A stretch of 64,000 nucleotides of DNA, taken from NCBI RefSeq assembly GCF_900141855.1, contig NZ_FQYU01000002.1:868001-932000 (forward strand). The letters are read 5' to 3'. The stretch comes from Pseudozobellia thermophila. Its GTDB lineage: Bacteria; Bacteroidota; Bacteroidia; Flavobacteriales; Flavobacteriaceae. The notes beneath the pieces were generated by a model. The model did no database searches, had not been told where the DNA came from, and saw only the letters and a program-made list of their open reading frames with translations. Positions 1 through 64,000 of the stretch are shown piece by piece (within the stretch, counting starts at the first letter, position 1; each line of letters begins with the position of its first letter). A program made the translations under genes and the position numbers.

Positions 1-144
1 TTGGCCATAAGGCCGAGACCGTGGAGGCGAGTGCTTAAAAGGCCGTTTATGACCTTTTCGCAACATTCAGCCCCCCTTTGCGATTCGTAAGGCCCCTTAT
101 AATTGTGCAAGATCACCATAGTTTTATTCGAGTCAAAAACGATA

Positions 145-1614
145 ATGATGCAACACCCTATAAAAGCCCCATCCCCAAAAATTGTTCGAACGGCCGTCCT
201 CCTTCCCCTGCTCCTGTCATGCATATCGGTTTTTACTTCATGTCGGGGGAACAAAGAAAAACCTAGGGATAAAAAGCCGAACATCGTCCTGATAAATATC
301 GATGACCTGGGCTATAAGGACCTTGGCTTTATGGGCAGTACCTATTACGAAACACCCCATTTGGACGCCTTGGCGAAGGAAGGGATGGTCTTTTTACGGG
401 CCTATGCCGGCGCCTCCAACTGTGCGCCCAGTAGGGCCTGCCTCCTATCGGGACTCAATACGCCCAGGCACGGTGTATATACCGTCAGTCCATCCGATCG
501 CGGGAATGCAAAAACCCGTAAGCTCATTCCGATCAAAAACACGCCCCACCTCAACGACACCCTTTACACCCTGCCCCAAATGCTCAAGTCGGCCGGCTAT
601 GTCACGGGAAGTTTCGGCAAATGGCATGTAGGCCATGACCCCAAGCCCCAGGGCATCGACGTCAATGTAGGCGGGAGTTCCAAAGGGAATCCGGGCAGGA
701 ACGGCTACTTTTCCCCTTACAACATCGATAACATTACGGATGGAAAAAGGGGGGAATACCTGACCGATAGGCTTACCCAAGAGGCCCTATCCTTTATAGA
801 GACCCACAAAGACACTACGTTTTTTCTCTACATGCCCTATTATACCGTGCATACCCCTATCATGGGAAAAAAGGAGCTTGTGGAAAGGTTTAGGGGCAAA
901 AAAGGGGAAAAGGGCCAGAACAGACCGGATTATGCCGCCATGGTATATGCCATGGACCAAAATGTAGGTAGGCTCATGCACGCCCTAAGGCAATACGGCC
1001 TGGAAGAGAACACCTTGGTCATATTCACTTCAGACAACGGCGGTATCAGGGCCATTTCGGGGCAAGACCCCCTAAGGGCGGGTAAAGGATCCTATTATGA
1101 AGGGGGCATTCGGGTACCCCTAGTTATCAAGTGGCCCAAAAAGATCGAACCGCAATCGGTCTGTTCCGTCCCGGTAAGCAACCTCGACTTTTACCCTACC
1201 CTACAACATATCGCACAACCTCGAAAAAAGGCGGATTTTCTCGATGGCGTAGACCTGGCACCCCTGTTCACGACGGGATCGATAGCCGACCGTGAACTGT
1301 ATTTTCATTTCCCCATTTATCTACAGCAGTACGATGGGATCAAGGACCAAGGGCGTGACCCGCTCTTTAGGACACGTCCGGGGTCGGTGATCATCTCCGG
1401 GCATTGGAAGCTTCACGAATACTTTGAAGACGGGGCCCTCGAACTATACGACCTAAGCGAGGATATTGGCGAAACCAGCAACCTGGCCCAAGAAAACCCT
1501 GAAAAAACGAAGGAACTTTACGAAAAACTAAAAAAATGGCGTGCCCGTACCCAAGCCCCGGTACCAACGGAACCGAACAGTGCCTATGACGCCGACTTCA
1601 GGCCTTACCCTTAA
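145..1614 (+). CDS. Secreted sulfatase (type I, formylglycine-dependent)
   Basis: Hydrolyses sulfate esters, most likely on a polysaccharide, in the periplasm or at the cell surface. With the start at 145 the protein has 489 residues. It begins with a signal sequence containing two possible lipobox cysteines (LLLSC and FTSC). The sulfatase fold is shown by IDDLG (metal aspartates about 53-54), the C-A-P-S-R motif at residues 93-97 whose Cys is the residue converted to formylglycine, GKWHVG near 158-163, and FTSDNGG and YEGGIRVP further on. The C-terminal 'ELYDLSED' segment is usual for the family. An in-frame ATG at 103 would add 14 polar residues before the signal peptide, so I prefer the 145/148 ATG pair. 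The Cys-type motif requires a formylglycine-generating or anaerobic maturase encoded elsewhere. The substrate cannot be read from the sequence; no SusCD pair lies next to it. Confidence 0.93.
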   Translation: MMQHPIKAPSPKIVRTAVLLPLLLSCISVFTSCRGNKEKPRDKKPNIVLINIDDLGYKDLGFMGSTYYETPHLDALAKEGMVFLRAYAGASNCAPSRACLLSGLNTPRHGVYTVSPSDRGNAKTRKLIPIKNTPHLNDTLYTLPQMLKSAGYVTGSFGKWHVGHDPKPQGIDVNVGGSSKGNPGRNGYFSPYNIDNITDGKRGEYLTDRLTQEALSFIETHKDTTFFLYMPYYTVHTPIMGKKELVERFRGKKGEKGQNRPDYAAMVYAMDQNVGRLMHALRQYGLEENTLVIFTSDNGGIRAISGQDPLRAGKGSYYEGGIRVPLVIKWPKKIEPQSVCSVPVSNLDFYPTLQHIAQPRKKADFLDGVDLAPLFTTGSIADRELYFHFPIYLQQYDGIKDQGRDPLFRTRPGSVIISGHWKLHEYFEDGALELYDLSEDIGETSNLAQENPEKTKELYEKLKKWRARTQAPVPTEPNSAYDADFRPYP

Positions 1615-1900
1615 CGGGCGTCCAGGGTTTTACTTTCCCTTCCCGGGCAAGTCCTTACCTCCTTCGCCATTCCTTGGTCCATCCCTACCAAAAAACCTTG
1701 GCAAAACTTTAAAAACCAGCCCTTCCCTCCCCATCGGGGCCACGTTTCACCTATGGATCTCGGGCATTCGCTGAAAACCCGCCTCCATTGGCTTAAAATG
1801 CCCATTCCGTATAAAGGCATTGCCCATCTTTGCTACCAGAAAACGGAATGTTTACGATATGGCATTTCCGTTTACCATTAAAAACATAAACACAATAAAG

Positions 1901-2179
1901 ATGACGACAAAAGCAATTTTATTAGGTATTTCGGCCAGCGCATTATTTGCACTTTCAAGCAACGCCCAATCGGACCATAGAAACCAAGAGCCCCCTTCCG
2001 TTGACGAGATCTTCGAAAAAATGGACAAGGATGAGGACGGCCTTCTTTCCGAAAAGGAAGTTGAAGGTCCACTGAAGGACATGTTCTCCAAAATCGACTC
2101 CGATGAAGACGGCTTTCTTTCCAAGGAAGAGGTAGAAAAGGCCCCAAAACCTTCGGGCAAGCGTCCTAAGAGACAATAG
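1901..2179 (+). CDS. Small exported EF-hand protein
   Basis: A 92-residue protein with an N-terminal signal peptide (MTTKAILLGISASALFAL, ending near SNAQS) and two EF-hand calcium loops. Loop 1 is DKDEDGLLSEKE at about residues 42-53 and loop 2 is DSDEDGFLSKEE at about 66-77. Both keep Asp at positions 1, 3 and 5, Gly at 6 and Glu at 12, so both should bind Ca2+. The tail is basic (KRPKRQ). The frame is open back to 1820, but the signal peptide fixes the start at 1901. Such small two-EF-hand secreted proteins are common in marine Flavobacteriia; their role is not known, and calcium buffering or structural binding at the surface is only an inference. Confidence 0.8.
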   Translation: MTTKAILLGISASALFALSSNAQSDHRNQEPPSVDEIFEKMDKDEDGLLSEKEVEGPLKDMFSKIDSDEDGFLSKEEVEKAPKPSGKRPKRQ

Positions 2180-2239
2180 GGACTTATTCACTCGTTCAGT
2201 TTAGGGGGAACACCGTGAAAAAAAACTCGTTTCTTGCCT

Positions 2240-2748
2240 GTTGATCGTATTGACGGCCAAAGTGCCTACGCCCTCCCCCCTATTGACCTCGTATTTTCTC
2301 GAGGTCAAGGGCGTATTGGGTACAGTGAACATCGGCCTAAACCGGCCCGGTTTTCACGAGGCCCTGACCAAGCACTACCTGGCCGTCGATTACGTTAGAG
2401 ACAATTGTTTTCTTAACAATCAACGGCAACGGGGCTGTCCTTTTGAAAGGCGGACCGATACCGGGCAACCATCAAACGGACTCAAGGTTATTACTTCCGA
2501 ACTCCCGGAAAGTTTCGACAACTTAGTCCTCCCATAAATGCCTTCAAGGAAAACGACGAACACAGCACCCCGTATCTTTCGGAAATAGGCCAAGGGTAGC
2601 ACAAAAAGCGGATTGCCTTAGCAAATTCCTATGGTTTTTTAGGGCGGTGCCCCTTTTTCCTGTCGATAGATATCAGTGTCTGCATCGAAGAACAGAATTT
2701 AAATCGCTTTGGCAATGGCTATGACCGTACCCTGAAATTGGAACAATA
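2240..2748 (+). pseudogene. Gene-free stretch, possible decayed gene
   Basis: No intact gene is visible here. The plus strand nevertheless reads like coding sequence in pieces that change frame. One frame is open from 2241 to 2537. From about 2400 a second frame gives a stretch containing FLTINGNGAVLLKGG. From 2522 a third frame runs to a stop at 2748, broken only by one internal TAG at about 2597, and contains NDEHSTPYLSEIGQG and later RFGNGYDRTLKLEQ. Three such pieces in a row fit a gene broken by frameshifts and one nonsense mutation. I could not identify the parent family. The alternative is chance open frames in non-coding DNA. Confidence 0.3.
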
Positions 2749-2751
2749 GAT

Positions 2752-3513
2752 ATGAAGGTATTTCGAAAAATAAGACGAAAATTATTGGATGCCGGAAAGT
2801 TGAAGAACTATCTGGCATACGCCCTTGGTGAAATATTGCTGATCGTTATCGGTATACTGATTGCCTGGAAAATAAATGATTTAAACGAGATCCGAAAAAA
2901 TAAAATCGTCGAGCTTAAAATCTACGACAGCCTCTACGAAGAATTGAACCTTAATTTAGTAACCCTGAACAGTAGTATCGAACACTATTCGGACGATATC
3001 GAGAGGCTTGAGGCTACCATCAATTACGTGGGACTGGCGCCCGACGAAATCACCCTAGGAGCCAAAGATACGATTGCCCTCTTGAACTTTAAGGAGGTAA
3101 ACCTGCTCGATGGGGCCTTGAATTCGGTTATCAGCACCACCAAATTGGAAATGATCGAAAGCGATTCCCTAAAAAAACTGATCACCAATTACCCTACCGA
3201 GTTGGGGGAATTTGAGATGGAGGTAGCTGAAATCAAGGAAATAGTGGACAACAACATAAAACCGGTTTTGGAAGAACACCTTTCGCTAAGCGATATTCTG
3301 CCCAAGGACGACCCGAAGTACTACACTATCAAAAATTTTGGGGCCGAATCAAATTATTACAAACTGTTACAGGACAAGGAATATCAAAACAGTGTTATTT
3401 CGAGGTTGATACATACCGAAAAGCTTTTGACCCTGGCCAAGAAATTAAGGAGCAGAACGCAAGTCATTGCCATCAAACTAAGCCATGAACTGGGCTATCC
3501 CGTAAATAGTTGA
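2752..3513 (+). CDS. DUF6090 family membrane protein
   Basis: A 253-residue protein with the recognisable DUF6090 N-terminus: a basic amphipathic start (MKVFRKIRRKLLDAGKLKNY), then the Y-x-x-GE-I motif leading into a single transmembrane helix (about residues 27-42, ILLIVIGILIAWKIND). The remainder is a mostly helical, charged domain, probably extracytoplasmic. Families of these proteins are abundant in Bacteroidota, often several per genome in tandem, and have no established function. It starts only a few bases after the possible decayed gene and stands alone otherwise; no partner is suggested by the neighbourhood. Confidence 0.85.
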   Translation: MKVFRKIRRKLLDAGKLKNYLAYALGEILLIVIGILIAWKINDLNEIRKNKIVELKIYDSLYEELNLNLVTLNSSIEHYSDDIERLEATINYVGLAPDEITLGAKDTIALLNFKEVNLLDGALNSVISTTKLEMIESDSLKKLITNYPTELGEFEMEVAEIKEIVDNNIKPVLEEHLSLSDILPKDDPKYYTIKNFGAESNYYKLLQDKEYQNSVISRLIHTEKLLTLAKKLRSRTQVIAIKLSHELGYPVNS

Positions 3514-3799
3514 CCTTATAGGGCAATCCGGTTCCTTTCGCTATCTATGCCTCCCGTTTTTTCAAAATCTATGTTAGCAAACGACGTTTCGCGGGATAGC
3601 GCCAAAGTCCCTTAAAGTTCCGACTCCATCTGCCTAAAGGCCCTCCCCTTGCCCCCTATCCCCGGCCAAACCTCCTGTCCATAGACCAAGCGGCCCTGTA
3701 TAAGGAAACCTGCGTGTACATAAGGAAATTATAAACTAACTTTACGCCCGTTCAGGCCATGCCGACCTGATAAGGCAAGCCGGTTTTCAGAACTCAAGT

Positions 3800-4882
3800 G
3801 TGAAGGAAAATTTAAGGTATTTCTACGGACTGCTAGGACAAACCCTAGTATTTTGGGCAACGGCCATGGGCCTTTTTGCCCTTTTTAGGTTTTATGGCCT
3901 GACCCATATCGAATCGATTCGCATGGCGGACGACATAGCCCATTTATCGATGGGGGAAATAATGGGTTATTATATCCTTACCGGCCTTTCCTTGGGGCTG
4001 CTCTATGCCCTCGTCGAATTTGCATTCGAAAAATACAGCTCAAAGCGACTGGCCATCGGTCCTTCGATAGCCATAAGGACCATTACCTACTTTCTTTCGA
4101 CAATTGCCGTCTTTACCCTGCTCGTCGGATTGATTTCCGACTTAAGCGGAATCAACATCGATAATGGAAAGGGCTGGTGGCTCAAAAACAGAATCCTACA
4201 CGCCACCCTTTTGTATATTTTTATTGCTTCCCTCGTTTTTTCCTTTTTAAAAATAGCCCGGGAAAAATTTGGCAGGGGGCTTTTTATAAAAATGCTGTTG
4301 GGCACCTACAAAAAACCCAAGGAGGAAAAGCGCATTTTTATGTTTTTAGACCTCAAGGACTCCACGGCAATAGCCGAAAAATTGGGACACCTGAAATACA
4401 GTCAGTTCATTCAAGACTTTTTTTACGACCTCAACGAGGTGGTACCCCGGTTCGATGCCGAAATTTATCAATATGTAGGAGACGAAGCGGTCCTATCGTG
4501 GTCTTATAACAAAGGAGTGGCCAAAGCCAACTGCGTCAAGGTCTTTTTTGCCTTTGAACACCACATAAAAAAGAGGGGCGCCTACTACAGGGAAAGGTAC
4601 GGCCTAATACCCAGGTTCAAAGCGGGCCTACACGGAGGTTTTCTAATGGTGGCGGAAGTGGGAAGCGTAAAAAAGGAACTGGCCTACCACGGCGATGTGA
4701 TCAATACCGCTGCCCGCATCCAGGAGGAATGCAACAACCACAAGGCCTCCCTTTTAATTTCCGAAACGCTTTTAAACGAACTGGACCTCGGTTCGACATA
4801 TTTGCCCACTTCCTTGGGAAGCATCCTGCTCAAGGGAAAGCACAGTGAGATCAACGTTTATACCATTGAGGAAAACCGATAG
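3800..4882 (+). CDS. Membrane-anchored class III adenylate/guanylate cyclase
   Basis: Makes a cyclic nucleotide from an NTP. A 360-residue protein with four likely transmembrane helices in the first 150 residues (about 12-32, 55-75, 92-113, 133-150) and a cytoplasmic class III cyclase homology domain at about 178-355. The two metal aspartates are present (D184 in MFLDLKDST, D228 in YQYVGDEAVLSW), as are the transition-state Asn and Arg (N302 and R306 in HGDVINTAARIQ), so it should be catalytically competent. The start is GTG at 3800. A four-helix membrane anchor followed directly by a cyclase domain is a common Bacteroidota layout. Whether the product is cAMP or another cyclic nucleotide cannot be decided by eye. 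It converges on the next gene. Confidence 0.9.
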   Translation: MKENLRYFYGLLGQTLVFWATAMGLFALFRFYGLTHIESIRMADDIAHLSMGEIMGYYILTGLSLGLLYALVEFAFEKYSSKRLAIGPSIAIRTITYFLSTIAVFTLLVGLISDLSGINIDNGKGWWLKNRILHATLLYIFIASLVFSFLKIAREKFGRGLFIKMLLGTYKKPKEEKRIFMFLDLKDSTAIAEKLGHLKYSQFIQDFFYDLNEVVPRFDAEIYQYVGDEAVLSWSYNKGVAKANCVKVFFAFEHHIKKRGAYYRERYGLIPRFKAGLHGGFLMVAEVGSVKKELAYHGDVINTAARIQEECNNHKASLLISETLLNELDLGSTYLPTSLGSILLKGKHSEINVYTIEENR

Positions 4883-4941
4883 CCCCTGGTTTCCATCCCG
4901 GTCAAATCCCCAGACAATAAGGGTTATCTCCGGTCCTTCGA

Positions 4942-6666
4942 TTATTGGTATGCAACCACCACATCGCCTACATAAAATTTACCTTGTCTTTGTTCGACAG
5001 GACTCCCGGCAGGAATCTCCACAATCAAGTTGGCTTCTTTTGGGGGAATGGCGATACTACTATCGTTATCGACTCCTTTGGCTATTACCCGGTGCCGTAT
5101 AGCATCGTACAAGTCGACCTTACCTTCACTTTTGCTTACGTATTTCACTGTTTTACCCTCTTCATGCGGGTTATAGAGCAAAAAAGTGGGAAAGGATTCC
5201 TTCCTGTAAAAATCCGTGGCCAAACAATCCAACTTCAATATTCCCGGCACATTGGTTTTTTCTATTATGGCCCCGGCTATTCCAACATGGCCGCTACCAT
5301 ATACGCTGAATTGCGAAACCTCGGGATTGTCGGGTGTCCAATGCGGCCCATCGCCAATGGCTATGGGAGCTTGGAGATGGGAGTACCCTTCGAGATGGGC
5401 CTTTTTGATCAAGCCTTCGTAGGCTATCACGCCCTTTGTGACCTCCTTTTTATCGGGCAAGGTCTGATGCTCATCGGCCATCTCATAGGGGTAGAAAAAC
5501 TTAGAGGCGTTGGCGGCATTCAACATCCATTTTCCGATTGCGGTGGCATACCTAGGGTCGTACCTGACCAATGGCACCAAGGGCCACATGGTGTCGTAGG
5601 TATTCATCAAAAAGGCAAATCCGCCGTGATCAATGGTACTGCCCACCAATCCTGAAACATCGTACCCGTTCCAATTGTCCAATAGTACGCCCCAACCTTC
5701 GCGACATACCGATGTACCGTTAAAGGTCCAATCCAGAATTTTATGGTAATCGTAGGAGGTGCCCTCTTCGGCGTTCAATCGGGCTGCCACATAGGCGCCG
5801 AAAGGCATAAGTATTTCGTAAAAACGGTTTTCCTTTTGGGAAAGAAGCGCCTCTATGGAAGACTTTGCCGCCTTTAGATATTTCAAATCGCCAAACCTCT
5901 GATAGGCCGCATATAAAACATAAGCATGGCCCGCGGCGGCATCTTCTTGGTGGCAAATCCAATTGTCCTTGGCTTCCAACGCCCCATAATCAAAAAACGT
6001 ATGGTGGTAATTTCCGGCCAATACCGAATCGGCCTTTTGAAAACGGTCGGCAACGGAACGTTGAATATACTCAAAGTCGGGTTGGTCTGGGTAAAAATTG
6101 GCCACGCCGTAGAAAAGAAGGTTCGGGTACACATCGTACCACCAATCCCTTCCATAACCACCTCCCAACAAGGCCACTTCAGGACAGGTATTGTTCATTA
6201 CGATGTCCCACCCCGTTTCGGAGTTAAAATAGTTCTTCAACATGCCCACGTAATTCTCGCCATTCTGGTCTGATTTATCGAGGCCCACCAAAGAGGCCCC
6301 AAGAACCGAACTAATGGTGTTCAACGATTCGTGAAACATCCCCTGGTGCTTGTCGGGGCCCTGTCTCGTATCTCCCAATGCCGTATAAATGCCAAAGGTT
6401 TCCTGGTCAAAGTTTTTCTTTGTCCCGTCCTTCCATATCAAGGGCCAATACTCCCCGGTCTGGGAACCGTCGTATACAATACTGTCATAGGCCAGGGCCA
6501 ACTCCTTAAAATCCAAAATCTTAAAGGGTTCGGGCATAAAGGGCATACTATCGACACGGCCGATGTTCTTTTGGACCACGGGCGGGGTTTGTGTTTTTTC
6601 CTTTTTTTGGCAACCGGCCAACAGCACTAAAGCGGTGCCCAAAACTGCACACTTATTCCATTTCAT
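4942..6666 (-). CDS. Lipoprotein of unknown function, possible alpha/alpha-barrel glycoside hydrolase
   Basis: A 574-residue lipoprotein (lipobox LAGC, acylated Cys19) that I cannot place in a named family. The middle, about residues 90-440, is rich in aromatic residues and repeated helix-like segments with motifs such as GGGYGRDWWYDVYPNLL, ICHQEDAAAGHAYVLYAAY and STIDHGGFAFLMNTYD, which recalls (alpha/alpha)6-barrel carbohydrate enzymes. The last 100 residues look like a small beta domain (LYNPHEEGKTVKYV, ANLIVEIPAG). It is the last gene of the SusCD/GH130 operon, and its start overlaps the end of the MFS gene by 14 bp, so translation is probably coupled. A periplasmic or surface enzyme that releases the disaccharide handled by the GH130 protein would fit; this is an inference from position. 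Confidence 0.8.
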   Translation of the reverse strand: MKWNKCAVLGTALVLLAGCQKKEKTQTPPVVQKNIGRVDSMPFMPEPFKILDFKELALAYDSIVYDGSQTGEYWPLIWKDGTKKNFDQETFGIYTALGDTRQGPDKHQGMFHESLNTISSVLGASLVGLDKSDQNGENYVGMLKNYFNSETGWDIVMNNTCPEVALLGGGYGRDWWYDVYPNLLFYGVANFYPDQPDFEYIQRSVADRFQKADSVLAGNYHHTFFDYGALEAKDNWICHQEDAAAGHAYVLYAAYQRFGDLKYLKAAKSSIEALLSQKENRFYEILMPFGAYVAARLNAEEGTSYDYHKILDWTFNGTSVCREGWGVLLDNWNGYDVSGLVGSTIDHGGFAFLMNTYDTMWPLVPLVRYDPRYATAIGKWMLNAANASKFFYPYEMADEHQTLPDKKEVTKGVIAYEGLIKKAHLEGYSHLQAPIAIGDGPHWTPDNPEVSQFSVYGSGHVGIAGAIIEKTNVPGILKLDCLATDFYRKESFPTFLLYNPHEEGKTVKYVSKSEGKVDLYDAIRHRVIAKGVDNDSSIAIPPKEANLIVEIPAGSPVEQRQGKFYVGDVVVAYQ

Positions 6667-7894
6667 GTTCTAATTCTTTTTGTTGTTTCAAAAGTTGTTT
6701 GGCTATTTTTATTGAAAGTAACTGTAATGTCCCAATAATCAAAAGAGCATATCTGAGGGCTATTTCAGTACTGCCCAGGTATGCCAGTCCCAAAAAGGTC
6801 ATGGCTCCCAAAAATCGTCCGACATACAAACCGAATTCGTGGTTGAGTATGTAGGCAAATTCATTTCTTTCCTCAAATTTGGACAAAACATCTATCAATT
6901 TCAATTGTATCGGAAAATAGGCAATATCGAGTACAGGCCTCGCAATCAACAAAAAAAACATAAAGAGAATGACTCCCGTAGTACTGAACAACATCCCATT
7001 AAACAGTGCTGCAAGAAAAAAACAGATCAGCCCTATACTAAAAATGGCCAATCGATGTTTCGGCTTGGAATATTTTCCCAGAAGGAGCATAACAAAGGCC
7101 GCTACCAAGGCCCCGATGGACTGTGCCGTTCCCAGTGCGCCCTCAGAGTCGAAAAAGGTCATCATCAACATGGCCGGAGCGGTGACAATAAACCCTTGGG
7201 CCAGGCCCTTGAGGAACGATAGTTGGATCATTTTTTTCCAGGCCTTGTGAAATTTGAAGTAGAGAAATTTTTCGCTCTTGGGCTTTTCATAGGTTCCCAT
7301 GTGAAAGATTACCGATGCCACAATAGTAACGATAAAGACAATTATCGTTACCGTCTGATATCTTAGGTTGATCCCTTCCATGGCCGGTGATTGGCCATTT
7401 ACAAGGTACCATCCTACAATTATCGGAACCAGAACACCTGTTACCGTATAAAAAAAGGTATCCAATCCGTAGTAAAAATTACGGGTCCTGTCCGTAGTAG
7501 TGGTCAACACCAAATAATCCCTATTTGACCAGTAGAGTCCAAAAGACATTCCCATGATCAGGCCGGCCACCGTTAACCCAATGTAGCTAATTTCATCCAA
7601 AGACATCATAACAACCATAGAGACCCCGCTCAATAGCATGCCCAATGAAAAAAGCTTTTTAATGTTTACCAGGTTCAGTAGATATCCATTTACCAAAAAG
7701 GTCAAGGGAATACCCGAATAAATGGCCAATTGATATAACATTACCTTGGCGGGATCGTTGGAGTTTCTCATAATATAAGATGCCACAAAAATATCGACCA
7801 CTGGCAATACAAAGGCATAAACGAGATTGGTAATAATAAGTACCTTGGCACTTTTAGAGAAATCTCCCCACCCTACTCCATGTGATTTTTTCAT
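6653..7894 (-). CDS. MFS transporter of a polysaccharide utilisation locus
   Basis: A 413-residue integral membrane protein with about 12 hydrophobic helices, typical in size for the major facilitator superfamily. It probably carries a mono- or disaccharide across the inner membrane. It lies 5 bp after the GH130 gene and overlaps the following lipoprotein gene, so the three form one transcription unit. In Bacteroidota, GH130 phosphorylases are commonly paired with an MFS permease that brings the mannosyl disaccharide into the cytoplasm. Motifs such as GMSFGLYWSNRDYLVLTTT place it in the Bacteroidota MFS group seen in such loci. Substrate is inferred, not seen. Confidence 0.88.
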   Translation of the reverse strand: MKKSHGVGWGDFSKSAKVLIITNLVYAFVLPVVDIFVASYIMRNSNDPAKVMLYQLAIYSGIPLTFLVNGYLLNLVNIKKLFSLGMLLSGVSMVVMMSLDEISYIGLTVAGLIMGMSFGLYWSNRDYLVLTTTTDRTRNFYYGLDTFFYTVTGVLVPIIVGWYLVNGQSPAMEGINLRYQTVTIIVFIVTIVASVIFHMGTYEKPKSEKFLYFKFHKAWKKMIQLSFLKGLAQGFIVTAPAMLMMTFFDSEGALGTAQSIGALVAAFVMLLLGKYSKPKHRLAIFSIGLICFFLAALFNGMLFSTTGVILFMFFLLIARPVLDIAYFPIQLKLIDVLSKFEERNEFAYILNHEFGLYVGRFLGAMTFLGLAYLGSTEIALRYALLIIGTLQLLSIKIAKQLLKQQKELEHEME

Positions 7895-7899
7895 TGGTT

Positions 7900-8946
7900 T
7901 TAATCTAAGGTTTTCAAAATTTCCGAAATAGATAGTGTCGCCAGGGCCACATGCTCATCCGATGCACCGTAGTACATGTAAATATCGTCTCCATTTACCA
8001 CATGCCCGTTCGTAAAGATGACCTCGCCAAAAAAACCGACTTTTTCGTACGGTTCCTCGGGTTCCATGATAGGAAATTCTGAACGCGAAACCACTTTGGA
8101 AGGATCGTCAAGATCCAATAACAAGGCCCCTAAACAATACCTGTGCCCATAATCGGCTCCGTGATAAATGGCAAGCCACCCCCGCTCCGTCTTTATCGGT
8201 GCAGCACCGGCCCCAAGCCTAGCGCTGTCGAACCGATCGGGGCGCGTACGGGCAATGCACTTATGGTTGCCCCAATGTATACCATCCATAGACTCGGCAA
8301 TCCACATATAATTGCCTCCCAATTCCGGACTGCTAGGGCGATGAAAGGCATAAAAGCGCCCGTTTACAGTCTCTTCAAAAATGGCACAGTCTTTATTATG
8401 CGGACTAAAAACCATACCGTGCGATTTGAAAGTTTTCCAGTCCGTTGTTGTTTTTAAACCCACGCCTACCCCATTGGAAGAAACCATGGTATAGGTAAGG
8501 TAATAGGTATCCTTGATCTGCGACACCCTACAATCTTCAATACCATAGGTTTCATATGCTCCTTGACCGAATATTGGGGGAAACTCCTCGGACTCCTCAA
8601 AAGTGAACCCGTCGGCACTGAACAATATTCTAAGGTGGGAAATAGTGGTTAGATACTGTTTTCCGTCATAACTAATCACCCTCGCATCAGAATTGTCGAG
8701 TTTTGGATCCCCAAGGGAAAAATCCAATATTTTTAATTCGCCCTTTTCGTCGTATATGGGCACTGATACCATTCCTTCCTTTTGCTGGGTACGCTCCGCT
8801 ACCCTTAAGACAATGCCTGTTTTTCCCTTGTATTTAAATGCCCCGGGGTTGAGCAAACATTCGATTACCATACCGGGTCGACTCGGTTTGAGGTCTTTTG
8901 GGGACAATAGGGGGTTCTGCCCATGTCGGGCCACTATCTTTTTCAT
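7900..8946 (-). CDS. GH130 family glycosidase, probably a beta-mannoside phosphorylase
   Basis: A cytoplasmic five-bladed beta-propeller enzyme (no signal peptide, 348 residues) that in this family cleaves beta-mannosides, usually by phosphorolysis to mannose 1-phosphate. The catalytic Asp lies in YGIEDCRV (D138). The blade motifs SHNKDCAIFEE-like (about 181-191), AFHRP (200-204) and LGAGAAPIKTERGWLAIYHG (244-263) are characteristic. The Lys of PIKTE and the His of IYHG match phosphate-binding phosphorylases better than the hydrolytic beta-1,2-mannosidases of GH130, so phosphorylase activity is favoured. The frame is open to 9000, but the conserved N-terminus begins at the ATG at 8946. Mannosyl-glucose, mannosyl-N-acetylglucosamine and manno-oligosaccharide specificities cannot be separated here. 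Confidence 0.9.
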   Translation of the reverse strand: MKKIVARHGQNPLLSPKDLKPSRPGMVIECLLNPGAFKYKGKTGIVLRVAERTQQKEGMVSVPIYDEKGELKILDFSLGDPKLDNSDARVISYDGKQYLTTISHLRILFSADGFTFEESEEFPPIFGQGAYETYGIEDCRVSQIKDTYYLTYTMVSSNGVGVGLKTTTDWKTFKSHGMVFSPHNKDCAIFEETVNGRFYAFHRPSSPELGGNYMWIAESMDGIHWGNHKCIARTRPDRFDSARLGAGAAPIKTERGWLAIYHGADYGHRYCLGALLLDLDDPSKVVSRSEFPIMEPEEPYEKVGFFGEVIFTNGHVVNGDDIYMYYGASDEHVALATLSISEILKTLD

Positions 8947-9036
8947 GAATTTAAATCTTAATGTGTTTAACAACCTTGGGCCAATTGGAAAGCGGCGCAC
9001 GCACCGCTTTCCATATCATCTTTGGACCCTTTGAAC

Positions 9037-10521
9037 TTAGTATCCCGGGTTTTGGGTTATGGTGCCCCCCGATTTATCGATATCCGTTTGTGGAATAGGA
9101 TATAGCTTGTTATGTGCTTGAAAGTTTTTTCCAAGTCCCTGCAACACTGTTTCGGCAATGCCCCAACGCTTTAAATCGTTAAACCGATGCGATTCGAAGC
9201 CGAGTTCTACCCTTCGCTCCGACTGGATCCATGTTCGTACCTGGGCCTGGTCTCCGGTTTCTTCCCTTGGGGCCAATGTGGCTTCGGGCACAACCGTTCC
9301 GTCGGCCGTAGGCGTATTCTTGGCCCTTTCCCGAATTTGGTTGATAATTGGTATTGCCTCGGTGGGCTTGCCACTTTCATTCAAGGCCTCCGCCTTCCAA
9401 AGCAGTACATCCGCATAGCGTATATACACCTTGTTTCCTGGAGAATCGTCGTTTCCCTTATAATCGTCGATCGCCCCCATAATCTTTGGCGAATGTTGCC
9501 CGGCTACATTTATGGTGTAGGCCAAACGGGGGTCATTGGGCTCAAATGCGGCCAAGAAATCCTCGGTTGGCGCAAAAAATCCCCAGCCTGCCACCGCGGC
9601 CAGACCGTTACCGTTGACCGGATTTTCTCCTGAGCGATGGTCGTAGGCAAAAATCACTTCTTGATCATTGAATTCCTTACTTGCATCAAAGGCATCGAAA
9701 TAATTATCGTTCAAACCGTAAAACCCTAAATTATCCAACTCTGCTATCAGGCTCAAAACTTCCGACCAATTTTCATTGTAAAGTGCAATCTTGGCCTGAA
9801 GGGCAATAACAGCCCCAATAGAGACCCTCCATGGATCCGTTGCATCGTTCTTTACCCGAGGGGCCAATTCTTTGGCAGATTGTAAATCGATTGCTATTTG
9901 ATCCAGTACTTCGGAGCGAGGCGCCCGTACAGATACCGAAAAGGCTTCTTCAAAAGAATCAGGTGACTTTAGTATTAAGGGAACATCCCCAAAATTATTT
10001 ACGAGGTCAAAGTAGTAATAGGCCCTTAAAAAATACACCTCGGACAAGAGTTGGTTTCTTCTCGACTCCGAAATACCTGTTTTGCCAACTATCCCTTCAT
10101 CGGTCAAAAAGCCAATGGCGAGATTACTTCGGCTTACCCCTTCATAATCATAGGTCCAAATACCATTAAAGGCTTGGTTTTCGGGCGTAAAATTGAAGTT
10201 ACCTATTTCATCCATCCACGCTTGGTCCCCATCGGGGTTCCATTTTTTATTCATGTCGTTTGCGGCCATGTCCTGCAAGATGATATCGTTCCGGAACACC
10301 GTTCCAAGATCCCATCTCCAGTCCGGTATCAAGCCATTGAGTGTGTTTCTCAACGGTTGATAGGCAGACTCTACGGCAGATTCCACCGTTTCTAAAGTGG
10401 GGTCGGTATCTACTTGGTCCAAGGTAAGCAGCCCGATCGGGTCGTTGTCCAATTCACTGGTACAGGAAACCGTCGCAACAAACGGGATAAGGAACAGAAG
10501 GTTTTTATATAGCTTTTTCAT
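9037..10521 (-). CDS. susD: SusD/RagB family outer-membrane glycan-binding lipoprotein
   Basis: Surface lipoprotein that captures a glycan and closes over the SusC channel. 494 residues; lipobox ending at Cys20 (FVATVSC) followed by TSELDNDP. The N-terminal tetratricopeptide-like SusD domain is visible (for example LLSEVYFLRAYYYFDLVNNFGDVPLI, read in two pieces around residues 148-173), and the C-terminal region has the usual KVYIRYADVLLWKAEALN and ERRVELGFESHRFNDLKRWG motifs. It follows susC by 17 bp. The ligand is unknown; the GH130 enzyme downstream suggests a mannose-containing glycan. Confidence 0.96.
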   Translation of the reverse strand: MKKLYKNLLFLIPFVATVSCTSELDNDPIGLLTLDQVDTDPTLETVESAVESAYQPLRNTLNGLIPDWRWDLGTVFRNDIILQDMAANDMNKKWNPDGDQAWMDEIGNFNFTPENQAFNGIWTYDYEGVSRSNLAIGFLTDEGIVGKTGISESRRNQLLSEVYFLRAYYYFDLVNNFGDVPLILKSPDSFEEAFSVSVRAPRSEVLDQIAIDLQSAKELAPRVKNDATDPWRVSIGAVIALQAKIALYNENWSEVLSLIAELDNLGFYGLNDNYFDAFDASKEFNDQEVIFAYDHRSGENPVNGNGLAAVAGWGFFAPTEDFLAAFEPNDPRLAYTINVAGQHSPKIMGAIDDYKGNDDSPGNKVYIRYADVLLWKAEALNESGKPTEAIPIINQIRERAKNTPTADGTVVPEATLAPREETGDQAQVRTWIQSERRVELGFESHRFNDLKRWGIAETVLQGLGKNFQAHNKLYPIPQTDIDKSGGTITQNPGY

Positions 10522-10538
10522 TTTGATTTCTTTTGGGA

Positions 10539-13500
10539 TTAGAATTTTGCATTTAAGCCGAACAACAGCGAAGCGGAACTGGGGTAAGTTCCCTTGTCTA
10601 TTAAATCTGTCGTTTCGGGGTCAAGGCCTGTATAGTCTGTTATTGTCAAAAGATTCTGACCGGACAAATAAAGCCTTAGGCTATTGATCCACTTGATGTC
10701 ATCCAGGGTATAGCCCAATTCGATATTCTTGAGCCTTACATAGGATGCATCTTCAACGAAGATGCTGGAAGTTTTACTGCTTCCATTATCCTCAAAAGCT
10801 ACCCGGGGAATACTGTTGGTGCTGTTTTCGCCATCCCATGCATTCAATATGGCGGTAGTATAGTTAAATGGGCGCGTATCATAATCAACTATTTTCTTTC
10901 CATCATTGTAGCGGTCAACCCCTTCGACCCCTTGGAACATAAATGAAAAATCCCATTTTTTGTAAGACGACGTAAATGACAGTCCGAATGTAAGGTCTGG
11001 GATGGGCGATCCGATAAATTCCCGGTCATTGTCCGCACTAATGATTCCGTCTCCATTAAGGTCCTTAAACCTGATGTCTCCGGGCTTTGCACTAGGGTTT
11101 ACGGTTCCGCTCAAATGCTGGTCAATTTCGGCCTGGTTCTGGTAAATGCCTTCCATTCGGTACCCATAGTAGGCATTTAGGGGCTGGCCGACCGTTGTAC
11201 GGGTTACCTCCCCTACTATATTGGGCAGGTTAGGGTGTAGTTTTTCTACTTTATTGTCTAGTGTGGCCAAGTTGGCATTGATGCCATATTTGAACTCCCT
11301 TTCCGAATTTTGATAACCGACCGAAAATTCAAGGCCCTTGTTCCTCACCTCCCCGGCATTGAGAATGGTAGGCTCCACATTCCCCACAATGGAAGGCAGG
11401 CTTATGGGCAATAGGATATCACTTGTATATTTGTTGAAATACTCGGCCGTTAGGTTCAGTTTGTTTTGGAAAAATCCGGCATCAATCCCAAAATTGACCT
11501 GTTCCGAACTTTCCCATTTTAAATCGGGGTTTCCGAAACGATTGGTTTTAACAATACCGTTCTCTTGACTGATTAGGGTAAGGTAGGTATAATTGTCAAT
11601 TTCTTGGTTCCCAAGAATACCCCAACTGGCCCTTAGCTTTAAATTGGATAGCCAATCCACGTCCTCTAGGAAGGACTCATCTGAAATCATCCACCCTGCG
11701 GATAGCGAAGGAAAATATCCCCACTGGTTATTCTCGGCAAATCTCGAAGAGGCATCGGCCCTTAGATTGGCCGTAATCATGTACCTATCGTCATAAGAAT
11801 AGGAAGCCGAACCAAAATATGAGAAAAGAGCCCATTCAGAGGCGGAGCCACTGTTCCACAGATCGAGCTCGGTCCCCCCATAATCAAGGTAGCGGAATTC
11901 CTGATCGGTATAGGGGAACCTCGCCCTACTGGCCCCTATAGATGAGGAATAATTGGAAATATACTCCATACCCACCAAGGCGGAGAGGCTATGCTTGTCA
12001 TTCAACAAGGTCTTATAGTTCAAAGTATTGTTGACCGTTAAGGTAAAGGCCTCCCCTCTTGATTCATTTAAGCTATTGGGGCGGTTCTGCCTTCCCAACC
12101 CTGCATCGATCGCGTTACCCCCACCATCGTCGTCTCCAAAGTTTTCGTTGAATACCTTATTGTGAAAGAAAGATAGATCTACCCCAATATTGGTCCTAAA
12201 TGTCAAGTTCTTGTCCTTTAAAAAACGGTATTCCCCAAACACATTTCCAAAGGTTCTGTATGTTTTTTCGGTATTATCGGTAAAGTAGGCCATAGCTATT
12301 GGGTTGCCTACCATTTCGTACATACTTCGCTGCAAGCCCGCATCGTAACCTGTTTCGGTATAGAAGGGCATATCGGTAAAAGGGTCCCCTGTAGAATAGG
12401 TAGGGTCGTTTACATCCTTATAAACAGGAATTACGGGAGCGCGTAGCAAAGCAAAACGAATCAAACTTTCCCCTTTTGACGCCACCAAGTCTTGCTTATC
12501 GTACGAAAGCTGCAAGTTGGTGCCTATTTTCAGGCGGTCGGTCAAATCAGCGCTTATGTTGGTGCGGTAATTGATCCTTTGGTACTTGTCGTTGTCGTAA
12601 ACCACTATACCATCTTGACCGTAGTATCCCAATGACATCAGGTATTGCAATTTTTCGTTGCCACCACTGGCGGTCAGTTGCAAGTTCTGCGAGCGTCCGG
12701 TCTTAAAGAGCTCATCCAACCAATCGGTATCGGCAAAATCGGATCGGCCGCGATCGGCCGTATAGGGATTGTTACCGGTATAGGTATTGTTCCACGCCCT
12801 TTCCAAGGTATTGATATATTGTTCGGAATTGAGCAAATTCGGCAAATTCACGGCCTTGTCAAAACTATTGAAGTAATCAATATTGAATGATATTTTTCCT
12901 TTGGTCCCCTGCTTTGTGGTAACCAAAACAACACCCCCGGAGGCCCTGGATCCATAGATGGCCGCTGCCGCAGCATCCTTTAATACGGAAATGGATTTAA
13001 TATCGGCCTGGTTCAAAAACGAGATATCACGTGATGGTATACCGTCTACAACATAAAGGGGGTCGTTGTTGCCTATGGTACCCTCGCCGCGGATACGTAT
13101 TTCAACCGGGTCGCCCGGCGCCCCGGTACTCGCTGTTACCTGAACCCCGGCCACTTGCCCCTGAAGTGCCTGGGAAACATTGGGCACCCTGGTTTTTTCC
13201 AAATTCCCAAGGTCGACAACAGCGACCGCCCCGGTAAGGTCGGCTTTCTTTTGGGTGGTATACCCAACCAAAACGACCTCGTCAAGTTTTTGGGTATCTT
13301 CTACCAATACCACTTCAATATGGGTTTGGTCTCCAACGGGTATTTCTTGCGATACAAAGCCAATGCTGCTGATCACCAGCACATTATTCGGACTTATATT
13401 ATTCAAGGAAAAATTCCCATCAAAATCGGAGGCAACTCCCTTTGAGGTTCCCTTTACCACAATACTGGCACCAGGTATGGGAACCTTTCCATCCGACACA

Positions 13501-13595
13501 TAACCAGTAATATCTTTTTGGGCATATAAGCCAACCACCCCCATAAATAGCAAAAAGGTAGTGGTCATTACTTTTAAGAACGGGCTAAATTTCAT
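10539..13595 (-). CDS. susC: SusC/RagA family TonB-dependent outer-membrane transporter
   Basis: TonB-dependent channel for oligosaccharides, 1018 residues. In order: signal peptide (about 1-25), a carboxypeptidase-regulatory-like beta-sandwich (about 28-105, ITGYVSDGKVPIPGASIVVK), a TonB-box-like segment DEVVLVGY (about 114-121), the plug (about 125-240, with DPLYVVDGIPSRDI and AAAIYGSRASGGVVLV), and a 22-strand barrel ending in the terminal aromatic Phe of NAKF. There is no extra N-terminal STN signalling domain, which agrees with regulation by the hybrid two-component protein rather than by an anti-sigma factor. It pairs with the SusD gene 17 bp downstream. Confidence 0.97.
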   Translation of the reverse strand: MKFSPFLKVMTTTFLLFMGVVGLYAQKDITGYVSDGKVPIPGASIVVKGTSKGVASDFDGNFSLNNISPNNVLVISSIGFVSQEIPVGDQTHIEVVLVEDTQKLDEVVLVGYTTQKKADLTGAVAVVDLGNLEKTRVPNVSQALQGQVAGVQVTASTGAPGDPVEIRIRGEGTIGNNDPLYVVDGIPSRDISFLNQADIKSISVLKDAAAAAIYGSRASGGVVLVTTKQGTKGKISFNIDYFNSFDKAVNLPNLLNSEQYINTLERAWNNTYTGNNPYTADRGRSDFADTDWLDELFKTGRSQNLQLTASGGNEKLQYLMSLGYYGQDGIVVYDNDKYQRINYRTNISADLTDRLKIGTNLQLSYDKQDLVASKGESLIRFALLRAPVIPVYKDVNDPTYSTGDPFTDMPFYTETGYDAGLQRSMYEMVGNPIAMAYFTDNTEKTYRTFGNVFGEYRFLKDKNLTFRTNIGVDLSFFHNKVFNENFGDDDGGGNAIDAGLGRQNRPNSLNESRGEAFTLTVNNTLNYKTLLNDKHSLSALVGMEYISNYSSSIGASRARFPYTDQEFRYLDYGGTELDLWNSGSASEWALFSYFGSASYSYDDRYMITANLRADASSRFAENNQWGYFPSLSAGWMISDESFLEDVDWLSNLKLRASWGILGNQEIDNYTYLTLISQENGIVKTNRFGNPDLKWESSEQVNFGIDAGFFQNKLNLTAEYFNKYTSDILLPISLPSIVGNVEPTILNAGEVRNKGLEFSVGYQNSEREFKYGINANLATLDNKVEKLHPNLPNIVGEVTRTTVGQPLNAYYGYRMEGIYQNQAEIDQHLSGTVNPSAKPGDIRFKDLNGDGIISADNDREFIGSPIPDLTFGLSFTSSYKKWDFSFMFQGVEGVDRYNDGKKIVDYDTRPFNYTTAILNAWDGENSTNSIPRVAFEDNGSSKTSSIFVEDASYVRLKNIELGYTLDDIKWINSLRLYLSGQNLLTITDYTGLDPETTDLIDKGTYPSSASLLFGLNAKF

Positions 13596-13657
13596 TTTTC
13601 TTTAATATTAGTTCGTTTGAAATTGTTAATATTCATTTTAGTTATCGATATTTTACA

Positions 13658-13677
13658 ATATTCTCAACCCCACCAAA
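13658..13677 (-). promoter_or_regulatory. Weak susC promoter candidate
   Basis: Reading towards susC on the minus strand, a TTTG (plus positions 13674-13677) is followed after 18 bp by TAAAATAT, which matches the Bacteroidota -7 consensus TAnnTTTG only in part. The 5' untranslated region would be about 55 bases. The placement is supported mainly by the palindromic repeats immediately upstream. Confidence 0.3.
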
Positions 13678-13700
13678 TATATGGATGTCGCCATTCAAGG

Positions 13701-13729
13701 GTGTACACAATAATTTCAAAAGTGTACAC
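13701..13729 (-). promoter_or_regulatory. Twin GTGTACAC operator in front of susC
   Basis: Two identical 8-bp palindromes, GTGTACAC at 13701-13708 and 13722-13729, start 21 bp apart, that is two helical turns, so they lie on the same face of the DNA. Each is followed by a TTTC on the plus strand. AraC-type DNA-binding domains recognise direct repeats with this spacing, and the neighbouring regulator at 13892-18055 ends in such a domain. The sites lie 106-134 bp upstream of the susC start codon and about 24 bp upstream of the possible -33 element, where an activator would sit. This is probably the binding site of that regulator. Confidence 0.55.
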
Positions 13730-13891
13730 TATTTCACATCCATCTGTAATACAACACATTACACATAAGGATGTATGAAACAACCATAGTGTCAAGTATA
13801 TGTATATGGAGGTACGGCACCCTTGCAAAACACAAGGTTTAAGGAAGCTGTTTGCGTTTTATTCATCGGCCTATCCGAACAACAGGTATCT

Positions 13892-16800
13892 TTAGGAAGT
13901 GTTCTTTTTATGGTCTAATTGATAATCTTTTGGTGTCTTATAGTATAGTTTCTTGAACTCCCTATAAAAATAAGACCGATTGTTAAATCCTGAACGGAAG
14001 CATACTTCGGAGACCGTTAAATTGGTCTTTTTAAGCAATTGCGAAGCATGGCGTAAACGCATGGTTCTAATAAGGTCACCCGGGGAAAAACCCAACAATT
14101 CTTTGGTCTTTCTATAGAGTTGGGAAGCGCTTAGGCCCAGTTCCTGTTCCAAAAAACTGCTCTGTAGCCTATCACTGTCCAAGTTATTGTTTACCAAATC
14201 GATGAGCTGTTCTATAAAAACACGGTCTTTATCGGCTGTGTCCTCCCCTATCAAATCTTCAAATGGCGACTCTTGGGAAAAATGCTTTTGGATGTACTCC
14301 CTTTCTTCCAACAGCTTTTGGATCCTCAACAAGAGGTAATCTGGGTAAAAAGGCTTTGAAATGTAATCGTTGGCACCGCTCTCGATACCTTCCAACTTAT
14401 GCTCGATAGAATCCTTTGCGGTAAGCATGATAAATGGAATATGGCACGTATCGAGGTTTTCCTTGATCCGTTTACAGAGTTCCACTCCATCCATTACCGG
14501 CATCATAACATCGCTTATAATCAAATCCGGCTCCCTGATCTTGATTTTTTCGAGGGCATCGTCGCCATTGGTGGCCATACGCAAATAATACCTATCGCCC
14601 AGCAATTCGACCAAAAGCTCTTGTACCTCGGGATCGTCCTCGACCAAAAGAATATACTTATGCCCCGAAACTGTATGTTGGTCCAACGCATCCAGTTTAT
14701 GGTTTACAAGCCCGACCTCGTTTTCTTCCTTGGCCTGGCCCGCCATATTTTTGAGCGGTGGAGAGAGCGTGAACGATTTGGCAACCATATCCGTATGGTT
14801 CGCACCCCCATGACCACAAGGAAAATTTACCCGAAAAGTGGTGGCTTTATGCGGACTGCTCGCTACGGAAATGTTACCCTCCAACAGCTCTACCATTTTT
14901 TTGGTATAGGCAAGGCCTATCCCGGTTCTAAACATGTTGGCCCCTACCTCCTTGTCGCGGTCCAAGAGATAGAACTTTTCAAAAATCCGATTTAATTTCT
15001 CTTTGGGAATTCCTTCTCCCGAATTAGTAATGTTCAGTTCAAGGCTTTTCTCTCCCTTAAGCCCTACGATTTTTACATCCAAGGCTATAAACCCTTTTAC
15101 AGGAGTATATTTAAATGCATTGGAAAGCAGGTTGAAAATGATTTTTTCCACTAAGTCCTTATCAAACCACCCCATTAGATTTTCGGGAAGCTCCACCTTG
15201 TAGTCGATGTTCTTTTTAAGGGCCAGTTCATCAAATAGTTCTGCGATCTGTTCGACCAAACTGACCAGGTCAAAATATTCCTTTTCTACGTTTAAATGAC
15301 CGTCTTCCGCCTTGCGAAATTCCAAGATTTGATGGGTTAGAAAAAGCAGCCTGGAAGTGTTTTTCTTTACCATCTCAAAATACTTTCTTGTTTTGGCATC
15401 AAAGAAGCCCGATTCCCCAAGCCTTTGAACAGGAGCTACCATTAATGTCAAAGGCGTTTGAAGCTCATGGGCCACATTGGTAAAAAAATCAAGTTTGTTC
15501 TCATGGGCCTTTTCCTCCTGTTTCCTGATTAAGATACTACGCTGTAAGGATTGTTTTTTCTGGTAATACCCATAGACAAAAAGAACAAAAAGGGTAAAAA
15601 GCAGTGCATAAAGCATCAATGCAAGGCCCGATCTCCAAAATATCGGGGCTATTTTGAATTGTGCCGCCTCCACCGGTTCACTCCACACCCCATCTCCATT
15701 GGTCCACTTAAGCCACAGTGAGTAACTCCCTGCCGGTATATTGGTAAACGATAGGTTGGTACGCGCCCCTATTTGGTTCCACTCCGGATCAAATTGTTTC
15801 AATTGATAGGCATAACTACATTTCTTGTTGTTGATAAAGGTCAGGGCCGAAAACTCAACATTGAGAAAATTTTGGTTATGCTTCAATTCAATAACGGGAG
15901 CGGAAGCCTGATGTGGACTAATGACCAGGTTTTGATAATAAGGCTCACTTCCATCTTGGCCAATGATCCTGTCAATAAAAAGGTTGGGTACCTTATCCGA
16001 AAACCTTATTTCATTCGGAATAAAGTAGTTGAATCCTTTTCTGCCGCCCATAAAAATGTAGTTGAGACCCGTATACGCCGCCCCGTCCCCAAACTCATTG
16101 TCTTGCAGCCCTTCCTCTTTGGTATAGTTATAAAAGCGTTGCTCTTCTACATCCAATTTTGACAATCCGTAGTTCGTACTTACCCATAGGTTTCCCGAAG
16201 TATCGGAGGTAATCCCATGAATGGTGTTACTGGGCAGCCCCTCATTTACCGTGTAGCGGACAAAATTGCCTTCTTCCCTATACACATTGAGGCCAAAGCT
16301 TGTACCTATCCACAAATCGCCGTTGCTTGCTTTGTGCATGCACAAAATATCGTTGTTCGAAAGACTGTTCTTATTGCCTTCCTCATGTCTGTACACTTCA
16401 AAAGAGCCCTTTTGCTTATCGAAAAGGTTCAGGCCGCCCAACCGTGTTCCTACCCATAACGATCGATCATCGCGTGGTATAATGGCATAAATTATATTGC
16501 TGCTAATTTCACCCTGCCTTCCCAGGTTACCTACATATTGGCCAAAACTATCCAATGCAATTCCATTATCGGTCCGTTTCAATTTTATCCGAACAAGTCC
16601 ATATCCGCTGGTACCTGCCCATATAAGGCCATCCTTGTCTTGATATAGTGCGTACACCGATTTGAATCGAGGTTGTCGTGGAACTCCCTGTACTTCACCC
16701 CACCCCATCAACCTTTCTTTTTTTAGGTCGTACAATGAAATTCCGGGCCCATCGCTTCCTATGAGCAATAGACTGTCCTTGGTAAGCAAAAGAGAGTAAA

Positions 16801-18055
16801 CCGCATTGTCAATTGCACTGTTACTTTGGTTAAAGTTCCTATATCGTCGCCCGTTGTCCTCTTTGTCAAAAAAATTAGACGGGAAGCGGAACAGGCCCTT
16901 TCCCTTGGTTCCTACCCAAAGGGAGCTATCGGGCATTTGAAGGAAGGCACGAACAATGGTGCCCTCAAAATCGGGAACTTGACTACTTGACACCCCTTTA
17001 AAATGTTTGTTGTTCGGATGAACCATAAAAACCCCTTTGCCATCGGTTGCCGCCCAATAAATGTCCTCGGAACCGTGAAACAGGGACGTTAGTTTATTTC
17101 CTTTCAACCTCTCGAGCCATTTGGGCACAAAGGGCTTATTGTCGCGCCCCACCAAATAATGATCGACCCCAGTGGATACGACCACTCCCCTTTGTACGCG
17201 ACCAATTATAGAACAGGGTCTATCTATGTCCAATTTTTGCGATCCCTTATGGTCGATTGATAAAATAGATGGCCTTCCCTCAACATCGACAACAAGCACC
17301 GCCCCGTTCCCCAAGATTTCAAAATCGTCAACTCCCCCAACAAGTCGGGAATACCCCATGGCCCTGATTATTCCCGTCTCTTCCTGTAGCTGAAGCCTTG
17401 AAAGTTGGCCCGAGGTATCCAAAACAAGAAGGGTATTCTTATCCAAAAACCTCATCTGAACAATAGGCATACCCAATAAGGAATCTTCCCAAATTTTTTG
17501 AAAAGTACTCCCATCGTACACACCTATCCCCCATTCCCTGGCATAGGCAAAAAGCCTCTTGTTCGGCGACAAAGCCATATTGAACTCGGTATCGGTCAGC
17601 GCAACCTTGTCTTTTTTTGAAAAATAGAAACGGTCAAATTTGCCCAAATGTTTATCATAGCGGTTTATGCCATGCATGGTCAGTACCCATATATTGCCTT
17701 GCTCATCCTCGGTTACCTTTAATATGACCTGATTGCTCAAAGAGGATGGATTGTTGAGCTCGGGCCTAAAGATCTTGAAGGTACGCCCGTCATACCTATT
17801 CAACCCGTCCCAAGTTCCCAACCAAAGCAGGTTGTCGGAGTCTTGAAAAACGGTATTCACCGAACTATGTGAAATACCGGATGCATTGTCCATCTGTTCA
17901 AGAATATATTCCGGTTGGGAAGGGGCTCTTTTTGTCGATGTCTGAAATTGTTCATGGACGGTATAACCTGAATAACTTTTACCGTACAAATCGGAGTTAA
18001 GAAGCAAAGTATACGCCACCAGGACAACAATCGTAATATATTTATTGTACCGCAT
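13892..18055 (-). CDS. Hybrid two-component system regulator (sensor kinase, receiver and AraC output in one protein)
   Basis: Senses a periplasmic oligosaccharide and activates its own utilisation locus. 1387 residues: signal/anchor (about 1-25); two seven-bladed Reg_prop beta-propellers (about 50-720, repeats such as LWLGTWDGLNRYDG and LWIGTSFGLNVYRE); a Y_Y_Y domain (about 730-800); a transmembrane helix (about 808-830); a HisKA domain with phospho-acceptor His863 in VAHELQTPL; an HATPase domain (about 960-1075, ITNSGEGIPKEKLNRIFEKF); a receiver with Asp1182 in LIISDVMMPVMDG; and a C-terminal AraC HTH (about 1285-1380, VCFRSGFNNRSYFYREFKK). All phosphorelay residues are intact. It is separated from susC by 296 bp that hold the twin GTGTACAC sites. 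The start is the ATG of MRYNKYITIV, which begins the signal sequence. Confidence 0.96.
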   Translation of the reverse strand: MRYNKYITIVVLVAYTLLLNSDLYGKSYSGYTVHEQFQTSTKRAPSQPEYILEQMDNASGISHSSVNTVFQDSDNLLWLGTWDGLNRYDGRTFKIFRPELNNPSSLSNQVILKVTEDEQGNIWVLTMHGINRYDKHLGKFDRFYFSKKDKVALTDTEFNMALSPNKRLFAYAREWGIGVYDGSTFQKIWEDSLLGMPIVQMRFLDKNTLLVLDTSGQLSRLQLQEETGIIRAMGYSRLVGGVDDFEILGNGAVLVVDVEGRPSILSIDHKGSQKLDIDRPCSIIGRVQRGVVVSTGVDHYLVGRDNKPFVPKWLERLKGNKLTSLFHGSEDIYWAATDGKGVFMVHPNNKHFKGVSSSQVPDFEGTIVRAFLQMPDSSLWVGTKGKGLFRFPSNFFDKEDNGRRYRNFNQSNSAIDNAVYSLLLTKDSLLLIGSDGPGISLYDLKKERLMGWGEVQGVPRQPRFKSVYALYQDKDGLIWAGTSGYGLVRIKLKRTDNGIALDSFGQYVGNLGRQGEISSNIIYAIIPRDDRSLWVGTRLGGLNLFDKQKGSFEVYRHEEGNKNSLSNNDILCMHKASNGDLWIGTSFGLNVYREEGNFVRYTVNEGLPSNTIHGITSDTSGNLWVSTNYGLSKLDVEEQRFYNYTKEEGLQDNEFGDGAAYTGLNYIFMGGRKGFNYFIPNEIRFSDKVPNLFIDRIIGQDGSEPYYQNLVISPHQASAPVIELKHNQNFLNVEFSALTFINNKKCSYAYQLKQFDPEWNQIGARTNLSFTNIPAGSYSLWLKWTNGDGVWSEPVEAAQFKIAPIFWRSGLALMLYALLFTLFVLFVYGYYQKKQSLQRSILIRKQEEKAHENKLDFFTNVAHELQTPLTLMVAPVQRLGESGFFDAKTRKYFEMVKKNTSRLLFLTHQILEFRKAEDGHLNVEKEYFDLVSLVEQIAELFDELALKKNIDYKVELPENLMGWFDKDLVEKIIFNLLSNAFKYTPVKGFIALDVKIVGLKGEKSLELNITNSGEGIPKEKLNRIFEKFYLLDRDKEVGANMFRTGIGLAYTKKMVELLEGNISVASSPHKATTFRVNFPCGHGGANHTDMVAKSFTLSPPLKNMAGQAKEENEVGLVNHKLDALDQHTVSGHKYILLVEDDPEVQELLVELLGDRYYLRMATNGDDALEKIKIREPDLIISDVMMPVMDGVELCKRIKENLDTCHIPFIMLTAKDSIEHKLEGIESGANDYISKPFYPDYLLLRIQKLLEEREYIQKHFSQESPFEDLIGEDTADKDRVFIEQLIDLVNNNLDSDRLQSSFLEQELGLSASQLYRKTKELLGFSPGDLIRTMRLRHASQLLKKTNLTVSEVCFRSGFNNRSYFYREFKKLYYKTPKDYQLDHKKNTS

Positions 18056-18439
18056 GGAATAAAATTATTAAATAACCGTCTTTAAAATTTATCACCAAGC
18101 TAAAATGTTTCAAATTCAAGACCGCCCATCATACCAATGATTGAACAAAGAGAGGTATGCCCATTTCCCACAAAGGTTTGCAGAAGATGGGCATAAACGG
18201 GAATCATACGGATTACGGAAGAAATTAGGCGGTATGGCAGGCTCCAAGCCCCACTGTTCAAGAATCAGGGGAACGGAATACCTTGACCTATCGATTTCGA
18301 CAAAACGCGACAAAATGAAAGCGATAAAGCGGCCTGAAAGACAAAGGATGGCCATAACACCAAGATGCGGTACAAGTTTTCCCCTTTATTTACCATATAC
18401 TTTTGGGCTCCCTGTATTTTATGGAAACCGGAAAGTATG
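18056..18439. other. Intergenic region without a recognised gene
   Basis: 384 bp between the hybrid regulator's start and the end of the PycTM gene. Short open frames exist on both strands but none has a recognisable protein or a sensible start. The part next to 18055 is AT-rich and must hold the promoter of the hybrid regulator; I could not pick out a clear TTTG/TAnnTTTG pair. Confidence 0.5.
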
Positions 18440-19066
18440 CTATAACATTCCACCAAAAAACACATGGCAGGCGATAAAGGCCAACACCGACATGATCACA
18501 CCTAAGAGGAAAACATCAAAGGATTTTCTCAAAAGTCCGTGTTTTCTATCAATGGATTTTCCGAGGTAATAAGTATCCTTGGCTATTGACCTGTAAAGGT
18601 CGTCGCCCTTGTAAATTAAGTCGGTCAATTGGTCGGAGTATTCCTCTTCCCCCATATCGCGGAAATTACCAAAATACAATAAATTGGAAGTTTTGGCCGT
18701 ACCGTGTTTGACCTCGGGACGCGTGGCCAACACTGCAAAATAGATTGAAATTAAATTGGTGAGCAGCAGCATCACCGCAGGAAAGATCAGATGCGGGTCT
18801 TTGTCCAATTGGCTTAACACCGTACCGATAATTATGGACAAAATAATGGCATTGATGGAAATTAGAATATTCGATTTTCGGTCGATCATTACGTTCAAGG
18901 TATAGTGGTTTTTCGATACCAATCGAAAAAGCGTCTCGGCACCACGCTCGGAACGCGGTTCTACTTTGGCCAACTTTTTCTTTAAGTACCTTAGCTTGTC
19001 CTTATCGATATTCAATTCGCCCGACAGGTATTCATCAATACATTTTTTCTTTTTTTTATCACTCAT
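18440..19066 (-). CDS. Stand-alone PycTM (Pycsar-effector-type) membrane protein
   Basis: A 208-residue protein that matches the PycTM domain, the transmembrane module of Pycsar antiphage effectors. Visible hallmarks: a short basic N-terminus, RGAETLFRLVSKNHYTLNVM (about 58-77), the helix following DRKSNILISINAIILSIIIG (about 82-101), a second helix (about 112-131), ATRPEVKHG, SNLLYFGNF, and a final helix near the C-terminus (about 184-205). Family members in Flavobacteriia usually carry an N-terminal HD phosphohydrolase domain; here that domain is missing and only about 57 residues precede the conserved part. It is the last gene of a three-gene operon behind a Rieske/glutamate-synthase fusion, with no cyclase beside it, so a defence role is not supported by context. 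Confidence 0.82.
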   Translation of the reverse strand: MSDKKKKKCIDEYLSGELNIDKDKLRYLKKKLAKVEPRSERGAETLFRLVSKNHYTLNVMIDRKSNILISINAIILSIIIGTVLSQLDKDPHLIFPAVMLLLTNLISIYFAVLATRPEVKHGTAKTSNLLYFGNFRDMGEEEYSDQLTDLIYKGDDLYRSIAKDTYYLGKSIDRKHGLLRKSFDVFLLGVIMSVLAFIACHVFFGGML

Positions 19067-19097
19067 TGGATGGGGTCGATTGGGTGTTCAACTGTAA

Positions 19098-19853
19098 TTA
19101 GAGGCTTCTATACTCTGCGATGCTTTCGTTAAAGAAGGCAGTGGCCCTTGCTTCGTCGACTTTCTCCATAGGCAGCACAGCTCCCTTAAAACCATCGTTC
19201 CTCCATTCCCCATTGCTTAGTGCGGAAAACTTGGAGGTGTCGATACCTTCATGCCCCCTATAGCCCGAAGCATAGAGGTAGAAATCGTCGATCATTGTAT
19301 CGGGAATGGCCATACCAAAACCAACCCCTATATTTTTTCCCGAGTTAATGGTTTCATAGCCTCCTATGTCAAAATGGTGGGGCCAAACGCGAATTGGGGT
19401 ACTTAAATTCATGGCATACACGACATTTTGCATAGCGTGCAAAGCAATTCTTCGATAGCCCAGCATCTTGCCCAACTGCTCTTGTGAGGGTTTCGAAAAG
19501 ACAAAATCATCGGTAATTCGATCATAGGGAAGGTCGTAATGAAGGTCGTACTTATACACCCTATCGGGCGAGAGGCCCTTTGTGAGCTCCGTTAACCAAT
19601 TTACAATTTCGCCGTGGGTCTTTCCGTCGAGTAGCAAGGTTGTCCGTACGGCATCATTAGATACCCAATGCAACGAAAATTGCAAATAGTCGAGTACTAT
19701 TTTGTTTCCCTCTTCATTGAGGGGCCAAGTTTCCAAAAATCCCTTTTGGGCATCGAATCCCAAATTGGTATGGCTGTCATCATCCTTTTTATCCAAGAAA
19801 CTAATTCCGGCGGTAGCCAAATATTGGGCCGCCAAGTGTATCATTTTTGTCAT
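19098..19853 (-). CDS. Conserved hypothetical protein with WPHHFD motif
   Basis: A 251-residue soluble protein with no signal peptide and no transmembrane helix. I do not recognise it securely; the phrase IRVWPHHFDIG (about 156-166) resembles proteins of the DUF5996 type as I remember them. Other conserved-looking stretches are LQFSLHWVSND and GVGFGMAIPDTMIDDFYLYA, which suggest a beta-rich core. It lies 12 bp after the Rieske/glutamate-synthase gene and 31 bp before the PycTM gene, all on the minus strand, so co-transcription is likely. Confidence 0.75.
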   Translation of the reverse strand: MTKMIHLAAQYLATAGISFLDKKDDDSHTNLGFDAQKGFLETWPLNEEGNKIVLDYLQFSLHWVSNDAVRTTLLLDGKTHGEIVNWLTELTKGLSPDRVYKYDLHYDLPYDRITDDFVFSKPSQEQLGKMLGYRRIALHAMQNVVYAMNLSTPIRVWPHHFDIGGYETINSGKNIGVGFGMAIPDTMIDDFYLYASGYRGHEGIDTSKFSALSNGEWRNDGFKGAVLPMEKVDEARATAFFNESIAEYRSL

Positions 19854-19865
19854 ATTCGTTTGCTG

Positions 19866-21479
19866 TTATGGGTTAATACCGGCATAGTTGATTCCCGTGA
19901 GTCTATGTATATCGTAATCGAAGGTTGACAGGTCGTTAAAATTGAACTTCGATATATCGTCGTGACCACAGGCCCTTGCGATTACCTTGATCAGCTTGTT
20001 GGTGGCATCAAAGAAATTATGCAGTTGTTTTGCGGAAGCATCAATGATCAGCCGACTCCGCAAAGACTCTTTTTGTGTGGCTATCCCGACCGGGCAATTA
20101 TTGCTTCCACAGGCACGCATTCCCAAACAGCCAATGGCCTGTAGGGCCGAATTCGAAACCGCTATGGCATCGGCCCCCATCATCAAGGCCTTGCTAAAAT
20201 CCTCTGCAATTCGCAGTCCTCCCGTAATAACCAGGGTCACATCCTTCGCACCTACCTTATCCAAATATTTTCTGGCACGGGCCAAGGCGGGAATGGTGGG
20301 TACATTAATGTTGTCCCTTAAAATAGTTGGGGCCGATCCCGTACCTCCTCCACGACCATCCAAAATAATATAATCTACCCCGACATCGAGAGCGAATTGC
20401 ATGTCTTTTTCGATGTGGCTGGCCGCTATCTTAAAACCTATGGGGATTCCACCCGTACGTTCCCTTACTTTCGCGGCAAAGGCTTTAAAATCGTCCACCC
20501 CGTGAAATTCGGGAAAGGTTGCCGGCGATATGGCCGTTTCCCCCTGCTTTAAGCCCCTTACCTCTGCAATCTCCCCGCTTACCTTGGTTCCCGGCAAATG
20601 GCCTCCCGTTCCTGTTTTTGCTCCCTGTCCCCCTTTGAAATGAAAGGCTTGGACCTTGTCCAGTTTATCCCAGGAAAAACCGAACTGTGCCGAAGCAAGT
20701 TCATAAAAATAACGGCTGTTGTTTTCCTGTTCCTGGGGCAGCATACCGCCTTCACCGGAACAAATTCCCGTTCCGGCCAGTTCGGCCCCTTTTGACAAGG
20801 CAATTTTAGCTTCCCGGGACAAGGCACCAAAACTCATATCGCTAACAAACAATGGAATATCCAAGATCAGCGGTTTTTTTGCCTTGGGCCCGATAACCAC
20901 CTTAGTGGCAACATCCATATCATCGAGCAAGGGCCTGCTGGCAAGTTGGGCCGGCAAAAACTGTATATCGCTCCATTTGGGCAGTGTATTTCTATCGACC
21001 CCCATTGATGCCGAGGCCCCATGGTGACCGAGGTTCCTTAATCCGTTTTTGGCCAATTCCTTGATATACCCCGTATACGGTTCGGTTTCCTCGGGGTGGG
21101 TATCTGCATAAGCGCCCAAATAGGCATCGCGATCGAAGGGCTGCGCATGTTTTTCCAAATAGGCATCAATCTCAATGGCATCGACAAATAACTGGCCATC
21201 GTTAACTTTAGTGGCAAATTTGTGAAGTACCTCATCGTTGTTATATTCCGAAACGCCCGTATCGTACCTATAGTCCCATCCGTGCACCCCGCAAATAAGA
21301 TTATGGCCGTCTATATGGCCATCGGCCATTAAAGCCCCCCGGTGCAAACACCTGCCATACAGTACGGAGAAATTATCATCAAATTTAACAACGACCAAAT
21401 CAAGACCATTGACCAGGGCGTGCTTGGGTTTTTTATTTTCGATCGATGCTATATCGGCGATTGCGATTGGTTTTTTCAT
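19866..21479 (-). CDS. Rieske domain fused to FMN-binding glutamate-synthase domain
   Basis: A 537-residue redox protein with two modules. Residues about 1-105 form a Rieske [2Fe-2S] domain with ligands C44, H46, C63 and H66 (C-x-H-x16-C-x2-H). Residues about 140-520 are the alpha/beta-barrel of the glutamate-synthase large subunit, with the FMN-site stretches DMSFGALSREAK, GGQGAKTGTGGHLPGTKV and DGRGGGTGSAP, and a C-x5-C-x4-C motif for a [3Fe-4S] cluster (CLGMRACGSNNC). The glutamine amidotransferase domain of a true GltB is absent. Such amidotransferase-less proteins are annotated as FMN-binding glutamate-synthase family; the real acceptor is unknown. The Rieske domain would provide the electron input, a plausible but untested reading. 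First gene of the operon with the WPHHFD protein and PycTM. Confidence 0.88.
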   Translation of the reverse strand: MKKPIAIADIASIENKKPKHALVNGLDLVVVKFDDNFSVLYGRCLHRGALMADGHIDGHNLICGVHGWDYRYDTGVSEYNNDEVLHKFATKVNDGQLFVDAIEIDAYLEKHAQPFDRDAYLGAYADTHPEETEPYTGYIKELAKNGLRNLGHHGASASMGVDRNTLPKWSDIQFLPAQLASRPLLDDMDVATKVVIGPKAKKPLILDIPLFVSDMSFGALSREAKIALSKGAELAGTGICSGEGGMLPQEQENNSRYFYELASAQFGFSWDKLDKVQAFHFKGGQGAKTGTGGHLPGTKVSGEIAEVRGLKQGETAISPATFPEFHGVDDFKAFAAKVRERTGGIPIGFKIAASHIEKDMQFALDVGVDYIILDGRGGGTGSAPTILRDNINVPTIPALARARKYLDKVGAKDVTLVITGGLRIAEDFSKALMMGADAIAVSNSALQAIGCLGMRACGSNNCPVGIATQKESLRSRLIIDASAKQLHNFFDATNKLIKVIARACGHDDISKFNFNDLSTFDYDIHRLTGINYAGINP

Positions 21480-21749
21480 ATAAACTTATTTGATTCGTAT
21501 GGATTCTATAAGATACCCCTTTTATTTTTTATAATAATTTTCCTACTCATTTCAAAAGTCAGGGCGGCCTCTCCCCCAAACTTTCTATACCGCCCTTACC
21601 GATGCCTACATTCCCGTTTCGGTGATGGGAGCACTTGCCCATAGACCGGGACACCACTTATAAAAGCAAGTACCAGCAAGCCTTTTTGTAAGACAGGAAG
21701 GGTTCTCCGCCTTTGTACGTATCGATTGAGGTTCAGTTTAAATATCGTT

Positions 21750-22496
21750 TTAATACAAGCGTACGATATCGGAATATCTAAAACCATTGGTCGGATCCAA
21801 TCCAAGGCTTTTTTCACGATAAAGTTCAATCGGCACCCCGATATCGCCGAGATACAGTTCACCTACCACAGCTTTCACCCCCTCAACGAACAGTCCCTTT
21901 TTGGGCATGGCCAAGGTCAAGGTAGCTGCGGCATCTATAGTGGCCCCGAAACGCCTTCCACTGGTCAGATCCAATCCCGATGGAGTGTCCAGTGCTATAA
22001 TCGGCACCTTTTGTCCGTTTGCCCAATGAATCATCGCAGCTGCATTACCACGCGGCTTGCCCTTTAAACTATAGCCTATGATTCCGTCGATGATGGCATC
22101 GGGCGACTTTTGGCCATTGATTTCACTTGCCAATTGAATGGAACCCCCCATCCTCCGTAAAATTTTATATTGATGTAAGGGGATGGGCGTAAACTTTTTA
22201 GCTTCAGCGGTAACAAACACCTTTACGTTGGCGCCCCAATTGTGTAAACGCCTTGCCGCCACCAATGCACCCCCGCCATTGCCGCCGGTTCCTGCCAATA
22301 CCACAATATTCTTTCCTTCTACGTCGCCGTTAAAAAATCGTTCCTTCGTAAGAATGGCCAAACATCGTCCCGCATTTTCCATCATTTGGATCAACCCAAT
22401 ATGATACTCATCCACCATCAGGCGATCTACTTCGATCATTTGAAGGGTGTCGATCTTTGGAAAATCGGTGTGGCTATTTTTTATATATGTACCCAT
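21750..22496 (-). CDS. nnrE: NAD(P)H-hydrate epimerase
   Basis: Interconverts the R and S forms of hydrated NAD(P)H so that the S-specific dehydratase can repair them; cytoplasmic metabolite repair. The 248-residue protein covers the YjeF N-terminal (Rossmann-like) domain only: ENAGR (about 40-44), the glycine-rich VLAGTGGNGGGALVAARRL (about 66-84), DGIIGYSLKG (about 137-146) and ALDTPSGLD (about 168-176). The dehydratase domain found fused in E. coli is absent and should be encoded elsewhere. It stands alone, 270 bp upstream of the Rieske/glutamate-synthase gene, and that gap holds no recognisable gene. Confidence 0.9.
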   Translation of the reverse strand: MGTYIKNSHTDFPKIDTLQMIEVDRLMVDEYHIGLIQMMENAGRCLAILTKERFFNGDVEGKNIVVLAGTGGNGGGALVAARRLHNWGANVKVFVTAEAKKFTPIPLHQYKILRRMGGSIQLASEINGQKSPDAIIDGIIGYSLKGKPRGNAAAMIHWANGQKVPIIALDTPSGLDLTSGRRFGATIDAAATLTLAMPKKGLFVEGVKAVVGELYLGDIGVPIELYREKSLGLDPTNGFRYSDIVRLY

Positions 22497-23058
22497 TGCA
22501 AAAGTTTAGCGCTGTTCCGTCGTTTTTAATTTTATAGGATAATTAAAGGGAGCGTTTTTTCAATTTACCACTCCCCTTTCGCCTCCACATTTGAAAAAAA
22601 CATAGAAAAACGTACCCGTACCTCCCAAGGCAAAAACCATTGTTGACCGTTTCCTCGGATATTTAGGTCGCACAAGCTTGGGTTTCCTTAACAAAAACCT
22701 GTTCAACGAACCCTATTAGGTGTTTTTTCAAGCCCCACGGAACACAGGTACCGATAAAAAGGGCGTTGAAAATTTCGGTTTTCACCATTGGAAAAATAAC
22801 GAAGCTATTATTGAAGTATATACCCCCTATCGATACTTCTCGATCCTTTTATTGGACTATTATGGTATTTTTATATGGATATGGGTACTACAGCCAATAA
22901 CGGTCCACAAAAATTTTACCATTCATTTACAAGGCCTTTTTATAAAAACATTCATTAAAAAATAAAAAAAAGCAGCTGGTTTTGTTAGGAACCGTTATAA
23001 ATACGTCTCTTTCTTTAAAGAAACCCAGAAAAAAGTGAAATCTAGAATCCATATATCG
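22497..23058. other. AT-rich intergenic region between divergent genes
   Basis: About 560 bp between the divergently transcribed epimerase and DUF547 genes. It is notably more AT-rich towards 22,800-23,000. An open frame at 22720-22965 (plus) has an unconvincing composition and no family resemblance. The region must hold both promoters, but I cannot assign boxes with confidence. Confidence 0.4.
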
Positions 23059-23862
23059 ATGAAGAAAATACTGATTATATACGGAACCCTCTTATTGGCC
23101 GGGGTGGTTTATGTAAACGATCGTTACGGACTCATGGCTATGGCCGGCTTAAAAGGTATGGGGCTTCCTGCCAAAACCGTACGGACCAGTTTGGAATTGC
23201 GCCATCAAAATACAAATTTGGTTGTCGATCATTCGCAGTGGACCGCATTGCTAAAAAAATATGTCGATGACAATGGACAGGTGGATTATAAGGGTTTTTT
23301 AAAGGATAAAGAGCAATTAAACGATTACCTGACCGCCTTGTCGAAGCAGGTACCATCGAACAACTGGTCGGTTCAAGAACAATTGGCCTATTATATCAAC
23401 CTATACAACGCGCAGACCGTAGCCTTGATCTTAAGGCATTATCCCTTGCGAAGCATTAAGGATATTGACGGCCCATGGACCACGGATTTTGTAAAAATCG
23501 GCGACAAAGAACTATCGCTCGGTGCTTTGGAGCACAGTATCCTCAGAAAAATGAACGAACCCCGCATCCATTTTGCCATTAACTGTGCTTCGGCCTCCTG
23601 TCCAAAATTGCTGAACGAGGCCTTTGTCCCCGAGAAATTGGAAAAACAGTTGGAAGAAGTGACCCGGGGTTTTATCAATTCCGAAAACAATACCATTACC
23701 CGCGATAACTTAGAGCTATCCCGGATCTTTAAATGGTACAAAGGTGATTTTGCGAACGGAAAACTCGTGTCGTACATCAACCCATATACGGAAATAGAAA
23801 TTGCGCCCAAGGCAAAGATCAAATACAAGGAATACGATTGGAGCTTGAACGAAAACAAGTGA
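23059..23862 (+). CDS. Exported DUF547 protein
   Basis: A 267-residue protein with an N-terminal signal/anchor helix (MKKILIIYGTLLLAGVVYV) and a DUF547 domain. Family hallmarks are AYYINLYNAQTVALIL (about 116-131), LSLGALEHSILR (about 162-173), IHFAINCASASCPKLL (about 179-194) and SRIFKWYKGDF (about 226-236). The conserved Cys-containing NCASASCP segment suggests an enzyme active site, but no activity is established. A GTG at 23035 would add eight residues; the ATG at 23059 begins the hydrophobic signal and is preferred. It is a single gene with no co-directional neighbour. Confidence 0.85.
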   Translation: MKKILIIYGTLLLAGVVYVNDRYGLMAMAGLKGMGLPAKTVRTSLELRHQNTNLVVDHSQWTALLKKYVDDNGQVDYKGFLKDKEQLNDYLTALSKQVPSNNWSVQEQLAYYINLYNAQTVALILRHYPLRSIKDIDGPWTTDFVKIGDKELSLGALEHSILRKMNEPRIHFAINCASASCPKLLNEAFVPEKLEKQLEEVTRGFINSENNTITRDNLELSRIFKWYKGDFANGKLVSYINPYTEIEIAPKAKIKYKEYDWSLNENK

Positions 23863-24137
23863 TTTTCGCTTCGCCTTGTCCGTTTTTTTAAGTGATGTTC
23901 CTTTTTCCTGAACGCCCCGATAAAGCCTTTAAGGCCCTTGTTCAGGTTGCCTTAAGCCCTACCTATTATTTACGGAACCCACATGACCAATAAAGTCCCT
24001 GAACTGTCTTGTCATGGCCATAAACGACAAATCCCCATATTTGATGGCCCATGGGGATTGGGTTTATTTATCCGGTTGGGTTACGGGCAAGCCCCTTAAA
24101 GACAGAGCAACCCATCGATAGCTGATTTCCCTTGGGA

Positions 24138-26090
24138 TCAAGGCCCTACGATCAACTTTATCCGCATAGTGCTTGCATGCCCCGGGAAGGTACAGACGAT
24201 CCAGTATTCCCCGGCCGAATTCGGCACCTCAAAATAAATGGTTTCTTGGGACCCTGGTTGAACGATTCCGGTATGGCCCAAGACCAGCTTCGAATCGGGT
24301 ACATAGTTCACATCGGCACCATCAAGGCCCAGATTCAAGGCCAATTGGGCCACTTTGTCCACTGATTCCACTCCCTTTTGCGTGATGACCAGATTGTGCA
24401 ACATGTCGTCGTTGTTCGTAAAGGTTATTTCCAACTTCGCCCCGCCTTTTACACGAAGTTCCTTTACATCATAGCGGAGTCCGGGCTCCGTGCCGATAAC
24501 CAATTTCCGATCCGGGCCCTTCGTCCATGTTAGGGGCATTTCATTCCTTCTTTTGGGTTGGTGGACCCCTTTTGCATCGGAACCGTTATCCAAGGGTTTT
24601 GATTTCAAGGTACCACCCGGGACTTCGTTAAGGGTATAATAGCCCGTAGGGTGAAGCAACTTTTCACCGCTTTGCGAACCCAGTAAAGGTATTTTTACCT
24701 GATGGATAAACCCAAGCCGCATCCCATTTATCCTTAAACGGACCGAAAGACCATCGTCGGCGACTTCGGCAGCTACCACTTCCGCCTTTCTCTGGTCGAC
24801 AATCGGACTCCCGTAAGTATTGTGATACAGGTAATTGAACGTGGTCACCTTATATTGTGAGACGTCCTCGCCCGCCTTTTTGTCGATCGGCTTGGTAAAG
24901 GTTATCAAAAAACCGTCGTCCTGGGCCTTTATGGTCTTCATTTCAAAGGGCGTCTTCCCCTTCCAGACCAGTCTTTGCAGGCCGAACATTTTTTTGCCGG
25001 TCGAGGCCCATCCCCTACTGGTCATCCCCACAAACATACTGTTGTCACTGCCCCAAAGCATGCGCAAGATACCCGAAGAGAAGCCTTCCACAAAAGGAAA
25101 AACGGCACCTTGGTATACGCCGTTTACCTTTTCCATAAAAACCCTCATGATCTTACTATGGCCTTGATCACCTACGAACATCTGACCTTCAAAGGGCCCG
25201 AATTTGCCCTGGGTGTTATCAAATACCATATCGGAAGTCGAGATGCCCAAAATGGTATGGGGCAACCAAATGGCGGGCACTTTTAATTCAGGAACCTTCT
25301 TGGCATACTCGTACATGGTGAGGCCGGATTGTTCCTCGATATCCTCCATTTTCAGGTCTAAGGGCGAATTCGGTTCGCCCGACCATACCAGGCCTTCGGG
25401 GTTACCGGCAAAATCGCCTTTTTCCAGATGGGTAATGCGTCCCGACCCTACCCAATCGCCTTGATTTTCGGAGTAAAATACATCGCCCGCATCATTGATC
25501 ACAAAGCCGGAGGGCGAGCGCAGTCCCGTAGCTATCGGGGTCATTTCCCCCTCGGGCGTAATCTTGAGCATCCAGCCCCGCCACTTGACCAAACTAGCCC
25601 CGTGTCCGATCCACGAGAGGTTCAAGGTAACGAGCATGTCACCGTTCTCCGTAAATTTGGGGCCATAGGAATAATCGTGGTAATTGCCGGACAAAGGCCA
25701 GGCATAGATTGTCTTATAGCTATCGGCGGTGCCGTCATTGTCCTTGTCGGTAATCTTGGTCAGCTCGCCCCGTTGGGCCAGATAAAAGCTGTTGCCCCTA
25801 TAGTTAAGGCCGAGCGGCTCGTGCATGCCATGGGCAAAAAGCGAGTATTGGGGATCCTTGCCATACGGTTTGTCTATTACCCAAAGTTCGCCCCTACGGG
25901 TGCAGACCGCAAGCTGGTCTTTGTCGGTAAGCGTCATGCCCCCTACCTCCAATACAATATCCTCGGGAATGGGCACGTCTTCAATGCCATAATATGCCGC
26001 CTCTTTCCTTGCCATTTCGGTCTGTGCCACTGCTGCCTGCACAAAACCGAAACATGTTACGATTAAAATAAACCTATATCCGATTTTCAT
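24138..26090 (-). CDS. Secreted sorbosone-dehydrogenase-like beta-propeller fused to a cupredoxin domain
   Basis: A 650-residue periplasmic protein. After a signal peptide (cut near VAAVAQTEM, about 20-24) residues 35-400 form a six-bladed propeller of the glucose/sorbosone dehydrogenase type (repeats include LTDKDQLAVCTRRGELWVID, FTENGDMLVTLNLSW and MVFDNTQGKFGPFEGQMFVG). The last 110 residues are an azurin/plastocyanin-like domain with copper ligands His in DMLHNLVI (about 573), C633, H638 and M642 in CTFPGHASTM. The fusion suggests that electrons from sugar or alcohol oxidation pass directly to copper. It lies 9 bp after the DUF1080 gene in one transcription unit. No substrate can be named, and quinone ligands were not identified. 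Confidence 0.85.
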   Translation of the reverse strand: MKIGYRFILIVTCFGFVQAAVAQTEMARKEAAYYGIEDVPIPEDIVLEVGGMTLTDKDQLAVCTRRGELWVIDKPYGKDPQYSLFAHGMHEPLGLNYRGNSFYLAQRGELTKITDKDNDGTADSYKTIYAWPLSGNYHDYSYGPKFTENGDMLVTLNLSWIGHGASLVKWRGWMLKITPEGEMTPIATGLRSPSGFVINDAGDVFYSENQGDWVGSGRITHLEKGDFAGNPEGLVWSGEPNSPLDLKMEDIEEQSGLTMYEYAKKVPELKVPAIWLPHTILGISTSDMVFDNTQGKFGPFEGQMFVGDQGHSKIMRVFMEKVNGVYQGAVFPFVEGFSSGILRMLWGSDNSMFVGMTSRGWASTGKKMFGLQRLVWKGKTPFEMKTIKAQDDGFLITFTKPIDKKAGEDVSQYKVTTFNYLYHNTYGSPIVDQRKAEVVAAEVADDGLSVRLRINGMRLGFIHQVKIPLLGSQSGEKLLHPTGYYTLNEVPGGTLKSKPLDNGSDAKGVHQPKRRNEMPLTWTKGPDRKLVIGTEPGLRYDVKELRVKGGAKLEITFTNNDDMLHNLVITQKGVESVDKVAQLALNLGLDGADVNYVPDSKLVLGHTGIVQPGSQETIYFEVPNSAGEYWIVCTFPGHASTMRIKLIVGP

Positions 26091-26099
26091 ATGCTTCGT

Positions 26100-27959
26100 T
26101 TACCAAATGATATTATATTCCAAGCCCTGTGCGCCGGAAGGCAGCCTTACCAGCAATTCCTCCTTATACCCGTTGGATCGGATTTCGGGAGGCGTTCCCT
26201 CCGTTGCAATAGCCATAAAATAATTGGCTCCATCAATGCGATACGAACCATCGGGAAGCTTTACGACGGAATCTCCAACGGCCAGCTTATGCCAGATTTC
26301 CTTATTGCCCTCTATTTCTATTTTTCTTTTTAGACCACGTTCTTGGTCCAAGGGCAGCAACTTGTCCTTGATATGCACTCCCGAAACATTCCTTAAAAAA
26401 ACGGGGAAGCCTTCCCCATCGATCTCATAGCCGTCATAATCTTGTGGAGAGGCCCCGTAATCGTGAACGGGCCAGGGCGACTCTTTCGATTCCAGATGGG
26501 CAAACTGGGGCCCTCCCGAAAACCAGACCGTAAACCCCAACGGTTTGCCGAGTTGCTCTATGCCCCTACCCAACCACATTTCCGTGGCATCGAAAAAGTC
26601 TCCGCTCCAACCGGCCAACACAGATCCGGCGGCCAAATCGTAAGCAAAGTGGACCTTATCGGGCGACCCTACGGAAATACAATGGGTCCTCTTGCTACCG
26701 TTATGCATCAAAAATCCGCGTTGCATTACCACTTTATCCCCTACCTCGACCAATATCTTGTTGGCCTCGGATTCCTTCTTTTCCAACAAGGATCCGGGGG
26801 AACTCAAAGGCCGACGTTCCATATTGGGTCCCTCATAACTTAAGGTAAAGCCCTGTCGCCATTGGTTGTGCTTGTTATAAACGAAGCGAAAAGGAAGCTC
26901 GCCCTTTTCAAGTTCCACCATGCCGGTCTTCGGTTCGTCGAGTTCATACTTCCCATCTTGGTCGATAATCGTGTCATTGCCTATGATCAGCAGGCTCCCC
27001 CCACTGTTGATCCGCGTATCGAACAAATAGGTACCGCTGACCGGTACCTCTAGGATACCGTTAAAGTCTAAAAGCCGAGAAACCCTGTTCTCCGTTATAA
27101 GCGCCGACGAAATGCTGTCGGTTTCAAATTTTCGTATCGGTTGCAGGGTATCCAAATCGGGAATTTTCACCCCCCTATAATCATACTCCCCGACCGATAT
27201 CTTGCTTAAAGCGATTTTATCGGGACCGTAAAGCTTATATTTCAGGTTCTTTAAGGCAACGGGGCCGTGGTCGCCCTGGATCATCAGCGGGGCCTTTGCC
27301 ACTTCATCGTTTGCCATACTTGACCGGGTAGGTGCGGAGACTTCTTGGTCTTTATGGATAAGCTCCCCGTTCAACCACACTTCCCTAAATTGGGCGTTTT
27401 TTGTTTTTTTGCCGGATGCGTCGAACCGGGGGGCGTGGAAGACAATTTTCAGGCGCTGCCACAGTCCGGGAGCCTTGGCCGCGTTCAATTTGGGAGGATA
27501 TCCCTCTTCGCCGTTATCGCGCTGGTAGATCCCCCCCATATCGCCGTAGGTGGGTTCGGACGTCTCCCAGCTATCGAAAAGCTGGACCTCATACCTGCCT
27601 TGGAAGTACAATCCTGAATTGGAACCCTTCGGCATCATTACGTCGACCTCCAACTCGATATCGCCATGCTCGAAATCCGTAAGCAAGTGGCCCTTTTCCG
27701 TTTCCGTAGGGATATTCAACAAAACGCCGCTTCCCTCCGTTGACTCGATGGCCTTATCCTTCGACCTATCCACAAACACCCCCCGTACGACCTTCCAGTT
27801 GGACGAAGTAGCTCGAAACGCACTTAAATCGTGAAGCGATACTTCGGTAAAGGGCAGTACGTCCGGCTCGGGGGAAATTTCGGCACTCTCGGTTTCCTTT
27901 ACATCCTTACACGAAAGAAACAGGAAAACCAGGGCAATAATGGGTATGCTATTTTTCAT
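26100..27959 (-). CDS. DUF1080 lipoprotein with additional PA14-like and C-terminal domains
   Basis: A 619-residue lipoprotein (Cys17 in LFLSC, followed by Lys-Asp, which resembles the Bacteroidota surface-export signal). Residues about 50-240 are a DUF1080/3-keto-disaccharide hydrolase domain, a concanavalin-like fold: GSGVLLNIPT, LEVDVMMPKGSNSGLYFQGRYEVQLFDSW (read in two pieces) and IQGDHGPVALKNLKYK. Residues about 265-390 look like a PA14-type beta-domain (VSGTYLFDTRINSGGSLLI). The rest, about 400-619, contains LAAGSVLAGWSGDFFDATEMW and resembles the heme-less region of PVC-type 'dehydrogenase' proteins. It precedes the propeller-cupredoxin gene by 9 bp; the two probably act on the same substrate at the envelope. 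Confidence 0.82.
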   Translation of the reverse strand: MKNSIPIIALVFLFLSCKDVKETESAEISPEPDVLPFTEVSLHDLSAFRATSSNWKVVRGVFVDRSKDKAIESTEGSGVLLNIPTETEKGHLLTDFEHGDIELEVDVMMPKGSNSGLYFQGRYEVQLFDSWETSEPTYGDMGGIYQRDNGEEGYPPKLNAAKAPGLWQRLKIVFHAPRFDASGKKTKNAQFREVWLNGELIHKDQEVSAPTRSSMANDEVAKAPLMIQGDHGPVALKNLKYKLYGPDKIALSKISVGEYDYRGVKIPDLDTLQPIRKFETDSISSALITENRVSRLLDFNGILEVPVSGTYLFDTRINSGGSLLIIGNDTIIDQDGKYELDEPKTGMVELEKGELPFRFVYNKHNQWRQGFTLSYEGPNMERRPLSSPGSLLEKKESEANKILVEVGDKVVMQRGFLMHNGSKRTHCISVGSPDKVHFAYDLAAGSVLAGWSGDFFDATEMWLGRGIEQLGKPLGFTVWFSGGPQFAHLESKESPWPVHDYGASPQDYDGYEIDGEGFPVFLRNVSGVHIKDKLLPLDQERGLKRKIEIEGNKEIWHKLAVGDSVVKLPDGSYRIDGANYFMAIATEGTPPEIRSNGYKEELLVRLPSGAQGLEYNIIW

Positions 27960-28122
27960 AAGCTTGGTTTGCCATTAAAAATATTATATAAGGCCGAATA
28001 AGGCCAGTTAAATTTGTTTATTTTATAAAATGAAGGACGTATGTTACAAAATCCATTCCATGGGAAAAGTCCAAAACATGCAACTGGCCCCAAAGGAAGG
28101 CAAACCTTCCCGTCGGGCCGAA

Positions 28123-29520
28123 CTACGAACCCGCGGACTGCCTGAACGCCTCTATTTCACCGGAAGTAGTGGGCAACCCCGGCCCCAATAGTTGGGCGCC
28201 GTCGGAAGTTATATAAAAAACATCCTCTATACGTATGCCCCCGAAGTGCCTATACGCTTCCAAGCTCTCGTAATCCACGAAATCGAGGTAGGCCTTTTGA
28301 CCCTTTCTCAAATCGATGAGCTCGGGTATAAGATATATTCCCGGCTCAACGGTAAGTACCATTCCTTCTTGTAAAATACGGCCCAGGCGCAGGGACTTAA
28401 ATCCAAACTCGGTGCTCTGCCTCAACTCGTCGGTATAGCCCACATAGGCCTCGCCCAGATTTTCCATATCGTGTACGTCCATACCCAACATATGCCCTAG
28501 GCCACATTGAAAAAACAAGGTATGTGCCCCTGCCGAAACGGCCTCGTCCGGGTCGCCCTTCATCAGGCCCAGTTCCTTCAAGCCCTCAACGATCTTTACG
28601 CAAGCGGCCCAATGGACCTTGTAAAATTCAATACCGGGCCTTAGCATTTCCTTTGCCGTTTTATAGGCCGCATAAACGATATCGTACACCTGTTTTTGCC
28701 TTGTCGTAAATTTTTTGTCGACCGGAAAAGTTCGGGTCAAATCGCCCGCATATCCCGAATGGGCCTCGGCGCCACAATCGCAAAGCACCATATCGCCCGA
28801 TTTGAGTTCGTTGCCCCGATAATGGTTGTGCAAAATTTGGCCGTTTACCGTCATGATGGTCGGAAAGGAAGTCCCCGCCCCATGGGTCAGGGCAATGCGC
28901 TCGACCTCGGCATATAGATCGCGCTCCGTAATACCCGGCCGGGCCATTTCCATGGCCTTTTTCTGCATCTCGACGGTCGTGGCTATCGCCCCTTCTATCT
29001 CGGCCAGCTCATCGGCGGATTTAATGGAACGCAGAGCAACAATGGCCTTGATAAGATCTATGGAGACCTTCCCTTCAATTTCTTCCAAGGGAATTTCAAG
29101 AAGCCTGGCCAGCTTTAAACGATGCTCCGATCGATAGGGAGGTAAATAGTGGATCTTGTTTTTTCGTTGCAAAGCTTCCTTTAGGTCGCCTTGCAGGTTT
29201 GCGCTATCCGCTACGTGCCTAACGCCCACCGAGGCCGCCTTGTCTTCAAGGCTTTGGTGGCTCCCCGAAAAAATAACGTGGTCGATCGATAGGGCCGGAC
29301 CGTACAGCTTCTCCGTATTCCCATCAATATCGATCACGGCACTAAGGCCGGGCATCGAAATTCCAAAAAAATAGGCAAAGGTGCTGTCTTGACGAAAGGG
29401 GTAAACGTTGTCTTCAAAATTGCTACCCACCTCGTCGTTCCCCAAGAAAAGGATTACTCCGCTTCCTACGGCCTCCTTTAACTTCTTCCTTCGATTGACA
29501 TATACTTCTTTAGCAAACAT
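28123..29520 (-). CDS. pepP: Xaa-Pro aminopeptidase (M24B)
   Basis: Cytoplasmic metallo-aminopeptidase that removes N-terminal residues preceding proline. 465 residues: an N-terminal aminopeptidase-P domain (about 1-150, ILFLGNDEVGSNFEDNVYPF) and a C-terminal pita-bread domain. All five dinuclear-metal ligands are visible: two Asp in CDCGAEAHSGYAGDLTRTF, His in GLGHMLGMDVHDME, Glu in LTVEPGIYL and Glu in GIRIEDVFY. No signal peptide. It lies 63 bp after the dipeptidyl peptidase IV gene on the same strand, a sensible pairing in proline-peptide breakdown. Confidence 0.93.
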   Translation of the reverse strand: MFAKEVYVNRRKKLKEAVGSGVILFLGNDEVGSNFEDNVYPFRQDSTFAYFFGISMPGLSAVIDIDGNTEKLYGPALSIDHVIFSGSHQSLEDKAASVGVRHVADSANLQGDLKEALQRKNKIHYLPPYRSEHRLKLARLLEIPLEEIEGKVSIDLIKAIVALRSIKSADELAEIEGAIATTVEMQKKAMEMARPGITERDLYAEVERIALTHGAGTSFPTIMTVNGQILHNHYRGNELKSGDMVLCDCGAEAHSGYAGDLTRTFPVDKKFTTRQKQVYDIVYAAYKTAKEMLRPGIEFYKVHWAACVKIVEGLKELGLMKGDPDEAVSAGAHTLFFQCGLGHMLGMDVHDMENLGEAYVGYTDELRQSTEFGFKSLRLGRILQEGMVLTVEPGIYLIPELIDLRKGQKAYLDFVDYESLEAYRHFGGIRIEDVFYITSDGAQLLGPGLPTTSGEIEAFRQSAGS

Positions 29521-29583
29521 TCGTTTTTATTTAATTGTTATCGACCATGGCCTGAAAGACCTTCGCCCGTGCGCCTCTTGGAC

Positions 29584-31830
29584 CTATTTTCCACCCGCAG
29601 GCAGTTTTTCAAGCCAGAAATTTTCCATCGTCCTTCTCAAATGGTACGAGGTATTTTTCCGCTCACGAATGGAATGCGACCGCATCGGATAGGTCATCAT
29701 ATCAAAGATCTTATCTTTTTCTATCAAACGGTCTACCAGCATTTCAAAGCTTTGATAGTGCACATTATCATCTGCGGTACCGTGAATAATCATAAGATTG
29801 CCTTCTAAATTCTGGGCGAAGTTAATGGGCGATCCGTTGTAATACCCTTGCCCATTGTCGGGCAATAGCCCCATATAGCGTTCTTGATAGGTGGCATCGT
29901 ACAACCTTTGGTCGGAGACGAAGGCCAATGCCAGTCCGGACTTATAGATTTCGGGGTACCGAAACATGCAATTCAGGGTCATCTGGCCACCGCCGCTCCA
30001 GCCCCAGATTCCGACCCGCTCCGGGTCTAAAAATGGGTAATCGGCCAAAATTTTCTTGGCCGCCTTGCTTTGGTCTTCGGAAGCCAGAATCCCTATTTGT
30101 CCGTAGATCGATTTTCGCCACTCCCTGCCCCTGGGCGTTTTGGTACCGCGGTTATCGACGCTCATGACCACATAGCCCTGCTGGGCCATGTACTGGTCCC
30201 ACAGGCTGCCTCCGTTCCAGTTGTCCTGTACCGTGGCCCCGGCCGGTTCGCCATAGACGTAGAACAGTAAGGGGTACTTTTTGGAAGGGTCGAAATCGAC
30301 AGGTTTTATCATATAGGCATCGAGCACATCATCGCCGATATCGACCTTTACAAATTCCTTGGGCCTTAAGCCCAGGGCATCGTATTTCTGTTTGAGCTCC
30401 TTGTTGTCCTCGAGTATCCTGACCTGTTTGTGACGGGGCAAGCTCACCAATGAATACCGTGGCGGGGTAAGCGAGTTTTGAAATGTTTGTACGGCCCACT
30501 TTGCGTTGCCCGATATGAGGTAGTCGCTTTGGCCGGAATCGGAAACCGGGGTAATGCGCTCGGCTTCCCCCTTGCCATCGATACGGCTCCGGTACAGGTA
30601 GCGCTGGGTATAGTTGTCGGGGGATGCGATATAATAGACATAGCCGCCCCGGGTATCGATGCAGTTGATTTTCACCACATCGAACTCACCTTTGGTAATC
30701 GGCTCGATCTCCTTGCCATCCCTGGAAACCTTGTACAAGTGCAGCCAACCGTCGCGCTCGCTCGACCAGGTAAAATATTTTTCGCCTTCCAACCAGCGGA
30801 TATCTTCGTGGATATCTAAAAACGCCTCGTCCTTTTCGGTCAAGATATTGGTCAGTTTCAGGTTTTCTATATTGGCGATATAGACCTTATTAGTGTTTTG
30901 GGGTCGGTTCAATTGTTGGATCATCAATTCGTTGGAATTGGGAATGAAATCCATTCGCGCCAAGTAGTTGTTTCGCGGGTCGCCAGGAATATCGAACCAC
31001 TTGGTCTTGCCCCCGTTTGAAGGTATAACGCCCACTTTTACGGCGGAGAGCGTGGTACCAACTTTAGGGTATGGCATAGGTATGGGCCTGGAATAGATGG
31101 AGTCGATATTGTTGATCATATAAAAGGTACCCACGCCTTCGGTATCGGACTGCCAATAGGCAATATGCTCGCCATCGGGACTCCATCGGAAGCCGTCCCT
31201 GCAACTGAGCTCCTCTTCATAGACCCAATCGAAGGTACCGTTGATGATATTCCCTCCCCCATCGTAGGTCAATTGCTTCATCTCATGGCTTTCGACATCC
31301 TCGACATAGATATTCAAATGGCTTACAAAACCTACCCGCGAGCCATCGGGCGAAAATTTGGCGAACATAAGCGAGGCCTCCGGCAAAGTTTTACCCAATT
31401 GCCCCAGTTTTTTCGTCTTGAGGTCGAGCACCCAATAATCGCCCCGGGTATGATAGCGCCACACTTTTCTGGTATTGGTAAAGATCAAGAGCTTGCTGTT
31501 ATCGTCGGACCAGGTATAATCTTTTACAACAAGCGGTTTATCCTTTTGGGGCGGAACCAAGTCAGCGGCAGACACCAAGAGCGACCTTTTGCCTGTTTTG
31601 GCATCGTATTTGACGATGTCGTTTCCACCAATCGCCGTATTCCTTTCGAGGGTGGAATACCCCTTGTTGTCCTTCATCCAACGGACGGGACCAAAACCTT
31701 TCTGTTGAAATTTTCCGTTTTTGTAAATATCCGCCAAGGTCAATTTTTCGGAAGTTTGGGAAAGCCCGGTACCTACACTGCACAAGGTCAAAAAAAGACC
31801 CAACCATATCATTTTTTTAGTGCCCATCAT
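29584..31830 (-). CDS. Dipeptidyl peptidase IV (S9B)
   Basis: Exported serine peptidase that releases Xaa-Pro dipeptides. 748 residues: signal peptide (about 1-24, WLGLFLTLCSVGTGLSQ), an eight-bladed propeller (about 30-480) with the double-Glu motif DWVYEEE that anchors the substrate N-terminus, and an alpha/beta hydrolase domain with Ser612 in GWSGGG, Asp in HGTADDNVHYQ and His in PMRSHSI. All catalytic residues are intact. Two ATG codons occur in tandem (31830 and 31827); either gives the same signal peptide. It lies upstream of the aminopeptidase P gene on the same strand. Confidence 0.95.
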   Translation of the reverse strand: MMGTKKMIWLGLFLTLCSVGTGLSQTSEKLTLADIYKNGKFQQKGFGPVRWMKDNKGYSTLERNTAIGGNDIVKYDAKTGKRSLLVSAADLVPPQKDKPLVVKDYTWSDDNSKLLIFTNTRKVWRYHTRGDYWVLDLKTKKLGQLGKTLPEASLMFAKFSPDGSRVGFVSHLNIYVEDVESHEMKQLTYDGGGNIINGTFDWVYEEELSCRDGFRWSPDGEHIAYWQSDTEGVGTFYMINNIDSIYSRPIPMPYPKVGTTLSAVKVGVIPSNGGKTKWFDIPGDPRNNYLARMDFIPNSNELMIQQLNRPQNTNKVYIANIENLKLTNILTEKDEAFLDIHEDIRWLEGEKYFTWSSERDGWLHLYKVSRDGKEIEPITKGEFDVVKINCIDTRGGYVYYIASPDNYTQRYLYRSRIDGKGEAERITPVSDSGQSDYLISGNAKWAVQTFQNSLTPPRYSLVSLPRHKQVRILEDNKELKQKYDALGLRPKEFVKVDIGDDVLDAYMIKPVDFDPSKKYPLLFYVYGEPAGATVQDNWNGGSLWDQYMAQQGYVVMSVDNRGTKTPRGREWRKSIYGQIGILASEDQSKAAKKILADYPFLDPERVGIWGWSGGGQMTLNCMFRYPEIYKSGLALAFVSDQRLYDATYQERYMGLLPDNGQGYYNGSPINFAQNLEGNLMIIHGTADDNVHYQSFEMLVDRLIEKDKIFDMMTYPMRSHSIRERKNTSYHLRRTMENFWLEKLPAGGK

Positions 31831-32070
31831 TTTTTAATCAGCTATATTTTAAACATTTACAAACCACCCACCCATAGAAGAATCGGCAAGTGTCAAGTTT
31901 TTACAATAATAAAGCGATTTGCGCGAAGCATCAATATACATATTAGCCAAAACCAATACTATATTAATTATTTGATCCTTCCCCGGCCGTCGACGGTATA
32001 TTTTCCTCTTCAAATGTCCATATTTTTTTATGAAACCGCATTGACGATGCCCATTTCCCTGCCCCAACAA

Positions 32071-32099
32071 AAAAGTCCGGCCAAAAGGGCCGGACTTTT
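32071..32099 (-). terminator. Intrinsic terminator of nrdBA
   Basis: A perfect 12-bp inverted repeat, AAAAGTCCGGCC at 32071-32082 and GGCCGGACTTTT at 32088-32099, with a 5-base loop. It begins 20 bp after the nrdA stop codon in the direction of transcription (minus strand) and ends in a run of T on that strand. The A/T arms make it potentially bidirectional, but the only gene that runs into it is nrdA. Confidence 0.9.
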
Positions 32100-32119
32100 A
32101 ACTATTTCTCTATGTGCGA

Positions 32120-33916
32120 TTAAGCTTCGCAGCTGGCACAATCTTTCTTTTGCTTGAATTTTTGTGCCGCATTCATACTGTGTTGGTAGTAAAGCGACTT
32201 TAATCCCAACTTCCATGCGGTGACGTGGATCTTATTGATCTCTTTGACCGGCATGTCCGGATGTATGATAATATTAACGGACTGACCTTGGTCAATATGG
32301 TTTTGTCGGTTGGCCGCCTGATAGATAATATCCATCTGGTCGATTTCGGAGTAGGTCTTGAATACATCCTTTTCCTCGTCCGTCAAGAAGTCCAAGTGCT
32401 GTACCGAACCGTCAAAATCGCGGATACTTCTCCATACTTCAGTGGTGTTCTTTCCTTTTTTCTCTAAAAGCTCTTCCAAATAAGGGTTTCTGATCGTCGT
32501 TTTTACCTTGGCGATATCCTTGACGTAGGTATTGGACCAAATGGGTTCGATACCCTGTGATACCTGCCCTAAGATAAATGCCGATGATGTGGTCGGTGCA
32601 ATGGCGTTCAAGGTAGCATTGCGTCTTCCGTATCCCTTTAAAACTTCCGGCTCCCCGAAACGCTTCGCCAAATCTTCGGAAGCACTGTACGATTTTTCCT
32701 TGATTACCCTGAAAATTTCACTGTTCAGGTTATAGGCTTCCTGGCTGTCAAAAGGCAACATTTTCGACTGTAGCAAGGAGTGCCATCCCAAGACGCCCAA
32801 GCCTAAGGCACGATTGTCTTTCGCAAAGTTATAGGCGCGCTCCATGAACAGGAAGGTCTGACGGTCTTCACGGCTGTCGGAATCGCGGTAGGCCTCCAAT
32901 TTCTCACAGAACTCCGTAATTACGGCATCGAGAAAGAAAACCATGGTCTCTACGGCATCCGTGTCCTTCCATTTATCGTAGTGCAATAGGTTGACGGAAG
33001 ACAACACACATACGAAGGACCAGTTGTCGTTGGACGGCAACATGATTTCCGTACAAAGGTTACTGGCATATATGGGAAGGTCCTTATCCCTATACACATC
33101 GGCGGCACCGTTGTTCGCGTTGTCCTTAAAGAAGATATACGGATAGCCCATTTCTCCCCTACGCTGCAATATCTTGGCCCAGATAGAGCGTTTTTTGACA
33201 TCGCCGTCCACCATTTCCTGCATCCATTCATTGGTTACGGTTACCCCGTGGGTAAGCTCTTGTATCGGGTTACCTTCGGTACCGATTTCCAAGAATTCCT
33301 CAATATCCTGATGCTCTACGGGCAAGTAGGGAGAAAAACGCCCACGACGTACAGACCCTTGGCTTACGACATCTACCATCGACTCAAAAAGCTGCATGAT
33401 GTGAACGGCCCCTGATGCCTGTCCGTTATTCTTTACCTCTGCGCCCCGGTGTCTTATCTTGCCGAAATACCCCGAGGTACCCCCACCTAGCTTGGACATC
33501 ATACCGACTTCCGACTGGGTAAAGAGAATATTCCCCATATCATCGTCTATGTGCGACCCAAAACAGCTAATGGGCAGTCCTCTTTCCTTTCCGAAATTGG
33601 ACCATACCGGTGAAGCCAGCGAATAAAACCCCTCACTCATATAACCGTAAAACTTGTCCGAAAATCCGGGGATCTTTAAAATCTGCTCCGCCCTATCGGC
33701 AATTTCGCGAATACGTTCCTCTGGGGTAACCCCTTCGGTCAGGTAGCCCGAAGCCAAGAAGTTACGGCTGTGGTCGTTCAACCATTTGAAGCCCTGCTCC
33801 TTTTCGTTGGCCAAGTTTTTAAGGGTCTCTTTTCTGGCCTGTACCAGTTGTTCCGTACCCTTCAATACGGTTTCTTTCTGCAGGTTGTTTTCTAGATTTA
33901 ATTTCGAATCGTTCAT
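32120..33916 (-). CDS. nrdA: Ribonucleoside-diphosphate reductase, catalytic subunit (class Id type, no ATP-cone)
   Basis: Reduces ribonucleotides to deoxyribonucleotides. Only 598 residues: the N-terminal ATP-cone of standard class Ia alpha subunits is missing and the protein begins almost directly with the ten-stranded barrel domain. Active-site residues are present: C118 and C303 (redox pair), N286, C288 (thiyl radical) and E290 in ASNLCTE, the radical-transfer pair Y576-Y577, and the C-terminal reductant pair C593-C596 (CASC). This matches the minimal class Id alpha subunit described from Leeuwenhoekiella and Flavobacterium. The gene starts on the base after the nrdB stop codon, so translation is probably coupled. 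Confidence 0.96.
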   Translation of the reverse strand: MNDSKLNLENNLQKETVLKGTEQLVQARKETLKNLANEKEQGFKWLNDHSRNFLASGYLTEGVTPEERIREIADRAEQILKIPGFSDKFYGYMSEGFYSLASPVWSNFGKERGLPISCFGSHIDDDMGNILFTQSEVGMMSKLGGGTSGYFGKIRHRGAEVKNNGQASGAVHIMQLFESMVDVVSQGSVRRGRFSPYLPVEHQDIEEFLEIGTEGNPIQELTHGVTVTNEWMQEMVDGDVKKRSIWAKILQRRGEMGYPYIFFKDNANNGAADVYRDKDLPIYASNLCTEIMLPSNDNWSFVCVLSSVNLLHYDKWKDTDAVETMVFFLDAVITEFCEKLEAYRDSDSREDRQTFLFMERAYNFAKDNRALGLGVLGWHSLLQSKMLPFDSQEAYNLNSEIFRVIKEKSYSASEDLAKRFGEPEVLKGYGRRNATLNAIAPTTSSAFILGQVSQGIEPIWSNTYVKDIAKVKTTIRNPYLEELLEKKGKNTTEVWRSIRDFDGSVQHLDFLTDEEKDVFKTYSEIDQMDIIYQAANRQNHIDQGQSVNIIIHPDMPVKEINKIHVTAWKLGLKSLYYQHSMNAAQKFKQKKDCASCEA

Positions 33917-35191
33917 TTAAAATAAGTCGTCGCTGGTTATACTTTGTGTTCGTTTACTATAATTGATAGAGCGTTTTACGAAGAAATCGCCATGTTTTGT
34001 CCCGATGATCTCGTCATCGAACCATTCGGTCTGGGCCAATAGTTCGTCATCGACCTCGAATACCTTATCGATACCTATGCTGTTCAACGAATCGTTGAAC
34101 CGTTTTTTGATAAACTCTTTCACCAATACCTTGGGCAAGAAGTCGAGCTCGCCTGCCTCGAATATCCAATCGATGATGTCGCTCTCGGAAGAAAAGGCCT
34201 CTTTGCACATATCCTGGATCATGTTGTGGTATTCCGCATCGAACCAATCCGGATTTTCCTCCTTAATGATATTGATGATGTCGATGCCAAAATCGCCGTG
34301 GATCTGCTCTTCCTTTGATGTGGCCTCGACCACATTCGAAATGCCCTTCAACATGTTCTTGTACTTGTTGAAGGCCATGATGATCAAGAACTGGGAAAAC
34401 AGCGATACGTGCTCTATGAACAAAGAGAACAACAAAATGGATTCCGAATATTCCTGGTTGTCCTCGCTCTTGGCATTTTTAAGGGCCGTTTCCAAGTAGT
34501 GCACCCTTTTCATGATCACGGGCTTCTTCTTCAAGGTCTTGAACTCCTCGTTCAGCCCCAAGATCTCCAAGAGGTGGGAGTACGCATCGTGGTGCCTTAC
34601 CTCGCTCTCGGCAAAAGTAGCCCCCACCGAACCTATTTCGGGTTTGGGCATCTTGTGGTAGATATCTCCCCAAAAGCTTTTTACGGCCACCTCTATTTGC
34701 GATATGGCCAACATCGTATTTTTGATGGCACTGCGCTCGGTATCGGTCAATCGCGTCCTAAAGTCCTGGATATCACTGGTAAAGTTGAATTCCGTATGGA
34801 TCCAGTAAGAATGTCTTATGGCAGGGACATATTCGTATAGGGCCGGGTATTCGTACGGTTTCAGGTTGACACGCTTTTCAAAGATGTTCGGCTTTCTTTT
34901 TTGTGCCTGTTCGTTACGATACAGTATATAGGCCTTTGCGACGTCGAAAAAACCACCTTCCATCAACTTGTTCTCCACAAAATCCTGCACTTCCTCCACG
35001 GTAGGTTTATAGGCGTCATCCTCCTTCTTTCTTTCCAAAAGGGCCGCATACACGTTTTTGGAAATCGATTCCGCTTCCGGTAGTCCCCCGTGTTCCACCG
35101 CGGTCATGGCCTTAAGAATTGCATTGGTGATTTTATGTAAATGAAAGGGTTTTGTGGTAAAGTCCCTTTTGATGACTTCCGTAATTTCCAT
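33917..35191 (-). CDS. nrdB: Ribonucleoside-diphosphate reductase, radical-generating subunit with N-terminal ATP-cone
   Basis: Supplies the radical to NrdA. 424 residues. An ATP-cone occupies about 8-95 (VIKRDFTTKPFHLHKITNAI to DVAKAYILYRNEQAQ), a domain normally found on NrdA. The ferritin-like domain follows, with metal ligands E197 and H200 in SEVRHHDAY, E260 in LFIEHVSLF, and E295 and H298 in KEEQIHG; Y204 sits at the position of the radical tyrosine of E. coli. The C-terminus SITSDDLF is the usual NrdA-docking tail. In Leeuwenhoekiella blandensis this arrangement is known to give dATP inhibition through the small subunit and a dimanganese cofactor (class Id), so the same is expected here. 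Confidence 0.96.
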   Translation of the reverse strand: MEITEVIKRDFTTKPFHLHKITNAILKAMTAVEHGGLPEAESISKNVYAALLERKKEDDAYKPTVEEVQDFVENKLMEGGFFDVAKAYILYRNEQAQKRKPNIFEKRVNLKPYEYPALYEYVPAIRHSYWIHTEFNFTSDIQDFRTRLTDTERSAIKNTMLAISQIEVAVKSFWGDIYHKMPKPEIGSVGATFAESEVRHHDAYSHLLEILGLNEEFKTLKKKPVIMKRVHYLETALKNAKSEDNQEYSESILLFSLFIEHVSLFSQFLIIMAFNKYKNMLKGISNVVEATSKEEQIHGDFGIDIINIIKEENPDWFDAEYHNMIQDMCKEAFSSESDIIDWIFEAGELDFLPKVLVKEFIKKRFNDSLNSIGIDKVFEVDDELLAQTEWFDDEIIGTKHGDFFVKRSINYSKRTQSITSDDLF

Positions 35192-35676
35192 GTTAAAAAA
35201 AAGTTAATGACGTTCTTACTAAGAGAGCTGTAAAGGTCCGACACAATAGCTTTCAATCTTCGGTCATCGCCCAAAGTTTTTCAACGCTTTTATCAACAAT
35301 TCTGGATAACTTCAAAAAAAAATCCAAGCACATATCAAAAAGAAACACCTGCAAAATGCTTGTAATCAATAAATTATACACAACCACATAAAGACATAGA
35401 TTACACAAAAGAAAGAACGCCGCCTTACCCCTTCCTCAAGAAAATTCTTTTTTAATCCGACGACAGATCGACCTGAAATATTTTAACATTTTATCAACCA
35501 TAGGCGAAACAAGCCACTTTCTTTACATTGGCATCAACGGCCCGAAGCCCATGCCCGGCTTTCGGCCCGTACTCGAACCTAAATCTGATGATACCCGCCT
35601 TTTTGGGGGAGTAAGGAACGGTAAAACCGGCTATCACAAGTCGATAAAAGCGGTACAAGTCTTAATGTATTTTAAT
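35192..35676. other. AT-rich divergent intergenic region upstream of nrdB
   Basis: 485 bp with no gene between nrdB and the first promoter of the stress island. It holds the nrdBA promoter. Two DnaA-box-like 9-mers are present: TTATACACA at 35374-35382 on the plus strand (one base from the TTATCCACA consensus), and TTATCCAGA on the minus strand at about 35302-35310. I saw no convincing NrdR box pair. There are too few boxes to suggest an origin of replication. Confidence 0.4.
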
Positions 35677-35720
35677 ATGATTTAGGTCATAGTATTTATT
35701 TGGTCGCCCGACTACCTTTA
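35677..35720 (+). promoter_or_regulatory. Stress-island promoter 1: CRP/FNR-type box plus -7 element
   Basis: Box ATGATTTAGGTCAT at 35677-35690 (TGA-N6-TCA core), 22 bp, then TACCTTTA at 35713-35720, one base from the Bacteroidota -7 consensus TAnnTTTG. This puts the box centre near -41, as for class II activators of the CRP/FNR family, and the transcription start about 15-20 bp before the ATG at 35742. The same box, gap and -7 type recur at four other promoters of the island. Confidence 0.65.
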
Positions 35721-35741
35721 TCCCCACAAATTCACAATGAC

Positions 35742-36197
35742 ATGAGCACGTTTAGAAACAGGCCCAAAGACGGGTACATTCATGAAGCCGATTGGCAAGA
35801 CCTTTATTCCCTTACCGAACATTGGCAATCGGATCTGGAATTTTATAGCGATGACCTAAAATTTTTACGCGGTTTGATCGACAGGTTCTTTCTGTATATC
35901 TCCAAAAAGGAGAACATAGATAGGGTCCAGGAAATTGAACAGAGCCTACTTGAAATGGACAAGCGAGCTGCGGCCTTGCTCGAAAAAACGAAGAAGCACC
36001 TGCATCATTTGGCCGAATTGATCGACAATCCCTTCACCTACGACTCCCATGCCTTTAGAACGGAGCACGAACACTTGGAAGATGAGATACAAACCTTTGT
36101 AAAGGACTTTAGGAAGAACCGAAGAGGGGTCTTTAAGGTCACGGAATACACGATCGATGCCGAGGAAACGGTGCGCCGACTTCATTTGACCTCATAG
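35742..36197 (+). CDS. Small coiled-coil protein, stress-island paralogue A
   Basis: A 151-residue, highly charged and almost wholly helical soluble protein without a signal peptide. I do not recognise a named family. Its first half (LTEHWQSDLEFYSDDLKFLRG) is clearly related to the start of the protein at 40057-40431 (HKLWESELAFWNDELKSFKN): both have a His/Trp pair followed by spaced acidic and Leu residues and then a long coiled coil. It is the first gene after promoter 1 and is followed by the universal stress protein gene after 57 bp. The frame opens at 35700, but the ATG at 35742 begins the conserved part and fits the predicted transcription start. Confidence 0.75.
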   Translation: MSTFRNRPKDGYIHEADWQDLYSLTEHWQSDLEFYSDDLKFLRGLIDRFFLYISKKENIDRVQEIEQSLLEMDKRAAALLEKTKKHLHHLAELIDNPFTYDSHAFRTEHEHLEDEIQTFVKDFRKNRRGVFKVTEYTIDAEETVRRLHLTS

Positions 36198-36254
36198 GAA
36201 GGGGCCACCCATACCGGATTTAAGATAACCCAAGTTTAAAAACCTACTACAATA

Positions 36255-37064
36255 ATGAAAAAAATTATAATCCCCACCGATTTTTCGGAGAATGCACAAA
36301 AGGCCATCGACTATGCCCTTCATCTTTTCAAAAACGAAGTATGTAGGTTTTACATCCTACATGCCTACCACAGCGTACCTTCTTCGGAAAAGACGAAGGG
36401 AGACATGCAAGAAGACCTCAACCAACTGGTAAAAAGGCTGCAAGCACAGAATACGGCAAGCGAGCACCGTTTTGAGGGAATTATGGAATCCGATACCGTT
36501 CTTGGTTTAACGAGCCGTACCGTAAAAGATACGGGTGCCGATTATATTTTTATGGGAACCAAAGGCTTATCGGCCCTTCGTGAAATCTTTGTGGGCAGTA
36601 ATACCCTCGACCTGATTAAGTATATAGACAATTGTTCCATTGTGATGGTACCCGTGGCCTACGAATACACCGATCTGAAAAAACTAGTTTTTGCCACCGA
36701 TTTCAAACATGCCTTTTCCCCTATTGAGCTCCTACCCCTGATCGACATCGCCAAACTATGGAACGCTACCCTGAACGTCGTTCACATAAAGACCGAAGAA
36801 TCCCTGAGCGAGGAGCAAGAAACGAACAAGGCCATCCTAAGAAATGTTTTAAAGGGAAGCAAGCATTTGTTTTTTGAGATCAAACAACGTGATTCGGTGG
36901 CCAATACCCTGATTGAAATCGAAAAGACGAACAAGAGTATGGGCATGATGGCCCTTTTGATGACGGACCATGGTTTCTTTCAAAAATTAGTGAGACCGAA
37001 CATCATCAAAAGCGTCGCTTTTAAGACCGAGAAGCCCTTGATCGTATTGCCCCAGGTCAAATAA
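36255..37064 (+). CDS. Universal stress protein, tandem UspA domains
   Basis: A 269-residue cytoplasmic protein with two UspA folds (about 1-140 and 145-269). Domain 1 begins MKKIIIPTDFSENAQKAIDY and keeps the nucleotide-binding pattern G-x2-G-x9-G-S at residues 101-115 (GTKGLSALREIFVGS), so it can probably bind ATP. Domain 2 (KLVFATDFKH...) lacks that motif. Tandem UspA proteins of this size are usual in Bacteroidota. It is the second gene of the operon from promoter 1, in line with induction under energy or oxygen stress. Confidence 0.93.
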   Translation: MKKIIIPTDFSENAQKAIDYALHLFKNEVCRFYILHAYHSVPSSEKTKGDMQEDLNQLVKRLQAQNTASEHRFEGIMESDTVLGLTSRTVKDTGADYIFMGTKGLSALREIFVGSNTLDLIKYIDNCSIVMVPVAYEYTDLKKLVFATDFKHAFSPIELLPLIDIAKLWNATLNVVHIKTEESLSEEQETNKAILRNVLKGSKHLFFEIKQRDSVANTLIEIEKTNKSMGMMALLMTDHGFFQKLVRPNIIKSVAFKTEKPLIVLPQVK

Positions 37065-37126
37065 CGCCTATACTCGGAAAGATTCGGGACAAGCATACGG
37101 AAAGCGCAACCTAAAAAACAATTAAG

Positions 37127-37345
37127 ATGAAAGACTTACAGCGAATACTCAACGAGATCACACAACTCACCACACATATCGAAACCGATTACCCCGAACT
37201 CTACCGCTCTTTGGACGAAAACCCCATGACCTTGCCCGTAAGCAAGTATCCGCATATGGACAAAGTGGTCATGCAAGAATACCTCGAAAGCCTAAAGCAG
37301 TTGTTGGAGCATTATCTAGACGAACATAAAACACAAAATTCATAA
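37127..37345 (+). CDS. Small conserved-looking protein of the stress operon
   Basis: A 72-residue soluble helical protein, MKDLQRILNEITQLTTHIET at the start and acidic towards the end, with the motif YPELYRSLDENPMTLP. I cannot assign it. It begins 62 bp after the universal stress protein gene on the same strand, has ordinary coding composition, and forms the end of the operon from promoter 1. No transmembrane helix or signal peptide. Confidence 0.65.
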   Translation: MKDLQRILNEITQLTTHIETDYPELYRSLDENPMTLPVSKYPHMDKVVMQEYLESLKQLLEHYLDEHKTQNS

Positions 37346-37551
37346 GGGCGGTACAAACGTGGGCCCTACCCGACTTGAAGGGCCACCTGATCGGATCGAC
37401 AACGGCCTTTGATCCCCAAGGCCCAGAACCACCTGTATAGGTTTTTCCCTTATTCCACGAAGGTATAAACCCTTGGCGAAACGACATCTTAAAAATGATG
37501 CGGCCCGTCCTATTTTATGTACCGCAAGAATGTGCAAATTACCCCGGTTTA

Positions 37552-37595
37552 CTGATTTTAATCATATGTCAACTCCGCGGTTTAAAATAGTTTTG
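37552..37595 (+). promoter_or_regulatory. Stress-island promoter 2: CRP/FNR-type box plus -7 element
   Basis: Box CTGATTTTAATCAT at 37552-37565 (TGA-N6-TCA), exactly 22 bp, then TAGTTTTG at 37588-37595, a perfect TAnnTTTG -7 element. The first gene starts at 37659. The inner half of the box differs from promoters 1 and 5 (AATCA in place of GGTCA), so it may be a weaker site, but the spacing is identical. Confidence 0.6.
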
Positions 37596-37658
37596 AACTG
37601 TATTTAGCAATACATCAAGGTTAGTACAAAAACAGTCCACCCCTTAAAGCAATGCGCC

Positions 37659-38006
37659 ATGATCAAAGACTATTCCAAACACTATAACGACCTTACAAGA
37701 TTGATAAAGGAACTGGGGGCCGACATACCCGAAACCATTGGTAGTTTCAACAAGCTGCACAAGGCCAGTACCGCCGAGGGGGCACTTTCCTCAAAAACAA
37801 AGGAACTTATTGCATTGGGCATTGCCATTACGGTACGATGCGATGGTTGTATCGCCTTTCACGTCCACGATGCCATAAAATCGGGCGCCAGCTCCGCAGA
37901 GATATTAGAGACCATTAGCGTAGCCGTAATGATGGGCGGTGGACCCGCCCTCATTTACGGTTGTGAGGCCCTGGAGGCGTTGAACCAATTTACGGTATTG
38001 GAGTAG
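37659..38006 (+). CDS. AhpD-like carboxymuconolactone decarboxylase family protein
   Basis: A 115-residue protein of the AhpD/CMD superfamily with the redox motif RCDGCIAFHVHDA: C61 and C64 (CxxC) and H68. The usual helices follow (SAEILETISVAVMMGGGPA). Such single-domain proteins are thought to act as thiol-dependent peroxidases or peroxidase partners; that is an inference here. The stop is followed after one base by the ftsH start, so the two are translationally coupled, an unusual and informative linkage to membrane protein quality control. Confidence 0.9.
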   Translation: MIKDYSKHYNDLTRLIKELGADIPETIGSFNKLHKASTAEGALSSKTKELIALGIAITVRCDGCIAFHVHDAIKSGASSAEILETISVAVMMGGGPALIYGCEALEALNQFTVLE

Positions 38007-38007
38007 T

Positions 38008-39993
38008 ATGGAACAGAAAAGGAACAACGATACACCAAAGGACCAAAAACAAAGATTTCCTTCGGGAGGGTTCAATTACAGTTGGATCTACTTGTTGTTT
38101 TTTGGATTTTTACTGGCATTTTCATTTTTTTCAAGTCCGATTTCGGGAGCGAAAGAAGTCAGTTGGACCTTTCTTCAAGATTCCCTTCTGACGCAAAACA
38201 AGATTTCAAAAATAATAGTCGTCAATAGGGAGTTTGCCGAGATTTACCTTAAGAAAAGTACCGACGACGCCCAGAATTCCGAAGATACGGCTACCAATCT
38301 TTTCAGTACTATTGAAAGCCCCCAATACCGAATGACCATCGGTTCCATAGAGAACTTTGAAAGCAAGTTGGAAAAGGCACAAAGCAACTTTCTTCCATCC
38401 GAAAAAATAGATATACGTTACCAAAACCGCACCAATTGGTTCACGGCCCTCTCGTGGATCCTGCCCATAGCCATCTTGATCTTGTTCTGGCTCTATATGT
38501 TCAAACGAATGGGAAATGGCGGGGGCATGGGCGGTTCCATGATGAATATCGGCAAGTCTACCGCCAAGTTGGTGGACAAGGGTACTACAAGTGCCGTTAC
38601 CTTCGATGATGTAGCAGGTTTAAAGGAAGCCAAGACCGAGGTTATGGAGGTCGTCGATTTTCTAAAACATCCGGAGACCTACACCAAATTGGGTGCCAAA
38701 ATACCAAAAGGGGTCATGCTCGTAGGCCCTCCGGGCACGGGAAAGACCCTGATCGCCAAGGCCGTGGCCGGCGAAGCACAGGTGCCTTTCTTTACCATGT
38801 CGGGATCCGAATTTGTTGAAATGTTCGTAGGTGTCGGTGCCTCAAGGGTACGCGACCTGTTCAAACGTGCCAAAGAAAAGACGCCCAGTATCGTCTTTAT
38901 CGATGAAATAGATGCCATAGGCCGCTCCCGTGGCAAGGGCAACTCATTCCAGACCAACGACGAACGCGAAAGCACCTTAAACCAGCTGTTGACCGAATTG
39001 GATGGTTTTGGTCCCAATACGGGCGTTATCGTATTGGCCGCCACCAACCGGCCCGATATATTGGACAAAGCCCTTTTAAGACCCGGTAGGTTCGACCGCC
39101 ATATTTACCTCGAACTGCCTACCAAGGAAGAGCGCGAAGAAATATTCAAGGTCCACCTCAAGCCCCTTAAACTTGCCAAGGATGTAGATGTTACGGCCTT
39201 GGCCAAGTTGAGTCCCGGTTTTTCAGGGGCCGATATCGCCAACATCTGTAACGAAGCGGCCTTGATAGCGGCCCGAAAGAAAAAAGACCTTGTACATTTT
39301 CGTGATTTTATGGCGGCCCGGGACCGTATCGTGGGAGGCATGGAGCGGAAGAGCAAAATCATATCCCAAAAGGAAAAAGAAACCGTCGCCCATCATGAAG
39401 CCGGACATGCCGTGGTAAGCTGGTACCTGAAAAATGTCGATTCATTGGTTAAGGTCTCCATTATTCCACGGGGCAAATCGCTCGGTGCCGCCTGGTATTT
39501 GCCCGAAGAAAGGCAAATTGTGACCAAATCACAGTTTATGGACCAAATGTGTGCTTCGCTGGGCGGGCGGGCCGCAGAGGAAATCGTATTTAACGAGATT
39601 TCTTCCGGAGCCTTGGACGACCTTGAGAAAACGACCAAGCAGGCCTACGCCATGGTATCGTACTACGGACTGAACAAAAAGGTTGGCCCGCTTAGTTTTT
39701 ATGACTCTTCGGGACAAAACGACCGGATCATAGGCAAGCCCTACAGCGAATCTATGGCCCAGTTGATCGATACCCAAGTACAGGCTACCATTAACGGGGC
39801 TTATGAAAGGACCAAGGCGCTGTTGCAAGAACACAGGGAAGAACTGGAAGAGCTGGCCCAACATCTATTGCAACATGAAGTGGCCGAAAAAGAAGATTTG
39901 GAAAGGATTTTGGGAAAACGAGGGACACATACGACCGAGAAAAACAACAAGCATGACGACCCCCAATTATCCATCATCAACAACGAAGTATAG
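38008..39993 (+). CDS. ftsH: ATP-dependent zinc metalloprotease FtsH
   Basis: Membrane-bound AAA+ protease that degrades damaged membrane and regulatory proteins. 661 residues: transmembrane helix (about 26-43), periplasmic domain (about 44-145), second helix (about 146-165), a Gly/Met-rich linker (GGGMGGSMMN), AAA domain with Walker A GPPGTGKT (240-247), Walker B VFIDE (296-300) and SRH around NRPD...RPGRFDR (347-363), and peptidase domain with HEAGH (463-467). All active sites are intact. The acidic/polar C-terminus differs from the housekeeping form, and this copy sits inside a stress operon, so it may be a second, inducible FtsH; that needs the rest of the genome to decide. Confidence 0.96.
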   Translation: MEQKRNNDTPKDQKQRFPSGGFNYSWIYLLFFGFLLAFSFFSSPISGAKEVSWTFLQDSLLTQNKISKIIVVNREFAEIYLKKSTDDAQNSEDTATNLFSTIESPQYRMTIGSIENFESKLEKAQSNFLPSEKIDIRYQNRTNWFTALSWILPIAILILFWLYMFKRMGNGGGMGGSMMNIGKSTAKLVDKGTTSAVTFDDVAGLKEAKTEVMEVVDFLKHPETYTKLGAKIPKGVMLVGPPGTGKTLIAKAVAGEAQVPFFTMSGSEFVEMFVGVGASRVRDLFKRAKEKTPSIVFIDEIDAIGRSRGKGNSFQTNDERESTLNQLLTELDGFGPNTGVIVLAATNRPDILDKALLRPGRFDRHIYLELPTKEEREEIFKVHLKPLKLAKDVDVTALAKLSPGFSGADIANICNEAALIAARKKKDLVHFRDFMAARDRIVGGMERKSKIISQKEKETVAHHEAGHAVVSWYLKNVDSLVKVSIIPRGKSLGAAWYLPEERQIVTKSQFMDQMCASLGGRAAEEIVFNEISSGALDDLEKTTKQAYAMVSYYGLNKKVGPLSFYDSSGQNDRIIGKPYSESMAQLIDTQVQATINGAYERTKALLQEHREELEELAQHLLQHEVAEKEDLERILGKRGTHTTEKNNKHDDPQLSIINNEV

Positions 39994-40056
39994 TTTCGCC
40001 CGTTCATCGGGCACCGGGCAATAAAATTAATAGTAACCCTAATAAATAGTCATATT

Positions 40057-40431
40057 ATGGAAACAACGGTTATCAACAATTCCGATTTACATTTTGAGCA
40101 TAAACTATGGGAGTCTGAACTTGCTTTTTGGAACGATGAACTCAAGTCTTTTAAAAACAGGTTAAGCGAACTCGTGACACGGTGGACCGACAAGGAGGTT
40201 CTCGCCCAATTGGAGCGTTTCCAAAACCAGTTTATGATCCATGGCAATGTCATCGCTGAAATACAGGAAACCATCAACAAGCACGAAATGAACATTTCGC
40301 GGCACAGCGAATCTATGGATGTTCCCATGGTAAAAACCCATACGGATATTCGTGAAAAAATGGAGACCCAAAGACAGATTTATGCCGACCTGAAGAAGGA
40401 TTTCTTTCAGTTTCTGTCCAAATACATGTAA
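40057..40431 (+). CDS. Small coiled-coil protein, stress-island paralogue B
   Basis: A 124-residue soluble coiled-coil protein of unknown function. The N-terminal HKLWESELAFWNDELKSFKN matches the corresponding region of the protein at 35742-36197, and both then continue as long amphipathic helices with similar lengths, so they are paralogues. It lies 63 bp after ftsH and 14 bp before the UbiB-like kinase gene; a short GCCCG/CGGGC hairpin (39998-40012) lies between ftsH and this gene but has no T-run. Its partner is unknown; its position suggests a role with FtsH or with the membrane kinase. Confidence 0.75.
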   Translation: METTVINNSDLHFEHKLWESELAFWNDELKSFKNRLSELVTRWTDKEVLAQLERFQNQFMIHGNVIAEIQETINKHEMNISRHSESMDVPMVKTHTDIREKMETQRQIYADLKKDFFQFLSKYM

Positions 40432-40445
40432 CGACACCCTCGCCT

Positions 40446-42128
40446 ATGGCCGCATTTAAGATTCCGAAGCAAAAAGAGATCAAAAGGTATGCAACCGTGT
40501 TCAACGTCCTCGCCAAATATGGTTTTGAGGACGTTTTGGTAAATAGCGGCATCGCCAAGATGATTCCGAAAAGTTACTTGGGCGGGCATCCGGATACTAA
40601 AAAGAACCTTTCCCTATCTACCTACGAACGCATTCGTATGGTGCTCGAAGAACTGGGTCCGAGCTATGTAAAACTGGGGCAAATCTTTAGCAACAGGGAA
40701 GACATGCTTCCCCCCGAACTCGTAAAGGAACTTGAAAAGTTGCAAGACCATGCCCCCAACCTAAAAAACTTTGATGTGCAAAAGGCCATCGAGACGGAAC
40801 TGAACAGAGCCCCGTCCGATTGTTTTCTGTCCATCGAGCCCGAACCCTTGGCCGCAGCCTCCTTGGCACAGGTACACCGGGCACGATTGTTAAATGGGGA
40901 TGACGTAGTGCTCAAGATCCAACGTCCCAACATCGAAGAAGTCATCGAAAGTGACCTGATGATCATGAAACAGGTAGCCAAGGCCCTCGAGAAACACAGC
41001 ACACAGGCCCAAGCCTTTCAACCCGTACGCATCATCGACTCCTTTGAGCAAAGCATCGGCGAAGAACTTCAGTTTTTGCGGGAAATGGACAATACGGAAA
41101 AATTCGCCAAGAACTTTGAGGGCAACGAAATGATCCATGTCCCCAAGGTTTACCGACAGTTTTCTACGAACCGCCTGATCTGTATGGAATATATCGATGG
41201 CATCAAAGTATCGGAAACCGATCGCCTCAAGGCCGCCAACATTTCCCCTTCTGCCGTGGCCAAAGTGGGGGTAGACCTATATCTGGAGCAAATTCTGGAA
41301 CATGGCTTCTTTCATGCCGATCCGCACCCGGGAAACATTTTTGTGCTTCCCGACGAGGCCCAGATCTGTTTTTTGGATTTCGGGATGATGGGTACCGTAC
41401 TGCCGAGCGACAAAGAGGCCCTGGGCGACCTCCTACTCCATTTTATGCGCAAGGATGTCAAAAAAACAATCCATTTGCTTGAGAAAATTGCCGTAAAAAC
41501 GGATATCCCCGATCAAAAAAAATTGGAGCAAGACCTATACGGGCTGATTGAGGGCGTTAGCAACACGGCCATTCAAAACATAAAAGTGGGCCCTATACTC
41601 AATCGCTTCAAAACCGTACTGTACGAGAACAGAATTATTCTGCCCCACTATATGTATATGTTGATCAGGGGCATTATAATCATAGAAGGCGTAGGAAGAA
41701 GACTGGATCCGGAATTCAACATAACAGCGAACCTAGAGCCCTATACCTCAAAGATTATCAGTAAAAGATTCAGCCTGAAACGGCTGTTCAAAAAGAACCT
41801 TAACCGGCTTCAGGACTTTAATAATCTGGTGGACACCCTGCCCGAAGACATTAACAGCATCCTTAAAAAAATAAAGGACGGCAAGCTGGTCGTGGTACAC
41901 GAGCACAAGGGACTCAAAGAGTTTCATAACGCCACGAGCAAATCGGTCAACCGCTTGGTATTTGCCGTTATCATCGCGGCCCTGTCCATTGGATCATCGA
42001 TCTTGGTCATGGCCCAGATGCCGCCCTTGATCAACGGTATTCCCTTATTGGGCGCCATCGGTTTTGTATTGTCGGCCATCTTGGGGTTTTACATTGTAAT
42101 ATCCATTTTTAGAAACGATCAATTTTAG
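40446..42128 (+). CDS. UbiB/ABC1-family atypical kinase
   Basis: A 560-residue protein of the ABC1/UbiB/ADCK family. Hallmarks: the KxGQ motif in YVKLGQIFSNREDMLPPELV (about 77-96), the alanine-rich loop AAASLAQVHRA (about 138-148), the kinase-like Lys and Glu (VVLKIQRP), FHADPHPGNIF (about 293-303) with the catalytic-loop Asp, and LDFGMMG (about 313-319). Two transmembrane helices close the protein (about 507-530 and 536-556). In quinone-producing bacteria UbiB supports isoprenoid quinone synthesis; here the context is a stress operon rather than a menaquinone gene cluster, so I infer membrane-lipid or quinone maintenance only loosely. Confidence 0.93.
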   Translation: MAAFKIPKQKEIKRYATVFNVLAKYGFEDVLVNSGIAKMIPKSYLGGHPDTKKNLSLSTYERIRMVLEELGPSYVKLGQIFSNREDMLPPELVKELEKLQDHAPNLKNFDVQKAIETELNRAPSDCFLSIEPEPLAAASLAQVHRARLLNGDDVVLKIQRPNIEEVIESDLMIMKQVAKALEKHSTQAQAFQPVRIIDSFEQSIGEELQFLREMDNTEKFAKNFEGNEMIHVPKVYRQFSTNRLICMEYIDGIKVSETDRLKAANISPSAVAKVGVDLYLEQILEHGFFHADPHPGNIFVLPDEAQICFLDFGMMGTVLPSDKEALGDLLLHFMRKDVKKTIHLLEKIAVKTDIPDQKKLEQDLYGLIEGVSNTAIQNIKVGPILNRFKTVLYENRIILPHYMYMLIRGIIIIEGVGRRLDPEFNITANLEPYTSKIISKRFSLKRLFKKNLNRLQDFNNLVDTLPEDINSILKKIKDGKLVVVHEHKGLKEFHNATSKSVNRLVFAVIIAALSIGSSILVMAQMPPLINGIPLLGAIGFVLSAILGFYIVISIFRNDQF

Positions 42129-42157
42129 AAATCATTTACCATTAACCCGGCGAGCAG

Positions 42158-43429
42158 ATGATAAATTTCGAAGGCATCAACGATCTTAACGATAGTTATA
42201 TTCTCGGCATACTTATAAGTATGGGCATAGGTTTGATCATCGGCCTTGAGAGGGAATACGACCGGTTAAAGGGCCAAGGATTTGCCGGCATCCGCACCTT
42301 TCCGATCGTAGCCATTTTAGGATTTACCTTGGAAAACCTAACGGATAAATTTACCGTTTGGTTGTTGATAATCGGTTTGGCCGCCTTTATCCTTTTTTTG
42401 GCCCTTAACCCCAGTTACCAAAAACAAGAGGAATATGGCCAGGGCCTCACCACCAACCTGGCCCTGATCGCCACTTTTGTCTTGGGAGCTATGGTTTCGG
42501 CAGAATATTACAGGGATGCCGTTGCCACATCGGTGATCATTGTTACCCTACTTTCGTTGAAGACCAGGTTCCGCTCCGTGATCAGCAACATCACCTCTGA
42601 GGAGCTTTTTGCCTTTATCAAGTTTTCGATCATTGCACTTTTGATATTGCCCTTTCTTCCAAATAAGAACTACGGTCCCAATGACCTGCTGAACCCGTTC
42701 GAGATCGGCTCCATAGTGGTGATCGTTTCCTTTTTGAACTTCATAGGCTATTTTTTGGTCAAGTACGTCGGCTCCAAGCGGGGCATTTTGTTGACCGCCG
42801 TTCTTGGTGGCCTCATCTCCAGTACCGCCGTGGCCTGGAGCTATGCCTCCCGAAGCGAGGAATCGCCCGAACTATCAAAAAAATATGCCGCCGGTATCGT
42901 TATGGCCTCGGCCATTATGTTCCCCAGATTGGCCCTTTTGGTATATATTTTCAATAGTTCCCTTTTAACCTATTTGGCGCTTCCCTTTTCGCTACTGACC
43001 CTAATTTGTTTGGTGGTATCCCTGATCTTGATCCAAAGGGACTCGAAAGAAACGGACACCAACATAAAGATCGGAAACCCTTTGAACATATTGAGTGCCC
43101 TAGGTTTTGGGGCCATTTATATCGTTATTCTGTTTGCCGTTTTCTACAGCAACCAATTTTTTGGCGAAAGCGGATTGTACTACTCGGCCCTTATTTCCGG
43201 ATTGGCCGATACGGATGCCATTACCATAAGCATGGCCAAATTTTCCCTGGATCCCGAAAAACTAAAAACGGCCTCATCGGTCATCATTGCCGCCGTTTTG
43301 AGCAACATGCTCGTAAAACTGGGTATCAGTGTTTTCAAAGGTTCCAAAACTACCGGAAAGTTTGTAGGATATTCCTTTGGTGCCATTATCGTGGTCGGTG
43401 TTTTGTTCATCCTTATAAACCATGTGTAA
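42158..43429 (+). CDS. MgtC/DUF4010-type membrane protein
   Basis: A 423-residue integral membrane protein with about 11-12 helices. The N-terminal third is an MgtC/SapB domain, GIGLIIGLEREYDRLKGQGF (about 23-42) being the signature; the remainder matches DUF4010 (LGGLISSTAVAWSYASRSEE near 220-239, SGLADTDAITISMAKFS near 347-363). MgtC-related proteins help cells under magnesium or acid stress; the substrate of the DUF4010 type is unknown. Last gene of the operon from promoter 2, 29 bp after the UbiB-like gene. Confidence 0.9.
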   Translation: MINFEGINDLNDSYILGILISMGIGLIIGLEREYDRLKGQGFAGIRTFPIVAILGFTLENLTDKFTVWLLIIGLAAFILFLALNPSYQKQEEYGQGLTTNLALIATFVLGAMVSAEYYRDAVATSVIIVTLLSLKTRFRSVISNITSEELFAFIKFSIIALLILPFLPNKNYGPNDLLNPFEIGSIVVIVSFLNFIGYFLVKYVGSKRGILLTAVLGGLISSTAVAWSYASRSEESPELSKKYAAGIVMASAIMFPRLALLVYIFNSSLLTYLALPFSLLTLICLVVSLILIQRDSKETDTNIKIGNPLNILSALGFGAIYIVILFAVFYSNQFFGESGLYYSALISGLADTDAITISMAKFSLDPEKLKTASSVIIAAVLSNMLVKLGISVFKGSKTTGKFVGYSFGAIIVVGVLFILINHV

Positions 43430-43572
43430 GACCAAGACCGGTTACACGTTGCTCCCTTTGCCTATAAACCAAGGTGCCCTTGCATCAAATCGGGAAGGCA
43501 TCGCAATAAATGGGTAAGGCCTTTTACGGGCAAAGTAGCCCAAACCTTAAATTCTTCCTAAAAAAAGGTTTC

Positions 43573-43616
43573 CTGACGTATGTCATGCTAATTCCTTTGC
43601 GACCGGAATACCTTTA
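43573..43616 (+). promoter_or_regulatory. Stress-island promoter 3 (dps): CRP/FNR-type box plus -7 element
   Basis: Box CTGACGTATGTCAT at 43573-43586 (TGA-N6-TCA), exactly 22 bp, then TACCTTTA at 43609-43616, the same octamer as in promoter 1. The dps ATG follows at 43643, giving nearly the same distance from box to start codon as in promoter 1 (56 against 51 bp). Confidence 0.65.
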
Positions 43617-43642
43617 TATCGTAATCTTTAAAACAGTAAAAA

Positions 43643-44119
43643 ATGAAGACACCCAACATCGGAATTCCAGCAGAAAACAGACAAGCCATTGCCGATCAAT
43701 TGGCCAAGATCTTGGCCGACGAATTTGTGCTCTATTCCAAAACCCTGAATTTTCACTGGAACGTTGAAGGTCCTGATTTTCATACCGTCCACGTTTATTT
43801 AGAGACCCTCTACAATGAGCAACAGGAGATTGTCGACACCCTTGCCGAAAAAATACGCGCGATAGGCCATTATGTGCCCGCAACCTTAAAACAATATTTG
43901 GAATTAACGCATCTTACCGAAAAGACAAAAGGCAAGAACGACAGCCAAAGCCTATTTGCCGAACTGTTGGCAGACCATGAGAGCATTATTATTTTCTTAA
44001 GGGAAGAAATTAAGCCCATTGCGGATAAATGGCAAGCCGAAGGCATCACCGATTATATTACCGGACTGATGGAACAACACGAGAAAACCGCTTGGATGCT
44101 ACGCTCGCATCTACAATAA
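43643..44119 (+). CDS. dps: Dps-type DNA-protection ferritin
   Basis: Dodecameric mini-ferritin that oxidises and stores iron with hydrogen peroxide and can shield DNA. 158 residues in a four-helix bundle. The inter-subunit ferroxidase ligands have the classical spacing: H38 in NFHWNVEG, H50 in FHTVHVYLE, D65 and E69 in IVDTLAEK. The N-terminal tail is short and carries one Lys, so strong DNA binding through the tail is not obvious. It is the first gene after promoter 3. Confidence 0.95.
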   Translation: MKTPNIGIPAENRQAIADQLAKILADEFVLYSKTLNFHWNVEGPDFHTVHVYLETLYNEQQEIVDTLAEKIRAIGHYVPATLKQYLELTHLTEKTKGKNDSQSLFAELLADHESIIIFLREEIKPIADKWQAEGITDYITGLMEQHEKTAWMLRSHLQ

Positions 44120-44184
44120 AATGATTCATCACCCCTCCTTACAGCGATTAGAAAGACAAGGAGGAACAATTAAAAAGCTTCGAC

Positions 44185-45081
44185 ATGAACTATAAAAATG
44201 TTACCATCGCCGGAAGCGGTGTTTTAGGCTATCAGATTGCCTTTCAAACCGCGTTTCACGGATTTAATGTAACCGTTTACGATATTAACGACGATGTTCT
44301 GGAAAAGGCGAAGGCCAAATTTGACACCCTTTCAAAGGCCTATAAAAACGATCTAAACGCCACACAGGAGCAAATCGCCAAAACAGGTCAAAACTTAAGT
44401 TACACCTCCGATTTGGCAGAAGCGGTCAAAAATGCCGACCTGCTTATCGAAGCCGTACCCGAAAATCCGGCCATAAAAACGGATTTTTATAAAAAATTGG
44501 CCAAGGTGGCTCCCGAAAAAACCGTATTCGCCACAAACTCCTCTACCCTATTACCGAGTCAATTTGCGGAAGCTACGGGCAGGCCTTCAAAATTTTTGGC
44601 CTTGCATTTCGCCAATACCATATGGCTTCACAATACCGCGGAAATTATGGGGCATGCAACGACCGACCCCAAGGTTTTTGAGGACGTTGTAGAATTTGCC
44701 AAAGCCATCGGTATGCTTCCCCTGCCCCTGCACAAAGAGCAGCCCGGGTATATCCTAAACTCGTTGTTGGTGCCCTTGTTAAGTGCCGCCACCCGTTTAT
44801 TGGTCACCGAAGTGGCCGATCCCCAAACCATAGACAAAACCTGGATGAAGGCAACGGGAGCCCCCGTGGGGCCTTTCGGTATTCTCGATGTGGTAGGTAT
44901 TACGACCGCTTATAACATTGATAAAATGGCCGCGGAAAAAACCCAGGACAAGATAAAACTAAAAACGGTAAAATACCTAAAAGAAAACTATATCGATAAA
45001 AATAAACTAGGTGTTTCTACAGGCGAGGGATTTTACAAATACCCGAACCCGGCTTATAAGGACCCCGGTTTTTTACAGTAA
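44185..45081 (+). CDS. 3-hydroxyacyl-CoA dehydrogenase (NAD-binding, short form)
   Basis: A 298-residue single-function enzyme of the 3-hydroxybutyryl-CoA dehydrogenase type, which reduces or oxidises the 3-position of acyl-CoAs with NAD(H). Rossmann motif AGSGVLGYQIA (GxGxxG at about 10-15), catalytic region ATNSSTLLPSQFAEATGRP and the His of LALHFANTIWLHNTAE, and a C-terminal dimerisation domain with STGEGFYKYPNP. It follows dps after 65 bp on the same strand, an unusual place for such an enzyme; co-regulation with dps suggests a role in redox balance, but the true substrate may differ from 3-hydroxybutyryl-CoA. Confidence 0.92.
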   Translation: MNYKNVTIAGSGVLGYQIAFQTAFHGFNVTVYDINDDVLEKAKAKFDTLSKAYKNDLNATQEQIAKTGQNLSYTSDLAEAVKNADLLIEAVPENPAIKTDFYKKLAKVAPEKTVFATNSSTLLPSQFAEATGRPSKFLALHFANTIWLHNTAEIMGHATTDPKVFEDVVEFAKAIGMLPLPLHKEQPGYILNSLLVPLLSAATRLLVTEVADPQTIDKTWMKATGAPVGPFGILDVVGITTAYNIDKMAAEKTQDKIKLKTVKYLKENYIDKNKLGVSTGEGFYKYPNPAYKDPGFLQ

Positions 45082-45207
45082 GCGGAAGCCATTGTAAAAT
45101 AGGGAAACAAGAACTGGTCCTGTTTTTTAACACGGACACTTGGTATGAAAGAGCTTGGCATAGCCTATGCACATCATTCAGCTCAAAAACTTTGAAATAA
45201 TAGAAAC

Positions 45208-45771
45208 ATGGCAACAATTTTAGAATCGGCCCAAAGAGCCATAAAAAATTGGTGGATATCCATCTTAATCGGGCTACTGTACATCGTTGCAGGGGTATGG
45301 GTCATGCGAACCCCTTTGGAAAGCTATATATCGCTGAGTATTCTCTTTAGCGCCTTCATTTTTGTATCCGGAATATTCCAAATCGTATTTTCCATTTCCA
45401 ATAAAAACCAAATGACGGATTGGGGCTGGTACCTAGCCGGAGGTATCCTAGACTTGATTATCGGCATTTTGCTCCTGGCCCATCCTTTGATGACCATGGC
45501 CATCTTACCGCTTTATGTAGGTTTTTGGCTGCTGTTCCAAAGCATATTGTCGATAGGCCTGTCCTTTCAATTAAAATCGGCGGGAATACCCCAATGGGGC
45601 TGGTTGTTGTTTTGGAGCATCACAACCCTGTTGTTTTCCTTTTTGCTCTTGGCTAATCCGTTGTTTGCCGGTCTCAGTATTGTATATATGACGGCCTTTG
45701 CCCTTATAACCGCCGGAATTTTCAGGATTTTCCTGGGTATCAACCTTAAGAAACTGGGCAACATCTTTTAG
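45208..45771 (+). CDS. HdeD-family membrane protein
   Basis: A 187-residue protein with six predicted transmembrane helices arranged as three repeated helix pairs, the DUF308/HdeD pattern: WWISILIGLLYIVAGVWVM, LAGGILDLIIGILLLAHP and WLLFWSITTLLFSFLLLANP. HdeD is linked to acid resistance in E. coli; the function of the wider family is not established. It lies 126 bp after the acyl-CoA dehydrogenase gene on the same strand. No CRP-type box with the 22-bp spacing was found in that gap, so it may be read from promoter 3. Confidence 0.88.
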   Translation: MATILESAQRAIKNWWISILIGLLYIVAGVWVMRTPLESYISLSILFSAFIFVSGIFQIVFSISNKNQMTDWGWYLAGGILDLIIGILLLAHPLMTMAILPLYVGFWLLFQSILSIGLSFQLKSAGIPQWGWLLFWSITTLLFSFLLLANPLFAGLSIVYMTAFALITAGIFRIFLGINLKKLGNIF

Positions 45772-45915
45772 GCCGATCAAGAAATATAAAAGTGGGGAAG
45801 CCAAACCGTGTTCGAACACCAAGGAAAATGAACCAGGTTGGGGGCTGCCCTTTCCTGGAACGGCCGGTAAGCGTTCCATCCCCAATACAAATGGATCCTT
45901 GCGAAATCTTGATCA

Positions 45916-46539
45916 ATGATAATTGGCAATAGCATCGTCTCCGGGAAAATAGGGTTGCGCATTTTTATGCTTTTGTTTGTCGTGGTATGGTCCAATTCCC
46001 TAATTGGAACGACAGATGTTTACAATTGGCTCATCGAAAATACCCTGACGGTCGTTTCCTTACTTTTTTTGATATTTTCGTTTAAGAGATACAGGTTCAG
46101 CAACTTTAGTTATTTGCTGATCTGTATTTTTTTATGCCTACACGTATATGGTTCAAAATACTCCTATGCCGAAAACACCTTTGGATTTTGGCTGCAGGAT
46201 TTTTTGGCTTCCCGAAGAAACCCGTACGACAGATTGGTACATTTCTGCTTCGGTTTTTTACTCTATTACCCCTTGCAGGAATGCTTCTCACAATGGTTGA
46301 AATTCCCCAAACGTTTGGCCTTCGTACTGCCCATCATGGTATGCCTTTCGGTCAGTGGCCTATATGAAATCATCGAATGGTTGGTGGCCGATGTCTTCTT
46401 TGTGGAACAAGGGATTTCCTATTTGGGTACCCAAGGCGATGTTTGGGACGCCCAAAAGGATATGGCCATGGCCTTTCTTGGTGCGGTTTCGGCCTTTTCC
46501 GTTTTTCACGCCCTTTATCGATACCCCTACAAAACTTAG
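45916..46539 (+). CDS. DUF2238 (YjdF-like) membrane protein
   Basis: A 207-residue integral membrane protein with about six helices. The family signature is the polar stretch in the middle and end: NPYDRLVHFCFGFLLYYPLQ (about 101-120), GLYEIIEWLVADVF (about 149-162) and GDVWDAQKDMAMAFLGA (about 176-192), with conserved His, Glu, Asp residues inside or near membrane helices. The function of DUF2238 proteins is unknown. Last plus-strand gene of the island; it converges with the sigma-like gene, and the 131 bp between them hold no clear terminator. Confidence 0.85.
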   Translation: MIIGNSIVSGKIGLRIFMLLFVVVWSNSLIGTTDVYNWLIENTLTVVSLLFLIFSFKRYRFSNFSYLLICIFLCLHVYGSKYSYAENTFGFWLQDFLASRRNPYDRLVHFCFGFLLYYPLQECFSQWLKFPKRLAFVLPIMVCLSVSGLYEIIEWLVADVFFVEQGISYLGTQGDVWDAQKDMAMAFLGAVSAFSVFHALYRYPYKT

Positions 46540-46670
46540 AAAGCAAAGGGTGCCGAAAGCCTAATTCGGGTTTTGCCTTCCTGCTACGGGCACCCCGACC
46601 ACAGTGAAACCATAGCCTTTTTTAAAAATACATGAATCCCATTCCTTGGCCGCCCCAAAGGCTGTCCAGA

Positions 46671-47441
46671 CTACTTGTCGGAGGCGTACCTATTGAAGAA
46701 ACTAAGCTCGATACTTTTTTTGGCCGTGTCCAAGAGCCTACGTACCTGATCTAAGCTCTCGTTTCGGATCACGGCGATTTCCTCTAGGGAAAATTCGTAT
46801 TCGGTCGCCAGTTCAAAAACCGTCCGCATGGGCAAGGGCAGGTTGTGCAATACCATTTTCGTGTGTTTTGCCATCTCCTCTTCGCCTAGTTCCCGGTCCA
46901 GTTTGTCTTGAAGCTTCTGTTTGTTGTTTTCAATAAAAGCACGGTTCAGCACATAGTCGTTCTTGGGATAGGAGCTATCGTCGAGTTCCTCGATCATCAC
47001 TAGGTCGCCATCGCCATCGGTACTGAATTTTTCTTCCATGGCATCCCATTCGGCCTTTGAGTAGTCGTCGATGTTCTTTAAGAAATAATCATCGAATTCC
47101 TCGTCCACAATGGTTTCCTCCAAAAGCTCGTCCGCTTTTTTGAACAGCCAAGGATGCAATTCGTTTTCATTCGTCACCTCATCGAAATGGTCGTAGGCTT
47201 CGATAAAAAGTTGATCGATAAAATCATCGGTCTTGTATTTCCCATGGGGCAGGTTGCCCTTGGTCAAGGCCGTGCCAATTCTACTGGAGATGTAGCGCCG
47301 TACCTGATGCAGCGTTTTCAGCAACAAGTCGTTGAATGCCGATTTGTCGTTTTCTTTTTTTAACCGCTTTAAATCGACAAAGGTACTGGCTACAAATACA
47401 TTGAATCCCTTTTTGCTTTCGTAATATTTTAGCGTTTCCAT
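46671..47441 (-). CDS. Sigma-70-like protein with intact region 4
   Basis: A 256-residue protein related to ECF sigma factors. Residues about 195-250 form a region-4 helix-turn-helix (LPLPMRTVFELATEYEFSLE, then IAVIRNESLDQVRRLLDTAK). Residues about 40-110 have the helical outline of region 2 (VRRYISSRIGTALTKG, DDFIDQLFIEAYDHF, ELHPWLFKKADEL) but depart from the usual sequence. Between them lies an acidic linker of about 85 residues (EEFDDYFLKNIDDY, FSTDGDGDLVMIEELDD), far longer than in normal ECF factors. It is preceded by its own copy of the island promoter (47469-47512) and may extend the stress response to a second layer of genes. No anti-sigma gene is adjacent. Confidence 0.75.
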   Translation of the reverse strand: METLKYYESKKGFNVFVASTFVDLKRLKKENDKSAFNDLLLKTLHQVRRYISSRIGTALTKGNLPHGKYKTDDFIDQLFIEAYDHFDEVTNENELHPWLFKKADELLEETIVDEEFDDYFLKNIDDYSKAEWDAMEEKFSTDGDGDLVMIEELDDSSYPKNDYVLNRAFIENNKQKLQDKLDRELGEEEMAKHTKMVLHNLPLPMRTVFELATEYEFSLEEIAVIRNESLDQVRRLLDTAKKSIELSFFNRYASDK

Positions 47442-47468
47442 CCTTACTGTTTTTAAATATCATATACC

Positions 47469-47512
47469 CAAAATTGCAGACTAGTGGGCAGTAATACTAT
47501 GACCAAGATCAG
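47469..47512 (-). promoter_or_regulatory. Stress-island promoter 4 (sigma-like gene): CRP/FNR-type box plus -7 element
   Basis: On the minus strand, box CTGATCTTGGTCAT (plus 47499-47512), exactly 22 bp, then CAATTTTG (plus 47469-47476), one base from TAnnTTTG. The box lies 57 bp before the start codon at 47441, as at promoters 1 and 3. The sequence GGTCATAGTATT is shared exactly with promoter 1. Confidence 0.6.
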
Positions 47513-47571
47513 TAAGCGAAATAATATCCGGGTGTTTTGAACCCGTCCTTCAAGGCGGCTTGGATACCGAA

Positions 47572-50259
47572 CTAACCTTGGGAGGTTGTGACAAGACCCT
47601 TGCCCAAGTGCTTGACGGCCTGTGCGGCCACCAAGCCCCCCAAGGCGAACAGTACGACCAAACCCAATTGCACTGCCGACAATGGCATAAGGTTGAGTGC
47701 CTTTGCAGCAGTCGGGATAAGGACGATTCCGAAGGCAATCAACAAGGAGAGGACGATGGCGCCCCATACCCAGGGATTGACCGTGACTTCGTTTTTAAAA
47801 AAAGATTCCCTGCTTTTGGGCATATTGAAAACGTTGAGCAGTTGGGCCAATACCAAGGTATAGAAGGCCATATTGTTCGTAATTTGGGCCGAAAGCCCCA
47901 AACTGTAATGGGAATATACCACCATACCAAGTACCGCGGCACTGATGCAAAGACCGTAGGCAAGGGTTTCGTACCAGTCCGAACGGCCCAAAATGGGTTC
48001 CTTTGGTTTTTTGGGCGGCTGCCTCATAATGTCCTTTTCCCCCTTTCCCAGCCCCAGGGCCAAGGCCGGAAAGATATCGGTGACCAAATTCAGGAACAAG
48101 ATCTGTAAGGGCAGCAAGGGGGAAGTAAGATCAAACAGGGCCGCCACGGCGACCGACACGATCTCCGCCAGATTACATGATAAAAGGTATACCACGAATT
48201 GACGGATATTCTGAAAGATGACCCTACCTTGCCGAATGGCCAGTTCTATGGCGGTGAACTTATCGTTCTTTAAAATAACATCGGCCGCTTCGCGGGCGGC
48301 TTCGGTACCGCGTATGCCCATGGCAATGCCGATATCCGCTTTTTTGAGGGCGGGTACGTCGTTGATACCATCGCCGATCATGCCCACGATATGGTTGTTC
48401 CTTTGATAGAATTTGACCAAGTTCAGTTTCTGCTCTGGGGTTACCCTGGCAAAGACTACGGCTTCCCGCAATTTGGAGCCCTTATCGGTCTGGAAGTCCC
48501 CTTTTACAAGGTCTATGCCCCGCAATACGGCCATGGGGGAGGCTCCGTCTTGTACCAGGCCCACTTCTTCCGCAATTTTTTTGGCGGTTCCCGGATGGTC
48601 TCCGGTCGCCATGACCACTTTTATACCCGCTTTTTTATAAATGGCGATGGTCGTTTTTACATCTTCCCTAGCAGGATCGATAAAGCCCACTACCCCCAAG
48701 AAGGTAAGTTGTTGAAGTAGGGTTTCCCTTTTGGGCATTTCCTTCACCCTTTTATGGGCGAACGCCAGGGTACGCAAGCCTTGGAAGGCCAAACGATCTA
48801 CCTTTTCCTCCCATTCGCCCTTATTGTTGAATGCCGCAGTTCCATCGGACCCCATAATGCTATCGCAACGGCCGACAAGGTTCTCATAAGCTCCCTTAAC
48901 ATAGACATCGAAGTATTCACTGTCTCTATGGGCCGTTGCCATAAGCTTTCGTTCGGCATCGAAAGGGAGCTCGAGTATTTCGGGGTTGTTCTTTTTAAGG
49001 GTAGCCACCCCATATTCCATATATTCCGCAAATTCCACTAGGGCCAGCTCTATGGAATCGCCCCGTTTTTGCTTCGCCTTGAAATCCACATTGTTACAGA
49101 GTATGCCGGTCCTCATCATTTCTTCGAAAACCCTGTTTCCCTTGAGGCCCTTGAGCAAGGTCTCGTCGGCTTGGTACACATCCGGTATAAATGTCTCCCC
49201 GAAAACTAGCGCATGTACCTTCATCCTGTCCTCGGTGAGGGTCCCGGTCTTATCCGTGCAGATTACCGTGGTGGCCCCCAAGGTCTGAACCGCTTCCATT
49301 TTCTTGATCACCACCTTTTTTTGGGCCAGTTTGAGCATACCTTGGGCCAAGGCCACCGTTGCCACTATCGGCAAGCCTTCGGGTATGGCCGCTACCGCAA
49401 GCGCCACACCCGTTTCGATCATCAACAGGAGGTCTTTGCCCCTAATCGCGCCAATAAGCACAATTAAGGCCGCAAGGAACAAGACCAAGCCAATAAGCGC
49501 CCTGCTCAGGCGGTTCAGTTTTTTCTCCAGGGGCGTGCTCTCCTTTTGGGCATCGATACCCATTTGCTGTATATGTCCCAATTGGGTGTCCTTACCTGTT
49601 GCCGTAACGATGGCGCTGCACGATCCGGCCACCACGACCGTTCCCCTGAACACCATATTGCCCTGGTCGGAAATTGGGGTTCCGTCGGCCACCACATCCG
49701 TGAACTTGGCAACGGGAATACTCTCCCCGGTAAGGGCGGATTCTTTTACGGTAAGGTTATCGACTTGGATCAAGCGGGCATCTGCGGGGACCACGTCGCC
49801 CGGCCCCAACAGAATGAGATCTCCGGGGACCAGTTCCGAAGCCGCGATGGCCATCTGATGGCCGCCCCTTACCACCACGACCGTGGTTTGGCCCATTTTT
49901 CGAAGGGCCTCCAGCGAACGCACCGCCTGCAACTCCATAAAAAAACCGATGGATACGGAAATCACGATAACGACGAGGATGGCAAAGCCTTCCAAGGGAT
50001 CGTTGAACATAAAGGCCAGCAAGGCGGCCACCGCCAAGATGTAAATGATGGGATCCAATACTTGGTCGGCCAGGATGCGCCATCGTTTTTTGGGGGCCTG
50101 CCCCGGAACCTCATTGGGGCCATAAGATTCAAGACGTCGCCGTACCTTGTCTTCGTCCAAGCCCATTTCTTTGTTACTGCCCAGGCTTGCAATTGTTTCT
50201 TCTACGGAAATAGCAAAGGGATTTCGGAGCATTTGTAACGTTTTTAGGAATCCGGACAA
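47572..50259 (-). CDS. P2A-type cation-transporting P-ATPase, probably Ca2+
   Basis: An 895-residue ion pump of the inner membrane. Actuator motif TGES (177-180), phosphorylation site D336 in DKTGT, nucleotide-domain KGAYENL and hinge GDGINDVPALKKADIGIAM are all present. The ion-site helices match calcium pumps: PEGLP in M4 (293-297), CNLAEI in M5 (Asn and Glu at the SERCA N768/E771 positions) and NLVTD in M6 (SERCA N796/T799/D800). Ca2+ export is therefore likely, though Mn2+ or Na+ variants of this subgroup exist. It is transcribed alone, from promoter 5 of the stress island, away from the mannoside cluster. Confidence 0.93.
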   Translation of the reverse strand: MSGFLKTLQMLRNPFAISVEETIASLGSNKEMGLDEDKVRRRLESYGPNEVPGQAPKKRWRILADQVLDPIIYILAVAALLAFMFNDPLEGFAILVVIVISVSIGFFMELQAVRSLEALRKMGQTTVVVVRGGHQMAIAASELVPGDLILLGPGDVVPADARLIQVDNLTVKESALTGESIPVAKFTDVVADGTPISDQGNMVFRGTVVVAGSCSAIVTATGKDTQLGHIQQMGIDAQKESTPLEKKLNRLSRALIGLVLFLAALIVLIGAIRGKDLLLMIETGVALAVAAIPEGLPIVATVALAQGMLKLAQKKVVIKKMEAVQTLGATTVICTDKTGTLTEDRMKVHALVFGETFIPDVYQADETLLKGLKGNRVFEEMMRTGILCNNVDFKAKQKRGDSIELALVEFAEYMEYGVATLKKNNPEILELPFDAERKLMATAHRDSEYFDVYVKGAYENLVGRCDSIMGSDGTAAFNNKGEWEEKVDRLAFQGLRTLAFAHKRVKEMPKRETLLQQLTFLGVVGFIDPAREDVKTTIAIYKKAGIKVVMATGDHPGTAKKIAEEVGLVQDGASPMAVLRGIDLVKGDFQTDKGSKLREAVVFARVTPEQKLNLVKFYQRNNHIVGMIGDGINDVPALKKADIGIAMGIRGTEAAREAADVILKNDKFTAIELAIRQGRVIFQNIRQFVVYLLSCNLAEIVSVAVAALFDLTSPLLPLQILFLNLVTDIFPALALGLGKGEKDIMRQPPKKPKEPILGRSDWYETLAYGLCISAAVLGMVVYSHYSLGLSAQITNNMAFYTLVLAQLLNVFNMPKSRESFFKNEVTVNPWVWGAIVLSLLIAFGIVLIPTAAKALNLMPLSAVQLGLVVLFALGGLVAAQAVKHLGKGLVTTSQG

Positions 50260-50364
50260 GCGATCAAGCCCTTCAAAGGAACTGGGATTCCCCCGCTGCC
50301 CGAAGTGCCTTTTTCTACATGTACCGGAGACATGGCTTTGTCATTTTTGAACACTTTACGCGGG

Positions 50365-50408
50365 TAAAATTAAAAAGAGTATGCAGTACAATTGATGACC
50401 TAGGTCAT
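50365..50408 (-). promoter_or_regulatory. Stress-island promoter 5 (P-ATPase): CRP/FNR-type box plus -7 element
   Basis: On the minus strand, the perfect palindrome ATGACCTAGGTCAT (plus 50395-50408), exactly 22 bp, then TAATTTTA (plus 50365-50372), one base from TAnnTTTG. It is the best box of the five and defines the consensus. The untranslated leader to the ATPase start at 50259 would be about 95 bases, longer than at promoters 1, 3 and 4. No -7 element lies at the right distance in the other direction. Confidence 0.68.
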
Positions 50409-50680
50409 GATGGCCTCCCTTGACGGGCCGAAAGTTGAATTTGTCCCAAGCTCCACGAAGCTGCCTTTATGGGTTCTAAAACAAAACGTCCCTCCCATTC
50501 GTACCAGATCTATGGAATTTTCGATTGAGGCCCCTAAATAGTAAGAAAGCCATCCAATCATATCAGCCCTTCCTTTGCAGCATCACAAATAGCTATAAAA
50601 CAATAACTTAAAAAAGACCGACACATTCTTTAGTTAAGGTAAAAGAGAACATCGCACAACAATAAAATAAGAATATTTAA

Positions 50681-50703
50681 GTATGTTCATACATTTAAAC
50701 ATA
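50681..50703 (+). promoter_or_regulatory. Candidate GntR operator upstream of the mannose isomerase gene
   Basis: In the AT-rich 340 bp between promoter 5 and the isomerase gene, GTATGTTCATAC (50681-50692) is an inverted repeat with 5-bp arms and a 2-bp centre; a wider one, TATGTT-N10-AACATA (50682-50703), overlaps it. It lies 45-67 bp before the ATG at 50748, where a repressor could block the promoter. The GntR/UTRA gene of the same cluster (57158-57895) is the natural candidate. The rest of the gap shows nothing else. Confidence 0.4.
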
Positions 50704-50747
50704 TAATTTATATATTAGCGATTTGTAAAAGTAAAATTCGACAAACA

Positions 50748-52520
50748 ATGCAAAGGAACACCAGTCAATATTTAATGCCTGCTGAAAAAAAATCCGTCAA
50801 AAATGTATCCTACGACCTCTATCCTGCTTTCCCCCTTGCGCAAGATAAAATCAACTTGGGCTATGATGGTCTAGCGGATGTAATCGCCAAGGAAAAGGTG
50901 ATATTGCTAGACGGTTATATTGGCGTTGACTGGGAAGAGGTAAGCACCTCGTTAAAAGACCGATTAAGGGCCAAAGGGCTATCGGTACAGGTTTTGAACA
51001 TTCAAGACTGCTTAAAAAATGAAGGTGAAATCGAAAAAATGACGGCGCCTTTCTTAAAAGATTCCCATTCCATCTTTGGCTATAAAACCACCCTTTCACT
51101 TACCGACTTCTTTGATAAGGATAAACTTGCCGGGGTATGCCGCGATAACAACTTCGACCTTACCCTTATCTACGGTACCGGGGCGGCCCAAGCCCAGATC
51201 AAAGGAATGCTGGTGTATTTCGATTTGCCGAAAAACGAAATCCAATACAGAATGCGGGCAGGTTCGGTTACCAATTTTGGTGCTACCACTGCCAAGGCCC
51301 CTAAACAAATATACAAGCAATTTTATTTTGTCGATTGGGTCGTGCTGAACAAGGAAAAGAAACGGTTACTTCCTGAAATCTCGATTGTGGTCGATCAACA
51401 AAGGCCTTTAAATCCTACTTGGACCACTGGAATCGCCCTAAGACAAAGCCTCTCAAAAATGGCCAAAAGCTATTTTAGGGTACGCCCTTGGTTCGAACCA
51501 GGGGTTTGGGGCGGCCAATGGATAAAAGAGCGATTTACGGACCTCAACCCCGACGTACCCAATTACGCGTGGTCTTTTGAAATGATCGTTCCCGAAAATG
51601 GAATCGTCTTTGAAAGTAATGGAAGGTTATTGGAAGTATCCTTCGATATGCTCATGTTTCAAGAATCTGAAAACGTATTGGGAAAGGCCGCTAAACGATT
51701 TCAAGATGAATTCCCGATTCGGTTCGATTTTTTGGATACGTTCGACGGAGGAAACCTATCGGTGCAATGCCACCCCAAGCCCGACTACATAAAAAAGGAG
51801 TTCGGCGAAAACTTCACCCAAGATGAAACCTACTACATCATGGACGCCGGTGAAAATGCAGAGGTATATCTAGGCTTTCAGGAGGATATCGACCCACAGG
51901 AATTCCGACATGCACTGGAGCACAGCTTTAAGAGCAAAGAAGTTCTCGATGTTGAAAAATATGTACAAAAACTTCCGGCCAAAAAACACGATTTGTTTTT
52001 AATACCCAACGGCACCGTTCACTGTTCAGGTATTAACAACATGGTTCTAGAGATCAGTGCCACCCCATACATTTTCACCTTCAAAATGTACGATTGGCAG
52101 CGACTGGATCTAGATGGTCAGCCACGTCCCTTGAACATAGAACATGCCTTTAACAATCTAAATTTTGAAAGAAAAGGTGCAAACGTACGTGAAACCCTCG
52201 TTTCAAAACCTCATATAGAAAGTAGCGGCAAAGATTGGAAAAAGGTTCATTTGCCTACCCATCAAGAACATTTCTACGATATCTATCGCTACGAATTCGA
52301 CACTGAAATTGAAATAGACACAAACGGGCAATGCCATATTTTAATGCTGGTAGAAGGCACTTCGATCAATCTAGTACCCGATAATAAATGTGCCCCACAA
52401 ATGTTCAGGTACGCAGAAACCTTTGCCGTGCCCGCAGCGGCAAAAAGTTATAGACTGGTAAATAATGGCGATACAACAGCAAAGGTCATTGTTTCATTTG
52501 TAAAGGACGAAGCCTGTTAA
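50748..52520 (+). CDS. manA: Class I mannose-6-phosphate isomerase with kinase-like N-terminal domain
   Basis: Converts mannose 6-phosphate to fructose 6-phosphate. 590 residues. The C-terminal half (about 240-590) is a type I phosphomannose isomerase with zinc ligands Q340 and H342 in SVQCHPKPDY, E360 in TQDETYYI and H425 in NGTVHCSG, corresponding to the Gln/His/Glu/His set of the yeast enzyme. The N-terminal 200 residues (VILLDGYIGVDWEEVSTSLK, LTLIYGTGAAQ) look like a uridine-kinase-type fold that has lost the P-loop GxxGxGK, so this part is probably structural or regulatory. Such fused isomerases occur in Bacteroidota glycan loci. First gene of the mannoside cluster; 10 bp before the GH92-type gene. 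Confidence 0.87.
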   Translation: MQRNTSQYLMPAEKKSVKNVSYDLYPAFPLAQDKINLGYDGLADVIAKEKVILLDGYIGVDWEEVSTSLKDRLRAKGLSVQVLNIQDCLKNEGEIEKMTAPFLKDSHSIFGYKTTLSLTDFFDKDKLAGVCRDNNFDLTLIYGTGAAQAQIKGMLVYFDLPKNEIQYRMRAGSVTNFGATTAKAPKQIYKQFYFVDWVVLNKEKKRLLPEISIVVDQQRPLNPTWTTGIALRQSLSKMAKSYFRVRPWFEPGVWGGQWIKERFTDLNPDVPNYAWSFEMIVPENGIVFESNGRLLEVSFDMLMFQESENVLGKAAKRFQDEFPIRFDFLDTFDGGNLSVQCHPKPDYIKKEFGENFTQDETYYIMDAGENAEVYLGFQEDIDPQEFRHALEHSFKSKEVLDVEKYVQKLPAKKHDLFLIPNGTVHCSGINNMVLEISATPYIFTFKMYDWQRLDLDGQPRPLNIEHAFNNLNFERKGANVRETLVSKPHIESSGKDWKKVHLPTHQEHFYDIYRYEFDTEIEIDTNGQCHILMLVEGTSINLVPDNKCAPQMFRYAETFAVPAAAKSYRLVNNGDTTAKVIVSFVKDEAC

Positions 52521-52530
52521 AATTAACGAT

Positions 52531-55500
52531 ATGAACAAAAACTCAATACTACCGATACTTGTTACGCTAACTACATTGTTTGCGTGTTACTCACAAAATT
52601 CGACTGTTTGGCAAATTGGCAAGGCCGACAATAGCAGTTCCGAATTCGCCTTGGCAGCAGGAGACTACCAAAAATTCCTCGAAAACGACTTTGGTTGGGA
52701 AGACCGCTATTACTTAATCGGAAGTTCCCATGAGAAAACGGATTTTCCCTTTGTATTGCCCGGTGCCTACGACTATTGGGGTGGTACCTCCGGATTGGCA
52801 GGTATACGTCCGCACGAGATCAATATCTTGTTCGGTATCACATCAAAACCCCGTTCGGGTAATTACCATCTAATCGTAGATGTTCTCGATTGCAATCCGG
52901 AGACCCCACCCTACCTTAAAATTTCGGTCAATGGCAAATCCTGGAAATTTAAACTTGAAAACGGGCGTAATGCGAAAGCCCTTGAGGGCGAGGTTGCAAA
53001 TACCAAAGAACAAAAAATAAGCATTCCGATTGCCCCCGACCTAATAAAAAAAGGTGGAAACCACATTCAATTGACCATTTTAGAAGGGAGTTGGTTGGTT
53101 TTTGACCAGATTCGTCTAGAAGGGCCCAAAGAAGTGGATTTGTTAAAACCTACCACTGCCTTTATTAGGGACGTTTCCCCTGCACGATATGAAGTAAAGG
53201 AACAAGGCATTCGGTCACAACCCTTATTGCTTGACGTTCAACACCTGCAAGGCAGCCCCAAGATAAGGGTAACCATAGACGGTACATCTGTTTTCGAAGA
53301 GGTTGTAGAGCATGGCAGAAACATCTACGAAGTACCCATGCCCGCGGTAAACCGTCGAAAACAAAGCGGTTACTCCATCTATCTCGACGGGAAAATAGTC
53401 GAAAAGGGAGAGGTCGAAAGAAGTCCACAAAAGCTCAATACGCTTTCAGACTATGTCGACACAAAGATAGGCACGGGACATTCCAGATGGATGATAGCCC
53501 CAGGCCCCTGGATGCCTTTCGGAATGGTAAAAATAAGTCCGGATAACCAAAAATCAGGTTGGCAAGCAGGATACCAACCTTCTTTTGAAAGTGTGGGCAC
53601 TTTTAGCCATATCCACGAATGGACCATGGCCGGTTTGGGGACCTTCCCCACCAATGGCCCCTTGATTACGGAAGTCGGAGATCCCGGGGACCCCGATTCG
53701 GGTTACCGTTCACGTGTTGACAAAAACACAGAACAAGCCCCGCTGGGTTATTATTCGGTTTTCTTGAGCGATTATAAGATAAAAGCGGAGCTTACCGCCA
53801 CGACCCGTGCCAGTTTTCAACGCTATACCTACCCTAAAGACAAACCCAACTCCAGAATACTTGTAGACCTACAAATACCATCGGAATACAGCTATCAAAT
53901 CGAAAAAGCCCATTTCAAAAAAGTAAGCGACTATAAAATAGAAGGCTATAGCAAACAAATATCGCCCTCTGTATGGGGCGAAGGCTATTATAGAAAGCAA
54001 TTTATAGAAGACGGCGACAAGCCCAAGGAATGGGATGATATCGCACAGGAATACACCGTTCATTTTGTAATGGAATTTGATCGGCCCATAAAAGATTTCG
54101 GGATTTGGGTAAACGGAGACCAGAAAGGGGAGCACGATACGGCGATTTCAAAAAACACCGAACTAACGGTTGAAAACCCCGAGGATGTGGTTGCCTTTGT
54201 TGAATTTGACACCAATAACAACCAAACGGTACAAACGCGAACGGGCATTTCGTATGTAAGCATCGAAAATGCGGCCCTCAACTTAGAAAGGGAAATAACC
54301 CAACCTTTCGGTTGGAGTTTTGATAAAGTAGGGGACAACCAAGAAAAGGCCTGGAACAGTTTGTTCAAAAGAGTTTTGATCACATCGAACGACCGGCTGG
54401 AGAAAACCAGGTTTTATACCAACATGTACCGTGCCTTGGTAAGCAGAAATATTTTTAGCGATTTCGATGGCCGATGGGTCGATGCCGAAGAGAACGTTCA
54501 AAAAATACAAGACCCCAATGGAGTAGCCTTGGGCTGCGATGCCTTCTGGAACACCTTTTGGAACCTAAATCAATTTTGGAATTTGGTAACCCCCGATTGG
54601 TCCTCAAAATGGGTGAATTCGCAATTGGCCATGTACGATGCCAATGGTTGGCTGGCCAAAGGACCGGCAGGCATGGAATATATTCCGGTTATGGTGGCAG
54701 AACACGAAATCCCACTGATTGTCAGCGCATTTCAAATGGGGGTCGGCAATATCAACGCCGAAAAAGCATTCGAAGCCGTTTATAAAATGCAGACCACCGA
54801 GGGGCAAAAGGTAGGCAATGGTTATGCGGGAAACAGGGATTTACTTCCTTATTTAAAATACAATTACGTACCCTACAACAAAGGACGCTTTTCAAATACA
54901 TTGGAATACTCCTTTGACGACTTTGCCGTTTCGCAACTGGCAAAGGCCTTAGGCAAGGACAAGGAATACAAGGAATTCATCAAAAGGGGGTATTGGTGGA
55001 AAAATGCCATCAATCCCGATAACGGTTTTGCCCATCTCCGACATTCCGACGGAACTTGGTTCCCCGATTTTGACCCTATCAAAACAGCGGGCAACTTTCA
55101 ATACGTCGAAGGCAATGCATGGCAATTAACATTCTTCGTCCCACAAGATGTACCCGCACTTGCTGCCATAGTCGGCGAAGAAGAATTTGCAAAACGCTTG
55201 GACAACGGTTTTAAGACAAGTAGCCCATGGAGGTACAATGCACCCAACGAGCTGTACTGGGATTTTCCGGTAACACAGGGCAACCAACAATCCATGCACT
55301 TTTCATTTCTCTTCAATTGGGTAAAAAAACCGTGGCTAACACAAAAGTGGAGCAGGGATATCATCAATCGTTATTACGGTTATGGCATATCAAATGCTTA
55401 TTTGGGCGATGAAGACCAAGGCCAAATGAGCGCATGGTTCATAATGGCCTCCTTAGGACTTTTTCAAACGGACGGCGGAGTTCGCGTAGACCCCATTTAT

Positions 55501-55764
55501 GAGATAGGAAGTCCCCTTTTTGAAAAGATCGAAATAGATTTAGGAAACTTGTACGAAAGAGGAAAAACCTTTGTAATCGAAGCAAAAAATACGTCTTTCA
55601 ACAATAAGTATGTGCAAAGCGCAACCCTGAACGGGAAGAAATTGGAGAATTTCTGGTTTCCTAGCAGTGAATTGTTAAAAGGAGGAAAACTAGAATTGGA
55701 AATGGGACCCGAGCCCAATAAAAAATGGGGAACAAAAGTATTACCTCCATCACCATCAAACTAA
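52531..55764 (+). CDS. GH92-type alpha-mannosidase family protein with N-terminal beta domains
   Basis: A secreted 1077-residue protein (signal peptide to about residue 20). Residues about 25-190 form a beta-sandwich similar to the C-terminal domain of rhamnogalacturonan lyases (GKADNSSSEFALAAGDYQKF, LRLEGP-like end), followed by a linker domain, then the GH92 catalytic part from about 300 (YVDTKIGTGHSRWMIAPGPW, MPFGMVKISPDN) to the end (LELEMGPEPNKKWG). GH92 enzymes are Ca2+-dependent exo-alpha-mannosidases. The conserved acidic cluster, normally GNDDCGQ, reads G-D-E-D-Q-G-Q here (D960, E961, D962), a conservative but unusual change, so activity on mannosides is likely rather than certain. 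Second gene of the operon with the isomerase and the unassigned lipoprotein. Confidence 0.88.
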   Translation: MNKNSILPILVTLTTLFACYSQNSTVWQIGKADNSSSEFALAAGDYQKFLENDFGWEDRYYLIGSSHEKTDFPFVLPGAYDYWGGTSGLAGIRPHEINILFGITSKPRSGNYHLIVDVLDCNPETPPYLKISVNGKSWKFKLENGRNAKALEGEVANTKEQKISIPIAPDLIKKGGNHIQLTILEGSWLVFDQIRLEGPKEVDLLKPTTAFIRDVSPARYEVKEQGIRSQPLLLDVQHLQGSPKIRVTIDGTSVFEEVVEHGRNIYEVPMPAVNRRKQSGYSIYLDGKIVEKGEVERSPQKLNTLSDYVDTKIGTGHSRWMIAPGPWMPFGMVKISPDNQKSGWQAGYQPSFESVGTFSHIHEWTMAGLGTFPTNGPLITEVGDPGDPDSGYRSRVDKNTEQAPLGYYSVFLSDYKIKAELTATTRASFQRYTYPKDKPNSRILVDLQIPSEYSYQIEKAHFKKVSDYKIEGYSKQISPSVWGEGYYRKQFIEDGDKPKEWDDIAQEYTVHFVMEFDRPIKDFGIWVNGDQKGEHDTAISKNTELTVENPEDVVAFVEFDTNNNQTVQTRTGISYVSIENAALNLEREITQPFGWSFDKVGDNQEKAWNSLFKRVLITSNDRLEKTRFYTNMYRALVSRNIFSDFDGRWVDAEENVQKIQDPNGVALGCDAFWNTFWNLNQFWNLVTPDWSSKWVNSQLAMYDANGWLAKGPAGMEYIPVMVAEHEIPLIVSAFQMGVGNINAEKAFEAVYKMQTTEGQKVGNGYAGNRDLLPYLKYNYVPYNKGRFSNTLEYSFDDFAVSQLAKALGKDKEYKEFIKRGYWWKNAINPDNGFAHLRHSDGTWFPDFDPIKTAGNFQYVEGNAWQLTFFVPQDVPALAAIVGEEEFAKRLDNGFKTSSPWRYNAPNELYWDFPVTQGNQQSMHFSFLFNWVKKPWLTQKWSRDIINRYYGYGISNAYLGDEDQGQMSAWFIMASLGLFQTDGGVRVDPIYEIGSPLFEKIEIDLGNLYERGKTFVIEAKNTSFNNKYVQSATLNGKKLENFWFPSSELLKGGKLELEMGPEPNKKWGTKVLPPSPSN

Positions 55765-55771
55765 AGACAAG

Positions 55772-57061
55772 ATGAACAGGCTCTTTTTTTATATTACCGC
55801 ATGCCTATTGGCCGCATGCACCACAAACAAAGAAAACAAAATATTGGCCGATAAAATACTAAACGACAAAAGCCTCCAAGAGGTCAGGGCGAAAGCGATT
55901 GAAGTGGTGAAAACCGGTTTTAATGCAGGGGATGGTTATGGCGAGGTATGGATAAGGGACTACAATACCTTTATTGAGCTTTCGGCCCAAGTTTTTGACC
56001 CAAAAGAACTGGAGAAAAACCTCTTGGTCTTTTTTAAGCTGCAAGGGCAAGACGGAAATATCGTCGACGGATTTATTCCAAAAGAAAAAGCCGTTGCAAC
56101 GGAAGGGGGCTACGAATATATCCATACCGATCTCGAGCCAAATTATGCAGGACATAAAAACACCGTTGAAACCGACCACGAAAGTTCATTGGTACAGGCC
56201 GTATACAAGTATGTAAAAAAAACAGGCAACAAAGATTTTTTAAACAAGGAAGTTGGCGGAAAAACCGTGGCCGAGCGTATGGAAATGGCCATGCAATTTC
56301 TTGTAGACCACAGGTGGGCGGAACAGTTCGGGTTGATTTACGGGGCAACGACCGCTGACTGGGGCGACGTTCAGCACGCCCACCCATGGGGCGTCTACAT
56401 TACCGAAGACACCAAGTATTGTGTCGATATTTACGACAATGCCATGATGCTCATAGCCCTCGACAATATGATCGAACTTGTCCCCAAAACAAAATCAAAA
56501 TGGCAGGAAATACGCGATACTATCGCCAAAAACACGATGGAAGTGTTGTGGGACGAAAAAAAGCAGAAATTCATTCCCCATGTTTATCTCGATGGTTCGC
56601 CCTACCCCGACGATTTTGACGAAAACAAAATCTACTACCACGGAGGCACGGCGGTCGCCATCGAGGCCGGGCTGCTGAACAAAGAACAGATCAAAACATC
56701 ACTAAATAAAATGATAGACAACGTGGAAGCCTCGGGCGCCGGTTCGATCGGACTTACCTTATACCCTCCCTATCCGGAATGGGCCTTTGAAAACAAGGGG
56801 ATGTACCCCTACGGATACCAAAACGGGGGCGACTGGACCTGGTTTGGAGGTCGAATGGTACAACAACTCATTCGATACGGCTTTGTTAAAGAAGCCTATG
56901 AACAACTGTTGCCCATGACCGACCGCGTTATTAAGAACAACGGCTTTTACGAATGGTATACGGTAGATAACAAACCTGAGGGATCGGGCACCTTCAGGGG
57001 TTCTGCCGGAGTATTGGACAAGGCTATTGAAATGTTGGAAATTTGGGCACATAAGCAATAA
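55772..57061 (+). CDS. Lipoprotein with alpha/alpha-barrel glycosidase-like architecture, family unassigned
   Basis: A 429-residue lipoprotein (LLAAC, acylated Cys16, followed by TTNKEN). The whole protein has the alternation of helices and acidic/aromatic loops seen in (alpha/alpha)6 glycosidases related to trehalases and GH63/GH15: GEVWIRDYNTFIELS (about 52-66), DHESSLVQAVYKYVKKTGNK, ATTADWGDVQHAHPWG, NGGDWTWFGGRMVQQLI (about 351-367) and FYEWYTVDNKPEGSGTFRGS. Several conserved-looking Asp/Glu residues could be catalytic. I cannot name a CAZy family. It lies 7 bp after the GH92-type gene, so it should act on the same glycan, perhaps removing a terminal residue before GH92. Confidence 0.8.
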   Translation: MNRLFFYITACLLAACTTNKENKILADKILNDKSLQEVRAKAIEVVKTGFNAGDGYGEVWIRDYNTFIELSAQVFDPKELEKNLLVFFKLQGQDGNIVDGFIPKEKAVATEGGYEYIHTDLEPNYAGHKNTVETDHESSLVQAVYKYVKKTGNKDFLNKEVGGKTVAERMEMAMQFLVDHRWAEQFGLIYGATTADWGDVQHAHPWGVYITEDTKYCVDIYDNAMMLIALDNMIELVPKTKSKWQEIRDTIAKNTMEVLWDEKKQKFIPHVYLDGSPYPDDFDENKIYYHGGTAVAIEAGLLNKEQIKTSLNKMIDNVEASGAGSIGLTLYPPYPEWAFENKGMYPYGYQNGGDWTWFGGRMVQQLIRYGFVKEAYEQLLPMTDRVIKNNGFYEWYTVDNKPEGSGTFRGSAGVLDKAIEMLEIWAHKQ

Positions 57062-57157
57062 GCCCAAATTCTTTTGAAGATAGCAACACGACAAACTTGA
57101 CACATAAATGGTATATTAGAATAATAATTCTTTGATGATTACCGAATATATTTGACC

Positions 57158-57895
57158 ATGGATTTCAAGTTAGACCAAAACAGCCCCGTACCGTTACATG
57201 CCCAAATAGAAGAGTACCTCCGAAACTTGATCGTTAGCAAGGATTACAAAAACGGAGACAAGCTTTTGCCAAAGGAAGTAACCATGTCCAAGAAACTTGG
57301 GGTCTCAAGAAATACGATCAGGCAGGCCATTAACAAACTGGTTCATGAAGGCCTGATAGAACGAAAAAAAGGGGTCGGGACCAAAGTCGCCACCAAAAAA
57401 ATATCGACTCGACTCGACAACTGGATCAGTTTCACCAAAGAGATGAGAAACCAAGGGATAGAAGTCGTGAATTACTTGGTCAATGTTGCCTTAGTGGACG
57501 CAGACGACGAAGTCTATAAAGCCCTGGGAGTCCCCGACACAAAAAAGATCTGGAAACTAGAAAAGATACGGGGCTCAAAAGAAGCAAAATACCTGTATTC
57601 CATTTCGTATTTTCATCCCAGGGTGGGCATAACCGGCAACGAAAACTTTATGACGCCCCTCTATGAGTTGTTGGAAGAAGAGCACGATACCATAGTCTCG
57701 ACATCCAAGGAAAAATTAAGGGCCGTAATGCCCGATGAAAAAATTGCATCCATGCTGGATATCGAAAAAAACGTGGCACTATTAAAAAGGGAACGTTTGG
57801 TTACCGATATCGGCGACCGTCCCGTAGAGTACAACATCGTTTATTACCATACCGATTATTTCACCTACGACATCGACATCAAAAGGGAACTGTAG
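57158..57895 (+). CDS. GntR/HutC-family transcriptional regulator (UTRA domain)
   Basis: A 245-residue repressor-type regulator. Winged helix-turn-helix of the GntR type at about 8-75 (PVPLHAQIEEYLRNLI, KLGVSRNTIRQAINKLVHEG, IERKKGVGTKVA) and a UTRA ligand-binding domain at about 95-240 (IWKLEKIRGS, EYNIVYYHTDYFTYDIDIKR). UTRA regulators commonly bind phosphorylated sugars. The frame can start at a TTG at 57152, but the ATG at 57158 is the natural start. It lies between the glycosidase genes and the sugar kinase gene and probably controls the mannoside cluster; a candidate operator is noted upstream of the isomerase gene. Confidence 0.92.
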   Translation: MDFKLDQNSPVPLHAQIEEYLRNLIVSKDYKNGDKLLPKEVTMSKKLGVSRNTIRQAINKLVHEGLIERKKGVGTKVATKKISTRLDNWISFTKEMRNQGIEVVNYLVNVALVDADDEVYKALGVPDTKKIWKLEKIRGSKEAKYLYSISYFHPRVGITGNENFMTPLYELLEEEHDTIVSTSKEKLRAVMPDEKIASMLDIEKNVALLKRERLVTDIGDRPVEYNIVYYHTDYFTYDIDIKREL

Positions 57896-57929
57896 AAAAC
57901 AGTGCAGCCCCATTAAAAACCCATAAAAG

Positions 57930-58859
57930 TTGAAAGAAAGTCAAATAGCCATAGGAATCGATATTGGCGGAAGCCATATAACCAGTGCCGCCGTAGCCCT
58001 AGATGGACCAAAAATTTTACCCCATACTACATTTTCGGCCAAAGTGGACAACAAAGCCCCCAAGGACCGGATACTTAAAAATTGGAGTTCGGCCATCAAT
58101 AAGACCTTGGAGTGCGTATCCATGGCGGGGACGGTCAGGCTGGGTTTTGCCATGCCCGGGGCCTTCAATTACAGAACCGGACTGGCCAAGTTCGAGGGCA
58201 ATGCCAAATACGAAAGCCTTTACAACGTATCGATACCGAATGAGCTGCCAAAGTTCATTGAGACCCACAAAGTGGATATGCGATTTTTAAACGACGCAAC
58301 GGCCTTTGGTGTCGGGGTCTCCACCTTGGGCAAGGCCAAAAATTTCAGTCAGATCATATCGATTACCCTGGGCACGGGTTTTGGATCCGCCTTTATAAAA
58401 GACGGGGTACCGCAGGTGTCGTCGAAAGGGGTGCCGGCCGGAGGCTGTCTTTGGGACAAGCCCTATAAGGACGGAATGGCCGACGATTATTTTTCGACCC
58501 GCTGGTGCCTTGGGCGGTATTACGAACTTTCGGGCCAAAAAGTAGGGGGCGTCAAGGAAATTGCCCAATCCAACGACGGCCACAGCCAAACACTTTTTGA
58601 GGAGTTCGGAAGCCATATGGCCGAATTCATGATACCCTATTTAAGGCAATACTGTCCGGAACTAATCATCTTGGGGGGCAACGTCTCCAAGGCCAGTCCT
58701 TTGTTTCTTCCCGTTTTAAGGCGCAAGGTCAAAGCGGCGGGAATCCGTACCGATTTCGAGGTTTCCGACCTTATGGAAGACGCCGCCATCATGGGAAGCG
58801 CCAAACTCTTCGATTCCCATTTTTGGGAGCAGGTCAAGGATGACCTGCCCGAACTTTAA
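57930..58859 (+). CDS. ROK-family sugar kinase without the zinc motif
   Basis: Phosphorylates a hexose with ATP. 309 residues: phosphate-1 loop GIDIGGSHITSAAVAL (about 9-24), catalytic region RFLNDATAFGVGVS (about 118-131) with its Asp, phosphate-2 loop ITLGTGFGSAFIKDGV (about 147-162), and the adenosine motif LGGNVSKASP. The CxCGxxGCxE zinc site of typical ROK proteins is absent; the stretch where it should lie reads AGGCLWDKPYKDGMADDY. There is no helix-turn-helix, so it is a kinase rather than a repressor. Translation probably starts at the TTG at 57930, since the fold begins at once and no ATG is available. Mannose is the likely substrate from the presence of the isomerase gene. Confidence 0.88.
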   Translation: MKESQIAIGIDIGGSHITSAAVALDGPKILPHTTFSAKVDNKAPKDRILKNWSSAINKTLECVSMAGTVRLGFAMPGAFNYRTGLAKFEGNAKYESLYNVSIPNELPKFIETHKVDMRFLNDATAFGVGVSTLGKAKNFSQIISITLGTGFGSAFIKDGVPQVSSKGVPAGGCLWDKPYKDGMADDYFSTRWCLGRYYELSGQKVGGVKEIAQSNDGHSQTLFEEFGSHMAEFMIPYLRQYCPELIILGGNVSKASPLFLPVLRRKVKAAGIRTDFEVSDLMEDAAIMGSAKLFDSHFWEQVKDDLPEL

Positions 58860-58862
58860 GAT

Positions 58863-58889
58863 AGGCCGGTACCGGGACGATACCGACCT
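58863..58889. terminator. Possible bidirectional hairpin between convergent genes
   Basis: AGGCCGGTA (58863-58871) and TACCGACCT (58881-58889) form a 9-bp stem with one mismatch and a 9-base loop, immediately after the kinase stop codon and 17 bp before the end of the GH92 gene on the other strand. There is no T-run, so efficiency as an intrinsic terminator is doubtful. Confidence 0.3.
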
Positions 58890-58906
58890 GCTTCCCGTTC
58901 ACTTGT

Positions 58907-61576
58907 CTATTGATCCGATACGCCCCATGCCTTGTTCGGCTCAGGGCCCATTTCAAGAACCAGTTCCCCTCCCCCTACAACGGCATCGTGGTGTATATAA
59001 CTTAGGTTATAGGGCTTGCCGTTAAAGGTGGCCGATTGGATGTAGGCATTTTCCTTGGAGTTGTTACGGGCGATGACCCTAAACACCTTTCCCTGGCCAA
59101 CGTTCATTTTGACCTTGTCGAAAATAGGGCTGCAAAGTTGATAGACGGGGTCGCCCGGCAAGGCCGGATAAAATCCCATGGCCCCGAAAACGTACCAAGA
59201 GGACACTTGTCCGCAATCATCGTTGCCCGGCAATCCCCCGACATCGTTAAAAAAATACTTGGCCAACATATCGCGGACCACTTTTTGTGTTTTCCACGGA
59301 GCGCCCAGGCTATTGTAGATATAGGGGGCGTGCATTGAAAACTCGTCGCCCACATAGTACATATCGTTTTCAAAAAAATGGTCAAGATAGGCTATCAACC
59401 CATCCTTCCCTCCCATAAAGTCGGCCAAGCCGGGAATATCGTGGGGTACCAACAAGGTGTGGTTCCTGTAATACAACTCGGTATCATGTGCCGTTCCCTG
59501 GGCCCAGACACTGATGCTTTTATCGAAGGGGGGAAGCCATTCCCCATTGGCCTTTTTGCCCCGAACCAGGCCGGTTTCCTTATCCAACACATTGATATAG
59601 CGCTTTGAACGCTCCATGTAGGTAGCGTACACATCGTCCTTGCCCAAGGCCTTGGCCATTTGGGCTATGCAATAGTCGTCGTAGGAAAACTCCAAAGTTC
59701 TTGCCACGGGTTCACCGTAAAACCCGAAGACCTCGGCAGGCACGTAACCGATCTCATTGAAGTAGTCGATGCCCACGCGACCTGAAAAACCGCGATCCCC
59801 CTTTTGGTTCGCATTTTTAAGCATGGCCTCCATGGCCAGGTCGGCATCGAAGCCCCGTATTCCCTTTACATAGGCGTCGGCAATGACCGCATCGGCATGG
59901 GTGCCCATCATGATGCTTCGGTACCACGGATTCGGCCATTTGGGCAGCCACCCGCCTTGCTGGTAGGCATTCAGCATCCCGTTAATAACGTCTTTGCTCT
60001 CTTCCGGTTTGACCAAGACCCAAAGCGGGTGTAAAGACCTGAAGGTATCCCAAAGGGAAAGATCGGTATACATCTGGCCCTCGTGCACCTCAAAATCAAA
60101 GGGACTAAAATACCTTCCGTCTTCATTGAGGTTGCGGGGATTGACAAAGCACTTGGTCAAGGCGGTGTAAAAAATGGCCTTGTCGTCCTCCTTCCCTTCG
60201 ACCTGGATCATATTTAACTCCTTTTCCCAGACCTCGGCACTTTTGGCCACCGCCTTGTCAAAATCGAAATCCGGGAATTCTTCCTCCATATTGGCCCGGG
60301 CCTGTGCCAGATCGATCAAGGAGGTAGCGACCTTCATCCTTACTTTTTCCTTGTCGGCAGTCGAAAAAGTCACATAAACCGCATGGGCATCCACTCCCTT
60401 AAGGGCCATTTTGGCGCCCAGTCCGGGATCCATTTCAACGGGCTCCGAACAACGGAACTGCATGGAGGTCGCCCCTGAACCGTCGTAATATTCGATTCGG
60501 ATCTTATAGCTCCTTCCCTCGGTCAGGTCCATGGTATAAGTTTCGGTGCCCGCGGCCCGGTACTTCCACTGATCGATCACCAGTTTATCGTCGATATACA
60601 TCCTGGTACCATCATCGGTGGTCAGGGTAAAGGTATGCTCCCCGCTGTGTTTCGCTATCAGGGTGCCCGTATACCTTGCGGAAAAGAAATCGTCCTTGAC
60701 GCCTTCGACGGGCGCCTTCAACCATTCGTAATCCAGTTGTGAATAATGCTTCCTTACGGCGGGTTCGCCTTCCAACTTGTCGTTATTGAAATAAGTCGCC
60801 TCGAAGCCTTCGGGAACCAAACTGGCATCGACCACCTTTGGAAGCATATCGACATCGTAGCTTTCGAATTTTTTGTCGAACCGAGCCACAAAATAGTTCT
60901 TAAAATGACCGGCGATTACCGTATACCCCTCAATTTCATTTTTTTCGGGAATCACTTTATAATGCCCCGGAACGTATACCCCGTCGAAGATTACCGAGGA
61001 AGACCCGGATTCGGGATAGGTAAATTGAAAAAAGGCGGTCTTTGCCCCTGCCGTAAACTCGGCCTTGATATCGTAGTCATCCAATTGTACCGAGTAATAG
61101 TGCGGTTTGGCCACTTCAGAAGCGTGACTGAATTTCGAGGCGCGTTCCTCGGCATCGATCGCGACCTTTCCGGTCATGGGCATGAGCGACATGGCCCCCC
61201 AGTCACCGACAACCGCCCCATTGGGGTAGCGTGTACCCCGAAAACCTTGGATCTTTTCCTGGTCGTACCAATAAGGTACGGGTACCGTGATCACGCGCTC
61301 CGTCCACTTCGCGGTCTGGGGCGTCCAGTGGGTCAGGGCCGAGGGCTTGCCCACTATGGGCGAAACATAGCCCATGGGCTCTTCGACCTCGGTAACGGTA
61401 ATATCGGCAATACTGGCCGCCGTACCCACCCGGGTATCCACATAGCCCAAATAGTCCTTTTGCGGCAGTGGGCCTTCATCCGTTGCCCCCTCTCCTTTGG
61501 GGGATGGATCTTGACAGCTAAAACATCCTAACGCCAAGGCGCCTAGGGTCAATCCCTTTTTAAAACAATAAGTCAT
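58907..61576 (-). CDS. GH92 exo-alpha-mannosidase with internal PA14 domain
   Basis: Secreted Ca2+-dependent exo-alpha-mannosidase, 889 residues, lipoprotein (lipobox region LGCFSC, Cys21). GH92 N-domain from about 43 (YVDTRVGTAASIADITVT) to 250, then a PA14 carbohydrate-binding domain inserted at about 254-380 (FEATYFNNDKLEG, HTFTLTTDDGTRMYIDDK), and the catalytic domain from about 400 to the end, with LWDTFRSLHPLW, MMGTHADAVIADAYVKGIRG, and the acidic cluster GNDDCGQVSSWYVFGAMGFY. All usual GH92 motifs are intact. The gene begins on the base after the stop of the CoA-transferase gene in the opposite reading order, that is, it directly follows that gene in one minus-strand operon. Confidence 0.93.
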   Translation of the reverse strand: MTYCFKKGLTLGALALGCFSCQDPSPKGEGATDEGPLPQKDYLGYVDTRVGTAASIADITVTEVEEPMGYVSPIVGKPSALTHWTPQTAKWTERVITVPVPYWYDQEKIQGFRGTRYPNGAVVGDWGAMSLMPMTGKVAIDAEERASKFSHASEVAKPHYYSVQLDDYDIKAEFTAGAKTAFFQFTYPESGSSSVIFDGVYVPGHYKVIPEKNEIEGYTVIAGHFKNYFVARFDKKFESYDVDMLPKVVDASLVPEGFEATYFNNDKLEGEPAVRKHYSQLDYEWLKAPVEGVKDDFFSARYTGTLIAKHSGEHTFTLTTDDGTRMYIDDKLVIDQWKYRAAGTETYTMDLTEGRSYKIRIEYYDGSGATSMQFRCSEPVEMDPGLGAKMALKGVDAHAVYVTFSTADKEKVRMKVATSLIDLAQARANMEEEFPDFDFDKAVAKSAEVWEKELNMIQVEGKEDDKAIFYTALTKCFVNPRNLNEDGRYFSPFDFEVHEGQMYTDLSLWDTFRSLHPLWVLVKPEESKDVINGMLNAYQQGGWLPKWPNPWYRSIMMGTHADAVIADAYVKGIRGFDADLAMEAMLKNANQKGDRGFSGRVGIDYFNEIGYVPAEVFGFYGEPVARTLEFSYDDYCIAQMAKALGKDDVYATYMERSKRYINVLDKETGLVRGKKANGEWLPPFDKSISVWAQGTAHDTELYYRNHTLLVPHDIPGLADFMGGKDGLIAYLDHFFENDMYYVGDEFSMHAPYIYNSLGAPWKTQKVVRDMLAKYFFNDVGGLPGNDDCGQVSSWYVFGAMGFYPALPGDPVYQLCSPIFDKVKMNVGQGKVFRVIARNNSKENAYIQSATFNGKPYNLSYIHHDAVVGGGELVLEMGPEPNKAWGVSDQ

Positions 61577-62782
61577 TTACTTGATTTTTTCAATACTGAT
61601 TACGTTTTCGGAAAGCAATTTGTCAATGGTTTCGGCATCATAGCCTATTTCCTCCAAAATCTCTGCCCCATGCTCCCCGATCATTGGGGACGGTCTTTTG
61701 ATCTGGCCGGGGGTCTCGCTCATCTTAAAGGGGATGTTGGTCACTTTAACCTTGCCCGCCTTGGGATGCTCTATATCGACAAAGGTCTGGTTGTGCACGA
61801 CCTGGGGATCCTTCTCCACATCCTTTTGATCGTTTACCTTGGCCACCCAAAGGTCGAGTCCCAACATAATTTCCAGCCACTCGTCGGTGGTTTTTGTCAA
61901 GGTAATCTTTTCTATGATCCCGTGTATTTTGTCCCTTTCATCAAAAAGTACCTGTAGATCGTTGTACCGCATGAGCGAAGGATCCCCCAAGGCCTCGACA
62001 AGGGTTGGCCAGGGACTCATGGCAATGGTCAAATAACCGTCTTTCGTTTGGTACGTTCCAAAGGGGGCGCCGTTACCGGGGTGGCCTATCTTTGATTCCG
62101 GACGTTCGAAGGTCCGTCCCAAATTCTGGATGGTAAAGTAATCCTGCATTTGAAAGGCAATGGCAGAGGACAGCAAATTCGTCTTTATCTCTTGCCCCTT
62201 ACCCGTTTTTTCGCGGTAGTACAGGGCTGCCAAAATTGCGTACACCGAATTCAGGGCGTTGACCTGATCGCACAAGGCCGTGCCAATGGCAACGGGACCA
62301 TCGGACTTTTTGCCACTGGTCATAAGGGCACCGCTTACGCTCTGCACCAATAAGTCCTGGCCCGGTCGGGTCAGGTAAGGCCCATCGTCACCCCAACCAC
62401 TTGCGGAACAATAGATAATACCCGGGTTTATCTTTTTTAAGTCTTCATAGCCGTAGCCCAAGCGGGCCATGACCCCTGGGCGAAAATTTTCGACGACGAC
62501 GTCGGCTTCCTCGACCAATTTGTAGATGATTTTTTTGCCTTCTTCCGATTTGATATTGATGGCCAGGGAGCGTTTGTTTCTGTTCCAGGCCATAAAGCAG
62601 GGCGATTCGTCCCCGGCTATCCATTGGTTGAAAAAGGTCATTTTTCTAAAAATATCGCCACTGCCGTTTCTTTCGACCTTGATTACGTCGGCTCCGAGGT
62701 CGCCCATCATTTGTGTGGCATACGGACCTTGTAACAATTGCGAGAAATCCAATACTCTTACACCTTCCAGCGCTTGTTTCAT
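61577..62782 (-). CDS. Family III (CaiB/BaiF) CoA transferase
   Basis: Moves coenzyme A between carboxylic acids. 401 residues. N-terminal LEGVRVLDFSQLLQGPYATQ (about 5-24), ADVIKVERNGSGD (about 31-43), NKRSLAINIKSEEGKK, the putative catalytic Asp in RPGQDLLVQSVSGAL, and the C-terminal IGEHGAEILEEIGY are typical. The acid substrate cannot be identified. It lies between a short-chain dehydrogenase gene (18 bp away) and the GH92 gene (0 bp) and upstream of these is a sugar porter, which suggests a pathway that oxidises a sugar to an acid and activates it as a CoA thioester. The pairing of this enzyme with GH92 in one operon is uncommon. Confidence 0.92.
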   Translation of the reverse strand: MKQALEGVRVLDFSQLLQGPYATQMMGDLGADVIKVERNGSGDIFRKMTFFNQWIAGDESPCFMAWNRNKRSLAINIKSEEGKKIIYKLVEEADVVVENFRPGVMARLGYGYEDLKKINPGIIYCSASGWGDDGPYLTRPGQDLLVQSVSGALMTSGKKSDGPVAIGTALCDQVNALNSVYAILAALYYREKTGKGQEIKTNLLSSAIAFQMQDYFTIQNLGRTFERPESKIGHPGNGAPFGTYQTKDGYLTIAMSPWPTLVEALGDPSLMRYNDLQVLFDERDKIHGIIEKITLTKTTDEWLEIMLGLDLWVAKVNDQKDVEKDPQVVHNQTFVDIEHPKAGKVKVTNIPFKMSETPGQIKRPSPMIGEHGAEILEEIGYDAETIDKLLSENVISIEKIK

Positions 62783-62800
62783 TTTCTTTGATTTATTTGT

Positions 62801-63571
62801 TTATATATATCTGGGCAGGCTTGTCAGCCCCCCGTCTATGACAATATCCTCCCCCGTAATGAATGTCGATTCGTCCGAGGCCAGAAAGACGGCCGTCATG
62901 GCCACTTCCTCGGATCGCCCCAAACGGAGCATGGCGGCCTGGTTCATACTGCTTTTTAGAAACTGTTCCCCTTCCGCGGCGACCCGTTGTTCGTTCATGG
63001 GGGTTAAAATGGCCCCGGGGGAAATGGTATTAAAACGCACGTTACGGTTTCCGAATTGGCCTGCCAATTGGTTGCTCATGGAAATAATGCCCCCTTTGGC
63101 CGTCGCATAGGCCGTCCAATCGTCCCAACTTCTATAGGCCTGGGTCGACGACAGGGTAATTACGCTGCCCGAGCGCTGCCTGACCATGTGGGGCAGGACC
63201 AATTTTATGCCCCGAAAGACTCCTTTGAGGTTAATGTTCATCAGGGCATCCCAATCGGCTTCCGGCATCTCCCTGATATCCCCCGAAATGGCCACTGCGG
63301 CATTGTTGACCAGCACATCGATCCTCCCAAACTCGGCCATGGTCCCCTCCACTACCTTGCGAAGGTCTTCGGTACTGCCGACATCACAGGGGTACCATCG
63401 GGCAATCCCTCCCTTTTCTATGATGTTTTCCGATTCGTCCCTACATTTTTTTCCATCGATGTCGCACATTACGACAGTGGCCCCTTGATTGGCAAAGGCC
63501 GTACTGATCGCCAGTCCGATACCGTTGGCAGCCCCCGTAATCACCGTTATCTTTCCCTTTAAACGTTCCAT
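62801..63571 (-). CDS. Short-chain dehydrogenase/reductase
   Basis: NAD(P)-dependent oxidoreductase of the classical SDR type, 256 residues. Cofactor motif TGAANGIG (12-19), NNAAV (about 89-93), catalytic S142, Y155 and K159 in the Y-x3-K arrangement (AYATAKGG), and the C-terminal ITGEDIVIDGGLTSL. The Asp after the second strand (MCDIDG) favours NAD. The substrate is probably a sugar or sugar lactone given the porter gene 7 bp upstream and the CoA-transferase gene downstream; that is an inference. Confidence 0.92.
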   Translation of the reverse strand: MERLKGKITVITGAANGIGLAISTAFANQGATVVMCDIDGKKCRDESENIIEKGGIARWYPCDVGSTEDLRKVVEGTMAEFGRIDVLVNNAAVAISGDIREMPEADWDALMNINLKGVFRGIKLVLPHMVRQRSGSVITLSSTQAYRSWDDWTAYATAKGGIISMSNQLAGQFGNRNVRFNTISPGAILTPMNEQRVAAEGEQFLKSSMNQAAMLRLGRSEEVAMTAVFLASDESTFITGEDIVIDGGLTSLPRYI

Positions 63572-63578
63572 ATTACCA

Positions 63579-63999
63579 TTATTTCGTCAACCAATAATTT
63601 TCTATTTGCTCCAAGGTCTTTCCCTTGGTTTCGGGCAAGACTTTTACCACTAGGTAAAATGCCGGTACCATACAGGCGGCAAAAAGCCAAAAAGTACCAT
63701 AGGGTTTTAGGTTCTCCAAAAACCAAGGGGTCATTTGCCCCACAAAGGTCGTCCCGACCCACACCGCCATGGTAGCCACCGACATGGCCGCCCCCCGCAT
63801 CTTCAAAGGGTATATCTCGGCAAGCAATACCCACAGTACCGGTCCGAAAGAGAAGGCAAAGCAGGCGATGAAGGTGAGTACGAATATCATGAGCAGCAAA
63901 GCGTTGTCTACCTCAAAATAGAAGAGTCCCCCTATGGTTATCAAAGAGATCATGATACCGAGGACCCCATATACCAGCAAGGGTTTCCGTCCTAAATCG
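63579..63999 (-). CDS. Sugar porter (MFS), C-terminal part, cut by the window edge
   Basis: About 140 residues of the end of a sugar-transporter-family MFS protein; the open frame continues through the window edge. At the edge the loop motif DLGRKPLLVYG is read, followed by three or four helices (LITIGGLFYFEV, MIFVLTFIACFAFSF, VLWVLLAEIYPLKMRG with the typical PLKMRG, and AACMVPAFYLVVKVLPETKG), ending PETKGKTLEQIENYWLTK, the family's PETKG signature. It is the first visible gene of the minus-strand operon with SDR, CoA transferase and GH92. Confidence 0.92.
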   Translation of the reverse strand, partial: DLGRKPLLVYGVLGIMISLITIGGLFYFEVDNALLLMIFVLTFIACFAFSFGPVLWVLLAEIYPLKMRGAAMSVATMAVWVGTTFVGQMTPWFLENLKPYGTFWLFAACMVPAFYLVVKVLPETKGKTLEQIENYWLTK

Positions 64000-64000
64000 T

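What the first reader, a model, noticed from the sequence alone, without database searches (positions are those of the whole stretch)
46671..47441. Sigma-like factor with a long acidic linker inside the stress regulon
Region 4 is well preserved, region 2 is divergent, and about 85 acidic residues separate them, much longer than in ECF factors. It carries its own copy of the island promoter, so the presumed CRP/FNR activator would feed a second regulator. No anti-sigma gene is adjacent, which suggests control by amount or through the acidic linker itself.
Basis: partly seen in the sequence, partly recalled or inferred. Interest (0 to 1): 0.55.

Follow-up and report, generated by a model that had tools for sequence, protein, structure and literature searches.

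The report
Sigma-shaped stress protein with conserved core
In flavobacteria a stress and low-oxygen gene set makes a protein shaped like the part of RNA polymerase that finds promoters, but its DNA-reading surface is acidic and in distant relatives it is fused to what looks like a ribosome-hibernation domain, so it may quieten or redirect transcription rather than read promoters in the usual way.

Summary
The gene is real (256 aa), sigma-like, and belongs to a family that no curated model names. Full-length members lie in 53 of 198 genomes of its bacterial family. A predicted structure shows sigma region 2 and region 4 folds.

Three results change the reading. First, the "acidic linker" holds the best-conserved 30 residues of the protein; across ECF factors the linker is called the least conserved region (PMC6411747). 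Second, region 2.3-2.4, which reads the -10 element in ECF factors, is acidic: mean net charge -6 against +4 in 21 ECF factors. A sister clade is near neutral. Third, in two genomes of other families the module follows an HPF-like (ribosome hibernation) domain; a third case is uncertain.

The CRP/FNR-type promoter is confirmed: TGA-N6-TCA upstream of 21 of 25 clade-A genes (1.3 expected), with a -7-like element at exactly 35 bases in 17 of 20. One of two own-genome HPF genes has the same kind of site at almost the same distance.

Best guess (0.42): a sigma mimic that binds RNA polymerase and lowers or redirects transcription while ribosomes hibernate. Main rival (0.28): a true sigma with unusual promoter reading.

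The parts
46671..47441 (-). sigma-like gene (256 aa)
   Evidence: full-length members in 53 of 198 genomes of the same bacterial family
47112..47369 (-). sigma region 2 fold (residues 25-110)
   Evidence: AF2 model; residues 18-120 align to sigmaE region 2 with -10 DNA (4lup), Z 9.3, rmsd 2.5 over 90 residues; the tool warns that Z under about 13 can be a common arrangement for helical folds
47088..47168 (-). acidified region 2.3-2.4 (residues 92-118)
   Evidence: net charge -6.2 [-9..-4] in 23 clade-A members against +4.3 [+1..+7] in 21 ECF factors
46878..47078 (-). long acidic spacer (residues 122-188)
   Evidence: clade A mean 67 residues, net -13, against 23.5 residues, net -4 in 21 ECF factors
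46968..47057 (-). conserved motif inside the spacer (residues 129-158)
   Evidence: mean relative entropy 2.84 bits; best 30-residue window starts at 131; E131, E137, D155 and Y158 invariant in 22 of 22
46692..46871 (-). sigma region 4 fold (residues 191-250)
   Evidence: Z 12.4, rmsd 1.7 over 69 residues to sigmaE region 4 (2h27)
47499..47511 (-). CRP/FNR-type site TGATCTTGGTCAT
   Evidence: TGA-N6-TCA in 21 of 25 clade-A upstream regions, 1.27 expected
47470..47476 (-). -7-like element CAATTTT, 35 bases after the TGA
   Evidence: 17 of 20 clade-A sites have [CT]ANNTTT at offset 35; 2.0 expected for any offset from 32 to 39
38008..39993 (+). second FtsH protease of the genome, in the same island
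43643..44119 (+). Dps/ferritin-like gene with a site of the same type upstream (43574-43586)
47572..50259 (-). P-type cation ATPase with a palindromic site upstream (50395-50408)

Best explanation
The gene encodes a sigma-70-fold protein (regions 2 and 4) of a family found, in the genomes searched, only in its own bacterial family and a few others of the same class. It is expressed from a CRP/FNR-type promoter as part of a low-oxygen/stress gene set (supported by comparison; the activator itself is not identified). I infer that it docks on RNA polymerase core with regions 2.1-2.2 and 4 as ECF factors do, and places its conserved acidic motif in the active-centre cleft or RNA-exit channel, where ECF linkers run. 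Because region 2.3-2.4 is acidic or neutral, I infer that it cannot hold a normal -10 element. It would then act as a sigma mimic that occupies or redirects RNA polymerase, in step with HPF, which parks ribosomes. A second FtsH, encoded within 10 kb in seven genomes, may remove it when stress ends (inferred).
For: Fold: regions 2 and 4 match sigma structures. Charge at the -10-reading surface does not overlap between 23 clade-A members and 21 ECF factors. Position 232, at the start of the region 4 helix, is E/D in 19 of 24 clade-A members and T/A/G in 20 of 21 ECF factors; position 239 is D/E in 12 of 24 and K/R in 14 of 21. [quoted passage not shown] HPF-like domain in front of the module in G233 (two genes) and G205: the domains scanned alone match TIGR00741 at E=1.7e-4, 1.1e-3, 5.2e-3 and PF02482 at 6.6e-5, 0.0015, 0.0031, the first over its cut-off. 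One of the two own-genome HPF genes (C16) has a TGA-N6-TCA site 71 bases before its start; this gene has one at 70. Of 30 genomes searched, 9 have a second FtsH and in 7 of these it lies within 10 kb of the family gene.
Against: Clade B, which shares the motif and mostly the promoter, is only near neutral in 2.3-2.4 (mean -0.2, range -5 to +4) and has R/K at 232 in 11 of 16. At position 234 the difference runs the other way: E in 15 of 21 ECF factors, K/R in 11 of 24 clade-A members. Basic residues over 190-250 fall only from 10.4 to 8.0 in clade A. Comparing conservation inside one family with conservation across all ECF groups is not like with like. No data on RNA polymerase binding. Model confidence is moderate (mean pLDDT 69.9) and most of the motif lies in a stretch under 50. 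The HPF domains are weak matches, two of three under Pfam's cut-off and all under NCBIfam's; G205 and the second G233 gene were not found by the PF02482 genome search. The front domain of G595 matches no HPF family. The fused members do not group together and the node joining them to A and B has support 0.41. Only one fused protein (G233, 370 aa) keeps the motif whole; G205 and G595 keep part and the other G233 gene has lost most of it.
Confidence: 0.42

Rival explanations
1. A genuine alternative sigma factor (ECF-like) that reads unusual promoters, with the conserved acidic insert working as an enlarged region 3.2-type finger and its amount set by the CRP/FNR promoter and proteolysis.
For: Both sigma domains predicted; recognition helix 228-248 has about as many basic residues as ECF factors (3.4 in A, 5.1 in B, 3.9 in ECF); acidic linkers of real ECF factors enter the active-centre cleft and one is essential (passages in PMC6372665 and PMC6411747); clade B is much less acidic at the DNA surface.
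Against: About ten units of charge difference from ECF factors across region 2.3-2.4 in clade A without overlap; acid at position 232 in 19 of 24; the linker holds the most conserved stretch.
Confidence: 0.28
2. A PhyR-type mimic: it does not touch RNA polymerase but titrates an anti-sigma factor and so frees another sigma.
For: PhyR chains are among the structural matches (9cb6 Z 10.2, 4qic 10.1, 9by5 9.8) and the top row, tied with SigW-RsiW, is RpoE bound to NepR (Z 14.1); one of 22 members hits Pfam PhyR_sigma-like at 4.6e-4; PhyR keeps the ECF fold with degenerate promoter and core contacts (passage in PMC8103513).
Against: No receiver domain in it and no anti-sigma gene annotated beside it; 21 of 22 members do not hit the PhyR family at E 0.01; ECF factors score higher than PhyR in the fold comparison.
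Confidence: 0.1
3. A ribosome-side factor: the sigma-like module works with HPF on hibernating ribosomes (or on RNA), not on RNA polymerase.
For: HPF-like domain in front of it in two genomes; one HPF gene with the same kind of promoter site in the own genome and an HPF gene 4.7 kb away in G189.
Against: Structure and profile matches are to sigma factors over both domains; the window protein and the other clade-A and clade-B proteins aligned are too short at the front to hold an HPF domain; acidic surfaces do not suit rRNA binding (inference).
Confidence: 0.13

Closest known systems
ECF sigma factors (sigmaE, SigW, AlgU)
   Same: Regions 2 and 4 with the same predicted fold; acidic connector between them
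   Different: Connector nearly three times longer and holding the most conserved stretch; -10-reading surface acidic in clade A; the window protein stays under every curated cut-off listed
PhyR sigma-like domain (alphaproteobacterial general stress response)
   Same: Sigma fold with altered promoter-reading surface, stress gene set (PMC8103513 passages)
   Different: No receiver domain on this protein and no NepR-like partner annotated beside it; in G107 the receiver sits on the CRP-type regulator encoded next door
HPF/RaiA ribosome hibernation factors (TIGR00741, PF02482)
   Same: An HPF-like domain precedes the module in two genomes, and one own-genome HPF gene shares the promoter type
   Different: The window protein has no HPF domain
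RpoE of the RNA-guided transcription complex (PDB 9n9q)
   Same: Sigma; profile match in region 4 at E=4.7e-6
   Different: Not listed for the single sequence at E up to 10; no guide-RNA partner was looked for
ECF41/ECF42 factors with extra regulatory parts
   Same: Sigma 2-4 core with an additional element (search listing and review passages only)
   Different: Their extra domain is C-terminal (SnoaL or TPR); here the element lies between regions 2 and 4. Conserved linker motifs in ECF41/42 are recalled, not checked

Membership tests
sigma-70 family / ECF sigma factor | sigma region 2 fold | tested here: met
   model residues 18-120 align to 4lup, Z 9.3, rmsd 2.5 over 90 residues; full-length rows Z 13.6-14.1. 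Moderate model confidence; the tool cautions about Z under 13 for helical folds. TIGR02937 aligns over 35-244
sigma-70 family / ECF sigma factor | sigma region 4 fold | tested here: met
   2h27, Z 12.4, rmsd 1.7 over 69 residues; profile match at 3e-9
sigma-70 family / ECF sigma factor | curated family score reached | tested here: not met
   Window protein: TIGR02937 28.2 bits against 42.9; Sigma70_r4_2 17.7 against 25.7. The 370-aa fused relative of G233 does reach TIGR02937 (46 bits) and Sigma70_r4_2 (29.9)
sigma-70 family / ECF sigma factor | basic -10-reading surface in region 2.3-2.4 | tested here: not met
   net -6.2 in 23 clade-A, -0.2 in 16 clade-B, +4.3 in 21 ECF factors
sigma-70 family / ECF sigma factor | binds RNA polymerase core and directs promoter-specific transcription | not testable with these tools
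   needs biochemistry
PhyR | receiver domain joined to a sigma-like domain | tested here: not met
   no receiver domain listed by Pfam in the 256 aa at E up to 10
PhyR | binds an anti-sigma factor (NepR) | not testable with these tools
   no partner gene annotated beside it
HPF/RaiA | S30AE domain | tested here: not met
   not listed for the window protein; weak in three fused genes of G233 and G205, none in G595
CRP/FNR-regulated gene | TGA-N6-TCA site at fixed distance from a -7 element | tested here: met
   clade A: 21 of 25 with the site, 17 of 20 of those tested with the element at 35 bases; clade B 11 of 16 and 8 of 11; fused genes 0 of 3

The most novel reading that the evidence does not exclude
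A dedicated RNA polymerase hibernation factor: a sigma-shaped protein without normal promoter reading that parks RNA polymerase under low oxygen, made together with HPF, which parks ribosomes. In some lineages one polypeptide carries both, coupling the shutdown of transcription and translation.
Probability: 0.2. Interest if true: 0.85.

Novelty: new variant of a known kind. Interest (0 to 1): 0.62.

Why it matters
It would be a family of sigma-fold proteins that keep the shape but not the usual DNA surface, linked by gene fusion and by promoter type to ribosome hibernation. That makes testable whether bacteria have a protein that quietens RNA polymerase in step with ribosomes. It also brings out a conserved low-oxygen/stress gene set with a fixed CRP/FNR-type promoter. 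In the paper searches that ran (open-licence papers only; the lists were capped at 8 of 25, 8 of 16 and 6 of 109) no listed title or abstract start described this family or an HPF-sigma fusion. One listed paper describes an HPF domain fused to a CBS module in Archaea (PMC13324472, listing only).

Tried and rejected
Ordinary ECF factor with a random long spacer: rejected because the spacer holds the strongest conservation.

Region 4 as strongly degenerate: not claimed. Basic residues: 3.4 in A, 5.1 in B, 3.9 in ECF factors over 228-248, and 8.0, 10.1, 10.4 over 190-250; net charge over 190-250 is 0.9, 2.7, 2.9. Single positions differ in both directions.

HPF gene beside the sigma-like gene as a general rule: not so. 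Among 30 genomes searched, HPF matches apart from the fused gene lie within 15 kb only in G189 (4.7 kb) and G055 (about 14 kb).

HPF fusion in G595: first read as a third case from the match of the whole G233 protein over residues 12-341. On checking, its front domain matches neither PF02482 nor TIGR00741, so it is left as uncertain.

FtsH linkage as universal: not so. The second FtsH genes of G107 and G055 are not within 200 kb of the gene on its contig, and 21 of 30 genomes have only one FtsH. The chance figure treats genomes as independent and is not used.

Clades A and B never occur together (14 and 39 of 198 genomes). That is weak evidence of exclusion (one search gave 0.04 for 14 and 40), and the clade of B members not in the tree rests on identity alone.

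Structure prediction of the fused proteins was not attempted, because the tool admits only window sequences and loci of certain other searches.

Rows dropped: from 26 ECF-like ORFs four sigma-28/sigma-B-like and one duplicate, leaving 21. These were chosen because they match the family profile, six from the own genome and 15 from other genomes of the phylum. From the family alignment duplicates of the same gene, truncated or frame-broken copies (L009, L014, L020, L028) and the clade-B places without a locus. One search includes L014 and L020, whose starts are uncertain, and leaves out L009 and L028.

Absence of a family from the structure listing was not used as evidence.

Full report
What is there. 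The ORF 46671-47441 (-) encodes 256 aa. It lies in a run of stress-type genes: a ribonucleotide reductase pair, a universal stress protein, a CMD (AhpD-like) protein, FtsH, an ABC1 kinase-like protein, MgtC, Dps/ferritin-like, 3-hydroxyacyl-CoA dehydrogenase, DUF308, DUF2238 and a P-type cation ATPase. The genome is held as G000, 5.04 Mb. It is unnamed. The nearest named relatives found are Kriegella and Zobellia at 72-73% identity, so I take its family to be Flavobacteriaceae (inference).

Family. A search with the protein, then with a 22-row alignment, separates full-length members (E 4e-56 or lower) from ECF factors (E 4e-11 or higher, C-terminal part): 54 places in 53 of 198 genomes of the family. 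In the phylum sample 10 of 395 genomes hold a match at E below 1e-20, eight of them of the same family, two (G233, G205) of others in the same class. A class search with the G233 protein added G595 and G904 (7 of 395 genomes matched). Two clades appear. A has 33-73% identity to the window protein (14 of 198 genomes); B about 21-29% (39 of 198). No genome has both; one (G167) has two A copies. In a tree with ECF factors A and B each form one clade (support 0.74 and 0.93); the rooting is uncertain, as the ECF factors did not form one group. Of 15 clade-A places examined outside the window, with 12 to 60 kb of context, 13 have at least one gene similar to one of the window's island genes (all but G183 and G071); there was no background control. 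Of 25 clade-B places examined, 19 lie between the same two genes, which I read from sequence as tilS and a chorismate-binding enzyme (recalled motifs, no database call).

Fold. AlphaFold2 on 14 sequences gave mean pLDDT 69.9 and pTM 0.64, with residues 136-174 under 50. Foldseek's six hits under E 0.001 are sigma chains or transcription-initiation chains, among them SigW and sigmaE. VIA-align gives sigmaE region 4 (2h27) Z 12.4, sigmaE region 2 with -10 DNA (4lup) Z 9.3, and full-length RpoE-NepR and SigW-RsiW forms Z 13.6-14.1 at 3.3-3.5 A over 149-155 residues. The tool warns that Z under about 13 may be a common arrangement for helical folds, so region 2 rests also on the alignment of TIGR02937 over 35-244 and on the coverage of 90 of 91 residues of 4lup. 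The closed arrangement may be a habit of the predictor and is not interpreted.

The linker. Mean relative entropy is 2.84 bits for residues 129-158, 2.13 for 25-110 and 1.92 for 191-250; the best 30-residue window starts at 131 (2.86 against a median of 2.10). E131, E137, D155 and Y158, with L99 and L211, are invariant in 22 of 22 A and B members. Across ECF factors the linker is described as the least conserved region, as entering the active-centre cleft and RNA-exit channel, and as a negatively charged RNA mimic (passages seen in PMC6411747 and PMC6372665). That compares all ECF groups, mine one family, so the contrast is suggestive only. The spacer averages 67 residues against 23.5 in 21 ECF factors.

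DNA-reading surfaces. Over residues 92-118 (regions 2.3-2.4) net charge is -6.2 (-9 to -4) in 23 clade-A members, -0.2 (-5 to +4) in 16 clade-B members and +4.3 (+1 to +7) in 21 ECF factors. After realignment with four fused or possibly fused proteins and G904 the means are -6.1, +0.4, -3.0 (fused) and +4.4. At position 232, A has E/D in 19 of 24, B has R/K in 11 of 16, ECF factors have T/A/G in 20 of 21. At 239, A has D/E in 12 of 24 and ECF factors K/R in 14 of 21. At 234 it is the reverse: E in 15 of 21 ECF factors, K/R in 11 of 24 A members. Over 228-248 net charge is +0.4 in A, +1.9 in B, +2.5 in ECF factors. So clade A is strongly acidic at the region 2 surface and mildly changed in region 4; clade B has lost most of the region 2 charge but not that of region 4. 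The role of region 2 in reading the -10 element in ECF factors is from PMC6372665, section 8, part 1 of 2.

Promoter. TGA-N6-TCA lies within 200 bases upstream of 21 of 25 clade-A genes (1.27 expected from dinucleotide shuffles), 11 of 16 clade-B genes and 0 of 3 fused genes (1.21 expected for these 19 together). [CT]ANNTTT starts exactly 35 bases after the TGA in 17 of 20 A sites (2.0 expected for offsets 32-39) and 34-35 bases after in 8 of 11 B sites (1.1 expected). The genes are related, so these counts are not independent. In the own genome TGAYNTANRTCAT gives 20 matches on both strands, at 15 places, against 4 for the reversed control; this gene's own site differs from that pattern at one base. 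Sites precede HPF (C16:34803, at 71 bases) and lie in a second island with an HK/REC-cNMP-Crp pair and Usp genes (one REC-cNMP-Crp protein, HPF and one Usp checked by Pfam, the rest read from sequence). The other own-genome HPF (C14) was not examined. Sites near genes that I read as cbb3 oxidase, and near a Crp-family regulator on C31, suggest low oxygen as one signal. CRP-type genes with frames of 350 aa or more lie within 12 kb of the family gene in 9 of 16 clade-A and 1 of 7 clade-B genomes searched; the own genome is among those without. In G107 the order is PAS/GAF histidine kinase, REC-cNMP-Crp regulator, this gene, with 107 bases between the last two. In G062 a 163-aa gene lies between.

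Links to hibernation and proteolysis. In G233 (two genes) and G205 the module follows an HPF-like domain. Scanned alone the three domains match TIGR00741 at 1.7e-4, 1.1e-3 and 5.2e-3, all under its 40.9-bit cut-off, and PF02482 at 6.6e-5 (24.0 bits, over the 23.7 cut-off), 0.0015 and 0.0031. The PF02482 genome search found the first only, and the whole G205 protein gave no PF02482 match. G595 has a front domain of similar length that matches no HPF family. Nine of 30 genomes have a second FtsH; in seven it lies 0.5 to 9.5 kb from the family gene (G000, G128, G001, G387, G233, G205, G904), overlapping it in G233 and next to it in G205. Four of the seven are of one family. E. coli FtsH degrades the heat-shock sigma (recalled), hence the suggestion of turnover control.

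Mechanism. Shown by comparison or prediction: family, fold, conserved motif, charge difference, promoter, genomic links. Inferred: docking on core, motif in the cleft, no normal -10 reading, quietening or redirecting of polymerase, removal by FtsH. E. coli offers a parallel in logic: CsrA coordinates ribosome hibernation factors with the anti-sigma factor Rsd (abstract of PMC10746276). Main rival: a true sigma with an enlarged finger; the near-neutral clade B keeps it alive.

Verdict. New variant of a known kind, interest 0.62.

Noticed in passing
L123:7867-8895 and 10435-11547; L124:9256-10308; L136:1-1013: HPF-like domain in front of the sigma-like module in G233 (two genes within 4 kb, one overlapping FtsH) and G205; L136 (G595) has a front domain of similar length that matches no HPF family.
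   Followed up: partly
L155/L156 (G000 C16:13000-48000): Second stress island of the own genome: HPF, about nine Usp genes and two receiver-Crp regulators with histidine kinases, with TGA-N6-TCA sites before several.
   Followed up: partly
window 40057-40431 and 35748-36197: Two small proteins (124 and 149 aa) without Pfam match recur in these islands; a 27-30% relative of the 124-aa one lies just after the sigma-like gene in G128, G039 and L009.
   Followed up: no
window 18440-19066: Protein with a PycTM (Pycsar effector) domain, apart from the stress island.
   Followed up: no
L060-L084: Clade B of the family keeps its place between the same two genes in 19 of 25 places examined, yet 11 of 16 clade-B genes tested carry the CRP/FNR-type site.
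   Followed up: partly
L157 (G000 C31:43500-47800): Crp-family regulator of 229 aa with two cysteines near its N-terminus, between genes read as oxidase, copper ATPase and Usp, with sites of the same type nearby.
   Followed up: no
G055 C1:1852462-1852743: HPF domain (PF02482) in an open frame of 458 aa about 14 kb from the family gene; possibly another HPF fusion.
   Followed up: no
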